Shown here one piece after another: positions 1-64,000 of a DNA stretch of 64,000 nucleotides; positions within the stretch are counted from its first letter, which is position 1, and each line of letters begins with the position of its first letter. The translations under genes were made by a program, and so were the position numbers. Origin of the DNA: Kushneria aurantia DSM 21353 (GTDB lineage: Bacteria; Pseudomonadota; Gammaproteobacteria; Pseudomonadales; Halomonadaceae); NCBI RefSeq assembly GCF_000382245.1, contig NZ_KB907868.1, positions 62,001 through 126,000 of the forward strand, read 5' to 3'. The notes beneath the pieces were generated by a model. The model was not told the DNA's origin and searched no databases. It saw only the letters and a program-made list of their open reading frames with translations.

Positions 1-1
1 C

Positions 2-412
2 GCCTGCGGCGCGCCGCTGGGCCATGATTTCTGCGCCATTTCACTTTCTGACAACCTCAAGCCCTGGTCGACCATCGAGCGTCGCCTGACCCTGGCCGCC
101 GAGGCGGGACTGGTGATGGCGCTCTACAACCCCATCTCGAAGGCGCGCCCCTGGCAGCTGGGCGAGGCGCTGGAGCGGCTGCGCGACTATCTGCCCGGCG
201 GCACCGTGGTAGTGTTTGCCCACGCCGCCGGGCGGCGCAATCAGAGCGTCGTCAACACCACGCTGGCGCGCGCCAGCGCCGATCAGGCCAATATGGCCAC
301 GCTGGTGATCATCGGCAGCGAGCAGACCCGCGTCATCAAGCGCACGAAGCAGCCGCCGCTGATCTATACGCCACGCTATGCGCCGGGGTTCGAGCCGGGG
401 GAGTTGCACTGA
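2..412 (+). CDS. cobJ: Precorrin-3B C17-methyltransferase, C-terminal part (cut by window edge)
   Basis: The frame is open from base 2 and gives 136 residues that match the C-terminal half of CobJ/CbiH, the SAM-dependent enzyme that methylates C17 and contracts the corrin ring in cobalamin synthesis. Seen directly are the GHDFCAISLSD segment near the edge, the ALYNPISKARPWQL segment, and the tail ending in RTKQPPLIYTPRYAPGFEPG, which is typical of the family. The N-terminal half lies outside the window. cobK, cobL and cobM follow within 4 kb, which supports the assignment. The stop is followed by 54 bases before the next start, with no clear terminator. Confidence 0.9.
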   Translation, partial: ACGAPLGHDFCAISLSDNLKPWSTIERRLTLAAEAGLVMALYNPISKARPWQLGEALERLRDYLPGGTVVVFAHAAGRRNQSVVNTTLARASADQANMATLVIIGSEQTRVIKRTKQPPLIYTPRYAPGFEPGELH

Positions 413-466
413 TGTATCGCATCAGCTTTTTCTTTATGCTGGTTTGCAGACGACATGGAGCGCAAT

Positions 467-772
467 ATGAGTAGCGGGTTTCCGGAAGTTACAGGTGCTC
501 GGTTCTTCGAATTCCTTCAGGCAAAAGGCATTGCAGCGGAGTGTCCGGCCTGCCATCAGCGTCGTATGAGCCACGCAGTCCATGACCCGGACGGCACTCT
601 GGGTGAGAACGCGCCGGCGGTGAGGGTGCAGCAGGTGCTGGCAGGTAACACCTCTCTCGGATATGGTCAGTTCCCGCAGGTCTGTCTGAATTGCGGATAT
701 ATCCGCTATTTTCGCGATTTCGAAGTATTCGATTTTTTTGCCAACAAGAGCGATGATGATGGCGAAGGATAA
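467..772 (+). CDS. Hypothetical protein with two CxxC zinc-ribbon-like knuckles
   Basis: This is a 101-residue protein that I do not recognise. Two cysteine pairs, C26-P-A-C29 and C73-L-N-C76, are spaced as in a small zinc ribbon, and the C-terminus is acidic (KSDDDGEG). The ATG at 467 is preferred over the in-frame ATG at 455 because a GGAG sits six bases before it. The next gene starts inside its 3' end, so the two are probably co-transcribed and translationally coupled. Base composition is lower in GC than the flanking cob genes, which may mean an accessory origin. A metal-binding or nucleic-acid-binding role is only inference. Confidence 0.6.
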   Translation: MSSGFPEVTGARFFEFLQAKGIAAECPACHQRRMSHAVHDPDGTLGENAPAVRVQQVLAGNTSLGYGQFPQVCLNCGYIRYFRDFEVFDFFANKSDDDGEG

Positions 773-992
773 TGTACGCAGCCTCAGGCCGCTCGACTCT
801 GGCGGGGAGCCACCCGATATGGATCAGCGCATACGCCATCTTGAGCAGGAAGTCAGCATCATTCGTGAAACGATGGCGACACGAGAGGATCTGGCAAAAT
901 CGGAAGCCAGTATTATCAAATGGAACGTCGGCACCATCATCGCTGTGGCAGCTTTGGTATTTGCCATCATTCGCCTGACTGGCGGCGCCTGA
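753..992 (+). CDS. Small coiled-coil, single-pass membrane protein
   Basis: This 79-residue protein has a hydrophilic N-terminus, a predicted coiled coil at about residues 23-50 (MDQRIRHLEQEVSIIRETM), and one hydrophobic segment at about 58-75 ending in LTGGA. The layout resembles small phage-derived or membrane-anchored coiled-coil proteins, but I assign no function. Its start (ATG at 753, 756 or 759) lies inside the zinc-ribbon gene, so the two genes overlap by about 20 bases. The pair sits between cobJ and the convergent cobK and has no obvious link to cobalamin synthesis. Confidence 0.55.
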   Translation: MMMAKDNVRSLRPLDSGGEPPDMDQRIRHLEQEVSIIRETMATREDLAKSEASIIKWNVGTIIAVAALVFAIIRLTGGA

Positions 993-1047
993 ACCGCCGC
1001 CTGTATATCCTGAGGATGTTTCCGGATACGCCCATGACCACCGTGGG

Positions 1048-1122
1048 CCGAGAGCCGGTTGAAGCAGAGGGCTATCACCGCCAGAAAGGATTCACGGCGC
1101 CTTTGTGACAACCTGCTCTCGG
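1048..1122. repeat. Complex hairpin intergenic repeat, short copy
   Basis: Arms CCGAGAGCCGGTT (1048-1060) and AACCTGCTCTCGG (1110-1122) form an imperfect inverted repeat. The same outer arms, with a longer interior, occur at 44311-44405, and a left arm alone occurs at 11568-11580. The interior here lacks the central TTCGCCA hairpin of the long copy. The element lies between the small membrane-protein gene and the 3' end of cobK. Confidence 0.7.
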
Positions 1123-1184
1123 GGGCAAAACCCGGTTTTGAAACGCACTTCTGGCCCCTGCTGTTTCGCTATTCCACTTTCCCT

Positions 1185-1952
1185 TCACAACGACTCGCTT
1201 CGACGCAGCCAGGCCAGCACTTTGTAATGGCAATTCTCCCTCGAGCTGTCTATCGCCGGCAGGGCAGGCAGCGGCGGGCGGCGAATCATGATCACTGCCA
1301 CGCCCAGTTCCCGCGCCGCCTGCAGCTTGGGGGCGGTGGCCGCGCCGCCACTGTGTTTGGTCACCAGCATCTCGATGCGCCGCTCGCGCAGCAGTCGACG
1401 CTCGTTTTCAAGGGAGAAAGGGCCACGGGCGATCAGATTGTCCACATGGGGCAGGTCGAGCGGCGGGGCGATGGGGTCGATGCTGCGGATCAGATAGTGA
1501 TGCCATGGCGCAGTCTCGAACAGCGCCGCCTGCTCGCGTCCGAAGCTGAGCAGCACCCGGCGCGGGGCTTCGCCCAGCAGCGGCGGTGCCTGCTCGGGGC
1601 GGTCGCACTCGATCCAGCGATCCCGCGGATGACGCGGCCATTCGGGGCGGAGCAGCTGCATAATCGCCACGCCGGCCTGTGCGGCGGCGGCGGCGGCATT
1701 GTGGGCGATGCGCGCCGCGAACGGATGGGTGGCGACGATCAGGGCACCGATGCGCTGGCTGACGAGGTAGTCGGCAAGCCCCGTAGCGCCGCCGAAGCCG
1801 CCGCGGCGGGTCGGCACGCCGGCGTCGAGCGGTGACCGGGTGCGTCCGGCCAGCGACAGAATGACGGCGATATCGGGCTGCCGCTGAAGGGCGGTGGCCA
1901 GCCGCCGCGCTTCCAGCGTGCCGCCCAGCAGCAGGACGTTGATCGCGGACAT
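1185..1952 (-). CDS. cobK: Precorrin-6A (cobalt-precorrin-6A) reductase
   Basis: The 255-residue product fits CobK/CbiJ, which uses NADPH to reduce the macrocycle after C1 methylation, giving precorrin-6B. The N-terminus INVLLLGGTLEARRLA is the family's dinucleotide-binding start, and GPFSLENERRLLRERRIEMLVTKHSGG near residues 178-204 is the characteristic C-terminal block. Length agrees with the family (about 250). The gene is divergent from cobL across a 91-base gap, so the two probably share a promoter region. Its product is the substrate of CobL. Confidence 0.92.
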   Translation of the reverse strand: MSAINVLLLGGTLEARRLATALQRQPDIAVILSLAGRTRSPLDAGVPTRRGGFGGATGLADYLVSQRIGALIVATHPFAARIAHNAAAAAAQAGVAIMQLLRPEWPRHPRDRWIECDRPEQAPPLLGEAPRRVLLSFGREQAALFETAPWHHYLIRSIDPIAPPLDLPHVDNLIARGPFSLENERRLLRERRIEMLVTKHSGGAATAPKLQAARELGVAVIMIRRPPLPALPAIDSSRENCHYKVLAWLRRSESL

Positions 1953-2043
1953 GACAGGCTCCGGCGGTGTGGGCCATTACTATAACAGGGCCGCCGGCGG
2001 CGGCTGGTATCATGGCGGTAAATATCGGATCGGGAAGCGGGTA

Positions 2044-3300
2044 ATGGAGAGCGAGGAGCGAAGCACAGCGGCCTGGCTGACGCTGGTCGGCATCGGAGAA
2101 GATGGCGTGGCCGGATTGGGCGAGGCGGCGCGCGCGGCGGTCGCCGACGCCGAGTTCGTGTTCGGCGGTACGCGCCATCTGGCGTTGGCGACAGCGCTGA
2201 TCCGTGGCGAGGCGATGGCCTGGCCGTCACCCCTGCATGAGGGCATCGAGCGGCTGCTCACGCTGCGCGGGCGGCGAGTCTGCGTGCTGGCCTCCGGCGA
2301 CCCCTTTCACTACGGCGTGGGCACGACCCTGGCGGCGCGGATCGACGCCGGCGAGATGCGGGTGCTGCCGGCCTGTTCGAGCTTTGCGCTGGCCTGCGCG
2401 CGGCTGGGCTGGGCGCAGCAGACGACCCGGCTGGTGTCGCTGCACGGCCGGGCGTTCTCCGCGCTCAATGCCTCGCTGCACAACGGTGTGCGGCTGCTGG
2501 CGCTGACCGACGGCGCCGAATCGCCGCCGCAGATCGCTCGCCTGCTGGCCGCGCGCGGCATGGGCGCCAGCCGGGTAACGGTACTGGAGGCGCTGGGTGG
2601 CGACAGTGAACGTCTGAGCCACTTCACTGCCGATGAGCTGAGCGCCACCGAGATGGCCTTTCACGCTCTGAACACGGTGGCGATCGAGGTGGTACAGGGC
2701 GGCGGTGATGCGGTCGGTAGCCTCTGCCCCGGCCGGGCCGAGACGCTGTTCGAACACGACGGCCAGATCACCCGTCGCGACGTGCGGGCGATGACGCTGG
2801 GGCGACTGTCGCCGCGCCCCGGCGAGCGCCTGTGGGATGTGGGCGCCGGCGCCGGCTCGATAGCCATCGAGTGGTTGCTGAGCGACGAACGCCTGGCGGC
2901 GGTGGCGATCGAGCGCGACGCCGAGCGCTGTGCCCGTATCCAACGCAACGCCGAGCGCTTTGGCGTGCCGCGGCTGACGGTGGTCGAGGGCGAAGCGCCG
3001 CAGGCGCTGGCGGGGCTCGAGGCGCCGCACGCCATCTTTATCGGCGGCGGGGTGAGCGACATGACGCTGATGGCGCGCTGCTTCGACGCGCTCGCTCCCG
3101 GCGGCCGGCTGGTGGCCAATGCGGTGACGCTGGAGAGCGAGCTGGCGCTGGGTGAGTGCCAGCGCCTGCTGGGCGGCGAACTGACCCGCCTGAGTCTCGA
3201 ACATACGGCACCGCTGGGCGGCATGACCGGCTGGACGCCTTCCCGCACTCTGACCCAGTGGTGCTGGCACAAGCCTCATGATTTCCGGGGTGAGGCATGA
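2044..3300 (+). CDS. cobL: Precorrin-6Y C5,15-methyltransferase (decarboxylating), CbiE-CbiT fusion
   Basis: This 418-residue protein is the fused form of CbiE and CbiT. The N-terminal half (about 8-205) begins [20 protein letters not shown], as in the tetrapyrrole methylase family. The C-terminal half carries the SAM-binding glycine motif [16 protein letters not shown] at about residues 261-276. The fused enzyme methylates C5 and C15 and removes the C12 acetate carboxyl. The ATG at 2044 is chosen because the family N-terminus starts there; an in-frame extension upstream to 1894 would overlap cobK and looks non-coding. The stop overlaps the cobM start in an ATGA, so the two are coupled. Confidence 0.93.
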
Positions 3301-4055
3301 CGGTGCACTTCATTGGCGCCGGCCCCGGCGCGCCGGATCTGATCACCCTGCGCGGCCAGCGGCTGCTGGCGCGCTGCCCGGTCTGTCTCTACGCCGGTTC
3401 GACGGTGCACGCGGCGCTGCTGGAGCACTGTCCGCGCGATGCGCAATGCATCGATACCGCGCCGCTCGATCTCGACGCCATCGAAGCGGCGTATGTCCGC
3501 GCTTTCGAGGCGGGGCAGGAGGTGGCGCGGCTGCACTCCGGCGATCTGTCGGTCTACAGCGCGCTGGCCGAGCAGCTGCGCCGACTGCGCGCGCGCGGTA
3601 TTCCCTTCACCCTGACCCCTGGCGTGCCGGCCTTCTCCGCCGCGGCGGCGGCGCTGGAGCAGGAACTGACGCTGCCGGAAGTCGCCCAAAGCCTGGTGCT
3701 GACCCGGCTTTCCGGGCGTGCCTCGAAAATGCCCGACGCCGAGCGGCTGGAGACCTTCGCCACCAGCGGCGCGACGCTGGCGATCCACCTTGCCATTCAC
3801 CGCCTCGAGGAGATCGTCGCGCGGCTGACGCCCTTTTACGGCGCCGACTGCCCGGTCGCGGTGGTGTGGCGCGCCAGCTGGCCGGAGGAGCGCCTGCTGC
3901 GCGGCCGGCTGGGCGATATCGTCGCCCGGCTGGCGGCCGATCCAATCGAACGCAGTGCGCTGGTGCTGGTCGGCCCGGCGCTGGGCGAGGGCGATTTTCG
4001 CGACAGCGCCCTCTACGAGCCGGGCTATCAGCGGCGCTTTCGCCACCGGAGTTGA
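3297..4055 (+). CDS. cobM: Precorrin-4 C11-methyltransferase
   Basis: This 252-residue tetrapyrrole methylase starts [20 protein letters not shown], the SAM-binding N-terminus of CobM/CbiF. It also carries the family segments [16 protein letters not shown] and [18 protein letters not shown]. It transfers the methyl group to C11 of precorrin-4. Length is normal. Its start overlaps the cobL stop by four bases. No cob gene follows directly: after about 145 non-coding bases comes the convergent atoE gene. Confidence 0.93.
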
Positions 4056-4199
4056 GTGCGGCAGAGCGGCTTGAGCGTTGGCGTCACTGGCCGGATCTCG
4101 AGGGCGCCATCGACAAGGGATGCTCCGGCTCGATGCTGCCGATTTTCAATACGGCCTCGCCAACAGGTTATGGCACAGCAGAACTTTCCAGACCGAGCG

Positions 4200-5513
4200 T
4201 TAAAAAAAGCTGAGCCCCAGACTGATGATGACACCGGTCACCACCAGCTGAATCAGACAGAAGCCCATGATATCCCGGGCGTTGAGACCGGCAATGGCAA
4301 GCACCGGCAGCGCCCAGAACGGCTGTAGCAGATTGGTCCAGGCGTCTCCCCAGGCAACGCCCATCGCCACTTTCGCAACGTCGGCACCCAACGCCTCGGC
4401 TGCCGGCAGCATTACCGGCGCCTGTACGGCCCACTGACCACCGCCGGAGGGCACAAACAGGTTGACAATGCCCGCACTGATGAAGGACCAGAACGGCAGC
4501 GTATCGGCATTGGCGATGGAGGCGAATAATTCGGAGAGCGATTCTGCAAGCCCGGAGTGCATCATGATGCCCATAATGCCGGCATAGAAGGGAAACTGGA
4601 TGATGATGCCGGCGCCGCCCTTGACCGCCTCGTTCAAACTCACTAACAAACTACGTGGGGTGCGATGAAACACGATTGCCAGCGATAAAAACAGGAAGTT
4701 GACACTATTAAGATTGAGTCCACCGCCAGCGACAAAAAAATAGTGGGCCAGGTAAAGAAGTCCTGGAATCCCCACCAGCCAGGATAATAGAGTACTGTTT
4801 TCGAGCCGCTCAGCAGGGCGCTTTACGTCATTGGAATGGGTGCTGTCTGGTTCGGAAATTTGCGCCGGATCGACATACACACTCGCTTTCTCATCAGGTA
4901 GCATCCAGCGATTAACAAGTGGCATGATCACGAAAAGAGACGCTACGATCAGTAGATTATAAACCGAGAAAATCGTTTGAGAGGTCGGGATAATACCAAT
5001 TTGATTCTCGGTGAAGTGGCCCGGAGTCGCGATGGTAAGGGGGATGGAACCGGACAGGCCACCATGCCATACCACAAAGCCTGAATAGGCACTGGCGATC
5101 AAAAGGCGGTAATCAACCCGCACGCGGCGCGCCAATGCCTTGGCAAACAGAGCGCCGATGACCAGACCGAAGCCCCAGTTGATCCAGCTGGCAGTGAGCG
5201 ACACCAGTGTCACCAGTATAATCGCGCCAGCAGGCGAGCGTGCCAATCCGGCAAGTTGATCGAGCAGGCGCTTGACCGGTGGCGAACTGGCCAGCATGAA
5301 ACCGGTAATCAGAACCAGTAACATCTGCATGGAAAACGACAGTAATCCCCAGAAGCCATCACCCCAGTAGCGTATGACTGCCAGAGGAGATTGCTGCTCA
5401 AACAACATGGCCGCCAGAGCAGCAATGATTGTCAGCAAAAGCACGAAAATATAAGGATCCGGCAAATAACGCTCAACCAGTTTTACTGCGGGGCGCGAGA
5501 TTTTTTGCAGCAT
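4200..5513 (-). CDS. atoE: Short-chain fatty acid / acetoacetate transporter, AtoE family
   Basis: The 437-residue, very hydrophobic protein matches the AtoE (TIGR00366-type) transporters that take up short-chain fatty acids or acetoacetate across the inner membrane. Visible markers are the start KLVERYLPDPYIFVLLLTI, the GGLSGSIPLTIATPGH segment, and the PSGGGQWAVQAPVMLPAAEAL block. About ten to twelve membrane segments can be placed. An AGGAG lies ten bases upstream of the ATG. It is the last gene of an inferred scoA-scoB-atoB-atoE transcript, separated from atoB by a 248-base gap that contains a strong hairpin. Confidence 0.9.
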   Translation of the reverse strand: MLQKISRPAVKLVERYLPDPYIFVLLLTIIAALAAMLFEQQSPLAVIRYWGDGFWGLLSFSMQMLLVLITGFMLASSPPVKRLLDQLAGLARSPAGAIILVTLVSLTASWINWGFGLVIGALFAKALARRVRVDYRLLIASAYSGFVVWHGGLSGSIPLTIATPGHFTENQIGIIPTSQTIFSVYNLLIVASLFVIMPLVNRWMLPDEKASVYVDPAQISEPDSTHSNDVKRPAERLENSTLLSWLVGIPGLLYLAHYFFVAGGGLNLNSVNFLFLSLAIVFHRTPRSLLVSLNEAVKGGAGIIIQFPFYAGIMGIMMHSGLAESLSELFASIANADTLPFWSFISAGIVNLFVPSGGGQWAVQAPVMLPAAEALGADVAKVAMGVAWGDAWTNLLQPFWALPVLAIAGLNARDIMGFCLIQLVVTGVIISLGLSFF

Positions 5514-5667
5514 TTTGTCGGTGCTCCTCGAGTTTCTACAAGACGAAGATTAATGAATTTTCCGTGCGGTGATGAGTCCACCATTGTCGAATCTGAATGC
5601 TTTGATCCGTAGACCTTTCAGAAGGTCAGCCGTCTCGGGAAACTCCTTTTCCGGCCCACTCTTTATT

Positions 5668-5692
5668 CCGCCCGGGTCGATCATCCGGGCGG
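5668..5692. other. Strong hairpin between atoB and atoE
   Basis: The arms CCGCCCGG (5668-5675) and CCGGGCGG (5685-5692) pair perfectly around a nine-base loop. There is no U-run on either strand, so it is not a classical terminator. It could be an mRNA-processing or stability element that separates atoE expression from the upstream genes. A second small palindrome, ACCGCTGCAGCGGT, lies near 5700. Nothing else was found in the 248-base gap. Confidence 0.5.
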
Positions 5693-5761
5693 CACCGCTG
5701 ACCGCTGCAGCGGTTTCCGCGTCAGGCCGAACGCACCACCTGTGCTGCCGGCCAGGTTTTT

Positions 5762-6943
5762 TCAGGCGCGCTCGACGGCCATGGCGACGCCCTGACCACC
5801 GCCGATGCAGAGTGTCGCCAGGCCACGCTGGACCTCGCGGCGCTGCATCTCGTGCAGCAGGGTGACCAGAATCCTCGCACCCGAGGCGCCGATCGGATGG
5901 CCCAGTGCGATGGCACCGCCGTTGACGTTGACCCTGTCGGCACGCCAGCCGAGATCGCTGGCCACAGCCAGTGTCTGCGCCGCGAAGGCTTCATTGGCCT
6001 CGATCAGATCGAGCTGATCCAGCGACCAGCCGGCGCGCTCCAGACAGCGTCTGGTCGCCGGTACCGGACCCAGCCCCATGACGGCGGGGTCGATGCCTGC
6101 GTTCGCGCAGGCGCGGATCGTCGCCAACACCGGCAGGCCGAGTTGGCCTGCGCGTGCGGAACTCATGACCAGCAGCGCGCTGGCGCCGTCGTTGACCGAG
6201 GAGGCGTTGCCCGCAGTCACGGTGCCGCTGCTGTCAAAGGCGGGCCGGAGTTGGGCCAGTGATTCGGCGGTCACGCCGTCACGAGGCTGCTCATCGCGGT
6301 GCACAATGACATCGTCGCCGCGCCGCCGAGGAACACTGATCGCCGTGATCTCGGCATCGAAGCGCCCTGTGTCGCGAGCCTCGACGGCACGGCGCTGGGA
6401 TTCGACAGCGTAGGCGTCCTGGGCCTCGCGGCTGATACCGTATTGTCTGGCCAGATTTTCGGCGGTAATGCCCATGTGGTAGTCGTTGAAGGCGTCCCAC
6501 AGTCCATCAACAATCATGCTGTCGAGCAGTTCGGCGTGACCCATGCGCAGCCCGGTGCGCACTCCGGGTAGCACATGGGGTGCCCTGCTCATGCTCTCCA
6601 TGCCGCCGGCGACGATGACATCGGCGTCGCCGCAGCGAATCGCCTGAACCGCCAGCTGTACCGCCCTGAGCCCCGAGCCGCACACCTTGTCGACGGTCAT
6701 GGCCGGTACGCCGTGGGGCAGCCCTGCCTCGATCGATGCCTGACGCGCGGTGTTCTGGCCGAGTCCGGCGCGCAGTACGTGACCCATGATCACTTCGTCG
6801 ACGCTTGCCGGGTCGATGTTCTCGATCACACGGCGAATCACGGCGGCGCCAAGGCCGGTCGCGGGTATCCCGGCCAGGCTGCCCTGAAAGGTGCCGATGG
6901 GTGTGCGCGTGGCGGCAACGATGACCACATCGCGATCAGACAT
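5762..6943 (-). CDS. atoB: Acetyl-CoA C-acetyltransferase (thiolase)
   Basis: The 393-residue protein is a thiolase that interconverts two acetyl-CoA with acetoacetyl-CoA and CoA. The nucleophilic cysteine is C88 in [13 protein letters not shown]. The C-terminal catalytic blocks [17 protein letters not shown] and [10 protein letters not shown] are intact. The ATG at 6943 gives the family start [19 protein letters not shown]; a longer in-frame extension runs into scoB. It overlaps the end of scoB by eight bases, which indicates translational coupling. With the CoA-transferase it turns imported acetoacetate into acetyl-CoA. Confidence 0.95.
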
Positions 6944-7583
6944 GTGCGCTCTCCCGTTGATCCAGCAGGGCACAACCGGTGGCCTCGCGGATCTCCTGTA
7001 GTGTGACTTCAGGCGCCAGTTCGACCAGCGCAAGGCCCGCCTCGGTGACGTCCATTACGCCGAGATCGGTGATGATGCGATCGACCACCCCGACACCGGT
7101 CAGTGGCAGGCTGCACGCATCGAGAATCTTGTGCTCGCCCCTGGCGGTATGGCTCATCAGCACCACCACGCGCTGAACCCCGGCGACCAGATCCATGGCG
7201 CCGCCCATGCCCTTGACCATCTTGCCGGGAATCATCCAGTTGGCCAGATCGCCGCGTGCGGAGACCTGCATCGCGCCGAGAATGGCCAGATTGATCTTGC
7301 CGCCGCGGATCATGGCGAAGGATTCGGCGTTGTCGAAGTAACTCGAGCCGGGCAGGGCGGTGACCGTCTGCTTGCCGGCGTTGATCAGGTCGGGGTCGAC
7401 AGTCTCCTCGGTGGGAAAGGGACCGATACCGAGCAGGCCGTTTTCCGACTGCAGCCAGACCTCCATGCCCTCGGGAATATAGTTCGCCACCAGGGTGGGC
7501 TGGCCGATACCGAGGTTGACGTAGAAACCGTCGCGTAGCTCGCCTGCGGCGCGCTCGGCCATCTGTTCCTTGCTCCAGGCCAT
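6936..7583 (-). CDS. scoB: 3-oxoacid CoA-transferase subunit B
   Basis: This is the 215-residue beta subunit of succinyl-CoA:acetoacetate CoA-transferase. The catalytic glutamate is E47 in the [10 protein letters not shown] motif, the residue that forms the CoA thioester intermediate in this family. The segment [11 protein letters not shown] is also typical. The ATG at 7583 follows the scoA stop by a single base, so the two subunits are made together. Length is normal for a split-subunit enzyme. Confidence 0.94.
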
Positions 7584-7584
7584 G

Positions 7585-8295
7585 TCAGTTGCCCTCCCGA
7601 AGAGTGCGCTTCTCGATGCGTTTTTGCGGATGCGGATTGTGGACGATGCGGTGCACGAAAATACCGGGGAGATGGATGTCGTCGGGATCGAGGGCGCCGG
7701 TCTCGACGATCTCCTCGACTTCAGCGACGCAGACCCTGCCTGCCATGGCGGCAAGCGGGTTGAAGTTACGGGCGGTCTTGTTGAAGCGGATGTTACCCGC
7801 GCCGTCGGCGACGTGGCCCTTGATCAGGGCGATGTCGACCGGCAGGCCATGCTCCATCACGTAATGTTCGCCATTGAAGGCGCGGATTTCCTTGCCTTCG
7901 GCGATCCTGGTGCCGTAACCGGTTCTGGTATAGAAGGCAGCGATGCCGGCCCCGCCGGCGCGCAGGCGTTCGGCCAGCGTGCCCTGGGGGCAGAATTCGA
8001 GTTCGAGTTCGCCGGAGAGATACTGACGCTCGAACTCCTTGTTCTCGCCCACGTAGGAGGAGATCATCTTTCTGATCTGACGTGATTCGAGCAGCAGGCC
8101 GAGGCCGAAACCGTCGATGCCGGCGTTGTTGCTCGCCACGCTCAGGTTGCGCTTTCCGGTGTCGCGCAGGGCGCTGATCAGCGCCTCGGGAATGCCGCAA
8201 AGACCGAAGCCGCCGACGGCGAGTGTCATACCGTCTTCGACCAGGCCGTCAAGTGCAGCCTGTGCGCTTGCGAAATGTTTTCCTCTGCCTGCCAT
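7585..8295 (-). CDS. scoA: 3-oxoacid CoA-transferase subunit A
   Basis: This is the 236-residue alpha subunit. The family marker is the [17 protein letters not shown] segment near residues 24-40, followed by [15 protein letters not shown]. The start at 8295 ([12 protein letters not shown]) is preferred over an in-frame extension to 8334 that runs towards the AT-rich promoter. It is the first gene of the sco-ato unit and is divergent from a LysR regulator across 106 bases. Substrate (acetoacetate or another 3-oxoacid) is inferred from the neighbouring atoB and atoE. Confidence 0.94.
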
Positions 8296-8352
8296 GACGC
8301 ATCTCCATTGGACCTTGCCTGGACTATGACGCACTGCAGACGATTTATTAAA

Positions 8353-8388
8353 TTTATTTTATCGTTATATTGTTGAGTTTATTTTATC
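8353..8388. promoter_or_regulatory. Direct repeat in the scoA-lysR divergent promoter, candidate LysR site
   Basis: The 11-base sequence TTTATTTTATC occurs at 8353-8363 and again at 8378-8388, a period of 25 bases. It lies in a very AT-rich stretch inside otherwise GC-rich DNA. The divergent scoA-lysR arrangement is the classic LysR layout, so a regulator site here is a reasonable inference. The repeats also resemble -10 elements, so part of the signal may be promoter sequence. Confidence 0.45.
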
Positions 8389-8401
8389 AATAGGGGTGTC
8401 A

Positions 8402-9298
8402 ATGACGGTCAAGCAACTGCGCGCTTTCCTCGCCGTGGCGGAGACGCTGGGTTTCGCCCAGGCCTGTGAACGGCTGCATGTTACCCAGTCGGCGCTGAGT
8501 CTGGCAGTAAAATCGCTGGAGTCGCAGCTCGGCGGTGCGCTCTTTCTGCGTACCACGCGCCAGGTACGCCTGACGCCGGAAGGGGAGTTGTTGTTGCCGC
8601 TGGCGCGTCGGTTGCTGGCCGAATGGGACGATACCGAGGATGCCATGCGTCGGCGTTTTCACCTGCAGCAGGGCCATCTGGCGATCGCCGCCATGCCATC
8701 CTTCGCCTCCAACTGCCTACCACCGTTGATCGCTGCCTTTCGCCAGCGTTATCCACACATCAGCGTCACCGTTCACGATGTGATCAACGAGGTGGTGATG
8801 GAAATGGTGCTGTCACAGCGAGTCGAGTTCGGTATCGCTTTCGAACCGCTGGCAAGTGAGACCCTGACATTCGAACCGATCTACCGCGATCGCTTCGTCG
8901 CGGCGGTACCCGCCGACTCGCCGCTCGCCGGCCAGGCGTCGACGTGCTGGGAGGTGCTGCTCGAATATCCCTTCATCACCCTGCAGCGGCCCTCTCAGGT
9001 CCGAGGGATGCTGGAGCGGCACCTGGCACAGCGGGGATTGACCCTGCCGGTCGAATTCGAGAGCCATCAATTGACCACGGTGGGTCAACTGGTCGGCCAG
9101 GGGCTGGGTGTGAGCGCCGTACCCGCACTCTGCCGTGGTCAGATGGAGGCGCTGGGAGTGCGCTGCCTGCCGCTCTCGGAACCCGTGATCGAACGTGCGG
9201 TGGGAACCCTGAGGCGGGCGGATCAGGGCCTCTCATCGACCGCGAGTGCCTTCCACGCGCTGGTGGCAACTTCAGGCAGAGAGCTTGTATGTGGCTGA
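8402..9298 (+). CDS. LysR-family transcriptional regulator, probably of the sco-ato genes
   Basis: This 298-residue protein has the LysR helix-turn-helix at residues 1-60 (MTVKQLRAFLAVAETLGFAQ, then LHVTQSALSLAVKSLE). A substrate-binding effector domain follows from about residue 90. The ATG at 8402 is chosen over the GTG at 8396 because an AGGGG lies six bases upstream. It is divergent from scoA, so autoregulation and control of acetoacetate use are the likely roles, with an acyl-CoA or keto acid as a possible effector; this is inference. No terminator is clear after the stop. Confidence 0.9.
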   Translation: MTVKQLRAFLAVAETLGFAQACERLHVTQSALSLAVKSLESQLGGALFLRTTRQVRLTPEGELLLPLARRLLAEWDDTEDAMRRRFHLQQGHLAIAAMPSFASNCLPPLIAAFRQRYPHISVTVHDVINEVVMEMVLSQRVEFGIAFEPLASETLTFEPIYRDRFVAAVPADSPLAGQASTCWEVLLEYPFITLQRPSQVRGMLERHLAQRGLTLPVEFESHQLTTVGQLVGQGLGVSAVPALCRGQMEALGVRCLPLSEPVIERAVGTLRRADQGLSSTASAFHALVATSGRELVCG

Positions 9299-9377
9299 CG
9301 GGCACGAGGAGAGCGCACACTGAATATGCACCTGAAATGCCATCGGCGCGGGCTCTCTATCCATGCCACCGAGCGAC

Positions 9378-10070
9378 CTATGGCATTGACCGACGCCTGT
9401 CCTCGATCACCTGGCGGTCGCGAATACAGTCGCGCTCGTGGGGGTCATCGACCCACGGCTCGGCGATACCCGCGGCGATCCACTGCGCCACGGCCGGATG
9501 TGCCAGCAGCCGCTCGGCGTAGGCCATCGCCGCGTCGCCGAGCGCCAGACCATAGCCGTGCAGGCGAACGGCCACCGGGGCGTAGAAGGCATCCACGGCG
9601 CTGAAGCGCTCACCGGCCAGCCAGGGGCCGCCAAAGCGCGTCAGCCCCTCCTGCCACAGGGCGTCGAGCCGCTGCAGGTCGCGCTCGAGCGCCGTGCTCG
9701 GTGTACCGAGGTCGATGCGCAGAGCGCAGTTCATCGAACACTCATCGCGCAGGGCGGCGAAGCCGGCGTGCATTTCGGCGCAGGCCGAGCGCGCCCAGCT
9801 GCGCGCGGCCGGATCGGCGGGCCAGATGGCAGGCGCCGATTCGGCGAGGTACTCGACGATGGCCAGCGACTCCCATATCACCTGGTCGCCGTCATGCAGG
9901 CAGGGCACCTTCGCGGTGGGTGAAAAGCCGGCAAAGGCGGGCTGAGCGCCACCGCCCTCGAAGGGTACCAGCGTCTCTTCGAAGTCGATCTGCAGGGCCC
10001 GCATCAGCACCCAGGGGCGCATCGACCAGGAGGAGTAATTCCTGTTGGCGATAAATAGACGCAATGGCAT
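9378..10070 (-). CDS. Glutathione S-transferase family protein
   Basis: The 230-residue protein has a thioredoxin-fold N-terminal GST domain (LRLFIANRNYSSWSMRPWVL) with a serine-rich active-site loop at about residues 11-17. It continues with a cis-proline segment (AKVPCLHDGD) and a helical C-terminal domain from about residue 90. The ATG at 10070 gives the family start; a longer frame upstream is not needed. Such proteins conjugate glutathione to electrophiles or reduce small substrates in the cytoplasm. The substrate is unknown. The neighbouring permease is transcribed in the same direction, 84 bases upstream. Confidence 0.88.
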   Translation of the reverse strand: MPLRLFIANRNYSSWSMRPWVLMRALQIDFEETLVPFEGGGAQPAFAGFSPTAKVPCLHDGDQVIWESLAIVEYLAESAPAIWPADPAARSWARSACAEMHAGFAALRDECSMNCALRIDLGTPSTALERDLQRLDALWQEGLTRFGGPWLAGERFSAVDAFYAPVAVRLHGYGLALGDAAMAYAERLLAHPAVAQWIAAGIAEPWVDDPHERDCIRDRQVIEDRRRSMP

Positions 10071-10154
10071 GGCAAGGCTCCGAGCGGATAAGCAGGGGTC
10101 AATAGTGTAACGGCGACAGCCCGGGGCGCTACCCATCAGACAGTCGTCGCGATG

Positions 10155-11405
10155 CTATTTCGTCTTCATCACGACCGCCCGCCGCGACAGTTTCAGCAGC
10201 AGCGCATAGCCCAGCGCGGCGGCCAGCACGCCGGCGACCGGCGGCAGCAGTGGCGATCCCCAGGCCACGGCGGAGCCAAAGGCGTAGGCGGCCAGCCCGT
10301 GCCAGTTCCAGGCCGGCAGCTGGCTGTCGGCCAGTGCCGGGTAGCGGCCGCGATGCTTTATCCAGAAGTCGGCCATGATGACGCCGCCAATGGGAGGAAT
10401 AAAGGTGCCCAGCAGCACCAGAAAGGGGATCAGCAGCTCATACATGCCCGCCACCGCCAGTAGCGTGCCGATCGCCGCGCCGCCCAGCGTCACCGCTCGG
10501 CGCCGGTCAGTGCGCAGCAGGTTACAGCCGGCAACGGCGAAGTTGTAGATGGTGTTGTCCTGGGTGGTCCAGATATTGAAAAACAGCATCAGTAGCGCCA
10601 GTGCCAGAAAGCCCTGGGCGAGCATCACATCCACGATATCCGCCTGCTGGTAGATCAACGCCCCCATTGCGCCGGTCAGCACCATCAGGCCATTGCCGAC
10701 GAAGAAGGCCGCCAGGGTGGCGATGACGGCGGCGCGCGGCGAGCGGGCGAAGCGGCTCCAGTTGGTGGCCTGGGTGCCACCGCTGATAAAGGTGCCGATC
10801 ACCAGCGTTATGGCGGCGGTGACACTCATGTGCTGTTCGGGCGTGCGCGCCAGCAGGCCGTCGATGCCGCCCACTTCGGCCATGCCGGTGGCGAGACTCA
10901 CCGCGATAAACACCAGCATCAGCGGCACGGCGAAGCGCGACAGCAGCTCGAGGCCGCGATAGCCCACCATGGCGGTCAGTGAGAAGGCGAAACCGAACAG
11001 GATCATCAGCGGCATCTGCAGCCACTCGGGCAGGCCGATGATACGCGTCAGCGCAATGGCGATGGTGGCGGTGCCCCAGGCGTACCAGCCGATCTGGGTA
11101 AAGCCGAGTATCACGTCGGCGAGGTGGCTGCCTCGTTCGCCAAAGCAGAAGCGCCCCATCAGCACCGTGTTGAGACCGCTTTGACAGGCGATCCAGCCGA
11201 GCGCGGCGGCGTAGCTGCCCAGCAGCAGGTTGCCGATCAGTATCACCCCTAACAGCTCGCCGAAGGGAAAGGCGGTACCCAGGCTGCCGCCGGCCCACAT
11301 GGTGGCGGTGAAAAGGGTAAAACCCAGCAGCACCAGCGAGCTGGAGAGCAGGCCGCGGCGCTGGCTGGCGGGCACTTCGGCCAATGGATAGTCGCCCTGT
11401 TGCAT
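10155..11405 (-). CDS. codB: Cytosine/purine permease, CodB-like (NCS1 family)
   Basis: This is a 416-residue inner-membrane transporter with about twelve hydrophobic segments. Clear similarity to CodB is seen in the start VPASQRRGLLSSSLVLLGFT, in ATMWAGGSLGTAF, in GWIACQSGLNTVLMGRFCFG, and in the NIWTTQDNTIYNFAVAG block. CodB carries cytosine into the cell with a cation. No cytosine deaminase (codA) lies beside it here, so the exact nucleobase is uncertain. The ATG at 11405 has a GGAG about ten bases upstream. Confidence 0.85.
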   Translation of the reverse strand: MQQGDYPLAEVPASQRRGLLSSSLVLLGFTLFTATMWAGGSLGTAFPFGELLGVILIGNLLLGSYAAALGWIACQSGLNTVLMGRFCFGERGSHLADVILGFTQIGWYAWGTATIAIALTRIIGLPEWLQMPLMILFGFAFSLTAMVGYRGLELLSRFAVPLMLVFIAVSLATGMAEVGGIDGLLARTPEQHMSVTAAITLVIGTFISGGTQATNWSRFARSPRAAVIATLAAFFVGNGLMVLTGAMGALIYQQADIVDVMLAQGFLALALLMLFFNIWTTQDNTIYNFAVAGCNLLRTDRRRAVTLGGAAIGTLLAVAGMYELLIPFLVLLGTFIPPIGGVIMADFWIKHRGRYPALADSQLPAWNWHGLAAYAFGSAVAWGSPLLPPVAGVLAAALGYALLLKLSRRAVVMKTK

Positions 11406-11567
11406 TTTTGGTTCTCCGGCGAAGGCGGGAATGAAGGTTCGGTGATTTGATGAGCAAGCCTTGTGCCACTTCGAGCGGCAGGTAACGGCGGTTGCGGTGC
11501 CTTCCCGCAGCACTGGTTAGGGTCGAAATGGGTGCATCGCCAGCCGGGAGGGCTCTAAAAGGGTGCG

Positions 11568-11661
11568 CCGAGAGCAGGTTCGTTGTTACCGAGCGGTGGT
11601 TGAATGCAAAAGTTGAATGCAAAAAAGCCCCGCCTGAGAGGATGCGAGGTTTTAAAAACGC
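11568..11661. repeat. Half copy of hairpin repeat, 13-bp tandem duplication and minus-strand terminator-like hairpin
   Basis: Part of the 555-base interval between codB and the DUF294 gene. A left arm CCGAGAGCAGGTT (11568-11580) matches the repeats at 1048 and 44311. Next, GTTGAATGCAAAA is perfectly duplicated at 11599-11611 and 11612-11624. Then a hairpin with arms CCTCGC and GCGGGG reads, on the minus strand, into a run of six T (11621-11626 on the plus strand shows A). That would terminate the small gene upstream on the minus strand. I see no recognised riboswitch in the codB leader (11406-11567). Confidence 0.5.
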
Positions 11662-11680
11662 CTCCTGCCACCGGGCACGA

Positions 11681-11764
11681 TCAGGCGAGATCGAAATGCG
11701 CGATCAGCAGGTCGGCGAGGAAGTCGGCCTGCCAGTCGCTGTCGTTGCGCTCGGGATTCGACAT
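11681..11764 (-). CDS. Possible 27-residue small protein
   Basis: An ATG at 11764 opens a short frame encoding an acidic 27-residue peptide beginning MSNPERNDSDWQADFLADLL. A GGAGA lies about eight bases upstream of the ATG on the minus strand. A hairpin followed by six T lies about 20-60 bases beyond the stop. This start, ribosome-binding site and terminator arrangement is what a real small gene shows, but the length gives no statistical weight. No homolog is known to me. Confidence 0.4.
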   Translation of the reverse strand: MSNPERNDSDWQADFLADLLIAHFDLA

Positions 11765-11960
11765 GCCCTGCTCTCCGTGGCTGAAGGGTGGCTACTTTAC
11801 AAACCACATGATTGCGCGAAACTTTTACTCTCAGCAGCACACTTTGGTCTTGTTTCGACCAAAGAGGGGTAGAGCCTGAATGCGGTCACGCAGGACTGGT
11901 CAGCGGGCGCTGTAATGCGCATCATGACGGCGAATGGAACGACAGCAGGGACGGTAGTCG

Positions 11961-13886
11961 ATGGACATCGAGCAGCTGGAGATTCGCCAGCATATGGGGC
12001 ATTTCGCCCCCTTTGAATACCTCGGCGATGAGCAGCTGGATCGCGTTGCCGGCGCGGTCGAGGTCGGCTATTACCGCGCCGGCAGCGATATCCTGGCGCT
12101 CGATCAGGAGATCAACGAGCTGTGCTATATCCGCAGCGGCGCCGTCGAGGTGTCGCGCCGCGGGGGGCAGCTGTTCGACCGGCTGGTGGAGGGGGATGTC
12201 TTCGGCGCCTCGGATCTGATGCGCAACCGCCGGGTGCGCTTTCCGGTGCGGGCGCTGGAGGACAGCCTGATCTACTTCGTGCCCGCCGAGCTGTTCGAGG
12301 CGCTGCGCGGCGAAAACGACGACTTCGCTGATTTCGTCGAGACCGGTGGGGTACGTCTCAAGGCCACCGTCGATCAGCACCAGCACGACAACCGCACCGG
12401 CACCACCCGCGTGCGGCGGCTGATTCGCCGCCGCCCGGTAATGGTCGATGCCGACACGCCGATGCGCGAAGTGGCACGACGCATGCGCGATGAAAACGTG
12501 ACCTGCGTTTTGGTGATCGACAACGGCGGTGACCACGACACCGACAACAGTCCGTGCCACTTCGCGACCGATGATGGCGTGGTGCACCGGCTGGATGGCA
12601 TCGTCACCGACCGTGATTGCTGTACCCGGGTGCTGGCGGACGATCTCGACGGCACAGTGCCGGTTGCCAAGGTGATGACCACGCAACTGGTCACGGCCCG
12701 CTCCGAGGAGTCGGTGCACGAGGCGATGCTGGCCATGCTCAACCACAACATCAAGCACCTGCCGATTCTGCACAAGCGTCGTCCCATCGGGGTGCTGCAT
12801 CTGGGTGATATCATGCGCCATGAAACCCGCAGCAGCCTCTATCTGGTCAATACCATCTTCAATCAGCCGGGCCTGGCCGGGCTGATACGCTTGAGCGGTG
12901 ATGTCACGGCGGCGTTCACGCGGCTGGTGGACGAAGGCGCCGACGCCACCATGGTCGGCTGCACCATGGCGGCGATCTGCAAAAGTTTCGCCCGTCGGCT
13001 GCTGGAGCTGGGCGAGGCCGAGCTGGGGCCGCCGCCGGTGCCCTACAGTTTCATGGTGCTGGGTTCCACCGCGCGCGACGAGCAGACCGTGTTCGCCGAC
13101 CAGGACCACGCCATGGTGCTCGATGACAGCTTCGATCCCGAGCAGCACGACGCGTACTTCCTGGCGCTGGCGCGATTTGTCAGCGACGGCCTGGCGGCCT
13201 GCGGCTATCCGCTGTGCAAGGGCGATGTGATGGCCACCAACCGGCGCTGGCGTCAGCCGCTGTCGGTGTGGCAGCGCTATTTTCGTGACTGGATCGAGGA
13301 TCCCGATCCGGAGTCGCTGCTCAACAGCGCCATCTTTTTCGATCTCGGCCACGTCCACGGCGAGGCGCACAGAATCGAGGCACTGCAGGCGCTGATCGTC
13401 GAGCTGGCGCCGCGCAATCCGCGCTTTCTGGCCGCCATGGCGCGCAATGCGCTCAATCGTACGCCACCGATCGGGCTGTTTCGCACCTTCATTCTGGAAA
13501 AGGATGGCCAGCAGAACGATGCCATCAATCTCAAGCGCCGGGGGACCGCGCCGCTGGTCGATCTGGTGCGCGTCCACGCCCTGGCCTGCGGCTCCTCCTC
13601 CTCCAGCACGCTGCGGCGGCTGGAGGACATTGCCCGCACTCAGCTGCTGCCCGAAGGGGTCAATGACCGCCTGCGTTACGCCTTCGAGTACATCTCCATG
13701 GTGCGCATCCGCCACCAGGCGCTGGCCATCGAGCAGGGCGAGGAGGCGGATAACCGACTGCGTCCCGCCAACGTCTCCAGCCGCGAGCGCCATCATCTCA
13801 AGGACGCTTTCGAGGTGCTCAGCCACGCCCAGAAGTTCCTCAAGTTCCGCTATCCGATGCCGAGCAGTTCGGGGCGGCGACGTTGA
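11961..13886 (+). CDS. Cyclic-nucleotide-binding / CBS / DUF294 nucleotidyltransferase-like protein
   Basis: This 641-residue protein has four domains in order. A cNMP-binding-like domain (about 18-120) is followed by a CBS pair (about 155-290; RPVMVDADTPMREVARRM and VMTTQLVTARSEESVHEAM). A GlnD-like nucleotidyltransferase domain (DUF294, about 330-460) carries GSTARDEQTVFADQDHAMV with the expected aspartates, and a helical DUF294 C-terminal domain ends the protein. It is probably a signal-responsive nucleotidyltransferase; the substrate is not known. It overlaps the exonuclease gene by one base (TGATG), a pairing seen in other gammaproteobacteria, often beside acetate-transport genes, which are absent here. 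Confidence 0.88.
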   Translation: MDIEQLEIRQHMGHFAPFEYLGDEQLDRVAGAVEVGYYRAGSDILALDQEINELCYIRSGAVEVSRRGGQLFDRLVEGDVFGASDLMRNRRVRFPVRALEDSLIYFVPAELFEALRGENDDFADFVETGGVRLKATVDQHQHDNRTGTTRVRRLIRRRPVMVDADTPMREVARRMRDENVTCVLVIDNGGDHDTDNSPCHFATDDGVVHRLDGIVTDRDCCTRVLADDLDGTVPVAKVMTTQLVTARSEESVHEAMLAMLNHNIKHLPILHKRRPIGVLHLGDIMRHETRSSLYLVNTIFNQPGLAGLIRLSGDVTAAFTRLVDEGADATMVGCTMAAICKSFARRLLELGEAELGPPPVPYSFMVLGSTARDEQTVFADQDHAMVLDDSFDPEQHDAYFLALARFVSDGLAACGYPLCKGDVMATNRRWRQPLSVWQRYFRDWIEDPDPESLLNSAIFFDLGHVHGEAHRIEALQALIVELAPRNPRFLAAMARNALNRTPPIGLFRTFILEKDGQQNDAINLKRRGTAPLVDLVRVHALACGSSSSSTLRRLEDIARTQLLPEGVNDRLRYAFEYISMVRIRHQALAIEQGEEADNRLRPANVSSRERHHLKDAFEVLSHAQKFLKFRYPMPSSSGRRR

Positions 13887-14641
13887 TGCGCGACTGGCCG
13901 CAGCGATTGCAGAAGCATTACCGGCGCTGGCAGTGGTACCGGCGGGGTCGACTGGTCTCCGAGTGGCCGGACTATCTCGCCGCGCGCCACAATAATTGCG
14001 GCGATGAGCGCCTGTCGCGCTACTTTGGCGCCGGGACGTTCGACCCGCGTACGCCAATGGAAGAGGTGCCGCTGGTGGCGCTGGATTTCGAAACCACCGG
14101 GCTCGATCCGGGTCGCCACAGCATCGTCAGCGTGGGGATTCAACCCTTCAGCATGCGCCGTATTCCCGTTGCCCAGGGTTACTACCGGGTGGTCAGGCCG
14201 CGTCGCGCGCTGAGCAGCAGCTCGGTGGTGCACCATCGCCTGACACACAGTGCGCTGGCCGAGGCGCCGCGCTTTGACGAAGTGATCGGCGAGGTGCTCG
14301 AACGGCTCGCCGGCCGGCTGGTGGTGGTGCACTACACCCGCATTGAGCGCGAATTTCTCGATGCCGCGGCGCGCCACTACCTGGGCGAGCCGCTGCTGTT
14401 TCCATTGATCGATACCATGGCGATCGAGGCTTACCTGCACCGCCGGCCGGCCTGGTATCAGCGCCTGCGCGGTCGCCGTCCGGCGTCGCTGCGACTGCAT
14501 CCAAGCCGCGAACGCTATGGCCTGCCGGCCTACCAGGCCCACCACGCGCTCACCGACGCGCTGGCCACCGCCGAACTGCTGCAGGCGCAGATGGCCTGGC
14601 ACTATGACCCGGATACGCCGGTCGGTGCGCTCTGGGAGTAG
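13886..14641 (+). CDS. DEDDh 3'-5' exonuclease (DnaQ-like)
   Basis: The 251-residue protein has the three exonuclease motifs. ExoI is VALDFETTGLDPG with the D and E metal ligands, ExoII lies around VVVHYTRIEREFLD, and ExoIII is HHALTDALATAEL with the catalytic histidine and aspartate. This is the fold of the DNA polymerase III proofreading subunit, but the protein is not DnaQ itself. It is translationally coupled to the upstream DUF294 protein (one-base overlap), so the two likely work together, perhaps in nucleotide or nucleic-acid turnover. Confidence 0.88.
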   Translation: MRDWPQRLQKHYRRWQWYRRGRLVSEWPDYLAARHNNCGDERLSRYFGAGTFDPRTPMEEVPLVALDFETTGLDPGRHSIVSVGIQPFSMRRIPVAQGYYRVVRPRRALSSSSVVHHRLTHSALAEAPRFDEVIGEVLERLAGRLVVVHYTRIEREFLDAAARHYLGEPLLFPLIDTMAIEAYLHRRPAWYQRLRGRRPASLRLHPSRERYGLPAYQAHHALTDALATAELLQAQMAWHYDPDTPVGALWE

Positions 14642-14659
14642 CCGGCCACCCGACGCCAC

Positions 14660-14693
14660 TTTGAGACCCCAACGAATTTGAGACCCCAACGAA
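14660..14693. repeat. 17-bp perfect tandem duplication
   Basis: The unit TTTGAGACCCCAACGAA occurs at 14660-14676 and again at 14677-14693 with no gap. It lies between the exonuclease stop and the following hairpin. No function is apparent. Confidence 0.85.
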
Positions 14694-14694
14694 A

Positions 14695-14718
14695 GGAGGC
14701 GGCCCGCGGGCCGCCTCC
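14695..14718. terminator. Hairpin between convergent exonuclease and BCCT genes
   Basis: The arms GGAGGCGGCCC (14695-14705) and GGGCCGCCTCC (14708-14718) pair perfectly over 11 bases around a two-base loop. It sits between two convergent genes, the usual place for a shared terminator. Only short pyrimidine-rich sequence (GGTCTTTC) follows on the plus strand, so the U-tract is poor. Confidence 0.6.
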
Positions 14719-14745
14719 GGTCTTTCATGGATTGACGCGGCAACG

Positions 14746-16377
14746 TCAGGCGCGTGGCTCCGAGCGCAGCCCCTGGATGATGGCGTAGCAGGCCGCCAGC
14801 AGCACAATGGTGAAGGGCAGCCCGGTAGTGATGACCGCCGCCTGCAGCGCGGTCAGACCGCCGCCCAGCAGCAGGGCGATGGCGATGGCACCCTCGATCA
14901 GCGCCCAGAACACACGCTGTGGCTTGGGTGCATCGACCTTGCCGCCGGCGGTAATGGAGTCGATCACCAGCGAGCCGGAGTCCGACGAGGTGATGAAGAA
15001 CACCATCACCAGCACGATACCCACGAAGGAGGTGATCGCGGTCAGCGGCAACTGGCCCAGCATGGTGAAGAGCTGCAGATCGAGATTGGCATCGCGCACT
15101 CCCTGGAAGCCTTCGACCAGCTGATTGATGGCGGTATCGCCAAACGCCGTCATCCAGATCACCGATACCGCGGTCGGCACGATCAGTACGGCGATCAGGA
15201 ATTCACGCACGCTGCGGCCACGGCTGACGCGGGCGATGAACATACCCACGAACGGCGACCAGGAGATCCACCAGGCCCAGTAGAAGGCGGTCCAGCCGTG
15301 CACGAAGCTGGTATCCTCGCGACCGAAGGGGTTGGACAGTGCCGGCAGGTAGCGCAGATAGGAGCCCAGGTTTTCGACGAAGCCGGTAGCGAGCAGCAGC
15401 GTCGGGCCGACGAAGATGACGAACAGCAGCAGTATAAAGGCCAGTGCCATGTTGACCTGTGACAGCCGCTGCACGCCTTTATCGACACCCAGCATCACTG
15501 AGGTCAGCGCGACCAGGGTGATGCCGATGATCAACAGCACCATGGTGACGTTGTTGTTGGGTATACCGAACAGGAAGTTCAGGCCGGCGGAGGCCTGGGA
15601 GGCGCCCAGCCCCAGCGAGGTTGCCAGACCGAACAGGGTGGCGAATACCGCCAGAATATCGATCACATGGCCCGGCCAGCCCCAGATGCGCTCACCCAGA
15701 ATCGGGTAGAAGATCGAACGCATGGTCAGCGGCAGGCCCTTGTTGAACGAAAAGAGCGCCAGCGATAGCGCCACCACCGCGTAGATGCCCCAGGGGTGCA
15801 GGCCCCAGTGGAAGATGGTGGCGGCCATGGCCAGCGACTGCGAGGCGGCCTGGTTGCCGTCGGCGCCGCCCAGCGGTGCCCAGGCGTCACCGCTGATGGA
15901 TGTGCCGTAGTGGGTGATCGGTTCCGACACGCCGTAGAACATCAGGCCGATACCCATGCCGGCGGCAAACAGCATGGCGAACCAGCCGGCATAGCTGAAG
16001 TCCGGCGTGGCGTTCATGCCGCCGATGCGTACCCTGCCCAGCGGCGTAAAGATCAGCACCACCGAAAGCAGCACGAAGATATTGGCGGCCAGCAGGAATA
16101 GCCAGCTCAGGTTGTCGGTCAGAAAGGTTCTTGCGCCGTTGAAAATCGGCGCCATCTGCTCCGGCAGGGCGAGCGTGATGATCACGAAAAGCAGAATCAC
16201 CAGCGATGAGATCGTGAATACCTTGCCGTGCAGGTCGACGTTGAAGCCGAATTTACTGGTTTGAATGTTGTCCTGACCGATGACGTAATCGGTATCGATC
16301 AGGTTCGATTTACCTGTCGGTGGCGGAATGCCCTCGGATGACGGGGTGTTGTCGCTGTTGTCGGGCGTTTGACTCAA
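14746..16377 (-). CDS. BCCT-family betaine/choline/carnitine transporter
   Basis: This is a 543-residue transporter with twelve membrane segments. The family signature around segment 8 is clear (GWTAFYWAWWISWSPFVGMF), as are FAAGMGIGLMFYGVSEP and FFITSSDSGSLVIDS. It imports a compatible solute with Na+ or H+. The most likely start is the TTG at 16377, which has a GGAG seven bases upstream; reading further upstream gives sequence that does not look like the family. The N-terminal tail is about 65 residues before the first helix. It is shorter than the BetT-like protein at 49.8 kb and lacks that protein's long C-terminal domain. Confidence 0.9.
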   Translation of the reverse strand: MSQTPDNSDNTPSSEGIPPPTGKSNLIDTDYVIGQDNIQTSKFGFNVDLHGKVFTISSLVILLFVIITLALPEQMAPIFNGARTFLTDNLSWLFLLAANIFVLLSVVLIFTPLGRVRIGGMNATPDFSYAGWFAMLFAAGMGIGLMFYGVSEPITHYGTSISGDAWAPLGGADGNQAASQSLAMAATIFHWGLHPWGIYAVVALSLALFSFNKGLPLTMRSIFYPILGERIWGWPGHVIDILAVFATLFGLATSLGLGASQASAGLNFLFGIPNNNVTMVLLIIGITLVALTSVMLGVDKGVQRLSQVNMALAFILLLFVIFVGPTLLLATGFVENLGSYLRYLPALSNPFGREDTSFVHGWTAFYWAWWISWSPFVGMFIARVSRGRSVREFLIAVLIVPTAVSVIWMTAFGDTAINQLVEGFQGVRDANLDLQLFTMLGQLPLTAITSFVGIVLVMVFFITSSDSGSLVIDSITAGGKVDAPKPQRVFWALIEGAIAIALLLGGGLTALQAAVITTGLPFTIVLLAACYAIIQGLRSEPRA

Positions 16378-16392
16378 GGCCGTTCTCCATTT

Positions 16393-16427
16393 GTTGTCAT
16401 GAGGATATTCGTTGTCATGAGGATATT
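16393..16427. repeat. 18-bp tandem duplication in the BCCT leader
   Basis: The sequence GTTGTCATGAGGATATT occurs at 16393-16409 and 16411-16427, a period of 18 bases. It is 15-50 bases upstream of the proposed TTG start, so it lies in the 5' leader of the transporter mRNA. Because 18 is a multiple of three, it keeps frame with the coding sequence. Confidence 0.85.
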
Positions 16428-16593
16428 GTCGGGCCGCGTGGCAGCCACTTGTTGGTACGGCAACCAGCATAGTCAAACGACGCCACGAGCTGGTCAATTG
16501 CCCTGTCGGCCAGAGACAAATGGGCGTCGAAGCCGATAGCCGCACGCAATATGCGCCACATGGTCACTGATAAGGACAGAAACGGCAACCCCG

Positions 16594-17691
16594 TTACGCG
16601 GTGTAATCGGCCCGTCCGATCAGACGTCCCGAACGATCGAATACCAGCACGTCGACGGCGATACCGCTGCGCTTGACAACGCGCGAAGCGACGTCGCGCG
16701 CTTCGCCGGCAATGAGATCGCCCAGCGCGATATCCGCCGCTGCGGCCAGTTCAAAGGCTTCCAGCGCTGAATTGGCCGCCAGCATGCGATGTTGCAAAAC
16801 GCTGTCGCCTCCGGCGCCGGCGGCCAGCCCGGCCAGCCGCTCGAGATCGACCGCACCGCGTCGCGAGTGCAGATCAAGCATTCCCTGGCCGAGCTTGCTC
16901 ATCTTGGCGATACCGCCGGCCACCGTGACCCTGGGCACCGGATGGGCGCGCAGATACTTGAGCATGCCGCCGACAAAATCGCCCATCTCGATCAGGGCGC
17001 TGTCGTCGAGGCCGTAGTGGGCCTGGACGGCGGCTTCCGAGGTTGCGCCGGTGGCACCGGCGATATGGTCGAAGCCGCGGGCGCGGGCGACATCGATGCC
17101 GCGATGGATGGAGTGAATCCAGGCCGAGCAGGAGAAGGGGATCACCACCCCGGTGGTGCCCAGTACCGACAGCCCGCCGACGATGCCCAGCCGGCCGTTG
17201 AGGGTGTCGCGGGCGATGCGTTCGCCGTCGTCGATGGCGATGGTGACTTCGAAATCGAGCTGGGCGTAGCCGCCGGCCTCGTGCACCGCCTCGCCCAGCG
17301 CCTCGACGATCATACGGCGCGGTACCGGATTGATCGCCGGCTCGCCGGGCGGGATCGGCAGCCCCGGGCGGGTGACCGTGCCCACGCCGGGGCCGGCGCG
17401 AAACACCACGCCCGAGCCGCCTTTCAGCGCTCTGACGGTGGCGCGTACCAGCACGCCGTGAGTGGCGTCCGGGTCGTCGCCGGCGTCCTTGATCACCCCG
17501 GCCATCGCCCAGCCTTCGCCCGTTTCGTGCACCGCCAGCGCGAAGGCCGGTGTCTGGCCGCGCGGCAGGCGGATCGTGACCGGGTCGGGAAAGGTGCCGC
17601 TGAGCAGCGCGCTGCAGGCTGCCCGCGCCGCTGCCGTGGCGCAGGCGCCCGTGGTCCAGCCGCGTCGTAGAGGGGAGCGATGATCCTGCAT
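16594..17691 (-). CDS. cbiD: Cobalt-precorrin-5B C1-methyltransferase
   Basis: The 365-residue protein is CbiD, which methylates C1 of the corrin ring. The start SPLRRGWTTGACATAAARAA and the segments GKSGVV-like LKGGSGVVFRAGPGVGTVT and GGLSVLGTTGVVIPFSCSAW are diagnostic. It does the step that CobF performs in the strict aerobic pathway. It lies 12.5 kb from cobM, between a BCCT gene and katG, so the cobalamin genes here are not one operon. Pseudomonas aeruginosa also combines CbiD with CobJ/K/L-type enzymes, so the mixture is known. Confidence 0.94.
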   Translation of the reverse strand: MQDHRSPLRRGWTTGACATAAARAACSALLSGTFPDPVTIRLPRGQTPAFALAVHETGEGWAMAGVIKDAGDDPDATHGVLVRATVRALKGGSGVVFRAGPGVGTVTRPGLPIPPGEPAINPVPRRMIVEALGEAVHEAGGYAQLDFEVTIAIDDGERIARDTLNGRLGIVGGLSVLGTTGVVIPFSCSAWIHSIHRGIDVARARGFDHIAGATGATSEAAVQAHYGLDDSALIEMGDFVGGMLKYLRAHPVPRVTVAGGIAKMSKLGQGMLDLHSRRGAVDLERLAGLAAGAGGDSVLQHRMLAANSALEAFELAAAADIALGDLIAGEARDVASRVVKRSGIAVDVLVFDRSGRLIGRADYTA

Positions 17692-17789
17692 GGCGTGTTC
17701 GATACCGCCGCTTCAACGTTCGTTTTCGGGGTGGCCGCCTGACGTCGCGGCGCGCTTTATAGCCCTGGTCAATGGAGCGCCTGGAAAGA

Positions 17790-17818
17790 AATGATACCTG
17801 TGTTCACACAGCATCATT
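17790..17818. promoter_or_regulatory. Nested dyad upstream of katG, candidate operator
   Basis: The outer arms AATGAT and ATCATT and the inner arms CTGTG and CACAG form a nested inverted repeat centred near 17804, about 170 bases before the katG start. It is AT-richer than its surroundings. OxyR or Fur-type control of katG is common in other bacteria, but this dyad matches neither consensus well. The rest of the 284-base gap between cbiD and katG shows nothing else. Confidence 0.35.
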
Positions 17819-17975
17819 GTCTTTCATTTATGCTTGATCGGTCGATCGGTTCGGGCTCATCCGCATCCTTTGGGGGTGCCCATCAGAAGCCTGAGCCCGG
17901 AGCAAGACCGTAGCTTGTCGGCACCGCCTGACGATAACCCATCGGTGCTCGATTCAATAGAGGAAGGACAGACAC

Positions 17976-20261
17976 ATGAGCGAAGAAGTGAAGATTGGCG
18001 GCAAGTGTCCGTTCGCGGGCGACACGGTCGGGGGAGCTGCGGGCTCCGAGCCGACGTTGCAGCACTGGTGGCCGAATCGTCTCAAGGTCGAACTGCTGCA
18101 TCAAAATCCCCGTGAAGCGAACCCTCAGGATCCCGATTTCGACTACGCCGAAGCGTTCTCCCGGCTCGATCTGGCCGAGGTCAAAAAGGACATCAAGGCG
18201 CTGCTGACCTCCTCGGTCGACTGGTGGCCCTCCGACTACGGCAACTACGGCCCGCAGATGATTCGCATGGCGTGGCACTCCGCCGGCACCTACCGCATTG
18301 CGGACGGCCGCGGCGGCGCCGGTGAAGCGATGCAGCGCTTCGCCCCGATCAACTCCTGGTGGGACAACGGCAACATCGACAAGTCGCGGCGTTTGCTGTG
18401 GCCGATCAAGCAGAAATACGGCGATGCCCTCTCCTGGGGCGATCTCATCGTGCTGACCGGTAACTGCTCGCTGGAAGTCATGGGCTTTCCCACCTTCGGC
18501 TTTGCCGGCGGCCGTATCGACGCCTGGGAGCCGGACAACCTGACCTACTGGGGGCCGGAGGGCTGGAACGGCGAGAAGGCAACCGAAGTCGCGCCGGGTC
18601 CGATGGAGGGTCACCCCAACGAGATGGTCACGCGCACCCTGCGCTGGACAGGCGAGCCCGGTGACGACAACTACGACCTGGAAGCGCCGCTGGCGGCCTC
18701 CAACATGGCGCTGATCTACGTCGACCCGGAAGGTTCGGCGAAAAAGGGGATTCCCGAGGATTCGGCCGCCGATATCCGCATCACCTTCGGTCGCATGGCG
18801 ATGAACGATGAAGAGACCGTGGCGCTGATCGCCGGCGGTCACGCCTTCGGCAAGTCTCACGGCATGGTCAACCCGGAAAAGATCGGCCCGGCTCCCGAGG
18901 GCGCGCCGATCGAGGCCATGGGGCTGGGCTGGCAGAACCCGGATGGCAAGGGGTTTGCCGAATACACCATGACCAACGGCATCGAAGGCTCCTGGACGTC
19001 GAATCCCATCAGCTGGGACAACGAGTATCTTGAGAACCTCTTCAAGTACGAGTGGGAGCAGACCCGCAGCCCGGCCGGCGCGCTGCAGTGGACGCCGGTC
19101 GACAAGGATGCGAAACGCACGCCGGACGCTCATATCGAGGGCAAGGATCATCCGCTGATGATGATGACCTCCGATATTGCGCTGAAGGTCGACCCCTCCT
19201 ATCGCAAGATCTGCGAGAAGTTCCTCGACGATTTCGACGACTTCACCGATGCCTTCGCCCGCGCCTGGTACAAGCTGACTCACCGCGACATGGGTCCGAA
19301 AGCGCGCTATCTGGGCGCTGAAGTGCCAAAAGAGGCGCTGATCTGGCAGGACCCGGTACCGGCAGTCGACTTCGAGCTGGTCAATGCAAGCGATATCGCC
19401 GATCTCAAGGCGAAGATCCTCGCCTCCGAGCTATCGACCGCCGAGCTGATCGGTGTGGCCTGGGGCGCGGCGTCCACCTATCGCGACTCCGACAAGCGCG
19501 GTGGCGCCGATGGCGGTCGTATCCGCCTGGCGCCGCAGAAGGACTGGGCGGTCAACAACCCCGCCGAGGTCGAGAAGGTCGTCAGGGTCATGGCAGGCAT
19601 CAAGAGCGACTTCGACGGCGCTCAATCGGGCAGGAAGGTGTCGCTGGCCGATCTGATCGTACTGGGCGGGGCTGCGGCGGTCGAGAAGGCGGCGAAGGCA
19701 GCCGGTGTCGAGATCGAAGTGCCGTTCACGCCGGGCCGTAACGACGCCACCGACGAGCAGACCGACGTGCAGAGCTTCAACTGGCTGCAGCCGGTCTCCG
19801 ATGGTTTTCGCAACTATCACCGCAGCGACGTGACGTACAACGTCTCGCCTGAGCAGATCTTTCTGGATCGCGCCGCGCTCTTGAAGCTCAGCGCTCCGGA
19901 GTGGACGGCGCTGACCGGCGGCCTGCGCGTGCTGGACGTCAACTCCGACGGCGAGTACAAGCAGCACGGCGTGTTCACCGACCGCCCGGGCGTACTGACC
20001 AATGACTTCTTCCTCAATCTGACGTCGCCGGCGTTCGAGTGGCAGAAGGTCGACGAGGCGGGCATGACGTTCACGCTCAACGATCGTGACAGCGGCGAGG
20101 TCAAATTCAGGGCGACCCGCTGCGACCTGATCTTCGGTTCCAACTCGCAGCTGCGTCAGCTGGCCGAGTTCTATGCTCAGAAAGGCGGACAGGAGAAGCT
20201 GGTACGCGACTTCGTGGCCGCCTGGAACAAGGTCATGATGCACGACCGCTTCGACGTCTGA
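17976..20261 (+). CDS. katG: Catalase-peroxidase
   Basis: The 761-residue haem enzyme removes hydrogen peroxide. The distal active site is R97, W100 and H101 in [13 protein letters not shown], and the proximal haem ligand is H289 in [12 protein letters not shown]. The Met-Tyr-Trp cross-link needed for catalase activity is present as W100, Y248 (ALIYVDPEG) and M274 (FGRMAMND). The second, non-haem peroxidase-like domain starts near residue 440. An AAGGA lies upstream of the ATG. It is monocistronic, with a good terminator after the stop. The proximal histidine lies about 26 residues further from the distal one than in the mycobacterial enzyme, which indicates a longer loop. Confidence 0.97.
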
Positions 20262-20284
20262 TTCCTCTCGCCAGCCGTGATGAC

Positions 20285-20318
20285 ACGGCCCCACGCCACC
20301 CGGCGTCGGGCCGTTTTT
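20285..20318 (+). terminator. Rho-independent terminator of katG
   Basis: The arms ACGGCCC (20285-20291) and GGGCCGT (20308-20314) form a stem followed by a run of T. It begins 24 bases after the katG stop. Confidence 0.85.
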
Positions 20319-20319
20319 A

Positions 20320-20358
20320 CTATCTCTCCCGACTATCTCTCCCGACTATCTCTCCCGC
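20320..20358. repeat. Three tandem copies of a 13-bp unit
   Basis: The unit CTATCTCTCCCGA occurs at 20320-20332, 20333-20345 and, with a final C, 20346-20358. It directly follows the katG terminator. The remaining 340 bases before the chemoreceptor gene hold a small hairpin (CGTCTGC/GCAGACG, 20362-20380) and a GTGAT/ATCAC dyad (20413-20429). No clear promoter or gene was found there. Confidence 0.85.
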
Positions 20359-20701
20359 TGTCGTCTGCGACAGGCAGACGCACTGCTTTCGTGTTTTACA
20401 CATGCTATACGCGTGATCGGCAGCATCACCCGTTTCTTTATACCGCGGCAACGGAGAAGAAACGGTAATCTTCATTCCCTTTTCCTTGGCTGAATGCGAC
20501 CTGACTTGCTTTAGCGTGTCATATGCGAGAGCAATGTTGGGTCAACCACCGACGATTCCCTGCGGGACCATCCCGTGTCACCCGCCCGGTGCGCCAGGCC
20601 CCCTGTAATTCTCCGGACTTCATTGGGTCTGTTTGCAGGTTGCAAGCGCATGCGGACAGTTCCCGGCCTGAAAATCCGGCTCCAAACAGTGGACATGTCA
20701 G

Positions 20702-22624
20702 ATGGCTTTGAAAAAAAGCGCGATTCAGTCAGACGACCAGCAGAGCGGGCAGGCGCGCGGCGCGTCGGCGACGGCGCAGCAGAGCGCCGAGCAGCAGCGC
20801 CGCCGGGCCCGCACGCTGGCCAAACAGCAGCAGTCCTCCGAGCGGGTCGCCAGCGCCGCCCAGCAGGTGGCGAGCAGTATTACCGAATCCGGCCAGGCGC
20901 GAGAGCAGCTCAACCAGAATCTGCAGGAGATCGCCTCGGCGGCGGAGGAGTCCGCCTCTGCCAGCCAGGAGAGTCTCGCCAGCGTGCGTTCGATCAACGA
21001 GCGCATCAAAACGCTCAATCAGCAGATCAAGAGTTCGCGCACTGAAGCGGATGATGCCAATCAGCGCTCGCGCCAGGCCGCGCAGCGCATCCGCAGCCTG
21101 TTCGAGAGTCTGAAGAGTACCGCCGAGCGCCAGCAGCGCTCGCAGTCGCTGATGCAGCAGCTCGAAGAGCAGGCCGGCTCGATCAACGAGGCCGCCGGTC
21201 ACGTCATGCGCATCGCTGACCAGACCAACCTGCTGGCGCTCAACGCCGCTATCGAGGCGGGACGCGCCGGTCATCACGGTCGTGGTTTCGCGGTGGTGGC
21301 GGATACCGTGCGCGGGCTGGCCGAAGCCGCCGGGCGCAGCGCCACCGAAATTACCCAGCTGGCGGATCAGATTCAGGAGCGCACCGGCAGCGCCGGCGAA
21401 CTGGTCAAGCAGTCGGCGGAGGCGGCCGGCAAGCAGGTCACTTCCAGCGAGGATGTCAACAATCAGTTTACCGCCATCGTCGAGGAGATGCGCGAGATCG
21501 CTGCCCTCACGGAGGCGATCGATGGTGCGGTGGACGAAGTCGAGGCGGCGATGTCCGACCTGCAGCAGGGCTCGGAAAATGTCGCCTCCGCTGCCGAGCA
21601 GCAGGCCTCCGCCTCGGAGGAGGTGGTCAACTCGCTGAGCGAGCAGAACACCGCGCTGAAGGAGGCCGAGACGCGCGCTCGCGAGTTGGAGGAGACCTCC
21701 GATGCCCTGCGTCAGAGCACCGAGGCGAGCCGCGATGCCGAGAGGGTGGCGGCGATCGCCGAGGACCTGGCCTCCTCGGTGGAGGAGTTGCAGCGTGGCT
21801 CGACCGAGGTCAGGACCGCACTGAGCGAGATTCTCGGCGGTGCCGAACAGAACGCCTCGGCTGCCGAGGAGTCGCTGACCGCGGTGCGTCAGGTCGAGGA
21901 GAACGTCAACAGCGCCGGCAGCCAGGCCGAAGACAGCCTGTCGCGTACCCAGCGCGTGTCGGAGTTGCTGTCGCACAACCGCAAAGCCATCGATGAGCTG
22001 ATCAGCGGCGTCGAAACCGGCTTCGAGCAGGCTCAGCAGAATCTGAGCGAAATCCAGTCGATCCAGCAGTTCAATCGCCAGACCGACCGGATCGCCAACA
22101 ACATCTCCAATATCGCCATCAAGACCAGCATGCTGGCGGTCAACGGCGCCGTCGAGGCCGCCCGTGCCGGCGAACACGGCAGCGGCTTTGCCGTCGTCTC
22201 CGGCGATATCCAGACGCTGGCCGACGACTCCAGCAAGAACGTCGAGGAGATTCAGGATCTGGTGCGCCGCATTCAGAACCATGCCGACAATCTCGAGCGC
22301 GATCTCGAAGAGCTTTTGAAGTGGTCCGAGCGCGACGTCGAACGTGCCCGCGACACCCTGGCCGATGTGGCCAGCCTGGAGGGCATGCGGGATTCATTGC
22401 TGACCGGCAGCCAGGGCGTGCAGGGAGGCCTCAACGAGGTCACCAATGCAATCGGCGAAGCGCGCACCGGCATGCAGCAGGTGGCGGAGTCGGCGGAAGA
22501 GTCGACCACCAACGTGCGTTACGCCTCGACCTCGGCCGACGAGCAGGCGCAGGGCGCCGAAGAGCTGGCGGCCGCGGTCGAGGAGATCTCCTCTATCGCC
22601 GACGAGATGCAGTACAGCCAGTAA
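20702..22624 (+). CDS. Soluble methyl-accepting chemotaxis protein with two signalling tips
   Basis: The 640-residue protein is almost wholly coiled coil and has no signal peptide, membrane segment or recognisable sensor domain. It contains two copies of the receptor hairpin tip that binds CheA and CheW. Tip 1 is near residues 175-207 ([18 protein letters not shown], then [16 protein letters not shown]). Tip 2 is near 475-507 ([20 protein letters not shown], then [14 protein letters not shown]) and is more divergent. Ser/Ala/Glu-rich flanks could be methylation helices for the CheR and CheB encoded downstream. It is the first gene of an eight-gene chemosensory operon. The ribosome-binding site is weak. 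FrzCD of Myxococcus is another cytoplasmic receptor, but it has a single tip. Confidence 0.88.
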
Positions 22625-22685
22625 CCGCCCCTTTGGCGCTGCGCGTCCGGGAGCTGCGGCGAAAGCCGCTGTATGGAGAGACAGC

Positions 22686-24230
22686 ATGAGTTCATCGCAA
22701 GCGCAAACAAGCGACGACAGCGGCGTCGTCATCTGCCGGCTGGGCGGCGAGCGTTTTGCCCTGCCGATGCGTCAGGTCAGCGGCGTGCTGCGTCGTCCCG
22801 CCATACGTCGTCTGCCGATGTCGCAGCAGGCGCTGCTGGGGCTGGCCAGTCTGCGCGGCAGCGTGGTGCCGATCATCGCTCTGCATCACCTGCTGGGGCT
22901 GGCCTGTGATCGCGATGGCGAAAGCGACAGCCGCATCGTGATGATGGAGCTGGAGCAGACGCTGGGCATCTGCGTCGATGATGTCGAGAACGTGGTGTCG
23001 CTGCCGGCCGAAAGTGCTATCGGTGCGGCAGAAGAGACGACGCGCAGCGGCGTGCGCGGTCACCATCTCGACAGTGAAGGGCGCGTGATTCAATGGCTCG
23101 ATGTCGCCCGGCTGGTGCAGGAGCAGCTGGTACCCGTCGAACGCAAGGCGGTGCCGACGCCCTCGGGGGCCGCTCAGACGGCGTCACCGGACCCCGGCAC
23201 GCCGCAATATGACAGCCGTGAGCAGAACATCTCGCTGGTCAGTTTTACGCTGGCCGAACAGCATTTTGCGCTACACCTCGAACATGTTCGCCAGATCCTG
23301 CGCCTGCCCGAGGAGGTCAGCGCGGTGCCCAACGCTCCGGACTACCTGCTGGGGCTGATGACGCTGCGCGACGAGACCCTGCCGCTGCTGGCGCTCGGCC
23401 CCTGGTTCGGGCTGGCCGGGCTCCCCGAAGCGGGGGCGCCGGTGGTGGTGCTGGGGCTCGGGGAGTACCGCATTGGCGTGGTGGTGGATGGCGTCAACCA
23501 GGTGGTCCGGCTGGCGCCGGCCGCGCTGCGCGGCTTTCCGGCGCTGTCCACCGGTGGTCCGGATGCCGGCATCGAGGCGATCTGCCGGCCGGCGGCCGAT
23601 CAGCCGCTGATGACGCTTCTGAGCGAGCAGCCCTTTCGCAAGCTGGCCGAGCAGTATGGCGTTCCGATGGCGGCCTCGCGGGACGTCCGGGACGGCAGTG
23701 AAGCGGTCGATGAGGGCGAGGATGACGATGAATCGCTGCGGCTGTTGGAGTTCAGCCTTGCCGGCCAGCAGTACAGTCTGCCGCTGGAAGCGGTGACCGA
23801 GATCGCCAGTCGACCCGAGGCGCCCACTCAGGTGCCGGCAACCCCTGAATTTCTCGACGGCATGATCAACCTGCGCGGTGATGCCCTGCCCATTGTCGAC
23901 ATGGCAAAGCGGCTGGGCGTGGCGCCTGAAGTGTCCGGCGACGACAGGAGCGGCAGCGAGCGACGCATCGTGGTGGTCAGTCACCGTGGCATGAAAACCG
24001 GGCTGCTGGTCGATGTGGTCAACAACGTCATGCATGTTCGCCGCTCGTGGCTCGAAGCGTCACCGGTCGTCATGCTGGGGCGCGAAGTGCTGGTGGATCG
24101 CCTGGTGAGACTGCCCGACAGTCGCGATGTCATTCAACTGCTGACGCTGGAGGCGCTGTTCTCCGCCGACGAACGAGCGCAGCTCGATGAAATGAGCGGT
24201 GACGTCGCCGACGCGCCATTAACGGAATGA
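22686..24230 (+). CDS. Triple-domain CheW coupling protein
   Basis: The 514-residue protein consists of three CheW/SH3-like domains at about residues 12-150, 182-325 and 351-495. Each begins with the same pattern (VVICRLGGERFALPMRQV, LVSFTLAEQHFALHLEHV, LLEFSLAGQQYSLPLEAV) and has the LLGLxxLRG or LDGMINLRG core. CheW links receptors to CheA. A GGAGAG lies just upstream of the ATG at 22686; in-frame sequence further upstream is not family-like. Three coupling domains on one chain, next to a receptor with two tips, suggest a multivalent array. The linkers are charged and low in complexity. Confidence 0.88.
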   Translation: MSSSQAQTSDDSGVVICRLGGERFALPMRQVSGVLRRPAIRRLPMSQQALLGLASLRGSVVPIIALHHLLGLACDRDGESDSRIVMMELEQTLGICVDDVENVVSLPAESAIGAAEETTRSGVRGHHLDSEGRVIQWLDVARLVQEQLVPVERKAVPTPSGAAQTASPDPGTPQYDSREQNISLVSFTLAEQHFALHLEHVRQILRLPEEVSAVPNAPDYLLGLMTLRDETLPLLALGPWFGLAGLPEAGAPVVVLGLGEYRIGVVVDGVNQVVRLAPAALRGFPALSTGGPDAGIEAICRPAADQPLMTLLSEQPFRKLAEQYGVPMAASRDVRDGSEAVDEGEDDDESLRLLEFSLAGQQYSLPLEAVTEIASRPEAPTQVPATPEFLDGMINLRGDALPIVDMAKRLGVAPEVSGDDRSGSERRIVVVSHRGMKTGLLVDVVNNVMHVRRSWLEASPVVMLGREVLVDRLVRLPDSRDVIQLLTLEALFSADERAQLDEMSGDVADAPLTE

Positions 24231-24234
24231 TGCC

Positions 24235-25311
24235 ATGACGACCAGGGTGCTGGTGGTGGATGACTCGGCGCTGATGCGCCGCCAACTGCGAACCCTTTTG
24301 GAAGAGGCGGGGGAGTTCGAGGTGACCACGGCGCGTAACGGCGAGGACGCGCTGACGCAGTGTCGCGAGCGACGCCCCGATGTGGTGACGCTGGATATCA
24401 ACATGCCGGTCATGGACGGTCTGACCTGTCTGTCGCACCTGATGATCGAGACGCCCTGCCCGGTGATCATGGTCTCGTCGCTGACCGAAAAGGGCGCGCT
24501 GTCGACCTTCGAGGCCCTTGAACTGGGAGCCTTCGACTACGTCACCAAGCCCGATGGCACGGTATCGAGCAACATGCGGACAGTAGCCGATGCGCTGATC
24601 GACCGGGTGCGCGCTGCGGCCGGTAATCGCCGTGGCACGCCCGAGCGCACCTCGGCAGCGGTCGCCGACGAGCCGCCGGTCACGGCGCCGGCAAGACGCA
24701 ACACGGCGGCGGTCACCTTTGCCCGACCGCCGCAGCGGGAACTGGTGGTCATCGGCGTTTCCACCGGTGGTCCGGGCACCCTGGAGACCATTCTGGGCGA
24801 GCTGCCGGCCGACTTCCCGATCCCCATCGTTATCGCCCAGCATATGCCGGCGCGCTTTACCGAAGTGTTCGCCGCACGGCTGAACGACAAGTGCGCCGTC
24901 GAGGTACAGGAGGTGCGCGGCCCGGTCAGGCTGCAGCCCGGCAACGTTTATATGGCGCGTGGCGAGGCCGACATGCGCATCGTGCGGCGCGGCACGACGC
25001 TGGTAGCGAAGAGCCTGCCGAGCAGCGATCGCTACCTCTGGCACCCCAGCGTCTCGCGGCTGGTGGCCTCCGTGCTGGAGGTGGTTACCCCGTCTCGGCT
25101 GATTGCCGTGCAGCTGACCGGCATGGGCTACGACGGCGCCGAGGAGATGGCCGACGCCCATCGCCGGGGCGCGCTGACGCTGGCCGAGAGCGAGCGCAGC
25201 GCGGTGGTCTACGGCATGCCGCGGGTGCTGATCGAAAGCGGTGGCGCCGAGGTGGTGTGCGACAGCCGCGACATGGCCGCGCAACTGATGCAGTGGCTGG
25301 CCGCAACCTGA
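24235..25311 (+). CDS. cheB: CheB protein-glutamate methylesterase
   Basis: The 358-residue protein has an N-terminal receiver domain with phospho-acceptor D54 (TLDINMPVMDG) and acid pocket D9/D10. The C-terminal methylesterase domain has catalytic triad S176 (GVSTGGPGT), H203 (AQHMP) and D300 (GMGYDG). It removes methyl groups from, and deamidates, the receptor. A linker of about 40 residues joins the domains. It starts four bases after the triple-CheW stop, so the operon is tight. Confidence 0.95.
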   Translation: MTTRVLVVDDSALMRRQLRTLLEEAGEFEVTTARNGEDALTQCRERRPDVVTLDINMPVMDGLTCLSHLMIETPCPVIMVSSLTEKGALSTFEALELGAFDYVTKPDGTVSSNMRTVADALIDRVRAAAGNRRGTPERTSAAVADEPPVTAPARRNTAAVTFARPPQRELVVIGVSTGGPGTLETILGELPADFPIPIVIAQHMPARFTEVFAARLNDKCAVEVQEVRGPVRLQPGNVYMARGEADMRIVRRGTTLVAKSLPSSDRYLWHPSVSRLVASVLEVVTPSRLIAVQLTGMGYDGAEEMADAHRRGALTLAESERSAVVYGMPRVLIESGGAEVVCDSRDMAAQLMQWLAAT

Positions 25312-25333
25312 TGATGAGTGCAGGAGAGCTTCG

Positions 25334-25960
25334 ATGGCCCCTCTGAGGCGCAGCGCAATTTGCTCCGGGACGCCTGACAGCCGTGGTGGTGATAACGACA
25401 TCGCGGCAGGCGATCTGTACGATCCGACGCCTGCCGTGCGACGGGCGGCCGCAAGGGGGCTGGCCGACTCCCCCGAGGCGGCATCGTCGCTACTGCGGTG
25501 TCTGCGCCTTGAACCCGAACACAGCGTGCGTGCGACCCTCTTTACGGCGCTCGAATATCAGCACAACGAGACGGCTACCGAAGGTCTGATCGAACTGCTG
25601 CGCAGCGACAGCGCCGAACTGCGAAGCGGTGCGGTAGCCGTGCTGCAGACCCGACCCGCCGAGATGGCGCCGCATATGGAAGAGCTGCTGCGCGACCCGG
25701 ACGCGGACGTGCGCATCATGGCACTGGACGTGCTGGGGGGCATGCCCCACCAGCAGTGTCCTGTCTGGCTGATGTGGCTTCTGGAGCATGAAAGCCACCC
25801 CAACGTGCTGGGCGCGGCGCTCGACCGTCTGATGGAGATCGGCGACGGTCGCGCACTGCCGCTGCTCGCCCGACTGCGTGAGCGGGTGGGTGATGACCCC
25901 TGTCTGGGGTTTGTCATCGACGCCGTTTATCGGCGTATCGAGGACTCGTCCGATGGCTGA
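25334..25960 (+). CDS. HEAT-repeat protein within the chemosensory operon
   Basis: This 208-residue protein is built of short alpha-helical pairs of the HEAT type. Repeated patterns such as PAVRRAAARGLADSPEAASS, SVRATLFTALEYQ, ELRSGAVAVLQTRPAEM and DVRIMALDVLGGMP recur about every 30 residues. HEAT solenoids bind other proteins. It lies between cheB and cheR and overlaps cheR by eight bases, so it is probably a partner of this signalling system, perhaps an adaptor or input for a receptor that lacks a sensor domain. That role is inference. A GGAG lies eight bases before the ATG. Confidence 0.8.
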   Translation: MAPLRRSAICSGTPDSRGGDNDIAAGDLYDPTPAVRRAAARGLADSPEAASSLLRCLRLEPEHSVRATLFTALEYQHNETATEGLIELLRSDSAELRSGAVAVLQTRPAEMAPHMEELLRDPDADVRIMALDVLGGMPHQQCPVWLMWLLEHESHPNVLGAALDRLMEIGDGRALPLLARLRERVGDDPCLGFVIDAVYRRIEDSSDG

Positions 25961-26837
25961 GACCATGCACAGCCTGCGCAAAACCGCGGTGACCCTGAGT
26001 GACGCCGATTTTGGCCGCTTTCGTGACTATTTCTATCGCCGCACCGGTATCTATTTCGAGGACTCCAAGCGCTACTTCGTCGACAAACGCCTGCTGGAGC
26101 GCATGCGGCTCACCGGTCACGAGGAGTTTCGCGGCTACTTCGCTGCCCTGCGCTTCAGGGCGGTCGGCGATGAGTTTCAGAACCTCGTCAACGCCATGAC
26201 GGTCAACGAGACCTATTTCATGCGTGAGCGTTACCAGTTCGACTGTCTGGTCGAAGAGGTGCTGGAGGAGGTCATGCGGCGTCGCGAGGGCAGCCGACCG
26301 ATCCGTATCTGGGTGATCCCTTCCAGCACCGGCGAGGAGCCCTATTCGCTGGCGCTGACGCTGCTGTCGCGCTGGCCGCTGATCGACAGCGTCGACGTCG
26401 AGATCGTTGCCTCCGATATCGACACCAGCGTGCTGGAGCGTGCCCGGCTGGGCGTCTACACCGGTCGTTCGCTGCAGCATGTGGACAGCGAACTGCGCCG
26501 GCGCTACTTCAACGAGCTGGGCGGCGGCCGCTGGCAGATCGCCGACTTCATTCGCGATGCGGTCAGTTTTTCGCGGGTCAATCTGCTGGAGCCCGAGCAT
26601 CTGCGGGGCTATCGCGATTTCGACATCATTTTGTGTCGCAATCTGCTGATCTATTTCGATGATGCGTCGCGCCGCCGGGCGGCCAGCATTCTCTACGACG
26701 CCCTGGATGAAGGCGGCTTCATTTTCCTCGGTCACTCCGAATCGATGAGCCGTATCTCCTCGTCGTATCAGGTACGCAGGTTCAAACATGCACTGGTTTA
26801 CCAGAAGCCGTGGAAACGACCCCGGAGCGAGCCATGA
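25953..26837 (+). CDS. cheR: CheR protein-glutamate methyltransferase
   Basis: This 294-residue SAM-dependent enzyme methylates receptor glutamates. It has the all-alpha N-terminal domain and the motif SSTGEEPYSLALTL (CheR motif I) in the Rossmann domain, followed by ASDIDTSVLERARLGVY and the block ILCRNLLIYFDDASRR. The start at 25953 overlaps the HEAT gene by eight bases; its stop overlaps the cheY start in an ATGA. No TPR or pentapeptide-binding extension is seen. Confidence 0.94.
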   Translation: MAETMHSLRKTAVTLSDADFGRFRDYFYRRTGIYFEDSKRYFVDKRLLERMRLTGHEEFRGYFAALRFRAVGDEFQNLVNAMTVNETYFMRERYQFDCLVEEVLEEVMRRREGSRPIRIWVIPSSTGEEPYSLALTLLSRWPLIDSVDVEIVASDIDTSVLERARLGVYTGRSLQHVDSELRRRYFNELGGGRWQIADFIRDAVSFSRVNLLEPEHLRGYRDFDIILCRNLLIYFDDASRRRAASILYDALDEGGFIFLGHSESMSRISSSYQVRRFKHALVYQKPWKRPRSEP

Positions 26838-27250
26838 AACAGATTCTGATCGTTGACGACGCCCTGACGGTGCGCATGTTTCACCGTCAACTGGTGACCG
26901 CTATCGGCCATGGCGTGGTCGAAGCGGAAAACGGTGTCGAAGCGCTCGAAAAGCTGGCGCAGGCGCCCTGCGATCTGATGCTGGTAGACGTCAACATGCC
27001 CTTTATGGACGGCTATCGCTTTATTCGCAGCGTGCGCGAGAGCGCCGAATGGTGTGACATACCGGCGATCATGATCAGCACCGAAGCGAAGCCCGACGAC
27101 CGCCGTCAGGCCTACGCCGCCGGCGCCAATTTCTATCTGGTGAAACCGACCGATCCACAGCATCTTGAAAAACTGATCGTTACTCTTCTCGGCCACCCCG
27201 AGCCCGAGGCCAGGGCTGCCGTCAACCGCGAGACAGGAGCCTGCTCATGA
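26834..27250 (+). CDS. cheY: CheY-like single-domain response regulator
   Basis: The 138-residue receiver domain has acid pocket D8/D9, phospho-acceptor D52 (LVDVNMPFMDG), a conserved threonine in MISTEAK and the lysine in LVKPTD. It has no output domain, so it acts by binding a partner. It overlaps cheR and cheA by four bases on each side. The target could be the flagellar motor or another effector; no flagellar, pilus or cyclic-di-GMP gene is adjacent. Confidence 0.92.
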   Translation: MKQILIVDDALTVRMFHRQLVTAIGHGVVEAENGVEALEKLAQAPCDLMLVDVNMPFMDGYRFIRSVRESAEWCDIPAIMISTEAKPDDRRQAYAAGANFYLVKPTDPQHLEKLIVTLLGHPEPEARAAVNRETGACS

Positions 27251-30018
27251 ACTCACTGCTTGAGTCCTATATCGTCGAAGCGCGCGATATGCTGGAGTCC
27301 GCCAGCGAAACCATTCTGGCGCTGGAAAAAACGCCCGATGCCAGCGACCGGCTGGATGAGCTGTTTCGCAGCATCCATACCCTCAAGGGCACCTCGGGCA
27401 TGTTTGATAACCTGAACGCCCTCTACCGGCTGGTGCACGTTGCCGAGGACGGTCTCGACCGCCTGCGCGGGCGCGAATTCGATCTGACCGGCGACTATAT
27501 CGACCTGCTGTTCGACGTGCTCGACCAGCTCAACGGCTGGCTCGATCATCTCGACCAGCACGGCGAGCTGCCCGACGATGCCGAAGCGGCGGCTACGGCG
27601 CTGATCGCGCGGCTGGGTAGCGAGGTGCCGCAGAGCGGTGCGACCATCGCGCCGCCGGAAAGTCCCGCCGAGCCGCCTGCCGAGGCCCCCGAATGGGTCG
27701 CCGCGCTGCCGCCGGCGTGGCTGCATGAAGCGCGCGAGGAGGCGCGCCGAGTGCCGCAGGCGAGCGTGCTGGCGCTGACCTGGCGCCCCGAAGAGAGTGC
27801 CATCTACGACGGCGGCGATCCTCTCGCCGATATCGCTGCACTGCCCGGGCTGATCGGCTTTCGCGCCGCGCCGCGCGAGCCCTGGCCCGATATGGAGCTA
27901 TTCGATCCCTACCACTGCACACTGGCGTTCATGGCGCTGACCGTCACCACCCATGATGCCATGACGCAACACCTGGGCGCGGCACAGGCGCAGTGCCAGT
28001 GGCAGGAGGTGAGCGCCGCACTGCAGGCAGACGATAGCGAGGACGCCATACCACAGGCCGCTGACGGAGAGGCGGAGGCCGACACGCCGGCGGGCGACTC
28101 GCCGGAACTGGAGGCGCTGTTCGAAGCGCAGTCCGCCGAGCATGACAAGGCTCAGGAGCCGGCTGCCGCCCCCGAGGGTTCGGCTACGGCGGCGCCGGGC
28201 GGCGACTCGCCGGAGCTGGAAGCGCTCTTCGCAGCGCACGCGGATGATGCCGCTGCCAGTGACGATGAGGCGGACACAGACGATGAGGCGGACACAGACG
28301 ATGAGGTGGCGCGTGAAATGCTGGCTGAACAGCGGCGCGTGCTACTTACCCCCGTCGAGGAAGCGCAGCGTTCCGGGCGACTGGACGCAGTAGTCCGGGT
28401 GATCGGCGAGATACTGGCGCAACAGCGCCGCGAGCACTCGCTGGAAACGCTGCAGGCCGCCGGAGAGCAGGCGCGCAGCGAAAACAGTGAAGCGCCGCTC
28501 TTGAGCTGGCTGGACAGCGAGCTGCCCGCCGAGTCGCAGAGTGAGGACGTCGCAACGCCCGCCAATAGCGAGCCGACGGCGAGCGAAGCGGATCAGCAGG
28601 GTAGAGCAGAGCACAAGAGTGAAGCGAATCAAAAGCGTGGGGCGGATCAGGAGCGCGCCACGGCATCCGCTGGTGGCGCTGCAGCAGCGCCGGCCGAGCG
28701 TGAAACCTCGGGCGCTTCGGCGCCGGCGAGCCGGCGTCAGTCGAGCGACCGCGGCGGCGAGTCCTCCGGCGGCCATGCCGACAGCCGCCCGCTGCGCGTG
28801 GAGCAGCACCGCATCGATGAGTTGATGAATCTGGCCGGCGAGCTGATCGTGGCCAAGAACGCGCTGCCCTTTCTGGCCCGGCGGATCGAAAACGGCGACG
28901 ACCGTGACGAGCTGGTGCGCGAACTCAAGGTCAGCCAGGCCAACATCGACCGTATCTCCAATCGCATCCAGGACGCCGTCATGTCGGCGCGCATGGTGCC
29001 CATGTCGACGGTGTTCCAGCGCTTTCCACGGCTGGTGCGCGATATCGCCCGCAAGCTCGACAAAAAAGTGGAGCTGGTCACCGAAGGAGAGGAGACCGAG
29101 GCCGACAAGAACATTATCGGCGGTCTCGGCGACCCGCTCACCCACCTGATCCGCAACAGCCTCGATCACGGCATGGAGCTTCCCGCCGAGCGCACGGCAG
29201 CCGGCAAGCCCGCCACCGGCCGCGTGACGCTGCGCGCCGCGACCATGGAAGACCACGTCATGATTGAGCTGAGCGACGACGGTCGCGGCATCGACGCCCA
29301 GGCGATCATGCAGCGCGCCTATCAGAAGGGGCTGGTGGATGAGCACGAACTCGACGGCATGAGCGAGGAGGAAGCGCTCAACCTGATTCTGCTGCCCGGT
29401 TTCTCCACCGCCGATCAGGTCTCCGACCTGTCCGGCCGCGGCGTGGGCATGGACGCGGTCAAGAGTGCCATTCAGGAGGTCGGTGGCCGGCTGGTGATCC
29501 AGAGCGAGAAGGGCGCGGGTTCCACCATGCGCATCATGCTGCCGATGTCGATGGCCGTCACCCGGGTACTGGTGGTGGATATCGACAACCAGTACTACGG
29601 CGTGCCGATGCCGATTATCCGCGAAACCGTGCGGCTGCCGCGCAGCGCCTTCAATCGCGTCAAGCAGACCGAGGTGATGGCGCTGCGCGATGAGTTGATT
29701 CCGGTTCACCGCAGTCGTCAGCTGCTGGGGCTGGAGGGGCCGCAGGAGCCGCCCGAGGAGCAGGCGGTGCTGATTCTGGAGGTGGACAACCACAAGGTGG
29801 GGCTGGTAGTCGACGAGTTCCGCCAGAGCATGGATATCGTGCAAAAGCCCATGGAGGGCATCATGGCGCAGTTCGATATCTTTGCCGGCAGCGCGCTGAC
29901 CGGCGACGGTCGGGTGCTGCTGGTACTCAATGCCCCGGCGCTGCTGAAACGGGCGACCGCTGCCGGTGCGGCATCGTCCGGGGATATCAAACGTGCGCGA
30001 CACGAGGAGAGCGTCTGA
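27247..30018 (+). CDS. cheA: CheA histidine kinase with a long acidic linker
   Basis: The 923-residue kinase has an Hpt domain with phospho-histidine H44 (RSIHTLKGTSGMF). A second domain at about 145-258 includes GGDPLADIAALPGLIGF and may serve as P2. A disordered acidic linker of about 250 residues follows. Then come the dimerisation helices (from about 512, VEQHRIDELMNLAGELIV), the HATPase domain (N box RNSLDHG near 636, DDGRGID near 677) and a CheW-like P5 domain (about 765-905). In the linker the decapeptide GDSPELEALF occurs at 283-292 and 319-328, and an 18-base tandem duplication (28264-28299) encodes repeated DEADTD. It is longer than typical CheA (about 650-750). Confidence 0.94.
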   Translation: MNSLLESYIVEARDMLESASETILALEKTPDASDRLDELFRSIHTLKGTSGMFDNLNALYRLVHVAEDGLDRLRGREFDLTGDYIDLLFDVLDQLNGWLDHLDQHGELPDDAEAAATALIARLGSEVPQSGATIAPPESPAEPPAEAPEWVAALPPAWLHEAREEARRVPQASVLALTWRPEESAIYDGGDPLADIAALPGLIGFRAAPREPWPDMELFDPYHCTLAFMALTVTTHDAMTQHLGAAQAQCQWQEVSAALQADDSEDAIPQAADGEAEADTPAGDSPELEALFEAQSAEHDKAQEPAAAPEGSATAAPGGDSPELEALFAAHADDAAASDDEADTDDEADTDDEVAREMLAEQRRVLLTPVEEAQRSGRLDAVVRVIGEILAQQRREHSLETLQAAGEQARSENSEAPLLSWLDSELPAESQSEDVATPANSEPTASEADQQGRAEHKSEANQKRGADQERATASAGGAAAAPAERETSGASAPASRRQSSDRGGESSGGHADSRPLRVEQHRIDELMNLAGELIVAKNALPFLARRIENGDDRDELVRELKVSQANIDRISNRIQDAVMSARMVPMSTVFQRFPRLVRDIARKLDKKVELVTEGEETEADKNIIGGLGDPLTHLIRNSLDHGMELPAERTAAGKPATGRVTLRAATMEDHVMIELSDDGRGIDAQAIMQRAYQKGLVDEHELDGMSEEEALNLILLPGFSTADQVSDLSGRGVGMDAVKSAIQEVGGRLVIQSEKGAGSTMRIMLPMSMAVTRVLVVDIDNQYYGVPMPIIRETVRLPRSAFNRVKQTEVMALRDELIPVHRSRQLLGLEGPQEPPEEQAVLILEVDNHKVGLVVDEFRQSMDIVQKPMEGIMAQFDIFAGSALTGDGRVLLVLNAPALLKRATAAGAASSGDIKRARHEESV

Positions 30019-30251
30019 TGCCGATCGAATACCGCAAGCGCAGCGCCGTCATGCAGGGGGTCTGCCAGCTGGAGGAAGTCGAGGAGCTGCAGGGCTGGAT
30101 GCTGGAGAACCCGCGCGCCTCGCTCAACCTGGGACAGTGCGAGCATCTGCATACCGCCATCGTGCAGCTGATTCTGGCGAGTGAGTTTCGCATCTCGACA
30201 CCGCCCGAGCGGCCGCTGCTCAAAATGGCGCTGGGACTACCAACGCCCTGA
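30018..30251 (+). CDS. Small STAS-like protein ending the chemosensory operon
   Basis: The 77-residue protein starts on the last base of the cheA stop (TGATG). The central segment RASLNLGQCEHLHTAIVQLI has the pattern of a STAS-domain strand and helix (beta strand, conserved loop, then helix), as in anti-sigma-factor antagonists. The expected phosphorylatable Ser/Thr of the loop would be T41 or its neighbour. It is shorter than a full STAS domain (about 100 residues), so the fold call is tentative. Coupling to cheA suggests a regulatory partner. Confidence 0.6.
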   Translation: MPIEYRKRSAVMQGVCQLEEVEELQGWMLENPRASLNLGQCEHLHTAIVQLILASEFRISTPPERPLLKMALGLPTP

Positions 30252-30272
30252 TGTCATGGACAGAGTCGGGAG

Positions 30273-31280
30273 TCAGCGGTTGGCCTCGTCGACCTTTACC
30301 GGCACCCGGTAGAGACTCGCGCTGGCGGTGATATAGACCGCCCGGTCGTCGCCACGGCCGAACGCCAGGTTGGCGGTGCGCTCGGGCAGTTCGATGCGGC
30401 CCAGTCGCTTCCCCGCGGGGCTGAAAACCTGAATGCCGCTGTCGCTGCTCGACCAGACATTGCCCTGTTCGTCGACCTTGATGCCGTCCGGCACGCCGGG
30501 GGATACCTCGGCGAATACGCGAGCGCCGCTCAGTGCGCCGTTCTCGTCGACGTCGTAGGCGACAATGTGGTGGTTGAGGCTGTCATCGTCGCGGTCGTGG
30601 GCCTGCTGGGAGTCGGCAATATAAAGGATATGTTCGCCGGGGGCGAAAGCCAGCCCGTTGGGTGTTTTCACCATCGACGTCTCGAGCCGGGTCAGTTCGT
30701 GGCGCTGTGGGTCGAAGCGATAGACGAACTCGCCGCCGGTCACTGCGCGGCCGCCATATCCCTCCTCGGGAACGTCGATGCCGAAGGTGGGGTCGGTAAA
30801 CCAGATATCGCCATTGGTGTCGACCACCAGGTCGTTGGGGCTGTTGAGCTTGTTCATGCCGTCGATATCCACCAGCAGGCGCCACTCGCCGTTCTCTTCG
30901 CGTCGCTCGACGCCGCGTCGCCCGTGGGAGGCGGCGACCACCCGGCCCTGCTGATCGAGCGCATGGCCGTTGTGAAACTGCGCCGGCTTCAGCCACTCAC
31001 TGACGCCCTCTCCCTCGCGCCAGATCAGCACCCGGTTGCTCTTGATATCGCTCCAGATCACCCCGCCCTGCGGCAGCGCCAGCGGTCCTTCGCTCCACAG
31101 CGCCTCGCCGTAGAGTCTTTCGGGTATGGCATCGCTGTCGATCAGTGCATGGAAGGCCGGGTCGTCGGCGACCACCCGGGCCGCGCCATCGTCGGCATGG
31201 GTGCTACCGCCGAGGCTGATGCCGGCCATCAGCAGACCGCCGTAGAGTGGGCGAGACAGTAGTCTGAGTGTCGAGGGCAT
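30273..31280 (-). CDS. SMP-30/gluconolactonase-family protein, exported
   Basis: The 335-residue protein has an N-terminal signal peptide (MPSTLRLLSRPLYGGLLMAG, cleavage after about residue 29 near STHA). A six-bladed beta-propeller of the SMP-30 type follows. Metal-site blocks are visible: SEGPLALPQGGVIWSDI with the first glutamate, SPNDLVVDTNGDIWFTDPTFG, and PDGIKVDEQGNVWSSSDSGI. The family hydrolyses sugar lactones using a divalent metal; the substrate is not known. An AAGGAG lies close upstream of the ATG at 31280. It converges with the chemosensory operon, with only 21 bases between stops and no terminator. Confidence 0.88.
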   Translation of the reverse strand: MPSTLRLLSRPLYGGLLMAGISLGGSTHADDGAARVVADDPAFHALIDSDAIPERLYGEALWSEGPLALPQGGVIWSDIKSNRVLIWREGEGVSEWLKPAQFHNGHALDQQGRVVAASHGRRGVERREENGEWRLLVDIDGMNKLNSPNDLVVDTNGDIWFTDPTFGIDVPEEGYGGRAVTGGEFVYRFDPQRHELTRLETSMVKTPNGLAFAPGEHILYIADSQQAHDRDDDSLNHHIVAYDVDENGALSGARVFAEVSPGVPDGIKVDEQGNVWSSSDSGIQVFSPAGKRLGRIELPERTANLAFGRGDDRAVYITASASLYRVPVKVDEANR

Positions 31281-31439
31281 AACGATCTCCTTGTCGGCTG
31301 GCAGAGAAGGGCGCTTTCCATTATTGGCCCGAAGCCTTCTTTCTTGCCATATCGTGGCCAACGTTTCATTGAGGCGAAGTGCGCATTGCCGTGGCCGCCT
31401 CGAAGCGCTACCCTCCGAGGCGATTCGCCATGCGAATCG

Positions 31440-31583
31440 GATCCTCAGGGCGGGGTGCAAGTCCCCACCGGCGGTGATGTTGCGGCCTCCAGGCGGCCGC
31501 GAACGAGCCCGCGAGCGTACCAGGGTATGCAGGAACCGGTGAGATTCCGGTGCCGACGGTGATAGTCCGGATGGGAGAGGATC
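31440..31583 (+). promoter_or_regulatory. FMN riboswitch (RFN element)
   Basis: The conserved RFN core is plain. The closing stem GATCCTC...GAGGATC frames AGGGCGGGGTGCAAGTCCCC, ACCGGCGGTGAT, GAGCCCGCGAGCG, GGTGAGATTCCGGTGCCGAC and GGTGATAGTCCGGATGGGAG. This aptamer binds flavin mononucleotide and turns off riboflavin genes. It lies 248 bases before the ribB start. The rest of the 550-base gap (31281-31439) holds the SMP-30 promoter side and no gene. Confidence 0.96.
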
Positions 31584-31669
31584 GACAGCCCGCGTCGTCC
31601 CGCGACCGCGCCGGGCGTCCTGCCATTGCTCCTGTCGTGCCCTGTTCCCTGTCATCGCTCTGGAGGGCG

Positions 31670-31698
31670 TTTACAAAAGGGCTGCGCTCGACAATACG
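31670..31698. repeat. 29-bp dispersed repeat, copy 1
   Basis: TTTACAAAAGGGCTGCGCTC followed by GACAATACG closely matches 48263-48291 (about 26 of 29 bases). It lies between the FMN aptamer and ribB. Function unknown. Confidence 0.7.
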
Positions 31699-31703
31699 GC
31701 GTT

Positions 31704-31761
31704 AAAATTGACCTCAAATGCTCATTTACCCCATGTAAACTCCGCGTTTTCGGTCAATTTT
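31704..31761 (+). other. Large dyad between FMN aptamer and ribB
   Basis: The perfect 10-base arms AAAATTGACC (31704-31713) and GGTCAATTTT (31752-31761) enclose an inner hairpin TTTAC/GTAAA (31725-31739). It may belong to the riboswitch expression platform, since it ends in T, or it may be a mobile repeat inserted there. It is AT-rich relative to its surroundings. Confidence 0.6.
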
Positions 31762-31830
31762 GCCTTGTCTTGCCTTCGCTCGCCTGATTTGTCAACACCC
31801 TCCTGTGGGCGAACCTGGAGCAGACACCTT

Positions 31831-32511
31831 ATGTCACAGCATCAGAACTTCTCTTTTGAAAGCGCCGAGCAGCGCGTGCGCGCTGCCCTCGACAGCCTGG
31901 CGCGCGGCGAAGGCGTGGTGGTCACCGACGACCCCGAGCGTGAAAACGAAGGCGACCTGATCTTCGCCGCCGCGACGCTCACCGAGCGCCAGATGGCGCA
32001 GATGATTCGCCATGGCAGCGGTATCGTCTGCCTCTGCCTGACCGGCGAACAGGCCGACCGGCTCGAACTGCCGCCCATGGTACGCCGCAACGAAAGCCGC
32101 TACTCAACCGGCTTTACCGTCTCCATCGAGGCGCGCGAGGGAGTCACCACCGGCGTCAGCGCTCATGACCGCACCGTGACCGTGCGCACTGCCGTGGCTG
32201 ACGGCGCGCAACCGCAGGACCTTGCCCGCCCCGGGCATATCTTCCCGCTGCGCGCCCGCGCCGGCGGCGTGCTGGCGCGGCGCGGCCACACCGAGGCGAC
32301 CATCGACCTGGTGCGCCTCTCCGGCCACGGCCGCGCCGGCGTGCTGTGCGAGCTGATGAACGACGACGGCACCATGATGGGCGGCGAGGCACTGGCCGAC
32401 TACGCCGAGGACCACGGCTATCCGCTGGTATCGATCGCCGAGCTGGCCGCCTGGCGTGAAGCCCACGACAGCCCCGGCGATTTCAATGCGGCGTCGATGG
32501 TGATGCCGTGA
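31831..32511 (+). CDS. ribB: 3,4-dihydroxy-2-butanone-4-phosphate synthase
   Basis: The 226-residue enzyme converts ribulose 5-phosphate to the four-carbon precursor of riboflavin. The catalytic acidic loop [15 protein letters not shown] and the motifs [11 protein letters not shown] and [14 protein letters not shown] are intact. It has no C-terminal GTP cyclohydrolase II (RibA) domain, so it is the single-domain form. A TGGAG lies upstream of the ATG. Control by the FMN riboswitch is expected from position. An orphan deaminase gene follows after two bases. Confidence 0.95.
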
Positions 32512-32513
32512 CC

Positions 32514-32996
32514 ATGGCGAATGACGCGTGCTCAGAAATCTTCTCTACACGAACCGATTTCATGAGTAGAGCGTTATCGCTATCCCGCCGGGCGCTCCCC
32601 GACTGCCTTCCCAATCCGCCCGTTGGCTGCGTGCTGGTTTCGCAGGGCGAGATACTTGCTGAAGGCTATACCCGGTTTCCAGGCCATCATCATGCAGAGG
32701 TGGAAGCTCTATCGAAGCTGCCGGATGGCGCAGGCAGCGTGGAGGCCTACGTCACTCTGGAGCCCTGCTCGTTCAGAGGGCGAACGCCTTCCTGCGCGCA
32801 GGCGCTGATCGATCGCGGGGTCCAGCGTGTGTACGTCGCTCTGATTGATCCGCATCCCCTGAATCAGGGCCGTGGTATCGAAATGATGCGTTCAGCCGGC
32901 CTTGAGGTATTCACCGGTATCGAAAAAGAAGCCGTAGCCGGTTTTATCGGAAGCTATCTGAATATCGATCCGCTTTATCAGCAATATCGCTTATAG
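32514..32996 (+). CDS. RibD-type deaminase domain alone (no reductase)
   Basis: The 160-residue protein is a zinc-dependent deaminase of the RibD N-terminal type. The zinc and proton-shuttle residues are H60 and E62 (HHHAEVEAL), C85 and C94 (EPCSFRGRTPSC). RibD normally carries a reductase domain of about 200 residues after this; here the protein ends after SYLNIDPLYQQYRL. It lies two bases downstream of ribB, so it should be under the FMN riboswitch. Codon use looks less GC-biased than its neighbours, which hints at transfer. The start could also be the GTG at 32508 or the ATG at 32562. Confidence 0.8.
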   Translation: MANDACSEIFSTRTDFMSRALSLSRRALPDCLPNPPVGCVLVSQGEILAEGYTRFPGHHHAEVEALSKLPDGAGSVEAYVTLEPCSFRGRTPSCAQALIDRGVQRVYVALIDPHPLNQGRGIEMMRSAGLEVFTGIEKEAVAGFIGSYLNIDPLYQQYRL

Positions 32997-33027
32997 AGCC
33001 GACACGCGAAATGCGAGGAAATGCGTC

Positions 33028-33972
33028 ATGAGCGAGCTGTTGCTGCATCACTTCGAAGCTTCCCCCTATGCTGAAAAGGTGCGCTTGCTGCTGGGCTATT
33101 GCAGTCTCGAGTGGGCTTCGGTGCGCATTCCGCGCATTCTGCCCAAGCCGTACTACTTGGCGTTGACCGGCGGCTATCGTAAAACGCCGACGCTGCAAAT
33201 CGGTCGCGATCTGTACTGCGATACGGCGCTGATCACCCGCGTAATCGCGGCGCGCGCTGGTTATACCGAAACATTGCTGCCTGCTGATCGCGCTGTCGAG
33301 ATCGTGGCGCTGGAGGCACTGGGTGACCGACTTTTTCTTGCCGCTATTCCGGTGCTGTTTCGCCCCGAGGGGCGTGCGGCACTGGTGGAAAAGCTTGGCG
33401 AGGAGGGCCTGGCGAAATTTCAGGCCGACCGTGCTGAACTATTCAGTGGCGGCAGCGTATCGCTCCCCGACGAGCAGCTCTCGCGGGCGCTCTGGGCGCC
33501 CGGTCTGGCCAGGCTGGAGGCGCAGCTGACGCCGCGTCCCTTCCTGCTTGGTGAAATGCCGACGCTTGCGGATTTCGCGCTCTATCATCCGATCTGGTAT
33601 GTACGCAGCAATCCGGGTGTGGCGGCGAGCATTGACGGCCATCCACGGCTGCTCGAATGGTTCGCCCAAATGAGCGCCTTCGGCCGGGTTGAGCGCCATG
33701 AGCTGAGCGAGGCACATGCCCATGACGTAGCCGCCGCCTGTACACAGTGGCAGCCGCTGGCCGGCGAGCACGATCCCTCGCTCGGCTTTGATCCTGGTTC
33801 CACGGTCAACGTCCATGCGCGTGACTACGGCGTGGAATGCACCTCTGGCAGGCTGGTTCAACTGAGTCGCGACACTATCAGTCTCGAGCGTCACGCAGAG
33901 TTCGAGGGGAGTACCATCGGCCCGGTCAGGGTGCACTTCCCGCGCGATGGTTTCGTGATCGAGCCGGCGTGA
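33028..33972 (+). CDS. GST-like protein with extra C-terminal domain
   Basis: This 314-residue protein begins with a thioredoxin-fold GST domain (LLLHHFEASPYAEKVRLLLG, cis-proline block RKTPTLQIG). A helical domain follows to about residue 225. A further segment of about 80 residues (from GSTVNVHARDYGVECTSGRL) looks beta-rich and is not part of ordinary GSTs. The function is unknown; a detoxification or binding role is possible. It is preceded by a GAGGAAATGCGTC leader and follows the ribB-deaminase pair at 31 bases, so read-through from the riboswitch transcript is possible. Confidence 0.75.
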   Translation: MSELLLHHFEASPYAEKVRLLLGYCSLEWASVRIPRILPKPYYLALTGGYRKTPTLQIGRDLYCDTALITRVIAARAGYTETLLPADRAVEIVALEALGDRLFLAAIPVLFRPEGRAALVEKLGEEGLAKFQADRAELFSGGSVSLPDEQLSRALWAPGLARLEAQLTPRPFLLGEMPTLADFALYHPIWYVRSNPGVAASIDGHPRLLEWFAQMSAFGRVERHELSEAHAHDVAAACTQWQPLAGEHDPSLGFDPGSTVNVHARDYGVECTSGRLVQLSRDTISLERHAEFEGSTIGPVRVHFPRDGFVIEPA

Positions 33973-34044
33973 CAAAGCCTTCACGGTTGGTAGAGTTGGT
34001 GGTCGTACCTGCGATGTTCCCACTGCCCAAAGGACGCTCCGGCC

Positions 34045-35535
34045 ATGACCGATGCCTACTGCAAGCTCGAAGCGCGCTTCGCGCGACTCTCCCGCTATGC
34101 CCACCTGGGCGCCATGGCCGGCTGGGATCAGCTCACTCTGATGCCTTCCGGTGGCAGCGAGGCGCGCGCTGCGGCTATTGCCGAGCTGCAGGTACTGATG
34201 CACGAAAGTCTGACCGACGACGCCACCCGCGGGCTGCTCGACGACGTCGACCCCTCGACTCTTGACGACACCCAGCGTGCCAATCTGCGCGAAATGAAGC
34301 GCGAGGTCGACGATGCTCGGGTGTTGCCACCGTCGCTGGTCGAGGCGCAGTCGCTGGCCGGCGCACGCGGCGAGCGAGCCTGGCGCCGCTGCCGGGCAGA
34401 CAACGACTGGCAGGGGTTTCTCGAGCCCTTTCGCGAGGTGGTTCGCCTCGCCCGCGAGGAGGCGACAATCCGCGCCGAAGCGGCGGGCTGCTCGCGCTAC
34501 GAGGCGCTGCTGCAGAAGTTCGAGCCCGGTATGAGCGTTGCCGAGCTGGACCGCCTGTTCGCCGATATGCGCCAGTGGCTGCCGGGACTGCTGCAGGAAG
34601 TGGTCGAACACCAGCGCGCCACGGTTGACTACACCACGCCGCGCGGCCCCTTCCCGCAGCAGGATCAGCAGCGGTTGGGGCAGCGCATGATGGACTGGTT
34701 GGGATTCGACTTCGAGCACGGCCGGCTGGATGTCAGCCTGCACCCTTTCTGCGGCGGCGTGCCGGAGGATGTGCGCCTGACCACGCGATATCGTGAGGAT
34801 GAGTGCTTCTCGTCGCTGATGGGCATCATCCACGAGACCGGCCACGCCCGCTACGAGCAGAACCTGCCCGCGGCGCTGCGCGGCCAGCCGGCGGGAAAGG
34901 CGCGCTCGATGGCGGTACACGAATCCCAGAGCCTGAGCTTCGAGATGCAGCTGGGACGCAGCGCCGCCTTTCTGCGCTGCCTGCGCCCCTGGCTGGTCGA
35001 GCAGTTCGGCGACCAGCCGGCGTTCGAGGCCGACAATCTGGTGCGGCTGGCGCAGCGCGTCGAGCCGGGGCTGATCCGCGTCGACGCCGACGAAGTCAGC
35101 TATCCGGCGCACATTCTGCTGCGCTACGACATCGAGCGCGCCCTGATCGAGGGCGACATCGAAGTGGAGGAGATTCCCGGGCTGTGGGACGAGGGTATGC
35201 AGCGCCTGCTGGGACTCGACACCCGCGGCAACTACCGCGACGGCTGCCTGCAGGATATCCACTGGACCGACGGCGCCTTCGGCTACTTCCCCACCTACAG
35301 TCTCGGCGCCATGCTGGCTGCCCAGCTGATGGCCGCCGCCCGCCGCGAACGGCCCGACCTCGACGAGCGCATCGCCGCCGGCGACCTGAAGCCGCTTTTT
35401 TACTGGCTGAAGACCAACGTCTGGCAGCAGGGCAGCCTGTATGACACCGACGAGTTGATCCGCCGCGCCAGCGGTGAATCGCTCAACCCGGCGCACTATC
35501 GGCGCCACCTGCGTACGCGCTATCTGGGGGAGTGA
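34045..35535 (+). CDS. Carboxypeptidase Taq, M32 metallopeptidase
   Basis: The 496-residue protein is an M32 zinc carboxypeptidase. The active site is HETGH at 263-267 and the third metal ligand lies in HESQS at 292-296. Further family blocks are LDVSLHPFCGGVPEDVRLTT, SYPAHILLRYDIERALIEGD and PTYSLGAMLAAQLM. Length matches the family (about 500). It trims C-terminal residues from peptides in the cytoplasm. It appears monocistronic. Confidence 0.94.
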   Translation: MTDAYCKLEARFARLSRYAHLGAMAGWDQLTLMPSGGSEARAAAIAELQVLMHESLTDDATRGLLDDVDPSTLDDTQRANLREMKREVDDARVLPPSLVEAQSLAGARGERAWRRCRADNDWQGFLEPFREVVRLAREEATIRAEAAGCSRYEALLQKFEPGMSVAELDRLFADMRQWLPGLLQEVVEHQRATVDYTTPRGPFPQQDQQRLGQRMMDWLGFDFEHGRLDVSLHPFCGGVPEDVRLTTRYREDECFSSLMGIIHETGHARYEQNLPAALRGQPAGKARSMAVHESQSLSFEMQLGRSAAFLRCLRPWLVEQFGDQPAFEADNLVRLAQRVEPGLIRVDADEVSYPAHILLRYDIERALIEGDIEVEEIPGLWDEGMQRLLGLDTRGNYRDGCLQDIHWTDGAFGYFPTYSLGAMLAAQLMAAARRERPDLDERIAAGDLKPLFYWLKTNVWQQGSLYDTDELIRRASGESLNPAHYRRHLRTRYLGE

Positions 35536-35709
35536 GCCCCCCTGATTTTAATTTAACTTATGATACTGGAGGTCGATAGGTACAATAATCCCCTTCTGCG
35601 GTGGATTGACGTCCCGGGTGGCATGCTGCGCCTTGCGCGCCTGAACCCGTAACGCCAGGGCTGCCCCTTATCGGTTCGGGGTTGCCGGCACTCGGTTAGC
35701 GGGGGAAGG

Positions 35710-36849
35710 ATGGGGAACAAAACGCAGTGGCTATGGCGGGTGCTGGGGGGCAGCTCGAACTCGCCGGCACAGCGTATGCACTGTCTGTTTATATTCGCCG
35801 GCGCCTGCGGGCTGTTGCTGAGTGTGATGGTCAGTTGCGCGCTGCAGATCATTCCCATCTTTCATGCGATATTTTTGGGCGCGGTGGCCGTGCTGGGGTT
35901 TGCGGCCTGGTGGCGTGCCCGCCGGGGGCAAAACGCCCAGCGTCTGGCCTGGTTGATGTCCGCTCTGGTGGTGGGCGTGGTACTGCCGGTGCACTGGTTT
36001 TTCAATTACGGCATTGAAGGCCCGGGGCTGCTGCTTTATCTACTTCTGGCCGCCTATCTGCTGAGCACCATGCGCTTTACGGTGACAAGACGCTGGCTGA
36101 TGGCCGGGGGCTTCGTGCTGATACCCGCGTTGCTGGTGGCGGCCGAAGGGGCCGGCTTGGTTGAAATCGCCGACTACCGAGCGCCTCAGCAGAAAATGGC
36201 GGATCTCTTTATCACCTACTGCATCTGCCTGGTGCTGCTTTATGTTCTGATGACCGGCCATCGGCAGCGTCTTTTGCGGGAAAAGCGACGCTTGCGCCGG
36301 TTCGCGGCCCGCATGCGCGAACAGGCGCGCCGCGACAGCCTGACCGGGCTGCTGAACCATGCTGCTTTCCACGACCATCTTGACCGCTGTCTCGAACGCT
36401 ATCGCAGCGGTGGCAAGCCGGTGACGCTGCTGCTCTATGACCTCGATCATTTCAAGAGCATCAACGATACCCATGGGCATCCCTACGGCGATGAAGTGCT
36501 GCGTCACTTCGTCGCGCTGCTTCAGGCGGTCGCGCACGATCAGGAGATTGCCCTGGGCCGCTACGGCGGCGAGGAGTTCTGCGTGCTGCTTTGCGGTGAG
36601 GACATGGGCGCCGACAGCTTTGACAGGGCGCTGCGCCAGCGTGCCGAGAGGCTCCCTGCGAGGCATGGGGTGATCGCCTTCAGCGGCGGTAGCGTGAAGG
36701 TCGAGATCAGCGACCACACTGCTGCACTTTTCGAGCGCGCCGACAGGGCGCTCTATCGTGCCAAGCGAGAGGGCCGTAATCGGCTCGAAAAGGAGAGACG
36801 ATCCGCGACGCTTTGTCAGCCGGCCAACGATGCCGCCAGCAGTGCCTGA
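35710..36849 (+). CDS. Membrane-anchored diguanylate cyclase (GGDEF)
   Basis: The 379-residue protein has about six membrane segments in residues 20-190, a basic linker (REKRRLRRFAARMREQARRD), then a GGDEF domain. The active site is GGEEF at 286-290, with the metal-binding DLDHFKSINDTHGHPYGDEVL block intact, so it should make cyclic-di-GMP. The usual RxxD inhibitory site before the active loop is absent, so product feedback through that site is not expected. The N-terminal membrane sensor is of unknown ligand. A GGGGAAGG abuts the ATG, an unusually short spacing, so a start further in is possible. Confidence 0.88.
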   Translation: MGNKTQWLWRVLGGSSNSPAQRMHCLFIFAGACGLLLSVMVSCALQIIPIFHAIFLGAVAVLGFAAWWRARRGQNAQRLAWLMSALVVGVVLPVHWFFNYGIEGPGLLLYLLLAAYLLSTMRFTVTRRWLMAGGFVLIPALLVAAEGAGLVEIADYRAPQQKMADLFITYCICLVLLYVLMTGHRQRLLREKRRLRRFAARMREQARRDSLTGLLNHAAFHDHLDRCLERYRSGGKPVTLLLYDLDHFKSINDTHGHPYGDEVLRHFVALLQAVAHDQEIALGRYGGEEFCVLLCGEDMGADSFDRALRQRAERLPARHGVIAFSGGSVKVEISDHTAALFERADRALYRAKREGRNRLEKERRSATLCQPANDAASSA

Positions 36850-36869
36850 ACCGCCAACACGCGCCACGG

Positions 36870-37709
36870 TCAGCGTGCGTCGACAATGCGAAAGCGGGCG
36901 TTGACCAGACAGTAACCGCCATAGGCGATCAGACCCAGCGCTACCGCCATCAGCAGCCAGCGGCCGAAGGGCTGCTCGGCGAGTATTCGTAGCGCACCGC
37001 CGAGTCCGCGGGCCTCGTCAGGATCGGTCTGTAGTGCGGCAAGACACAGAAATCCCGCAATAATAATGAAGACAAGGCCACGGGCGGTAAGGCCGATGCG
37101 TGAGACGGCGTCGGCGACCAGTCGCTGGCGATGACTCATCTCGTTCAGGTGCCAGTTCTTCCGATAGCTGCGCTGCCAGCCGCGCCATATCTGGCGCAGT
37201 CCAACGCCAAAAAAGCCGACGCCTATCACAATCAATAGCAAGACCCCGCCGGGCTGTTGCATCAGCGTGCGTACCTGGCTGCTGGTAGAGCTGGAAATAC
37301 TGTCGACATCAAGAAGCAGCTGGGCGCAGTTGATCGCGATACCGGCGTAAACGGCGCCACTGAGCACATAACCCAGACGCACGGCGATGCCGCGTGCGCT
37401 GCGTCCCTTGTGTTCGGCGTCGAAAAGTGCCTGTACCAGTCGCCAACTGGTGTAGCCACAAAGGCCTGCAGCCAATAAAGCCAGCAGCACACCGCCGAAG
37501 GGCTGGCTGGCCACCTCACGGATTGCCTGAGTGGTGCCACCGCGACGTCCGCCCATGTCGAGGGTGGCCAGGATGGCGAGCCAGCCGATCAGGATATAGA
37601 CCGCGCCCTTGGCGGCGTAGCCGCAGCGTGCTGCCAAAGTGATCAGGGGTTGGGTCGAACGGTGGGGATGTTGCAGCTTTGGCTCCTTGATGCAAAGAGG
37701 TTCAGGCAT
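36870..37709 (-). CDS. DUF1206 membrane protein
   Basis: This 279-residue membrane protein has three repeats of two hydrophobic helices, the DUF1206 layout. Each repeat starts with a similar pattern (AARCGYAAKGAVYILIGWLA, AVRLGYVLSGAVYAGIAINC, VSRIGLTARGLVFIIIAGFL). The function of the family is unknown. The start at 37709 is chosen because the upstream in-frame extension crosses a strong hairpin. It converges with the cyclase gene, 20 bases between stops. Confidence 0.85.
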   Translation of the reverse strand: MPEPLCIKEPKLQHPHRSTQPLITLAARCGYAAKGAVYILIGWLAILATLDMGGRRGGTTQAIREVASQPFGGVLLALLAAGLCGYTSWRLVQALFDAEHKGRSARGIAVRLGYVLSGAVYAGIAINCAQLLLDVDSISSSTSSQVRTLMQQPGGVLLLIVIGVGFFGVGLRQIWRGWQRSYRKNWHLNEMSHRQRLVADAVSRIGLTARGLVFIIIAGFLCLAALQTDPDEARGLGGALRILAEQPFGRWLLMAVALGLIAYGGYCLVNARFRIVDAR

Positions 37710-37723
37710 CCAAGTCTGGCTCA

Positions 37724-37746
37724 AAAAATCGCCGGGAGCGATTTTT
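37724..37746. other. Symmetrical hairpin with A- and T-runs upstream of the DUF1206 gene
   Basis: The arms AAAAATCGC (37724-37732) and GCGATTTTT (37738-37746) pair perfectly around a five-base loop, giving a terminator-like structure in both directions. It lies 15 bases before the DUF1206 start and about 205 before dctP. It could be an attenuator for DUF1206. Nearby bases 37750-37805 hold small hairpins (GCCAC/GTGGC, CGCCAGGGATGG) that resemble the long intergenic repeat. Confidence 0.5.
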
Positions 37747-37951
37747 GACGCCACGCAGTGGCGGCCCATAGGGCGCCCGCCAGGGATGGCAGGGCATAGC
37801 AGTCCGTTAAAGCAACGCCGCAGGTCCGGTGCAAAGTGTGTTAGGTTGTATCTTCGATGTCGCGGGGACAGCGCGGTTTTGTAACATGATTTGACAGAAA
37901 CCGGTCGCTGATCTTTTCTGAAAACGGTAAATAATGACTAAAGGTATCCGT

Positions 37952-38977
37952 ATGCAGATGCGCAAAATCGCAACTGGTGTAATCGCTTTCAGCATGATGG
38001 GCGCTGCTCAATCGGTGCTCGCCGACACTTGGCGCTTCGGCCTCGAGGAGACCGAGGGCAGCGTGCAGTACGAATACGCTCAGGCCTTCAAGCAGCTCAT
38101 CGAAGAGAAAAGCGGTGGCGACGTAACGGTCGAAATCCTGCCCTACGGTGTCTGGGGCTCCAGTTATTCGGCGCTCTACGATGCTATTCAGGGGGGCTCC
38201 ATTCCGCTTTCATTCGGCTCCGGTTTCCTCGGCGGAACCGTACCCGAGAGTCAGCTGATGAACCTCAACTACGTCATGCCGAACGACCAGCTGGAAACGA
38301 CGGAGATTCTCAACTCCGATGCCTTCATGAAAAGCGATGCCTGGCAGCAGTCGTTCCGCGACCGCGATCTGGTGCCGCTGGCCGCGCTGCCCGAGGGCTA
38401 TCAGGTATGGACCGCCAACAAGGCGATTCATACCCCGGCCGATATGCAGGGGCTGCAGATTCGCGTCATGGACAACAGTCTGCTGCGCGCCACTTATGAA
38501 GCCTACGGCGCCTCGCCGATCACCATCGCTTACGGCGAGCTCTACAGCGCGCTGCAGCAGGGTCAGGCCGAGGGCAACATTCAGCCGGTGTGGGCCCACG
38601 AAAACATGGGCTTCTACGAAGTTCAGGACTACATGATCTTCGCCGAGCAGTCGCAGTTCATCGCCAACCTGATCGCCAATCAGGAGTGGTACGAAGGGCT
38701 CTCCGACGAGCAGCAGCAGATGCTCGAGTCGACTATCGACGAGATGGTGCAGAAGGGGCACGACATTCAGACCAACCTCAACGAGGAGCGTCTCAACACC
38801 ATCGAGCAGAACAGCGACATTCAGATCATCCGACTCGATGAGGAGGAGCGTAACCAGTTCCGTGAGCTGGCGCGTCCGATCCGCGATACCTTTGTCGAGA
38901 TGGTCGGTGAGCGCGGCGGTGAAGCGCTCAATATCGTCCTCGACCAGTCGAGCTCCAGCGACAGCAGTTCGCAGTAA
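37952..38977 (+). CDS. dctP: TRAP transporter substrate-binding protein, TeaA-like
   Basis: The 341-residue periplasmic protein has a signal peptide (MQMRKIATGVIAFSMMGAAQ, cleavage after VLA). The TRAP family fingerprint is clear in LQIRVMDNSLLRATYEAYGA and ITIAYGELYSALQQGQAEG. From memory the sequence pattern resembles TeaA, the ectoine-binding protein of Halomonas elongata, including WRFGLEETEGSVQYEYAQAF, so a compatible solute is a possible substrate; this is inference. The start could also be the ATG at 37934. The permease genes lie downstream on the opposite strand, an unusual split. Confidence 0.88.
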   Translation: MQMRKIATGVIAFSMMGAAQSVLADTWRFGLEETEGSVQYEYAQAFKQLIEEKSGGDVTVEILPYGVWGSSYSALYDAIQGGSIPLSFGSGFLGGTVPESQLMNLNYVMPNDQLETTEILNSDAFMKSDAWQQSFRDRDLVPLAALPEGYQVWTANKAIHTPADMQGLQIRVMDNSLLRATYEAYGASPITIAYGELYSALQQGQAEGNIQPVWAHENMGFYEVQDYMIFAEQSQFIANLIANQEWYEGLSDEQQQMLESTIDEMVQKGHDIQTNLNEERLNTIEQNSDIQIIRLDEEERNQFRELARPIRDTFVEMVGERGGEALNIVLDQSSSSDSSSQ

Positions 38978-39023
38978 TCGACGCTATCGGCAGTCGGCGT
39001 CGCCGAACGCTGCTGTAATGCAA

Positions 39024-39054
39024 AACCCGGAAGCTTTCTGCTTCCGGGTTTTTT
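39024..39054. terminator. Strong terminator after dctP
   Basis: The arms AACCCGGAAGC (39024-39034) and GCTTCCGGGTT (39040-39050) pair perfectly, with a T-run following on the plus strand. It stands between the convergent dctP and dctM genes and can serve both. Confidence 0.9.
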
Positions 39055-39090
39055 GTTTGCCTGACAGTTTTATGCGGCTGTGACCGCCAC

Positions 39091-40374
39091 TTATTCACCG
39101 CCCAGCGACGGCAGCAGCAACGAGATCTGCGGGAACAGGATCAGGATCAGGGTCGCCAGCAGCAGAATGAAGATGAAGGGCGGTGTGCCGCGAATCACCT
39201 CCAGGTAGGGGCGACGAAAGACCGCGATGGCGGTAAAGATATCGCAGCCGAAGGGCGGCGTGGCCGAACCAATGGCCGCCTGCAGGGTGACGATCACGCC
39301 GACATGGATGGGATCGAGCCCGGTGGACTGCACCAGTGGCTTGAAGATCGGCACCAGAATCAGGATGACCACGATGGGGTCGACGAACATGCAGCCGATG
39401 AAAAAGGCCGCCGCGATCAGCAGCAGGGCGAGAAACTGATTGTCGCCGATCGAGTCGATCAGCGGGCCGAGAATCTGATTGGGGACGCCGGCGGTGCCCA
39501 TCGCCTGCGAGAAGGCGGCACCGATCGCCACCAGAATAAACACCACGGCAGTGATCAGGCCGGTGGAGAGCGCAAGGATGCCCAGGTCGCGAATCGACAC
39601 CTGACGATAGATCACCACCTCCAGCAGCAGGGCGTAGGCGACGGCCACCGCCGAGGCCTCGACGGCGCTGAAGAAACCGCCGTAAATGCCGCCCACCACC
39701 AGAATCGGAAAGCCCATCGGCAGGATCACCCGCTTGAGCGCCTGGGCGCGTTCACGCCATGTGGCTTTCGGCTCCGGATCGATGCCCTTGAGGCGTGAGT
39801 CGATCCAGCAGTAGAGGGCGAACATCCCCAGAATCAGCACGCCGGGCAGGATACCGGCGAGGAACAGATCGCCGATCGAGGTCTGCATCGCCACGCCGTA
39901 GATGATGAAGCCGATGCTGGGCGGAATCAGCAGCGCCACGTCGCTGGCATTGATAATCAGCGCCAGCGAAAAGGCGTCTGAGTAGCCTTTCTTCAGAAGA
40001 CGCGGGCGCATCGGTCCGCCCATTGCCACCACGGTGGCCTGGGTCGAGCCGGAAACGGCGCCGAACAGCGCACAGGAAGCGGCGGTGGTAATCGGCAGGC
40101 CGCCGCGCAGATGGCGGGTAAAGGCGTCCACCACGTCCAGCAGGCGGTTGGCGGTGTGGCCCTTGGTAAGGATGTCGGCGGCGAAGATGAACATCGGCAC
40201 CGCTGCCAGCACCCAACTGCCAACGCCATTGATCATCCAGCTGACCGCCTGGTCGGGGCCAAAAAAGGTCATGCCGGTGAACATCATGTAGAGCGTGCCG
40301 GCCGCCAGCGGCACCATCATGGGAAAACCCAGCAGCAAAAGCACCAGCATGAGCACGCCAAGACCAATCAGCAT
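39091..40374 (-). CDS. dctM: TRAP transporter large permease
   Basis: The 427-residue protein is the twelve-helix TRAP permease subunit. It has the family blocks PFGCDIFTAIAVFRRP near the C-terminus, GGLPITTAASCALFGAVSGST and FVDPIVVILILVPIFKPLV. It works with the small subunit and the periplasmic binding protein to import a carboxylate-like or compatible solute with Na+. An AAGGA is nine bases upstream of the ATG. It is 50 bases downstream of dctQ on the same strand. Confidence 0.93.
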   Translation of the reverse strand: MLIGLGVLMLVLLLLGFPMMVPLAAGTLYMMFTGMTFFGPDQAVSWMINGVGSWVLAAVPMFIFAADILTKGHTANRLLDVVDAFTRHLRGGLPITTAASCALFGAVSGSTQATVVAMGGPMRPRLLKKGYSDAFSLALIINASDVALLIPPSIGFIIYGVAMQTSIGDLFLAGILPGVLILGMFALYCWIDSRLKGIDPEPKATWRERAQALKRVILPMGFPILVVGGIYGGFFSAVEASAVAVAYALLLEVVIYRQVSIRDLGILALSTGLITAVVFILVAIGAAFSQAMGTAGVPNQILGPLIDSIGDNQFLALLLIAAAFFIGCMFVDPIVVILILVPIFKPLVQSTGLDPIHVGVIVTLQAAIGSATPPFGCDIFTAIAVFRRPYLEVIRGTPPFIFILLLATLILILFPQISLLLPSLGGE

Positions 40375-40424
40375 GGGGGTCGTCCTTGTATTGTGTTGTC
40401 GTTATTGCGGTTCAAAACGCCGTC

Positions 40425-41042
40425 TCAGCCCTGGCGGGCGCTGTCGGACGCGCCATCATCATCCAGTGGCACCTCACTGTGCTCTTCGCGCTCGGTGAGC
40501 GAGCGCCATACACCGGGACTGAGCAGGTTACGCAGCGCCGTCAGTACGTACTGGATACCGGCCAGCGTGAATCCGACCGGCAGTGCGGTATACACCATCC
40601 ATAAGTGAATCTGCAGCGATGCACTGGTACGACCGCGACGGTGAAGCGCCATGACGTATTCGATCGACTTGTAGCAGAAATAGAACATCAACAGTGCGGT
40701 ACCCAGGCAGATCACGATTAAAAGCGTCTTGCGGGCGCGGCCGCGCAGCTGTTCGTAGAAGGCGGACATGCTGATATGACGTGCGTGGCGCGCACCGTAG
40801 CCAACGCCGATGAAGGTGATCACCACGATCAGCATTTCGGTGATTTCGTAGGTGCCGGCGATGCCCTGACCGAAGAAGATATTGCCCACCACATGAGCGC
40901 TCATCAAAAACGCCATGAAGAGGATGGCGCCGCCGATCAGGGTACGTTCGACCACGCCCAGCAGCCGGTCAAGCGCCAGCAGTGACTTCAACAGACCCCC
41001 CGTGCGTCGCTTGTCCTCCGGTGTTGAATCGGTCTGGTTCAT
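40425..41042 (-). CDS. dctQ: TRAP transporter small permease
   Basis: The 205-residue protein has four membrane segments and the DctQ pattern (GVVERTLIGGAILFMAFLMS, TYEITEMLIVVITFIGVGYG and HISMSAFYEQLRGRARK). Its N- and C-terminal tails are charged. It is the first gene of the dctQ-dctM pair. The binding-protein gene dctP, usually first in a P-Q-M operon, lies on the other side of dctM in the opposite orientation. Confidence 0.9.
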   Translation of the reverse strand: MNQTDSTPEDKRRTGGLLKSLLALDRLLGVVERTLIGGAILFMAFLMSAHVVGNIFFGQGIAGTYEITEMLIVVITFIGVGYGARHARHISMSAFYEQLRGRARKTLLIVICLGTALLMFYFCYKSIEYVMALHRRGRTSASLQIHLWMVYTALPVGFTLAGIQYVLTALRNLLSPGVWRSLTEREEHSEVPLDDDGASDSARQG

Positions 41043-41148
41043 GGGATTTTATCCTTGTGGTTGTTTGGGCATTTCAGAAGAGGATGTCACCCGGGCCCTT
41101 TATCTCTTCTTTTATAGCAAGTGGGATGCGGCGATTACCAGCGATGCG

Positions 41149-42807
41149 TCACTGTGTTCTCGAAGTCAGCGCCATTTCTACAAGGTCCAGTTCGTGGACC
41201 AGCCGGCGCAGGGTGTCGTCGTCAATACGATGTGCGGCACGCAGGCGGTAGTACTCATGGCGCTCGGCGCGCAGCGCCTCCAGCCGCGCCTGACGTGAAA
41301 AGCGCTGATCGAGTTCGTGGCGTTCGGAGCGGGCGCGCTGATCGTCGATGGTCATCAGGTTGCGGTAGTAGCCGATCATACGTGTGCTGGTGTCGGTTAG
41401 TACGCTGCGCTCGAGTTCGCCGGTGTGACGCTCGGCGGCCTCCTCATGCCACCTCTCGATCGCTCTGATGGCGGTCTGGAAAGCGCGCTGGCGCGCCTCG
41501 CTGATCTCCTCCTGGCGCCAGTTCTCGCCGGAATAGTCGAGGCCGCGTAGCAACAGCGGCAGCCCCAGGCTCCCCAGCAGCAGGGTCAGGAGAATGACGC
41601 CGGTGGCCAGAAAGACCACCAGTTCTCTCCCGGGCAGGGCACTGCCGTCGGGCAGTGCCAGCGGCAGCGACAGGGCGGCGGCCAGAGTAATGGTGCCGCG
41701 AATGCCGGCCAGTGTGCCGATGCTGGTGACGCGCGTTGAAAAGGGCACTTGAACGGCGCGCCGTCGTCGCCGCGAAAGTCGCGACAGCCAGATAGCGCCA
41801 CCGATCCAGAAAAAGCGCAGTACCAGCAGCACCGCGGTGATAGCGCCGACATACAGCAGCAGCTCGCCGAGGGTGAAGCCCTGGCTATCGCGCAGCGATA
41901 CAGAGATGGCGCCGCCGATGATATTGGGCAGCTGTAGCCCCAGTACGATGAAGACCAGCGCATTGAGCAGAAAGGTCAGCATCTCCCAGAAATGGTTGAG
42001 CTGCATGCGTGTCTGGCTCTGGGCATGGCGCTTGAGTTCGGTGCGATTGATGGTGATGCCGGCGGCCACGGCGGCCAGAATGCCGGAGCCGCCCAGACGG
42101 TCGGCAACCAGGTAGGTGGCGAAAGGTACGACCAGCATCAGTAGTACGATCTCGATGGAAGACTCGACACCGCGTTTGTCGAGCAACAACCGTCTCAGGG
42201 TAGAGAAGATAAAGGCCAGGGCAGTGCCCACGGCGACCCCGATGGCGGTCATCAGCATGAAATCGAGCGAGGCCTGCCCGATCGAGAAGCTGCCGGTCAT
42301 TATGGCGGCCACAGCGAACTTGAGCGCGACCAGGCCGGAGGCGTCGTTCATCAGCGACTCGCCGTCGAGAATGTGCATCAACCGTGCCGGCATGCCCAGA
42401 CGGCCTGAAATGGCGGCGACCGCTACTGCGTCGGTGGGCGAAACGATGGCCGCCAGCGCAAAACAGACGGCAGGTGGCAGGCCGGGCAGCAGCCAGTGAA
42501 TGAAGAGCCCCAGCAGCACCACGGTAAACAGCACCAGGCCCACCGCCAGTGCGATAATGGGGTGTCGCAGCGACATCAGTTCGCGCTGTGGAAAACGCCA
42601 CGCTTCGGCAAAGAGTAGCGGTGGCACGAACAGCAGCATGAAGGTGCCGGGATGGAGTGGAACCTGTAGCGGCGAGAAGGGCAGCGCCAGCAGGGCGCCG
42701 GTGCCGATCTGCATCAAAGGCAGCGGCAACCAGTTGATAAAGCGCGATGCAACACCGGTAAGCGCCGCGGTCAGCACCAGTGTCAGAGCCAGCAGAATAA
42801 TCGACAT
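41149..42807 (-). CDS. CPA1-family Na+/H+ antiporter
   Basis: The 552-residue protein has about twelve membrane segments followed by a cytoplasmic tail of about 140 residues that is charged and helical. The CPA1 core is seen in IVSPTDAVAVAAISGRLGMP and LMNDASGLVALKFAVAA, which contain the ion-binding aspartate region (ND). Such proteins exchange Na+ (or K+) for H+, which fits a salt-tolerant host. The start at 42807 (MSIILLALTLVL) gives the first helix at once; longer in-frame sequence upstream is not needed. Confidence 0.9.
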   Translation of the reverse strand: MSIILLALTLVLTAALTGVASRFINWLPLPLMQIGTGALLALPFSPLQVPLHPGTFMLLFVPPLLFAEAWRFPQRELMSLRHPIIALAVGLVLFTVVLLGLFIHWLLPGLPPAVCFALAAIVSPTDAVAVAAISGRLGMPARLMHILDGESLMNDASGLVALKFAVAAIMTGSFSIGQASLDFMLMTAIGVAVGTALAFIFSTLRRLLLDKRGVESSIEIVLLMLVVPFATYLVADRLGGSGILAAVAAGITINRTELKRHAQSQTRMQLNHFWEMLTFLLNALVFIVLGLQLPNIIGGAISVSLRDSQGFTLGELLLYVGAITAVLLVLRFFWIGGAIWLSRLSRRRRRAVQVPFSTRVTSIGTLAGIRGTITLAAALSLPLALPDGSALPGRELVVFLATGVILLTLLLGSLGLPLLLRGLDYSGENWRQEEISEARQRAFQTAIRAIERWHEEAAERHTGELERSVLTDTSTRMIGYYRNLMTIDDQRARSERHELDQRFSRQARLEALRAERHEYYRLRAAHRIDDDTLRRLVHELDLVEMALTSRTQ

Positions 42808-42937
42808 TGAAAGAGTCCGTTCCACGCCATGGCCGGTAAAGGGAGCCATAAGGGCTACCCTGTTTGCGACCACGGTCAGGCGCCCGGGTTTCATGCCAGG
42901 CGTCGCCGGGTAGGTGGCTCGGCGGCAGGTGCATATG

Positions 42938-42964
42938 AAAACGGCGCCTCACGAAGAGACGCCG
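42938..42964 (-). terminator. Terminator after the DJ-1/PfpI genes
   Basis: The arms CGGCGCCTC (42942-42950) and GAGACGCCG (42956-42964) pair over nine positions (one G-U) and read on the minus strand into four T. It lies 40 bases beyond the stop of the first DJ-1/PfpI gene. Confidence 0.75.
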
Positions 42965-43004
42965 GCTTCTTTGGGGCTGGCGGCGGACCGCCCATCAGTG
43001 TCGA

Positions 43005-43565
43005 TCAGGCGTGCTGATGACGGTGGCGGCCTTCCTTGATCTCTTCGATCAGCTTGTTGTTGAAGGCGTGCAGGTCAGCCGGCGTACGGCTGGTGACAAA
43101 GGCGCTGTCGCATACCACTTCGCTGTCTTCCCACTGCGCGCCGGCGTTTTTCAGATCCTGAGCAATGGAGTGCACCGAGGTCAGGCGACGGCCTTCGACC
43201 ACCTCGGCGTTGATCAGAATCCAGGCCGCGTGGCAGATCGCGCCGACCGGCTTGCCGGCCTTGAAGAAGTCGCGCACGAAAGTGAGCGCCTTCTCGTTGA
43301 GGCGCAGCTCATCGGGATTGAAGAGGCCGCCCGGCAGTACAAGCGCGAAGTAGTCGTCGGCGCTCACTTCCTCAAGCACGCGGTCGACCGGATACTCCTT
43401 GCCCCAATCGGTCTCTGCCCAGGCGACAATGCCGTGCTTTTTGGGTGCCACGATATGGACTTCGATGCTCTGTGCTTCCAGTGCCTTTTTGGGTTCGGCA
43501 AGCTCCGACTCCTCGAAGCCGTCGGTGGCCAGAATGGCGACTCTGGTGCCCTTGAGTTCGGTCAT
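43005..43565 (-). CDS. DJ-1/PfpI family protein, copy 1
   Basis: The 186-residue protein has the DJ-1/PfpI fold with nucleophile C111 in AICHAAW, H112 next to it, and the acidic partner in TDGFEESEL. Related proteins include stress-induced chaperones, deglycases and PfpI protease; which of these applies is not decided by sequence. It ends in KEGRHRHQHA, a histidine-rich tail shared with copy 2. It is about 60 bases downstream of copy 2 on the same strand. Confidence 0.9.
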   Translation of the reverse strand: MTELKGTRVAILATDGFEESELAEPKKALEAQSIEVHIVAPKKHGIVAWAETDWGKEYPVDRVLEEVSADDYFALVLPGGLFNPDELRLNEKALTFVRDFFKAGKPVGAICHAAWILINAEVVEGRRLTSVHSIAQDLKNAGAQWEDSEVVCDSAFVTSRTPADLHAFNNKLIEEIKEGRHRHQHA

Positions 43566-43628
43566 TGAAACACTCCTTGTTCCCTTTGTAGTCGCGATAA
43601 AATAGCGTGATACGGCAAGAGCGGGTGC

Positions 43629-44192
43629 TCAGGCGTGCTGGTGGCGATGACGGCCTTCGCGCATCTCTTCGATCAGCTTGCTGCAGAAGGCGTCAAGATC
43701 GGCCGGCTTGCGGCTGGTGACAAAGGCGCTGTCGCAGACCACCTCGCTGTCTTCCCACTTCGCGCCGGCGTTTTCCAGATCCTTGCGCAGCGAAGGGATA
43801 GAGGTCATGCGACGGCCATCGACGACGCCGGCATTGATCAGCGTCCAGGCGGCGTGGCAGATGGCGGCCACCGGCTTGCCCTCTTCGAAGAAGCCGCGTG
43901 CGAAGGTCAACGCTTTTTCGTGGGTACGCAGGCTGTCGGGGTTGAGCACGCCGCCCGGGAGTACCAGCGCGAAGTAGTCGTGAGAGCTGACTTCATCGAG
44001 GCTTTTGTGGACCGGATACTCGTCGCCCCATCGGGTTTCGGCCCAGGCGCGAATATCGCCCCGTTCGGGGGCTACCACATGCACTTCGCAGCCCTCGGCT
44101 TCCAGGGTTGCTCTGGGCACTGCAAGTTCCGACTCTTCAAAGCCATGTGTGGCCATGATGGCAACACGAACGCCTACCAGATCCTGACTCAT
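43629..44192 (-). CDS. DJ-1/PfpI family protein, copy 2
   Basis: The 187-residue paralog of the neighbouring gene has nucleophile C112 in AICHAAW and the same acidic block HGFEESEL. The two proteins are co-linear, without gaps apart from the N-terminus, and both end in EGRHRHQHA. The pair is a tandem duplication that has diverged well beyond silent changes, so it is not recent. Copy 2 is first in the transcript. The 271-base region upstream holds an intergenic repeat. Confidence 0.9.
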   Translation of the reverse strand: MSQDLVGVRVAIMATHGFEESELAVPRATLEAEGCEVHVVAPERGDIRAWAETRWGDEYPVHKSLDEVSSHDYFALVLPGGVLNPDSLRTHEKALTFARGFFEEGKPVAAICHAAWTLINAGVVDGRRMTSIPSLRKDLENAGAKWEDSEVVCDSAFVTSRKPADLDAFCSKLIEEMREGRHRHQHA

Positions 44193-44310
44193 GTATTACC
44201 CCAATCCTTTGGTGGTTGATGTGTCCTGCTTAGATTGGTGCTATCGAAGTCGCGGTTTTTCAAGGGACGGCGCCCTGAAACGTATTTTCAAGGTACGAGA
44301 GGTAACGAGG

Positions 44311-44405
44311 CCGAGAGCAGGTTGAAGCAAGGGTCTTTCGCCATGGATGGTGAAAGTAGCGCCCAGGGATGGGTTTACAGCGCCCTTGCGGAAACCTGCT
44401 CGCGG
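44311..44405. repeat. Complex hairpin intergenic repeat, long copy
   Basis: Outer arms CCGAGAGCAGGTT (44311-44323) and AACCTGCTCGCGG (44393-44405) enclose a second pair, GCAAGGG and CCCTTGC, and an inner hairpin CTTTCGCCAT/ATGGTGAAAG. The layout is a three-level stem. Related elements lie at 1048-1122, 49612-49735 and, as a half copy, 11568-11580. Confidence 0.8.
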
Positions 44406-44463
44406 TGCAGCAGCCGTTTTGAAATCGGCGGCGCCATCCTCTCTACCCCACCTTCATGACGCC

Positions 44464-45459
44464 TTACGCCTCGTTCCTCGTCGGCGGCGCCATGAACTCC
44501 GGCCCCACCGGGTCGGTGATGCACTCGGCGAGGATGTCGTCGATGTCGCGCAGTGCCCGGTCGCTGAGTGACCAGCCCATCACCTCGCTGGCCGGGTCGA
44601 GCTGGTCCGGACGGCGCGCGCCCCACAGGGCGACGGAGACGCCGGGCTGATCGAGCAGCCAGCGCAGGGCCAGGTGGAGTACGCGCTTGTCGTAGTGCTC
44701 GCGGGCGTAGGCATCGAGTTTTTCGACCGCGCTGAGGTACTGCGCATAGCGTGGCGACTGAAACTTGGGGTCGTTGTTGCGCAGGTCGTCACCCTCGAAG
44801 GTGGTGTCGCGGCCCATCTTGCCTGACAAAAAGCCGCGGCAGAGCGCCCCGTAGGTGAGGGTGCCGACGCCATCTTCACGCGCCGCCGGCAGGATATCGC
44901 GCTCGATGTCGCGCTCGAAAAGATTGTAGGGCGGCTGCACTGTGGAGAGCGGGCAGACCTTTTCGAAGGCGCGCATCTGTTCAACCGAGAAGTTGGAGAC
45001 GCCCACGGCGCGAATTTTGCCGCGCTCCCTGAGCTCGCGCAGCACGGTGGCGGCTTCTTCCACCTCGACGGTGGGGTCGGGCCAGTGCAGCTGATAAAGA
45101 TCGATATAGTCGCTCTGCAGCCGCTTCAGGCTGTCGTCGACCTCACGCTCGATACGAGCGCGGCTGGCATCGCGATACGGCCCGTTGTCGTTCCAGTTGA
45201 GGCCGCACTTGGTAGCCAGCACTACCCGGTCGCGGATACCGCCTTCTTTCAGCGCCTTGCCGACCAGTCGCTCCGACTCGCCGAAGCCGTAGACGGCGGC
45301 AGTGTCGATGCAGGTGATACCACGCGCGACGGCACTCTGGACGGTGTCGATCGATTGCTTTTCGTCGGTACCGCCCCACATCCAGCCGCCGATCGCCCAG
45401 GTGCCCAGGGCGATGCGCGAGGGTTCGAGATCACTGTTGGGCAGTTTGATCGTTTCCAT
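44464..45459 (-). CDS. Aldo/keto reductase
   Basis: The 331-residue NADPH-dependent reductase has the catalytic tetrad: D52 and Y57 (CIDTAAVYGFGESE), K84 (LATKCGL) and a histidine in LYQLHWPD. The (beta/alpha)8 barrel length is normal. The start at 45459 is chosen because GGAG lies nine bases upstream; the ATG at 45468 would abut it. The substrate is unknown; homologs reduce aldehydes or sugars. It is divergent from rmuC across about 170 bases. Confidence 0.9.
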   Translation of the reverse strand: METIKLPNSDLEPSRIALGTWAIGGWMWGGTDEKQSIDTVQSAVARGITCIDTAAVYGFGESERLVGKALKEGGIRDRVVLATKCGLNWNDNGPYRDASRARIEREVDDSLKRLQSDYIDLYQLHWPDPTVEVEEAATVLRELRERGKIRAVGVSNFSVEQMRAFEKVCPLSTVQPPYNLFERDIERDILPAAREDGVGTLTYGALCRGFLSGKMGRDTTFEGDDLRNNDPKFQSPRYAQYLSAVEKLDAYAREHYDKRVLHLALRWLLDQPGVSVALWGARRPDQLDPASEVMGWSLSDRALRDIDDILAECITDPVGPEFMAPPTRNEA

Positions 45460-45629
45460 GAGATCCATCTCCTTCAGGATATTGATGACACCGCCTGCAA
45501 TGGACAGCGTCGTGGCGATCAATCCGGATTTCCAGTGTAGAAGCCAATATTGATTCATGCCGCAGTCGGCCGCCCGGATGCGATATCACGGCGACCTCGG
45601 GTAAGCTGATCGACCCCGGCCACAAGGGT

Positions 45630-47090
45630 ATGACGACGCAGACAATGGATTCACTCTCCCTGCCGCCGATGGCGGTAACCACGCTGATAATGACCGCTGT
45701 GATGGTGCTGGGTACGGCGGCACTCTGCTGGCGCGTGCTGCGCCGGCGCGATACGCGCCTGGCAGCATTGCAGGAAACCCTGGAGGAGGCCCGCGAGCAG
45801 CAGGTTGAGACCGAGCGACTGCTGGCCGAGCGCGAGGCGCTGCTGGAACGCGAGCGCGCTCACGGCCAGCAGCAGCGCCAGCAGCTTGATGAGCGCGAAC
45901 GCCGGCTGACGACGCTGGGTGCCGAACTGGCCGACTACCGCGAGCGCTGCACGCGGCTGGAGGTGGAGCGGCAGAAGGACAGCGCCCACTTCGAGGAGCG
46001 CATGGCGACCCTCGTCAGCGCCCGCGAGGAGCTGACCCGCGAGTTCGAGCGTCTGGCGGGGCGTATCTTCGATGAGCGCCAGCAGCAGTTCGCGCAGTAC
46101 AGCCGCGACAGCATCGCCGGCCTGACGGCGCCGCTGCGCGAGCAGATCGAGCAGTTTCGCGCCCGCATCGAGACCCTGCACGGCGAGCAGCAGCGCGGCC
46201 ATACGCAGCTCGCCGGCCAGCTCGACCAGTTGGCCGGACTCAACCGTCAGATGAGCGAAGACGCCAGCAACCTGACCCGGGCGCTGAAGGGCGACAGCAA
46301 GGCGCGCGGCAACTGGGGCGAACTGATCCTGGAACGGGTGCTGGAGCGCTCCGGCCTGCGGGCCGGCATCGAATATGCGCGCGAGGTGAGCCTTGAAAAC
46401 GACGAGGGTGGCCGGCTGCGTCCCGACGCAGTGATCTATCTGCCGGAGAAGCGTCATCTGATCGTCGACGCCAAGGTGTCGCTCAACGCCTGGAGCGAGG
46501 TGGTGGCGGCGACCGACGACGCCGTCCGACACGCTGCCATGCAGCGCCATCTGCGCTCGGTGCGGGGCCACATCGAGTCACTGGCGGCAAAGGAGTACCC
46601 GCGCCTTGCCGGCATGAACGCGCCCGATATGGTGTTTCTGTTCATGCCGGTCGAGCCCGCCTTCGCCGCCGTCTTCGAGCACGACGACCGGCTCTTTCAC
46701 GACGCCTTCGACCGCCGGGTGGTACTGGTCACGCCCACCACGCTGCTCGCCAGTCTGCGCACGGTGGCGGGGCTGTGGCGGCTCGAGCGTCACAACGATA
46801 ACGCCCGCGAGATCGTCTCGCGGGCCGAGAAGCTGCTGGAGAAGTGTCAGAACTTCGTCGCCAGCATGGACGATGTCGGTACCCACCTGACGCGCGCCGG
46901 CAACAGCCACCGGCAGGCGATGGACCGTCTGCGCGACGGCCAGGGCAGCCTGATCGCCCAGGCGGGGCGGCTCAACGCGCTGGGCGCGCGCAACCGCCGC
47001 GACTGGCCGTCAAGCGTTGTGGAGGCCGCCGAGCAGGGGCGCGAAGCCGAACAGCGCGAGGCGGATCAGCCGCGGCGCGAAGACGACTGA
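45630..47090 (+). CDS. rmuC: DNA recombination protein RmuC
   Basis: The 486-residue protein has an N-terminal membrane anchor (about 15-38), a long coiled coil (about 40-215) rich in Glu, Arg and Gln, and the RmuC domain (about 230-430). The domain has blocks KGNWGEL-like ARGNWGELILERVLERSGL, RLRPDAVIYLPEKRHLIVDAK and FMPVEPAFAAVFEHD. RmuC limits recombination between inverted repeats. Its 3' end overlaps the convergent glycerate kinase by 25 bases. Confidence 0.93.
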   Translation: MTTQTMDSLSLPPMAVTTLIMTAVMVLGTAALCWRVLRRRDTRLAALQETLEEAREQQVETERLLAEREALLERERAHGQQQRQQLDERERRLTTLGAELADYRERCTRLEVERQKDSAHFEERMATLVSAREELTREFERLAGRIFDERQQQFAQYSRDSIAGLTAPLREQIEQFRARIETLHGEQQRGHTQLAGQLDQLAGLNRQMSEDASNLTRALKGDSKARGNWGELILERVLERSGLRAGIEYAREVSLENDEGGRLRPDAVIYLPEKRHLIVDAKVSLNAWSEVVAATDDAVRHAAMQRHLRSVRGHIESLAAKEYPRLAGMNAPDMVFLFMPVEPAFAAVFEHDDRLFHDAFDRRVVLVTPTTLLASLRTVAGLWRLERHNDNAREIVSRAEKLLEKCQNFVASMDDVGTHLTRAGNSHRQAMDRLRDGQGSLIAQAGRLNALGARNRRDWPSSVVEAAEQGREAEQREADQPRREDD

Positions 47091-48217
47091 GCGGCCTGCC
47101 ACAGCCGCATGATGGATTCGCTGCGCTCGGCGAGCAGCCGCTCGGCGCCCTCCAGCGCCTGTTCAAGCGTCATCGGTCCGTCGGCCAGCGCGAAGGCGGC
47201 GCTGACGCCCTCGTCGAACACGGCCTGCCAGCCGTCGTCCAGCTTGCCGGCCAGCACCACGCAGGGGACACCGGCGCGTGCCGCGCTGCGCGAGACGCCG
47301 ATCGGTGTCTTGCCGCCCAGGCTCTGGCCGTCGAGACGCCCCTCGCCGGTGATCACCAGATCCGCGCTTGCCAACGCCGCCTCGAAACCGACCTGTGCCA
47401 TGACCAGCTCGATGCCGGGGCGCAGCCGGGCGCCCAGAAAGGCCAGCGCGGCAAAGCCCATGCCGCCGGCCGCGCCGGCGCCGGGCGTATCGCGATGATC
47501 CGACATGTCGCTGGCAGCCACCACCTCGGCCAGCCGTGCCAGGGCAGCGTCCAGCGCCTTGACCTGCGGCGGCGTCGCCCCCTTTTGCGGGCCGAATACG
47601 GCACTGGCGCCGTTTGCGCCGCACAGCGGATTGTTGACGTCTACCGCCGCTTCTACCTCGAGGGTTGCCAGGCGCGGATCGATCCCTGACAGATCGATAT
47701 GCTCAAGCCCCGCCAGCGCCGCGCCGCCGGGGGAGAGCGTCTCGCCGTGCCGGTCGATGAAGCGTGCGCCCAGCGCCTGCATCATACCGCTGCCACCGTC
47801 ATTGGTGGCGCTGCCGCCCAGCGTCAGCATCAGCTTCTCGGCGCCGGCATCCAGTGCCGCCGCGATCAGCTCGCCTACCCCGTGGGTGGAAGTGCGCGTC
47901 GCGTCGCGCTCATCGCTTGTCAATTGCTGCAGGCCGCTCGCCTCGGCCAGTTCGACGATGGCGGTGCGCCGCGTGGCGATCCAGCCCCAGCGGGCCGAGT
48001 GGGGGCGGCCAAGGGCATCCTGCACTGTCAGGCTGCGCGCCTCGGCGCCGCTGGCGGCGAGAATGGCGGCCAGGGTGCCCTCGCCGCCGTCGCCCAGCGG
48101 GCAGAGGGTCACCTCGGCGTCGGCGCTGGCGGCGCGGACGCCACGGGCGATGGCGCGAGCGGTCTGCTCGGCGTCGAGCGACTCCTTGAAGCTGTCCGGG
48201 GCGATCAGCACATGCAT
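47066..48217 (-). CDS. Glycerate kinase (GarK/GlxK type)
   Basis: The 383-residue enzyme starts MHVLIAPDSFKESLDAEQTA and carries PLGDGGEGTLAAIL, GGSATNDGGSGMMQALGARF and NPLCGANGASAVFGPQKGA, the blocks of type I glycerate kinase. It phosphorylates glycerate, feeding glycolysis from glyoxylate or sugar acids. A GGAG lies about six bases upstream. No other glycerate-pathway gene is adjacent. The overlap with rmuC is tail to tail. Confidence 0.93.
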   Translation of the reverse strand: MHVLIAPDSFKESLDAEQTARAIARGVRAASADAEVTLCPLGDGGEGTLAAILAASGAEARSLTVQDALGRPHSARWGWIATRRTAIVELAEASGLQQLTSDERDATRTSTHGVGELIAAALDAGAEKLMLTLGGSATNDGGSGMMQALGARFIDRHGETLSPGGAALAGLEHIDLSGIDPRLATLEVEAAVDVNNPLCGANGASAVFGPQKGATPPQVKALDAALARLAEVVAASDMSDHRDTPGAGAAGGMGFAALAFLGARLRPGIELVMAQVGFEAALASADLVITGEGRLDGQSLGGKTPIGVSRSAARAGVPCVVLAGKLDDGWQAVFDEGVSAAFALADGPMTLEQALEGAERLLAERSESIMRLWQAAQSSSRRG

Positions 48218-48262
48218 GGGCTTCTCCGACGGGCGACTTTATTCAGCAGGCCCGAGAAGGTA

Positions 48263-48291
48263 TTGACAAAAGGACTGCGCTCGACAATCCG
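48263..48291. repeat. 29-bp dispersed repeat, copy 2
   Basis: TTGACAAAAGGACTGCGCTC followed by GACAATCCG closely matches 31670-31698. It starts with a perfect -35-like hexamer, but no good -10 sequence follows at the right distance. It lies 46 bases upstream of the glycerate kinase start. The rest of the gap (48292-48375) holds a GGTCAC/GTGACC dyad at 48347-48364. Confidence 0.7.
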
Positions 48292-48375
48292 CAGCGTCCA
48301 TGATCTCTGGCAGAAAAGCAAAGGGGGACGGCTGAAATCGGGGGCGGGTCACCAACAAGTGACCTCACTGCGCTG

Positions 48376-48879
48376 TTACCAGGGGTCGGGCGGAGGGTTG
48401 AGGCGCGTATCAAGCGAAAATCTCTCCTGAAGACATAGCCGGTACTTTCCCCGCGCGCTGTCGGGGTTCAGAACGATGTTCCAGCTGTGCCGAGAGACGG
48501 TAGAGGGTACGGTGAAAAAAGGGTGCTCATCGAGTAGCCCATCCCCATATTGTTGCTGTCCCTGGCCGGGAGTTCCGGGGATCAGCCAGTTGTTGTTGGG
48601 GAGACAGTCGATGGCCAGTTGGTGAACGCAGTCCGGATCCAGAATTTCCGCACAAAGGAGGATGTGCGGGACAGTATCCAGAGTGGTGAATCCCTTGTGC
48701 GCTGCGACCTCCAGGATTGCGGTTGCCGGGTCGAGCGAACCATATACAGCTCGCCGTCCCCTGGAATTCCAGCGACCTCCTGCCTTCTCTGCGCCGATAC
48801 CTGCTTCCCAGGTCTCCACATGGCGCGCGCGTTCGAGCCGCCACAAGAAAACTTTACCGCCTCCCGACGCATGCATCAT
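48376..48879 (-). CDS. RES-domain toxin
   Basis: The 167-residue protein fits the RES family of toxins, which degrade NAD+. The named residues are present: R36 in AGGRWNSRG, E57 in AILEVAAH, and S126 in TVPSTVS, followed by SWNIVLNP. The start overlaps the stop of the antitoxin by one base (TGATG), so the two are coupled. Two ATG codons lie side by side at 48879 and 48876. RES toxins act in the cytoplasm and are held by the cognate Xre-type antitoxin. Confidence 0.9.
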   Translation of the reverse strand: MMHASGGGKVFLWRLERARHVETWEAGIGAEKAGGRWNSRGRRAVYGSLDPATAILEVAAHKGFTTLDTVPHILLCAEILDPDCVHQLAIDCLPNNNWLIPGTPGQGQQQYGDGLLDEHPFFTVPSTVSRHSWNIVLNPDSARGKYRLCLQERFSLDTRLNPPPDPW

Positions 48880-49349
48880 CAGGTATAAACTCCGTAATCC
48901 AGCCGGGTTAGCAGATCATCCACTAAATCATGACCTACCTGAGTGGTGATCAGGTCTATCGGCTTGTGTCCCTCCAGTGCCATGGCAGGTGTGTTCATCC
49001 AGCGCTGAGCCGTCCCGGAATCCCCGAACACATCCTCCGCCCTCGTCAGAATTTCGGCAAACCGCCATGTCCGGCCGCTCTGCTCGGTACTGAGGGGGCC
49101 GGGTTTGCTACGGCGTCGGTACAGGGTCCGTTCCGATATTCCGAAGACCCTGGCAACTACTTTCTTGTCATGAAGTAATTCGATTGTTTCAACGAAGTCG
49201 ATAACGCCTTCGGAAGGAAGCCCCTTCTCGATGAGCGCATGTATATCGAGGGCGGATTTTACCGTCGCAGGACGTTTGCCTGTGAGGCGCTGGAGTGTCC
49301 GCTCCTGAATTGAGCGCCCGGCCTTCGGTTCGAGCTCGGCGATTGCCAT
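48879..49349 (-). CDS. Xre/ParS-type (DUF2384) antitoxin
   Basis: The 156-residue protein has an N-terminal helix-turn-helix region (KVVARVFGISERTLYRRRSK, about residues 70-90) and the C-terminal toxin-binding DUF2384 domain (RWMNTPAMALEGHKPIDLIT to the end). This pairs with RES toxins. The start at 49349 is preferred over 49358 because a GAGG lies nine bases before it. It precedes its toxin, as in most such operons, and probably represses the shared promoter. Confidence 0.9.
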   Translation of the reverse strand: MAIAELEPKAGRSIQERTLQRLTGKRPATVKSALDIHALIEKGLPSEGVIDFVETIELLHDKKVVARVFGISERTLYRRRSKPGPLSTEQSGRTWRFAEILTRAEDVFGDSGTAQRWMNTPAMALEGHKPIDLITTQVGHDLVDDLLTRLDYGVYT

Positions 49350-49381
49350 AACGACCATCCTCGAAATGCATCTGCCATTTG

Positions 49382-49410
49382 ACAGTATTCCAATGCCATA
49401 TGGCGGTCAA
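49382..49410 (-). promoter_or_regulatory. Promoter with palindrome for the RES/Xre operon
   Basis: On the minus strand a -35-like TTGACC (49410-49405) and a -10-like TACTGT (49387-49382) are 17 bases apart. The spacer contains the palindrome GCCATATGGC (49395-49404), and a TGCCAT half-site recurs just downstream. This is a good candidate for autorepression by the antitoxin. Confidence 0.55.
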
Positions 49411-49563
49411 GGTCAGGTCCGTTGAGATTCGTTGCGGCCATCCTTCATCCTGCTCATCGTGCAATGACATCTCACTGTGCAAGTACTGCATGCCAACCTC
49501 GAGGATTACCTGCGCGCCTGCGGTACCGCAGGCGGCTTGAAGGGTGACCGCCAGGCCGAGCAT

Positions 49564-49591
49564 AAAAAAGCCCGCGCCATGTGGCGCGGGC
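49564..49591 (-). terminator. Terminator downstream of betT
   Basis: The arms GCCCGCGCCA (49570-49579) and TGGCGCGGGC (49582-49591) pair perfectly. On the minus strand they read into six T (49569-49564). A second copy of the hairpin without the T-run lies at 49766-49787, nearer the gene. Confidence 0.85.
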
Positions 49592-49611
49592 CCGGATTGA
49601 TGACAAAGCCC

Positions 49612-49735
49612 GTAAAAGCCTTGTGAAGACCCTGCGGAGAGGGTCGGAAACAGCCTGCAACGAGGGTTATTCGCCAGGGATGGCGAATTTAGCGTCCATG
49701 GAAGGATTTATAGCGCCCTCGTGAAAGGCTTTTAC
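49612..49735. repeat. Complex hairpin intergenic repeat between duplicated terminator hairpins
   Basis: Outer arms GTAAAAGCCTT (49612-49622) and AAGGCTTTTAC (49725-49735) are perfect. Within them lie ACGAGGG/CCCTCGT (49660-49666, 49716-49722) and the inner hairpin ATTCGCCA/TGGCGAAT. The architecture matches 44311-44405 although the outer arms differ. Identical 26-base terminator-hairpin sequences stand on both sides (49570-49595 and 49766-49791). This fills the 460-base gap between the antitoxin and betT; no gene is seen in it. Confidence 0.8.
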
Positions 49736-49809
49736 GATCCGACAGCAACTTTGTCAGCAGGCTCAGCCCGCGCCATGTGGCGCGGGCCCGGGTTGCCGAG
49801 TATGAACAA

Positions 49810-51825
49810 TCAGCGCAGTAGATGGAGGAAGTGCAGATGCTTCTCGTACTGATCGAGCACGTCGCCGATCACCTGCTGCTTCGCATAGCCCATCACGTTG
49901 TACTGCTGTCCCCCCTCGCGCAGGAACACCTCGGCGCGATAGTGGCTGCGCTTGTCGTTGCTGGTGTTGCGCCGCACGCTGTTGAGGGTGAAGGAGGGCG
50001 CTGCATAGGGCCTGACCCGGATACCGTAGACGAAGTCAATCTCGTCACCGTGGCCGACACGCAGGTAGCAGCGGTCGTCCTCTTCGGTAATTCTGGTATC
50101 CAGCTGCTGTTTTTTGAACTCCTCGGAAACCTCCTTGAGCGCCGGCGCGACGGTTTCATGCAGGAAGTTGTTGACCTGTTGACGGCGCGGCGAGGAGACC
50201 AGCGTCTGCAGCCGGTTCTGCCAGTAGTCGCTACGGGCGCTACCGCCGGCACCGACCCGCGAGACGTTCCCCGGGGTGTTCATCATGTGGCGCATGCTGT
50301 CCTGCTTGAGCAGCTCGACGCGCAGCGCCTTGTAGACCCCTAAACAGACCACCATGAGGATCAGCGCGAAGGGCAGCGCCGAGATCAGCGAGGCCGCCTG
50401 AAGCGCGCCGAGACCGCCGGCCAGCAGCAGAATGAAGGCCACCACGCCTTCGGAAACGGCCCAGAAGATGCGCTGCCAGGTGGGTGACTCCTCACCGTCC
50501 TTTGCGGTCAGCATGTCGATTACCAGCGAGCCGGAGTCGGAGGACGTTACAAAGAAGGTGATCACCAGCACGGTCGCGATCAGCGAAGTGATCAACGACA
50601 GCGGCATCGAATTCAAAAAGTGAAACAGTGCGGTTGCGGAGTTGTTCTGTACCTGCTCGACCAGCTGTGGCGAGACATTATTGAGAATCTGATACAGCGC
50701 GCTGTCACCGAACACGGTGAGCCACACGAAGGTGACGCCACAGGGTACGAAGAGGACGCCGAGGACGAACTCGCGGATAGTACGACCGCGCGATACACGG
50801 GCGATGAACATGCCGACGAACGGCGACCACGCGATCCACCAGGCCCAGTAGAACAGCGTCCAGCCGCTGAGAAAGCCGTCGGTGTCTTCCCCGCCGGTGT
50901 AGGCGAACATGTTGAAGGTCTTGTTGACGACCGAGGAGAGATAGGCGCCGATGTTCTGCGGCAGGGTCTGCAGAATGAACAGTGTCGGTCCGGCGACGAA
51001 CACGAAAATCAGCAGGGCGAGCGCCAGCCACAGATTCCATTCGGAGATACGGCGGATACCACCGTCCAGCCCCAGGATCACGGACATGGTGGCCAGACCG
51101 GTCACGATGGCAATCAGAATGAACTGAACGAGGGTGTTCTCCGGGATACCGAAAAGAAAGTTGATACCGGCGTTGACCTGGCTGACGCCCAGCCCCAGCG
51201 AGGTGGCGACGCCGAACATGGTGCCGAAGACGGCGAAGACGTCCACCGTATGACCGATAGGACCGTAGATGCGCTTGCCGATCAGCGGATAGAGCGCCGA
51301 GCTGATGCGCAGCGGCAGGCCATGGCGGAAGCCGAAATAGGCCAGCGCCAGTGCGACGACGGCGTACACGCCCCAGGCGTGGAAGCCCCAGTGGAAAAAG
51401 GTACTCTCCATGGCCATGCGGGCCGCCATTTCAGTGCTGCCTTGCGCCTGTGGCGGGTTGGCATAGTGCGTCACCGGCTCGGCCACGCCGTAGAACATCA
51501 GACCGATGCCCATGCCGGCGGAGAACAGCATGGCAAACCATGAGCTGTAGCTGAACTCGGGTTCGCTGTGATCAGGGCCCAGCTTGAACTGGCCGAATCG
51601 CGAGAAGGCCATGATCAGAATGAACACGAGGAAAACGCCCATCGACAGCAGATAGAGCCAGCCGAAGGTGCTGATAATCCAGGACTGAACCGAGTTGAAT
51701 ACGGCACCGGCGGTGCTCGGGAAGATGCCGCCGAAAAGGACCAGCGCCAGTATGACCGCGGCAGATGGGTAAAAAACTGGCGGATTGATACCCGCCTTCT
51801 GTGGTTTTTCAGCCTCTTCTTTCAT
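49810..51825 (-). CDS. betT: BetT-like BCCT choline/betaine transporter with long C-terminal domain
   Basis: The 671-residue protein has the twelve-helix BCCT core (FSAGMGIGLMFYGVAEPVTH, WTLFYWAWWIAWSPFVGMF, FFVTSSDSGSLVIDML). A cytoplasmic C-terminal domain of about 160 residues follows, as in E. coli BetT (677 residues). In that protein the tail regulates transport in response to osmotic stress. Choline as substrate is inferred from length and layout. No betaine-synthesis genes (betAB) lie beside it in this window. Two strong hairpins follow the stop. Confidence 0.9.
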   Translation of the reverse strand: MKEEAEKPQKAGINPPVFYPSAAVILALVLFGGIFPSTAGAVFNSVQSWIISTFGWLYLLSMGVFLVFILIMAFSRFGQFKLGPDHSEPEFSYSSWFAMLFSAGMGIGLMFYGVAEPVTHYANPPQAQGSTEMAARMAMESTFFHWGFHAWGVYAVVALALAYFGFRHGLPLRISSALYPLIGKRIYGPIGHTVDVFAVFGTMFGVATSLGLGVSQVNAGINFLFGIPENTLVQFILIAIVTGLATMSVILGLDGGIRRISEWNLWLALALLIFVFVAGPTLFILQTLPQNIGAYLSSVVNKTFNMFAYTGGEDTDGFLSGWTLFYWAWWIAWSPFVGMFIARVSRGRTIREFVLGVLFVPCGVTFVWLTVFGDSALYQILNNVSPQLVEQVQNNSATALFHFLNSMPLSLITSLIATVLVITFFVTSSDSGSLVIDMLTAKDGEESPTWQRIFWAVSEGVVAFILLLAGGLGALQAASLISALPFALILMVVCLGVYKALRVELLKQDSMRHMMNTPGNVSRVGAGGSARSDYWQNRLQTLVSSPRRQQVNNFLHETVAPALKEVSEEFKKQQLDTRITEEDDRCYLRVGHGDEIDFVYGIRVRPYAAPSFTLNSVRRNTSNDKRSHYRAEVFLREGGQQYNVMGYAKQQVIGDVLDQYEKHLHFLHLLR

Positions 51826-52038
51826 GTAGGCAAGATCCCTTTGTTGTAAAACAATTCGTTATCCTGACTTCCTGAGCGCGACGCAGTCAGTGGCTATCGG
51901 TATCGATTCAGCCCCTTGTGTGTTGCCTGTGACGCCCCGGGGAAGCGTAGGTAATATTTTGTGTAATAGCGAAGACGATAACGTTTATTGATACTTGCGG
52001 GCGCAGAGACAGATTGGTATCCGCGATGGGAGGCTGTC

Positions 52039-52638
52039 ATGTTATTGATTGAGACATCCGCGGCCGGCAGGCCGCCGCTGGCGGGCCCGGCAAGGGCGCT
52101 GCTTGCCGCTTTGGCAGCACTCACTCTTGCCGGCTGTGTGGCGTCGCCGTCGAGCTCGCCGCTGGCGCTGGAACCCGGCACGTCATGGCGCCTGTGTACC
52201 CTGACGCCGGAGGGCTCGCGGATCGAGCAGATCGAAGCGATCTCCGCGGCCCTCGAGGCCGACGGCTATGAGGTGGTCAACACCGATGTCGCGCTGGGGC
52301 TGGTCAGCGCTCAGCGTACCCGCCTGCGCCCCGGTCTGGGGGCCGTCGAGACGCCTTTCGGCGGTCCGATGTGGCGTCTGGGGTTTGGGCGCGGCATACG
52401 TTATGGCGGTGTCGGTTACGGTCTTCAGGATCCCTGGTGGGGCTTTCGCGATGACCCTCGCAGCGTTGAGCGCGTCTCGGCCAGCGCTGCGGGAGAGGGC
52501 TATAACGTGGTCAAAAGCATCACTACCCTGAGCGCCGACGGCTATGTGATCGATGCCCGCGATGCCACCAATGATGCGTTCTGCCGCCAGCTGTCGCAGG
52601 CGGTCGACAATCCTCTGACCGATAGCGAGGTGCGCTGA
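52039..52638 (+). CDS. Predicted lipoprotein, first of a related pair
   Basis: The 199-residue protein has a signal sequence ending in the lipobox LTLAGC, with acylated C33. The mature part contains ISAALEADGYEVVNTDVALG, then LVSAQRT, a pattern that recurs in weaker form in the next protein. A Gly/Arg-rich middle follows. A GGGAGG is five bases before the ATG at 52039. The next gene starts on its stop codon (TGATG). The function is unknown; an envelope location is expected. Confidence 0.78.
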   Translation: MLLIETSAAGRPPLAGPARALLAALAALTLAGCVASPSSSPLALEPGTSWRLCTLTPEGSRIEQIEAISAALEADGYEVVNTDVALGLVSAQRTRLRPGLGAVETPFGGPMWRLGFGRGIRYGGVGYGLQDPWWGFRDDPRSVERVSASAAGEGYNVVKSITTLSADGYVIDARDATNDAFCRQLSQAVDNPLTDSEVR

Positions 52639-53045
52639 TGCGTGTCGTGACGGCTGTCATCGCAACCCTGATCGTCCTCGGGCTGGCGAGCTGTGCCGGC
52701 GTGCCGCCGCAGCCGCCACCCGAGCGTCTACAGCATTTTGACGCTGCCAGCGATGAGCTGCTCGAGGCCACCATGGCGTCGCTGGCGGCACAGCGCTTCG
52801 TTATCGTCTATGGCGACCATGCCCTCGGTGAGCTGCGGGCGCGCTATGCCGGCCGCCCCGAGTGGCAGGTCGAGGCGCACGTACGCTCACTGGCCGGCGG
52901 CGGTAGCGAGCTGGCGCTTGCCGGCCGCCGCGGCAGCGCCGCGCTGGCACCGCAGATTTTTGACCGACTGATACTCGATATCGGCGAGCGTCTTGGTGAG
53001 GGGCCGCTGTCGCCGGGCGGGCGTTTTTCACAGCCGGTTCCCTGA
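52638..53045 (+). CDS. Predicted lipoprotein, second of a related pair
   Basis: The 135-residue protein has the lipobox LGLASC, with C19 as the acylation site. Its FDAASDELLEATMASLAAQR segment, then FVIVYGDHALGELRARY, has the same helix-strand-LG pattern as the first lipoprotein, so the two may share a domain. It is coupled to the upstream gene by a one-base overlap. The function is unknown. Confidence 0.75.
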   Translation: MRVVTAVIATLIVLGLASCAGVPPQPPPERLQHFDAASDELLEATMASLAAQRFVIVYGDHALGELRARYAGRPEWQVEAHVRSLAGGGSELALAGRRGSAALAPQIFDRLILDIGERLGEGPLSPGGRFSQPVP

Positions 53046-53048
53046 TGT

Positions 53049-53462
53049 TCACAGGCACTCGATAAAGCGTTTCAACAGTGCCAGTCGGCGCTCGCGTTCG
53101 TCGCCGCTCAGCGCCTGCGCCCGGCCCACACCCCATACCGGCCCCGGCCAGGCGTCATCGCGCTGCAAGCGGGCGATGACGTGCACGTGAAGTTGCGGCA
53201 CCTGGTTGCCCAGCGCTGCGATGTTGATCTTGTCAGCCCTGCATTCGCGCTTGAGAAACTCACCCAGTGCATCCGTTTCCTGCCACAGCCGAGCGCGTTC
53301 CTCGACGGCCAGTTCGAAACTCTCGCTGATATTGGCGCGCCGTGGCACCAGCAGCGCCCAGAAAAAGCGCGCGTCGTTCATCAGACGCAGCGCGCACAGC
53401 GGCGTTTCGCCGGCATCAAGCGTGTCGGTGGCCAGACGTGGATGAAGTTCGAAATGGCTCAT
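53049..53462 (-). CDS. HIT-family protein
   Basis: The 137-residue protein belongs to the histidine-triad nucleotide hydrolases. The motif is QLHVHVI in GNQVPQLHVHVIARL. The first histidine of the usual H-x-H-x-H is replaced by glutamine, as in a known subgroup, and the two others remain. Its partner block is MNDARFFWALLVPRRAN. Length is normal. AGGGGAG lies upstream of the ATG. It converges with the lipoprotein pair, with only three bases between stops. Confidence 0.88.
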   Translation of the reverse strand: MSHFELHPRLATDTLDAGETPLCALRLMNDARFFWALLVPRRANISESFELAVEERARLWQETDALGEFLKRECRADKINIAALGNQVPQLHVHVIARLQRDDAWPGPVWGVGRAQALSGDERERRLALLKRFIECL

Positions 53463-53619
53463 TGAAGGCTCCCCTGTTTGCCCTGTGCCTATTGAACGTC
53501 AGCCGAAAGCCGCGTGCAAAACAGCCATCAAATGATCGTCGCGCCGCCCTCTGTCCGTCCGGCATATAGCGCCTGTCACCCAGGGCGTGATGGCGGAGGA
53601 GGATGCAATGTTGATGCGC

Positions 53620-53648
53620 TTGATAATGTTTATCATCTACATTAGTGT
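53620..53648 (+). promoter_or_regulatory. Fur-box-like promoter of the siderophore receptor
   Basis: The perfect inverted repeat TGATAA-TGT-TTATCA (53621-53635) matches the Fur consensus well at its left side (GATAATG, then ATCAT). It overlaps a -35-like TTGATA (53620-53625), with TAGTGT (53643-53648) as the -10 after a 17-base spacer. Repression by iron-loaded Fur is the expected control. The rest of the 332-base gap (53463-53794) shows no other gene. Confidence 0.7.
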
Positions 53649-53794
53649 GGCAAATCAAGCTGCTCTCAAGGGTTGCAGCGTCGATAGCGCGCCACGGCGG
53701 TAAATCGAAAAGACGTCGGGACGATTCTGATACCCATGGCGGCCTGAAGGGAGGCGTCGGGGGCGGGTATAAAAAGATTTCAGGGGAATCATCA

Positions 53795-56029
53795 ATGAGC
53801 GAATCACAAAAGGCCCGTGCGCGCTGCGTCCGGGCAAGCTGTCTTGCGCCGCTACTGGCCGGCGCCGTGCTGGTGCCGGTAGCGGGCGCTGAGGCCGCCG
53901 AGCAGGCACCGCAGGCCGATGGCGCTACTACGACAACCACTACCACCACGACTACCGTTTCCGGCGGCGACTCGCGGCTTGACACGATTACCGTCGAGGG
54001 CAACCGCCTCTACGAGATGCTGCCTTCCGAGCAGACCGGCGGCTATAGCGTCGACGCCGCCACCGTGGGGACCAAAATTCCCGCTTCGCTGCGCGATATA
54101 CCGCAGTCGATCAGCGTGGTGACCCGCGATGCGATCGAGGATCAGAACTTCGATACCCTCGATCAAATGGCCAAACGCACGCCCGGCATGCGGGTGCTGA
54201 CCAACGACGACGGCCGCTCGTCGATCTATTCCCGCGGCTATGAGTACAACGAATACAACATCGACGGCCTGCCGGCGCCGATGTCGAGTATTACCGGCTC
54301 CGTGCCGTCGCTGGCGCCCTTCGATCGGGTCGAGATCATGCGTGGCCCCTCGGGGCTTTTCAACAGCACCAGCGAGATGGGCGGCATCGTCAACCTGGTG
54401 CGCAAGCGTCCCACCTATGACTTTCAGGGCCATGTCACCGGTCGCTACGGCAACTATGGTCAGCGCTATATCGAAAGCGATATTGCCGGGCCGATCAGCA
54501 GTGATGGCAGCATACGCGGTCGGCTGGTGGTCGACAGCACCGACAACGATGGCTTCGTCGATCGCAATGACAACCAGCGCAGCAATGTCTACGGCGCGCT
54601 GGATATCGATCTCGACCCGGACACTACCCTGGCGCTCGCCTTTCTGCGCCAGCACAAGGACATCCAGGTCAACAACGGTCTACCTACCGACGCCAATGGC
54701 GACCTGGTCGATTTCCGTCGCAGCAAATCCTTCGGCGCCGACTGGAACGCCTTCAACAGTCAGTCCAACGACTGGATCGCCGAGCTGACCCACCGCTTCG
54801 ACAGCGGCGCCTACGGCCGGGTGGCGGCGCGCTACTCCAACCGCAACGCCGACTACAACTACGCCTTCGCCGGCGGTGCGCTGGATGAAAATGGTTCGAC
54901 TACCGCAGCGGGAATCGGTAGCGTCGTCGACGAGGATTCAGTCTCCTTCGATGCCAGCTATAGTCAGCCGTTCCAGACCTTTGGCAACGTCAGCGAGTTC
55001 GTCGTCGGCAGTGACTACAAGCGCTACGATACCGAGCAGGAAACCGGTCGCACGCGCTCGCTGACCAACGGGCCGGTGGATGCCGACGCCTTCGGCGATA
55101 TCCGTTACGTTGATATCCTCGGCGCTGCCCGCCGCAGCGGTCGTGGCTATGCCAGCAGCGACGATACTCTCGAAGAGTACGGCCTCTACTCCAGGCTGAC
55201 CTTCCGCCCGCTTCAGGACCTGGCGCTGATCGGCGGTGGCCGCATCAGCCATTACGACGTCGAGTACCACGACCGCGTGGCGGACACCGAGCGGACGCGC
55301 AGCGACGAGGCGTTCACGCCCTATGCCGGTCTGGTCTATGACCTGGATGCGCATCACTCGCTCTACGCCAGCTATTCGCAGGTCTTCAATCCGCAGTCCG
55401 ACGTCGATATCGGTGGCGATATCATCGAGCCGCGCGAGGGCGATCAGTATGAGGCGGGCATCAAGGGCAGCTACTTCAACGGCGATCTCAACGCACGCCT
55501 CAGCGCCTTCCGTCTCTACGATGAAAACCGCGCCGCCGCGCCGGCCAACGGTGCCAACAATTATGTGGTACCGATCGGCGAGATTCGCATTCAGGGCGCC
55601 GAGCTCGAGCTGATCGGCAGCGTTACCGATCAGTGGGACGTGATCGCCGGCTATACGTATCTGGACACCAAAGTGGAGACTGCCTCCACCGCTCGCGGCG
55701 ACGGCACCTTCCTGCTGATGCCCGAAAACACCGTCAACCTCTGGACCCAGTACAGCTTCGAGGGAGGGCGCCTGGACGGTGTGCATATCGGCGGCGGTGT
55801 CACCGCCATGGACAGCTTCAGCGGCTTCGCCGAACCGCAGGTCGAGGCGCCGGGCTACGCGGTGGTGGATGCCATGATCGGCTACGATTTCACTTCGCAG
55901 CTCAAGGGATCGCTCAACTTCAACAACATCTTTGATCGCGAGTACTACAGCCGCGTGGGGTCGACCAATACCTTCAATTTCTACGGCGAACCCGCCAACG
56001 TGGTGGCCGAAATGCGCTACGACTTCTGA
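53795..56029 (+). CDS. TonB-dependent siderophore receptor
   Basis: The 744-residue outer-membrane receptor has a signal peptide (cleavage near AEA), a run of ten threonines, a TonB-box-like LDTITVEG, a plug domain (IPASLRDIPQSISVVTRDAI, MRGPSGLFNSTSEMGGIVNL) and a 22-strand barrel ending in EMRYDF, with the terminal Phe. It is of the class that imports ferric siderophores. The ATG at 53795 is preceded by AGGGGAA. It sits beside the catechol-siderophore genes, so it is probably the receptor for their product. Confidence 0.93.
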   Translation: MSESQKARARCVRASCLAPLLAGAVLVPVAGAEAAEQAPQADGATTTTTTTTTTVSGGDSRLDTITVEGNRLYEMLPSEQTGGYSVDAATVGTKIPASLRDIPQSISVVTRDAIEDQNFDTLDQMAKRTPGMRVLTNDDGRSSIYSRGYEYNEYNIDGLPAPMSSITGSVPSLAPFDRVEIMRGPSGLFNSTSEMGGIVNLVRKRPTYDFQGHVTGRYGNYGQRYIESDIAGPISSDGSIRGRLVVDSTDNDGFVDRNDNQRSNVYGALDIDLDPDTTLALAFLRQHKDIQVNNGLPTDANGDLVDFRRSKSFGADWNAFNSQSNDWIAELTHRFDSGAYGRVAARYSNRNADYNYAFAGGALDENGSTTAAGIGSVVDEDSVSFDASYSQPFQTFGNVSEFVVGSDYKRYDTEQETGRTRSLTNGPVDADAFGDIRYVDILGAARRSGRGYASSDDTLEEYGLYSRLTFRPLQDLALIGGGRISHYDVEYHDRVADTERTRSDEAFTPYAGLVYDLDAHHSLYASYSQVFNPQSDVDIGGDIIEPREGDQYEAGIKGSYFNGDLNARLSAFRLYDENRAAAPANGANNYVVPIGEIRIQGAELELIGSVTDQWDVIAGYTYLDTKVETASTARGDGTFLLMPENTVNLWTQYSFEGGRLDGVHIGGGVTAMDSFSGFAEPQVEAPGYAVVDAMIGYDFTSQLKGSLNFNNIFDREYYSRVGSTNTFNFYGEPANVVAEMRYDF

Positions 56030-56036
56030 TTCAGTG

Positions 56037-56111
56037 CGGGCACCGTGATGGCGCCCTTTTTCCGACAGGACCCTGAACGCACAGGACCCGGCCAGCGGCC
56101 GGGCCTTGTGC
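56037..56111 (+). terminator. Terminator and long hairpin after the receptor gene
   Basis: A first hairpin (GGGCACC...GGCGCCC, about 56038-56057) is followed by five T. A second, longer one has arms GCACAGGACCCGGCC (56079-56093) and GGCCGGGCCTTGTGC (56097-56111) with two mismatches. They lie between the convergent receptor and HEPN genes. Confidence 0.75.
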
Positions 56112-56139
56112 ATTGCGGTCGCAAGTCATGCCCGTAGGC

Positions 56140-56619
56140 TCATGCTTCGGCAGATAGCGAAAGCTTTTGGTCGATACGCTGCAGGATTGCCTCCAGAAGG
56201 GACACTGACTCAATGGCCTGCATCAGGATGGCGGCATTCCTGTCGGGATCATCGGGGTACTCATGGGCAAAGCGGTTGCGCAGCATGCGTAGTGCCTGCC
56301 ACTGCTCGCTATCCGCCAGATAGCCCAGTTTTTCCAGCCGGTGGAGTTTGTCCAGCATCGGGCGATCTTCATAGGGTTCCTGAAGATAGCGCAGTACCGA
56401 GGGCAGCAATCTTGTGCCGATGGCATCCTGCAATTTACCGAACCGCAGGACAAACTGATCCAGACCCTGAATATCGGCATCGCCGAGCGTCATCAGGCGC
56501 TCGCCGGTCAGCGGTAGCGAAGGCGCCAGCGAAGAGAGGGCATAGTCGATAAAGTGGGCATGCCTGCGGCACTCACGCCAGGCATCCAGCAGGCGAGCCC
56601 AGGGGACGTCCCGGGTCAT
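56140..56619 (-). CDS. HEPN toxin (HepT-like)
   Basis: The 159-residue helical protein carries the HEPN motif R114-N-R-F-A-H119 followed by E-Y121, the Rx4HxY pattern of HepT RNases. In characterised systems the tyrosine is AMPylated by the MNT partner, which inactivates the RNase. Its start overlaps the MNT gene stop by four bases (ATGA). The pair lies between siderophore genes, unrelated in function. Confidence 0.9.
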   Translation of the reverse strand: MTRDVPWARLLDAWRECRRHAHFIDYALSSLAPSLPLTGERLMTLGDADIQGLDQFVLRFGKLQDAIGTRLLPSVLRYLQEPYEDRPMLDKLHRLEKLGYLADSEQWQALRMLRNRFAHEYPDDPDRNAAILMQAIESVSLLEAILQRIDQKLSLSAEA

Positions 56620-56921
56620 AGCGGCAGCCCCGAGCTTTTTGCAATGTCAAGAATAGCCGGATGGCTGCGCCGCCCCGGGTAGTCGATCAGCATATCGATT
56701 TTCTGCTCGCCCAGCACCTGCTGTAACCGTGCCTGACAGCGCATTTCGGCACGCACGACATCCCGGGCATCCTGCATGTCGGTGCTGATCAGCAGGTCGA
56801 TATCGCCGCCCCGCGCATGGTCGTCGGTGCGCGAGCCGAACAGCCTGACCCGCGCTTGATGGCCGAAGCAGGTTTTGACCGTCTCGAGGATTATCCGACG
56901 CTGATAGTCATTCAAACGCAT
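56616..56921 (-). CDS. MNT nucleotidyltransferase antitoxin (MntA-like)
   Basis: The 101-residue minimal nucleotidyltransferase has the motif G29-S30 (RLFGSRTDDHARGGDIDLLI) with metal-binding D40 and D42. It is the antitoxin partner of the HEPN protein. The start at 56921 has a GGAG nine bases upstream; a GTG at 56936 would lie within that signal. A perfect -35-like TTGACA (minus strand, 56989-56984) lies upstream, but no convincing -10. Confidence 0.9.
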   Translation of the reverse strand: MRLNDYQRRIILETVKTCFGHQARVRLFGSRTDDHARGGDIDLLISTDMQDARDVVRAEMRCQARLQQVLGEQKIDMLIDYPGRRSHPAILDIAKSSGLPL

Positions 56922-56997
56922 CGCCGATTTCTCCACATCAGGACGAAATGACCGCCTCAGTAAACCACTGCTTACCGAAACTCTGTCAAGCTGCCTT

Positions 56998-57873
56998 TTA
57001 CCTGCGAAGCTTGACCTGGTTCAGCTCATCCATGATGCGGTGACGCTCCTGATGATAGCGCTCCTCGTTCCAGCAGTGGCGCCAGTAGGGCACGGCGTAG
57101 AGATCACGCCTGGCCAGACCGCGCTCGGCCATCAAATGGTCGCGCAGGGCCAGCACCGCCGAGTTCTCGCCGCCTACCCAGGCGCTGACGCTGCCTGACT
57201 GCGGCCAGTCAATGTTGCGCACGGCGTCGATCTGCAGTGTCGACAGGCAGGAGGGCAGCTCGCCGCGATAGAGCCAGCGCACGGCAAGTCCCGGTGGGGC
57301 CTTGAGTGGCTGGCGCTCGTTCTCGTCGCTGACCTCGATCAGCACCACACCGCGCGCGTCGTCGCCCATCGCTTCCAGCAGGGCACTGATGGCGGGAAGG
57401 GCGGTCATGTCGCCGGCAATCAGCGACCAGTCGGCGGCCGGCAGCAGCGGGTCGGGGCCGCCGGGGCCGCTGATGCCGATGAAATCGCCCGGCCGGGCGT
57501 TGAGCGCCCAGCGCGAGGCCGGCCCCTCGTCGCCGTGAGCGACGAAGTCGACATGCAGCTCGCAGCGCTCGACGTCGAAGTGGCGCACGCTATAGGTGCG
57601 GGTGATGGGCTTGTCGTCCGGATCGGGCCATACCACGCCCTGCTCGGTCAACTGCGGCAGGCTCGGCACGCTCTGGTGCTCGCGCGGCAGAAAGACCTTG
57701 ATATGCGCGCCGCCACGGTCGGCGGGGAAGCCGGCCAGCGCCTCGCCACCCAGCACGATGCGGATCATGTGCGGTGACACCGTGTCGCGCCGCTTTACCT
57801 CCAGAAGCATCGGCGGGCGTTTTTTGCCCTTCGGCGCTGTCGGTCTGGCGGTGCGGCTTTCAACGACGCTCAT
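56998..57873 (-). CDS. Siderophore-interacting FAD protein (ViuB-like)
   Basis: The 291-residue protein belongs to the siderophore-interacting family that reduces ferric siderophores in the cytoplasm with NAD(P)H. The FAD-binding motif is RTYSVRHFD with the following HVDFVAHGDEGPASRW, and the nucleotide-binding block is GDMTALPAISALLEAMGD. Length is normal. It is coupled to entB by an ATGA overlap, as the last biosynthetic or uptake gene of the entC-entE-entB-sip operon. Confidence 0.92.
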   Translation of the reverse strand: MSVVESRTARPTAPKGKKRPPMLLEVKRRDTVSPHMIRIVLGGEALAGFPADRGGAHIKVFLPREHQSVPSLPQLTEQGVVWPDPDDKPITRTYSVRHFDVERCELHVDFVAHGDEGPASRWALNARPGDFIGISGPGGPDPLLPAADWSLIAGDMTALPAISALLEAMGDDARGVVLIEVSDENERQPLKAPPGLAVRWLYRGELPSCLSTLQIDAVRNIDWPQSGSVSAWVGGENSAVLALRDHLMAERGLARRDLYAVPYWRHCWNEERYHQERHRIMDELNQVKLRR

Positions 57874-58754
57874 GTCCCGCCCTCCTCGTGGTGCAGTAGC
57901 GCCACCCAGTCCTTGATGGTGGGCGCCTCGACCAGGTCCATGAAGCTGATATCCTGGCCCTCGCGGCGTAGCTCCTCGACGAAGCTCATCATGCGCATCG
58001 AGTCGAGGCCGTGAAACAGCAGGTTGTCGTCAAGCGGAATCTCGGCGGGCGCGACGCCGACCAGCGCCGCCACCCGCTCGACCAGCTTTTGCTGATGGGT
58101 GTGCTGGTCATCGTCACCGGGCGTGAAGGTGGCGCGCACCGCCGCGCTGGTGGTGGTGACGCCGCAGCGGGTGGCGACGTAGTCCAGCGCCATGTCATGG
58201 CGCGCGCGGGAGAAATCCGCCACGCCGTCGGCCAGCAGGAAACACTGAACGTCCTGCATGAAGCCCTCCAGCGCGGTGGCAAGGCAGCCAATGTGCGCGT
58301 AAACGCCGCCGATAATCAGCTGGTCGCGGCCCCACTGGCGCATGCGCTCGCGCAGCTCGCTGCGCTGGAAGGCGCTGTAGCGCCACTTGGTCAACACCCA
58401 TTCATCGTCGCGCGGGGCGAGCGCGTCGATGATCGGATACTGCTCAGGGTGAGCCGGCAACCCCGGGCCCCAGAAGTCGTTGAGCAGCGCCCGGTCGTCG
58501 TCGGGCTGGTCGGTGGGCTGAGCGGTGTAGACCACCGGCACGCCGACCTCGCGGGCAGCGGCGATGAGCCCGGCCAGATGCTCGAGCACGGCGGGAATCG
58601 GCTCGGCCGCGACGTCATACTTGTCCAGAAAGTAGCGCTGCATGTCGTGAATCAGCAGTACCGCGCGCTGCGGCGCGATCGTCCAGTCGACCCGGTTGGC
58701 CGGCAGTTCGTCGACGTTCGGCAGCGAGTAGCCGGCAATCGCAGGAATGGTCAT
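57870..58754 (-). CDS. entB: Isochorismatase with aryl carrier domain (EntB-like)
   Basis: The 294-residue protein has an isochorismatase domain (1-205) with catalytic D37 ([14 protein letters not shown]). The C-terminal aryl carrier domain (about 215-290) has phosphopantetheine serine S252 in [10 protein letters not shown]. It turns isochorismate into 2,3-dihydro-2,3-dihydroxybenzoate, and its carrier domain accepts the activated 2,3-dihydroxybenzoate from EntE. It overlaps entE by an ATGA and is coupled to the next gene. Confidence 0.95.
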
Positions 58755-60460
58755 GCTCGATTGTCCTCCTCGGGCGCTGTGAACCACTGCTCGCGCAGGG
58801 TCTGGCGCAGCGCCTTCTTGCTGATCTTGCCCACCCCGGTCTGCGGGAAGGCGTCAAGAAATTCAAAGCGCTCGGGCACCTTGTAGTCGGCAAGCCCGCG
58901 AGCGCGCAGAAAACGGGCGAGTTCGGCAGGCTTTGGCACCGCGCCGCGGGTAAGCACGAAAGCGCACACCCGCTCGCCCAGATAGTCATCCGGCATCGCC
59001 ACCACGGCGGCATCATGTACCGCCTCGTGGGCCAGCAGCTGGTTTTCGACCTCTTCGGCGGCGACCTTCTCGCCGCCGCGGTTGATCTGATCCTTGTCGC
59101 GCCCCTCGACGATCAGGTAGCCGTCCGGGGTGAGCTGGACGCGGTCGCCGGTGCGATAAAAACCCTCGGCGGTGAAGGCGCGCCGGTTATGGGCATTGTC
59201 ACCCGCGTCATCTTCGCCCGGGGCAATGAAATAGCCGGGAATGGTGTAGGGGCCACGGGTAATCAGGTGGCCCACGCCGCCGATGGGCACCGGGCGGTCG
59301 TCATCGTCGACCACGCGAACCTCGTCATACGGCGACATCGGCCGCCCCTGGGTGGTGTTGATCAGCTCGATGGGATCATCGAGGCCGGTGTAATTGACCA
59401 GCCCCTCGGCCATGCCGAACACCTGCTGCAGCCGGCAGCCCAGCGTCGGCGCCACCCGCCGCGCCGCCTCGCTGACCAGCTTGGCACCCCCCACCTGAAG
59501 AATATCGAGGCTCGACAGATCGGCGCCGGCGTGGGGGGCGCTATCCAGCCACAGCATCGCCAGCGGTGGTACCAGCGCGGTCATGGTGACCCGCTCGCGC
59601 TCGATCAGCGCAAAACACTCGTCGGGGCTGGGGCGCGGCGCCAGCACCAGCCGACCACCGCCCAGCAGCACGCCGAGAAAACCGGGCGAGCTCATCGGGA
59701 AGTTGTGCGAGATCGGCAGTGCCACCAGGTAGACGGTGTCGGGCGTGACATTACAGGCGCGCACGCTCTCGACCAGGCTGTAGCGGTAGTCGTCGTGGCG
59801 CCGGGGGATCAGCTTGGGAACGCCGGTGGTGCCGCCGGAAAGCTGGAAAAAAGCGAGATCCTGGGCCTGGGGTACGTCATCGAGCGGCTCGGCCGTTTCG
59901 TCATAAAGCGACGCGAAGGGCGTCAGCTCTTCGGCCTCGCCGCAGACGATCACCTGCTCAAGCGTTGGCAGCTGCTGCTGTATAGCGCGCGCCATGGCAC
60001 GGTAGTCGAAGCCGCCGTGGCGATCGGCGATGAGCAGCGCCCGAGCGCTGGCGACGCGGCAGAAGTGTTCGATCTCGAAGCGCCGATGGGCCGGCAGGGC
60101 GAATATCGGCAGTGCGCCGAGGCGAAACAGGGCGAAACAGGCGATGACGAATTCGTGGCAGTTGGGCAGTTGGATCACCACCCGGTCGCCGCGTGCGATG
60201 CCGGTATTGCGCAGCCCGCGCGCCAGCGCATCGACCCGCGCATCCAGCGCCCGGTAGCCGAGACGCAGTTCACCGTCGACCAGTGCCACGCGCTCGCCGT
60301 GCTCGGCGGCCAGCCGGCGCAGCATGGCGCCGAAGGTCTCGTCCTGCCAGCAGCCCTGCTGGCGATACAGGTGCCGGCGCTCGGCGGGATAGTCCGGACA
60401 GCGAGCGACGATCTCGTCGAGCGTGGCGCGTTGGGTGAGGGCGGTGCCCGAGTCAGTCAT
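58751..60460 (-). CDS. entE: 2,3-dihydroxybenzoate-AMP ligase (EntE-like)
   Basis: The 569-residue adenylating enzyme activates 2,3-dihydroxybenzoate and loads it onto the EntB carrier domain. Core motifs are SGGTTGVPK at 208-216 (P-loop), [20 protein letters not shown] and the C-terminal lysine in [11 protein letters not shown]. Length (family about 540) is slightly long. It overlaps entC and entB by four bases each. Confidence 0.95.
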
Positions 60461-61689
60461 GGCAGCGGCTCGTCTTCAGTGGCGCTCGTCGCCCCGGGGG
60501 CGCGCTCCTCGGGGGGCTCCTTGAGACCCAGAGCGTCGAGCATGGTACGCATCTTGGCGGTGGTTTCGGCCAGCTCCCCCTCGGGGGTCGAGCCGGGGAG
60601 CACCCCGGCGCCGGCAAACAGGCGCAGGTGGCGCGGCGCGACCTCGGCGCAGCGAATGGCGATTGCCCACTCACCGTCGCCGTTTTCGTCGCACCAGCCC
60701 ACCAGTCCGGCGAAGCCGTCGCGGGAAAAACCTTCCAGCCGGCGGATGGCATCCAGCGCCTCGCGCCACGGTGCGCCGCACACCGCCGGCGTGGGGTGCA
60801 GTGCCGCAGCGAGCGCCAGTGAACTCATGTCGGGGTCGGCCAGTTCGCCTTCAAGGCGGGTCGAGAGATGCCACAGGCGGTCGGTGGCGATCACTTCAGG
60901 TCCGGCCGGTACCTGAAGCTCGCGACACAGCGGGCGCAGTGCCGTGACGATGGCATCGACCACCAGGGCGTGCTCGCGGCGGTCCTTGTCGGAGGCGCCG
61001 AGCCGCCCGGCGCGCCGGCGGTCCTCGTCGGCGTCGTCATGGCGAGCCACCGAGCCGGCCAGCGGATTGGCGATAATGCGGCGGCCTTCGCGGCGCACCA
61101 GCAGCTCCGGGCTGGCGCCCACCAGGCTGGTGTCGGGGGCCGCGTTATCGCCCAGTGGCAGGGCGAAGTTGTAGCCGTGGGGGTTGATCGCCCGCAGACG
61201 CCGCAACAGGGCGGGCGTCTCTACGGCCTCGGCAGTGTCGACACGTAGCGCACGCGCCAGCACCACCTTTTGCAGCGGCGTGTGGTCGAAAAGCGCCAAT
61301 GCGCGCGCCACCGCGTCGCGGTAGTGCGTCAGCCCCGGTTCGGCGGTCATCGCGGTGGCCTGCACCTTCAAAGGCGCGCTGTCGATGGCTTCATCGCTCG
61401 CGCAGGGCGGCGTGCGGGTCAGCTCGTCGGGGATGAAAAGCCGCCCCCCGTGATGCGGGTCAAAAGGAATCATGCCCATCAGAAGCGGCGCCTGGCCGCT
61501 GGCGCGGGCGCTGTCGAAAAGACGACGAGCGGCATTTTCCAGCGTCTGCGGGCGGGCGTCCGGGGTGTGACACTGATGTGCTACGCCGCGCCCCAGCAGC
61601 GTGACCGTGGGCGAAGAGAAGAGCGCGTCGCCACTGGCAAAGCGCTCGAAAAGGGCGCCGGGGCGGTCGAAGGAGGAGGGCTGGTTCAC
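60457..61689 (-). CDS. entC: Isochorismate synthase (EntC-like)
   Basis: The 410-residue chorismate-binding enzyme converts chorismate to isochorismate. The diagnostic blocks are [36 protein letters not shown] and [11 protein letters not shown]. The GTG at 61689 is chosen as start because GGAG lies five bases upstream. It is the first gene of the operon and is divergent from the IucA/IucC gene across 208 bases. A gene for EntA (the dehydrogenase giving 2,3-dihydroxybenzoate) is not in the window. Confidence 0.94.
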
Positions 61690-61783
61690 GATGGCTCCAC
61701 GAGTCCTGCGATATCGGCACATTCCCGAAAGGGAGCCGACAGTGCGCCTTGCTGGAGGGCTACTTTAGCCCAGATGAGAAGGG

Positions 61784-61797
61784 TTATCAAAATCATT
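61784..61797. promoter_or_regulatory. Possible Fur-type site between entC and the IucA/IucC gene
   Basis: TTATCAAAATCATT lies in the divergent promoter region and is AT-rich in GC-rich DNA. It resembles two GATAAT-type half units but is a weaker match than the receptor site at 53621. Iron control of both genes is expected from function. Confidence 0.4.
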
Positions 61798-61897
61798 CGA
61801 AGGCATGTCATCATGCGCCCCGCCAGCGCTGCCATCAGCTATGCTTGCCGTCATCGCCGTCATCACCTGGTTGTCGGCCCCTGTTTGTGGAGTTGTC

Positions 61898-63787
61898 ATG
61901 TCCGACGAGAACGCCCCTGGCGCCGCGGCGTCGAGCGCCGCCCACGCTGACCGACTGGCGGCAACCGCCTTTTTCAACGCCCTGCTGCGCGAGATCGACG
62001 ATTGGCGGCTCGAAGCCGATGGCGAGAGGGCGGTCGCGGTGGTGGCGCTGGATGGGCGTGATGAGCACCGACTGCGCATTACCCTTGTGCATCGCAGCCT
62101 TGCCGGACGCTGCCGGTTGCAATTGCCACTGCAACTGGAGGAGAACGGCGAGCGCCGCGAGATCGCCTTTATCGAGGCGGTGGCGCGGCTGCTCGAGGCG
62201 CCGGCGGTGGCGTGCCATCCGTTGATCGGTGAGCTTGACGGACGGCGCCGCGATGACTTTCTCGCAAGCGTCACCGCCAGCCGCGACAACATCGCCGCTT
62301 CGCTGGCCGAGCGCGACGATCTCGAGCGTCTTGGCGACGGGCCGGTGGGCTTTCTGATGGCCGAACAGGGGCTGCTGGTAGGCCACGACTTTCACCCGGC
62401 GCCGAAATCCCGTGCCCCTTTCAGCGAGGAGGAGGCGCGCGCCTTTACCCCCGAGCATCGCGCTCGCTTTCGCCTGCAGTGGTGGGCTATTGCGCCCCAA
62501 CGCGCGGTGGGCGCTTCATCGCGCGAAGCCAGCGCCGGTGCGCTGTTGCACGACCTGCTGCCGGCGACGCTGGCCACCCGGCTGCCGGAGGACTACTGCG
62601 CGCTGCCGCTGCACCCCTGGCAGGCGCGCTTTCTCGCCGGGCGCGAGGAGGTCAGGGCGCTGCTCGATGCTGACGAGCTGCGTATTCTGGGCGAGGAGCC
62701 CGGGCCGTCGGCCGAAGAGGGCGGGCGCTGGTGGTACCCCACCAGTTCGCACCGCTCGCTGTGGTCGCCGCAGGCCGAGTGGATGGTCAAGGGCTCGCTG
62801 TCAGCGCGACTGACCAATTCGGTGCGGGTGCTGCACGCCGATGAAGTGATGCGCGGGCTGCGCCTCGACCGCTGGTGGCCGCGGGTGGCCGCCGATATCC
62901 GCAGCCGTTTTCAGCTGCTGCAGGAGCCCGCCTGGCTGGGCTGGAAGGATGCCGCCGGCGAGATCGAGGAGGCGAGCCTGGCCCTGCTGCGCGACAACCC
63001 CATCCGCGACGGCGAGACGCCGCTGGCAGTGCTGGCGACGCTCACCCAGCCGCTCGCCGAGGGTGGCGAGACGCTGCTGTCGGCCGGCGTGCGCCGCCTG
63101 GCCGAGTCTCGGGGCTGGACGCCGCAGCACGCCGCCGAGCAGTGGTTCGACGACTACTGCGAGGCGGTGCTGTCACCGCTGATCCGACTGGTGACCGAAG
63201 AGGGCATCGTGCTGCTTGCCCACCAGCAGAACATCGTGCTGCGTCTTGACGGCGAGCGTCCGGTAGGGGTGGTCTACCGCGACTGCCAGGGCAGTGGCGT
63301 GACCGAGCACTTCTTCACCCGCTATCCTGACGAAACGGTCAGCGCCGACCATCGCATTACCTCTGACATGCTGATGCGCTACTTTCCCTATTATGTGATG
63401 CTCAACGCCACCATGGCGGTCAGCGCCGCGCTGGCCGAGGCCGGACTGGCCGACGAAAGAGCGTTGATGTCGCGCCTGCGCGCCTTCCTCGAAGCACTCG
63501 CCGTGCAGCAGCGCGGGCGTGAGGCGAGTGATCCGGTACTGCTCGAACACCTGCTTGACGCGCCGCACTTCGCCGCCAAGGGCAATTTCTTCTGCTATCT
63601 GGCGGGGATCAACGAGTCGACGCTGGACGACCCGTCGCGGATCTATATCAGCGTCCCCAACCCGATTCGCGCCGTGGGGGCTGTTCAGCAGGTCAGCAGG
63701 TCAGCAGCCGATAGCCGACACCGGCTTCGGTCTGGATCAGGCGGGGGTTATCGGGATCGTCACCCAGCTTCTGACGCAGGCGGCTGA
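61898..63787 (+). CDS. IucA/IucC-family NIS siderophore synthetase with frame-shifted tail
   Basis: The 629-residue product belongs to the NRPS-independent siderophore synthetases, which join citrate (or a citrate amide) to an amine or alcohol using ATP. Family blocks are PLHPWQARFL, WWYPTSSHRSLW, VKGSLSARLTNSVRVL and LAHQQNIVLRLDGERPVGVVYRDCQG, and FAAKGNFFCYLAGINESTLD near the end. From about residue 600 the sequence is not family-like: the frame passes through TCAGCAGG repeats (63685-63708) and then runs 95 bases antisense into kdpE. Removing one repeat unit would give a TAG stop after residue 602. The start has GGAG upstream of the ATG at 61898. Confidence 0.88.
   Translation: MSDENAPGAAASSAAHADRLAATAFFNALLREIDDWRLEADGERAVAVVALDGRDEHRLRITLVHRSLAGRCRLQLPLQLEENGERREIAFIEAVARLLEAPAVACHPLIGELDGRRRDDFLASVTASRDNIAASLAERDDLERLGDGPVGFLMAEQGLLVGHDFHPAPKSRAPFSEEEARAFTPEHRARFRLQWWAIAPQRAVGASSREASAGALLHDLLPATLATRLPEDYCALPLHPWQARFLAGREEVRALLDADELRILGEEPGPSAEEGGRWWYPTSSHRSLWSPQAEWMVKGSLSARLTNSVRVLHADEVMRGLRLDRWWPRVAADIRSRFQLLQEPAWLGWKDAAGEIEEASLALLRDNPIRDGETPLAVLATLTQPLAEGGETLLSAGVRRLAESRGWTPQHAAEQWFDDYCEAVLSPLIRLVTEEGIVLLAHQQNIVLRLDGERPVGVVYRDCQGSGVTEHFFTRYPDETVSADHRITSDMLMRYFPYYVMLNATMAVSAALAEAGLADERALMSRLRAFLEALAVQQRGREASDPVLLEHLLDAPHFAAKGNFFCYLAGINESTLDDPSRIYISVPNPIRAVGAVQQVSRSAADSRHRLRSGSGGGYRDRHPASDAGG
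63685..63708. repeat. 8-bp tandem repeat at the siderophore synthetase-kdpE junction
   Basis: The unit TCAGCAGG occurs at 63685-63692 and 63693-63700, with a third copy differing in the last base at 63701-63708. Because eight is not a multiple of three, gain or loss of a unit shifts the synthetase frame. The kdpE stop lies within the repeat and is kept with either number of units. Confidence 0.85.
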
Positions 63788-64000
63788 CGACAATGCGCAG
63801 GTAGTGGGTGTCGTGAGCGTGAACCGGCCCCCAGATCTCGGTCAGTAACTGGTGCTGGGTGATGACCCGATCGGGCTGTTGGGCGAGATATCGCAGCACT
63901 GCATACTCCCGCGGCGTCAGGTGAACCGGCTGTCCCGCCCGGAGCACGCGCCGCGCGTTGAAATCGAGGACCAGGTCGCCGATCGACAGGCGGGTTTGCG
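63693..64000 (-). CDS. kdpE: KdpE-type response regulator, C-terminal part (cut by window edge)
   Basis: The frame is open from the window edge and gives about 100 residues of a winged-helix OmpR-type output domain. The sequence IGDLVLDFNARRV, TPREYAVLRYLAQQPDRVI, WGPVHAHDTHYLRIVVSRLR and LIQTEAGVGYRLL is that of KdpE, the regulator of the Kdp potassium transporter. The receiver domain lies outside the window. Its 3' end overlaps the IucA/IucC frame by 95 bases. The kdp system fits a salt-stressed host. Confidence 0.9.
   Translation of the reverse strand, partial: QTRLSIGDLVLDFNARRVLRAGQPVHLTPREYAVLRYLAQQPDRVITQHQLLTEIWGPVHAHDTHYLRIVVSRLRQKLGDDPDNPRLIQTEAGVGYRLLTC

Follow-up and report, generated by a model that had tools for sequence, protein, structure and literature searches.

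The closest described systems belong to the chemosensory class F9. The combination of DosM, a receptor carrying two signalling domains, with a triple CheW is described as unique to this class (PMC9321776, PMC7534058). Cluster I of Vibrio cholerae, an F9 system, forms purely cytoplasmic double-layered arrays in late stationary phase or at low oxygen, and the function of these arrays is given as unknown (PMC7534058). In the published view DosM is a scaffold and the input is supplied by other receptors (PMC7534058, PMC9321776). Three proteins from other chemosensory systems also enter the comparison. The small STAS protein CheS of Sinorhizobium meliloti binds CheA and affects the movement of phosphate between two CheYs (PMC12654446); the HEAT protein Cpc7 of Myxococcus xanthus binds CheY7 (PMC11514114); and the HEAT_PBS protein OE2401F of Halobacterium is needed between the Che system and the motor, the partners found for it being CheD and OE2402F (PMC2666748).

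The window, that is the whole analysed stretch of 64,000 nucleotides from Kushneria aurantia DSM 21353, carries at 20702-30251 of the + strand eight tightly packed genes in the order DosM-CheW3-CheB-HEAT-CheR-CheY-CheA-STAS (Table 1), next to a katG-like and an SMP-30-like gene (both named by eye). The first genes are separated by short gaps (DosM-CheW3, 61 bases; CheW3-CheB, 4; CheB-HEAT, 22) and the remaining ones overlap (HEAT/CheR by 8 bases, CheR/CheY by 4, CheY/CheA by 4, CheA stop and STAS start by 1). Pfam matches comprised MCPsignal (E 5e-54, three stretches), CheW (E 6e-76, three stretches), HEAT_2 (E 5e-21), CheB, CheR and Response_reg, with Hpt, H-kinase_dim, HATPase_c and CheW in CheA. 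The reading frame is open in all eight genes and the active-site motifs of CheA, CheY and CheB are present. The original prediction had described eight genes in this order with mostly overlapping or near-touching neighbours, intact enzymes of adaptation and phosphorelay and no sensor, and the coordinates, motifs and Pfam searches agree with it on each of these points; in particular, Pfam identified no sensor domain in any of the eight proteins. The G+C content of the operon (0.63-0.67) lies inside the range of the window and gives no hint of foreign origin. Upstream of the operon no convincing sigma-54 or sigma-28 promoter was identified (the best sites deviating at 3 and 5 positions, respectively), and a sigma-70 promoter scan gave no match.

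Table 1. Genes of the chemosensory operon, with positions counted from the first base of the window.
Feature	Position	Strand	Identified by
DosM-like receptor, 640 aa	20702..22624	+	Pfam, MCP domain search, hydropathy
CheW3, three tandem CheW domains (about 22725-23123, 23235-23591, 23742-24170)	22686..24230	+	Pfam
CheB, receiver and methylesterase, catalytic motifs in place (GVSTGG/QHMP/MGYDG)	24235..25311	+	Pfam, motifs
HEAT-repeat protein, 208 aa, 12 predicted helices (pLDDT 92.2)	25334..25960	+	Pfam, predicted structure
CheR methyltransferase	25953..26837	+	Pfam
CheY (CheY1), receiver, phospho-acceptor motif VDVNMP	26834..27250	+	Pfam, motif
CheA: Hpt with HTLKG (at 44), dimerisation, ATPase and CheW-like domains	27247..30018	+	Pfam, motif
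Small STAS-fold protein, 77 aa, motif HLHTA..Q	30018..30251	+	Predicted structure

By its gene content the operon is an intact F9-class system, a new member of an already named, uncommon class. This assignment follows the hallmarks published for the class, a DosM-like double-tipped receptor and a triple CheW: a soluble receptor with two signalling domains and a CheW with three concatenated CheW domains were both identified, and CheA and CheY lie in the same cluster, as in a full and not a partial F9 set. The gene set differs, as had been said, from those of E. coli Che, Wsp and Pil-Chp; membership of an already named system, which was to count as a refutation, largely holds, since the set falls in class F9. 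Like V. cholerae cluster I, the operon has a receptor with two signalling domains, a triple CheW and its own CheA, CheB, CheR and CheY, and is placed apart from the motor che genes; this likeness is drawn from the published description, arrays having been seen in V. cholerae and genes alone here.

Two other assignments were rejected: the Wsp/ACF class, no GGDEF domain being present in any of the eight proteins, and an E. coli-type motor Che system, the operon not being among motor or flagellar genes. In the same genome contig 17 carries a second CheA and a CheW, together with FliM and cheR- and cheB-like frames (these last two recognized by eye).

The two-tipped architecture of the receptor, free of membrane segments, is the decisive feature of the operon and was absent from the original prediction. 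Searching the genome for MCP signalling domains placed two of them in the receptor, at 21140-21589 and 22025-22501, and the glutamates of the two tips are residues 185 and 485. No transmembrane segment was predicted in the receptor, the highest mean Kyte-Doolittle value over 19 residues being 0.93. The distance from tip to tip is 300 residues in all 23 DosM proteins compared, the 22 relatives sharing 28-67% identity with the window's DosM across the stretch between the tips. These counts take in L055, L064 and L065 and leave out L060 (C-terminal piece only) and L062 (none found); the first 16 proteins aligned gap-free, and the 23-row alignment has gap columns and still 300 residues in every row. 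The arm before the first tip is 174 to 229 residues long in the other DosM frames, with the exception of L102 (121 residues), whose frame is broken near its start; seven frames added later were read from stop to stop, so their arms are possibly overlong. Methylation-like motifs were identified at five recurring positions, on both hairpins, in 8 to 13 of 16 DosM proteins. Receptor classes usually keep a constant length, so a fixed spacing is expected in kind. With a helix rise of 0.149 nm per residue, 300 residues of straight helix would measure about 45 nm. The reported height of the V. cholerae F9 array is 35 nm (PMC7534058), a mismatch that counts against the array model for this operon.

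Clusters readable from CheB to STAS numbered 22, the window included, the relatives being L022, L023, L024, L056-L063, L066, L067, L068 with L103, L095, L096, L097 and L099-L102. Most were obtained by genome searches, a scan of contigs with a narrow pattern having given 4 loci. Left out were L055 and L064 (contigs ending just behind or inside CheW3/CheB), L065 (lacking the end of CheB, HEAT and the start of CheR, with a shortened CheA; damaged or misassembled), L098 (the same gene set as L023), L025 (a weak match, with no match at the DosM level) and the fragmented CheW3 matches of G315, G410 and G587; L020 is the same stretch as L024 and was counted once. The full order found in the window is kept in 17 of the 22 clusters. 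HEAT was identified in 20 of the 22 and a clear STAS in 21, the remaining cluster (L068/L103) having a weak STAS at the expected place. The five incomplete clusters are L022 and L097 (both lacking HEAT and CheY1, the CheY directly before CheA), L060 (contig ending inside DosM), L062 and L068. The last is rearranged, yet its HEAT is still beside CheR and its STAS beside CheA; in L057 about 1 kb of other frames lies between CheB and HEAT. The proposal that order, HEAT and STAS would be conserved beside the che genes of relatives thus holds in most clusters, and suggests from gene content that HEAT and STAS are regular parts of F9 clusters. Neither word, HEAT or STAS, occurs in the body text of PMC7534058, PMC9321776 or PMC11940527, and no published account of either protein in F9 was among the matches listed in a limited literature search.

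In L062 (3461-6402) a shortened CheW3 was identified in an otherwise ordinary cluster, with an unrelated gene on the opposite strand upstream; no DosM match was obtained in roughly 5 kb upstream.

Behind STAS the clusters differ more from the window. With L059 left out (its contig ends), a second CheY-like receiver follows STAS in 19 of 21 clusters, being absent only from the window and its sister L022 (Salinisphaera), and a receptor follows the second CheY in 14. The operon in the window lacks this tail, in which it also differs from V. cholerae cluster I: downstream of it no match to a second CheY, a receptor or a ParA was identified. A ParA-type ATPase was identified after STAS in 9 of the 21 clusters, as in L024 (18717-19481) and L023 (18658-19422), and not in the window; it may serve the positioning of cytoplasmic arrays. 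In L097 (10610-11685) the second CheY is followed by a gene for a CheX/CheC-like phosphatase, with no receptor, and L067 appears similar by eye.

The HEAT protein is predicted to be a 12-helix solenoid (pLDDT 92.2) that, among PDB entries, most closely resembles designed HEAT-like repeat proteins. The gene lies between cheB and cheR, from which a role in adaptation could be read, HEAT docking CheR or CheB onto the soluble receptor; the 8-base overlap with cheR and the neighbourhood of CheR kept in the rearranged L068 point the same way. However, L022 and L097 keep DosM, CheB and CheR without HEAT, and what disappeared along with HEAT is CheY1, missing from these 2 of 22 clusters and from no others (Fisher p 0.004, kinship ignored); L097 keeps its later CheY. 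A tree of CheW3 plus DosM covered 20 clusters, all but L060 and L062. In it L022 groups with the window as its sister and L097 with L067 plus L095; the window, L067 and L095 all have both HEAT and CheY1. Since L022 and L097 are not sisters, the joint absence most simply arose twice. We consider the adaptation role unlikely and infer that F9 HEAT works with CheY1, as these two cases of co-loss and the published analogues would indicate. Like Cpc7 and OE2401F, it is a HEAT-repeat protein of a chemosensory gene set; unlike them it belongs to another kind of host system and is known from genes alone, the likeness being drawn from published descriptions. As such a dedicated partner, HEAT would be an output adaptor or a docking factor for CheY1. 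The 77-aa product of the last gene has no Pfam match. Its predicted fold (AlphaFold, 13 aligned members, pLDDT 94.8) is strand-strand-helix-strand-helix-strand-helix, and in a Foldseek search the top PDB entries included STAS proteins such as RsbV and SpoIIAA (best E 9e-4, the sole one <= 0.001). Five of the 13 members weakly touch STAS_2 (best E 0.02), and the divergent homologue L103 matches Pfam STAS_2 at E 5e-5, below the curated cut-off. The label STAS-like, given at first from the sequence, is upheld by fold and structural matches. With RsbV and SpoIIAA as best structural matches, the protein could be an anti-anti-sigma factor and the output transcription via partner switching. This is distinctly improbable: the phospho-acceptor position, aligned by eye with that of SpoIIAA, holds T or S in 10 of 13 members and A in 3, the residue before it is histidine in all 13, and the operon contains no gene for a partner kinase. 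The protein probably has a CheS-like seat on CheA instead, where, as CheS does in Sinorhizobium, it would bind CheA and tune phosphotransfer. Both it and CheS are small, consist of a single STAS domain and belong to a che cluster, in which its own gene lies beside cheA, and the two were likened by description; the CheS system has two CheYs in its cluster and the operon in the window one.

The absence of sensor domains from all eight proteins had led to the proposal that the input comes through HEAT or STAS. This is hardly credible, as Pfam and the predicted folds give no ligand-binding domain in either protein, HEAT is missing wherever CheY1 is missing, and the analogues put HEAT with CheY and STAS on CheA. 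A HEAT-CheY module fits better than a HEAT sensor because both are missing from the same two non-sister clusters. Moreover, the tail receptor of 14 of the 21 clusters, with a predicted membrane segment in 9 of the 10 examined, indicates that clusters of this family as a rule encode an additional receptor of their own. The missing tail could also mean that the cluster in the window is a decaying remnant, its second CheY being present in 19 of 21 clusters. This too is very improbable, given eight open frames with intact active-site motifs and a sister in another genus, L022, that likewise stands without a tail. The reading preferred here, to which we give a probability of roughly 0.75, is an F9 system reduced to its core, with a HEAT-CheY1 partnership, STAS on CheA and input from elsewhere. 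By comparison with V. cholerae, DosM dimers would span two base plates of CheA and CheW3 and hold a flat double-layered cytoplasmic array, the constant tip spacing would set the distance between the base plates, and other receptors within the array would supply the signal.

As the usual tail (the second CheY and often a receptor) is not present, the input of this strain would have to come from receptors encoded elsewhere. Fifteen other receptors were identified in the genome above the Pfam cut-off; at least two membrane segments are predicted for 13 of them and none for the remaining pair, encoded on contigs 27 and 28, which contain three or four PAS matches. These soluble receptors are the best candidates for filling the DosM array and would be the likeliest sources of its signal. 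The one on contig 28 (L078, 1783-3465) has three PAS matches and a signalling domain that breaks off shortly behind the tip (profile positions 25-96 of 172). The one on contig 27 (L021, 2554-6308) has four; next to it lie a divergent triple-CheW gene and, by eye, a gene resembling CorA. This receptor does not have to belong to the F9 system, because counterparts may exist in genomes without an F9 cluster: in 4 of the 9 other genomes of the genus, none with an F9 cluster, a long CheW frame was identified that is maybe a counterpart of this triple CheW, judged from the CheW frame only. The contig 27 triple CheW may be an exception to the statement that such proteins are unique to F9 (PMC9321776). 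The contig 27 genes were considered as a partial F9-like set and rejected, the receptor having a single signalling domain.

The distribution of the system is patchy. With the best few candidates scored per genome, those with a CheW3 of this kind at E <= 1e-40 numbered 7 of 275 for the family, 11 of 369 for the class, 9 of 398 for the phylum and 4 of 385 for a second class within that phylum; these samples overlap, and the genome of the window is itself counted in the first three. Within the genus an F9-type CheW3 was present in that genome only (1 of 10), the other nine giving weaker matches (best 2e-26) that correspond to ordinary CheW or other long CheW frames. The site of the operon is occupied differently in a relative, as in G006, of the same genus, the katG-like and SMP-30-like flanks are close together and enclose one DUF535 gene instead (L069, 2763-3761). 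In G001, G003 and G005 both flanks were strongly matched, about 50-60 kb apart. The difference at this site and the patchy spread fit gain by transfer or repeated loss.

A broader proposal is that HEAT (as a CheY1-specific partner) and STAS (as a CheA-bound regulator) would be constitutive, overlooked parts of F9 systems, with DosM as a fixed 300-residue ruler from one base plate to the other. We put this forward tentatively, at a little under even odds. The copy in the window is a compact, tail-free version of eight genes, simple enough that it could lend itself to reconstitution. Should HEAT prove to be the CheY1 partner, it would be the first handle on F9 output, and pull-downs could reveal that output directly.
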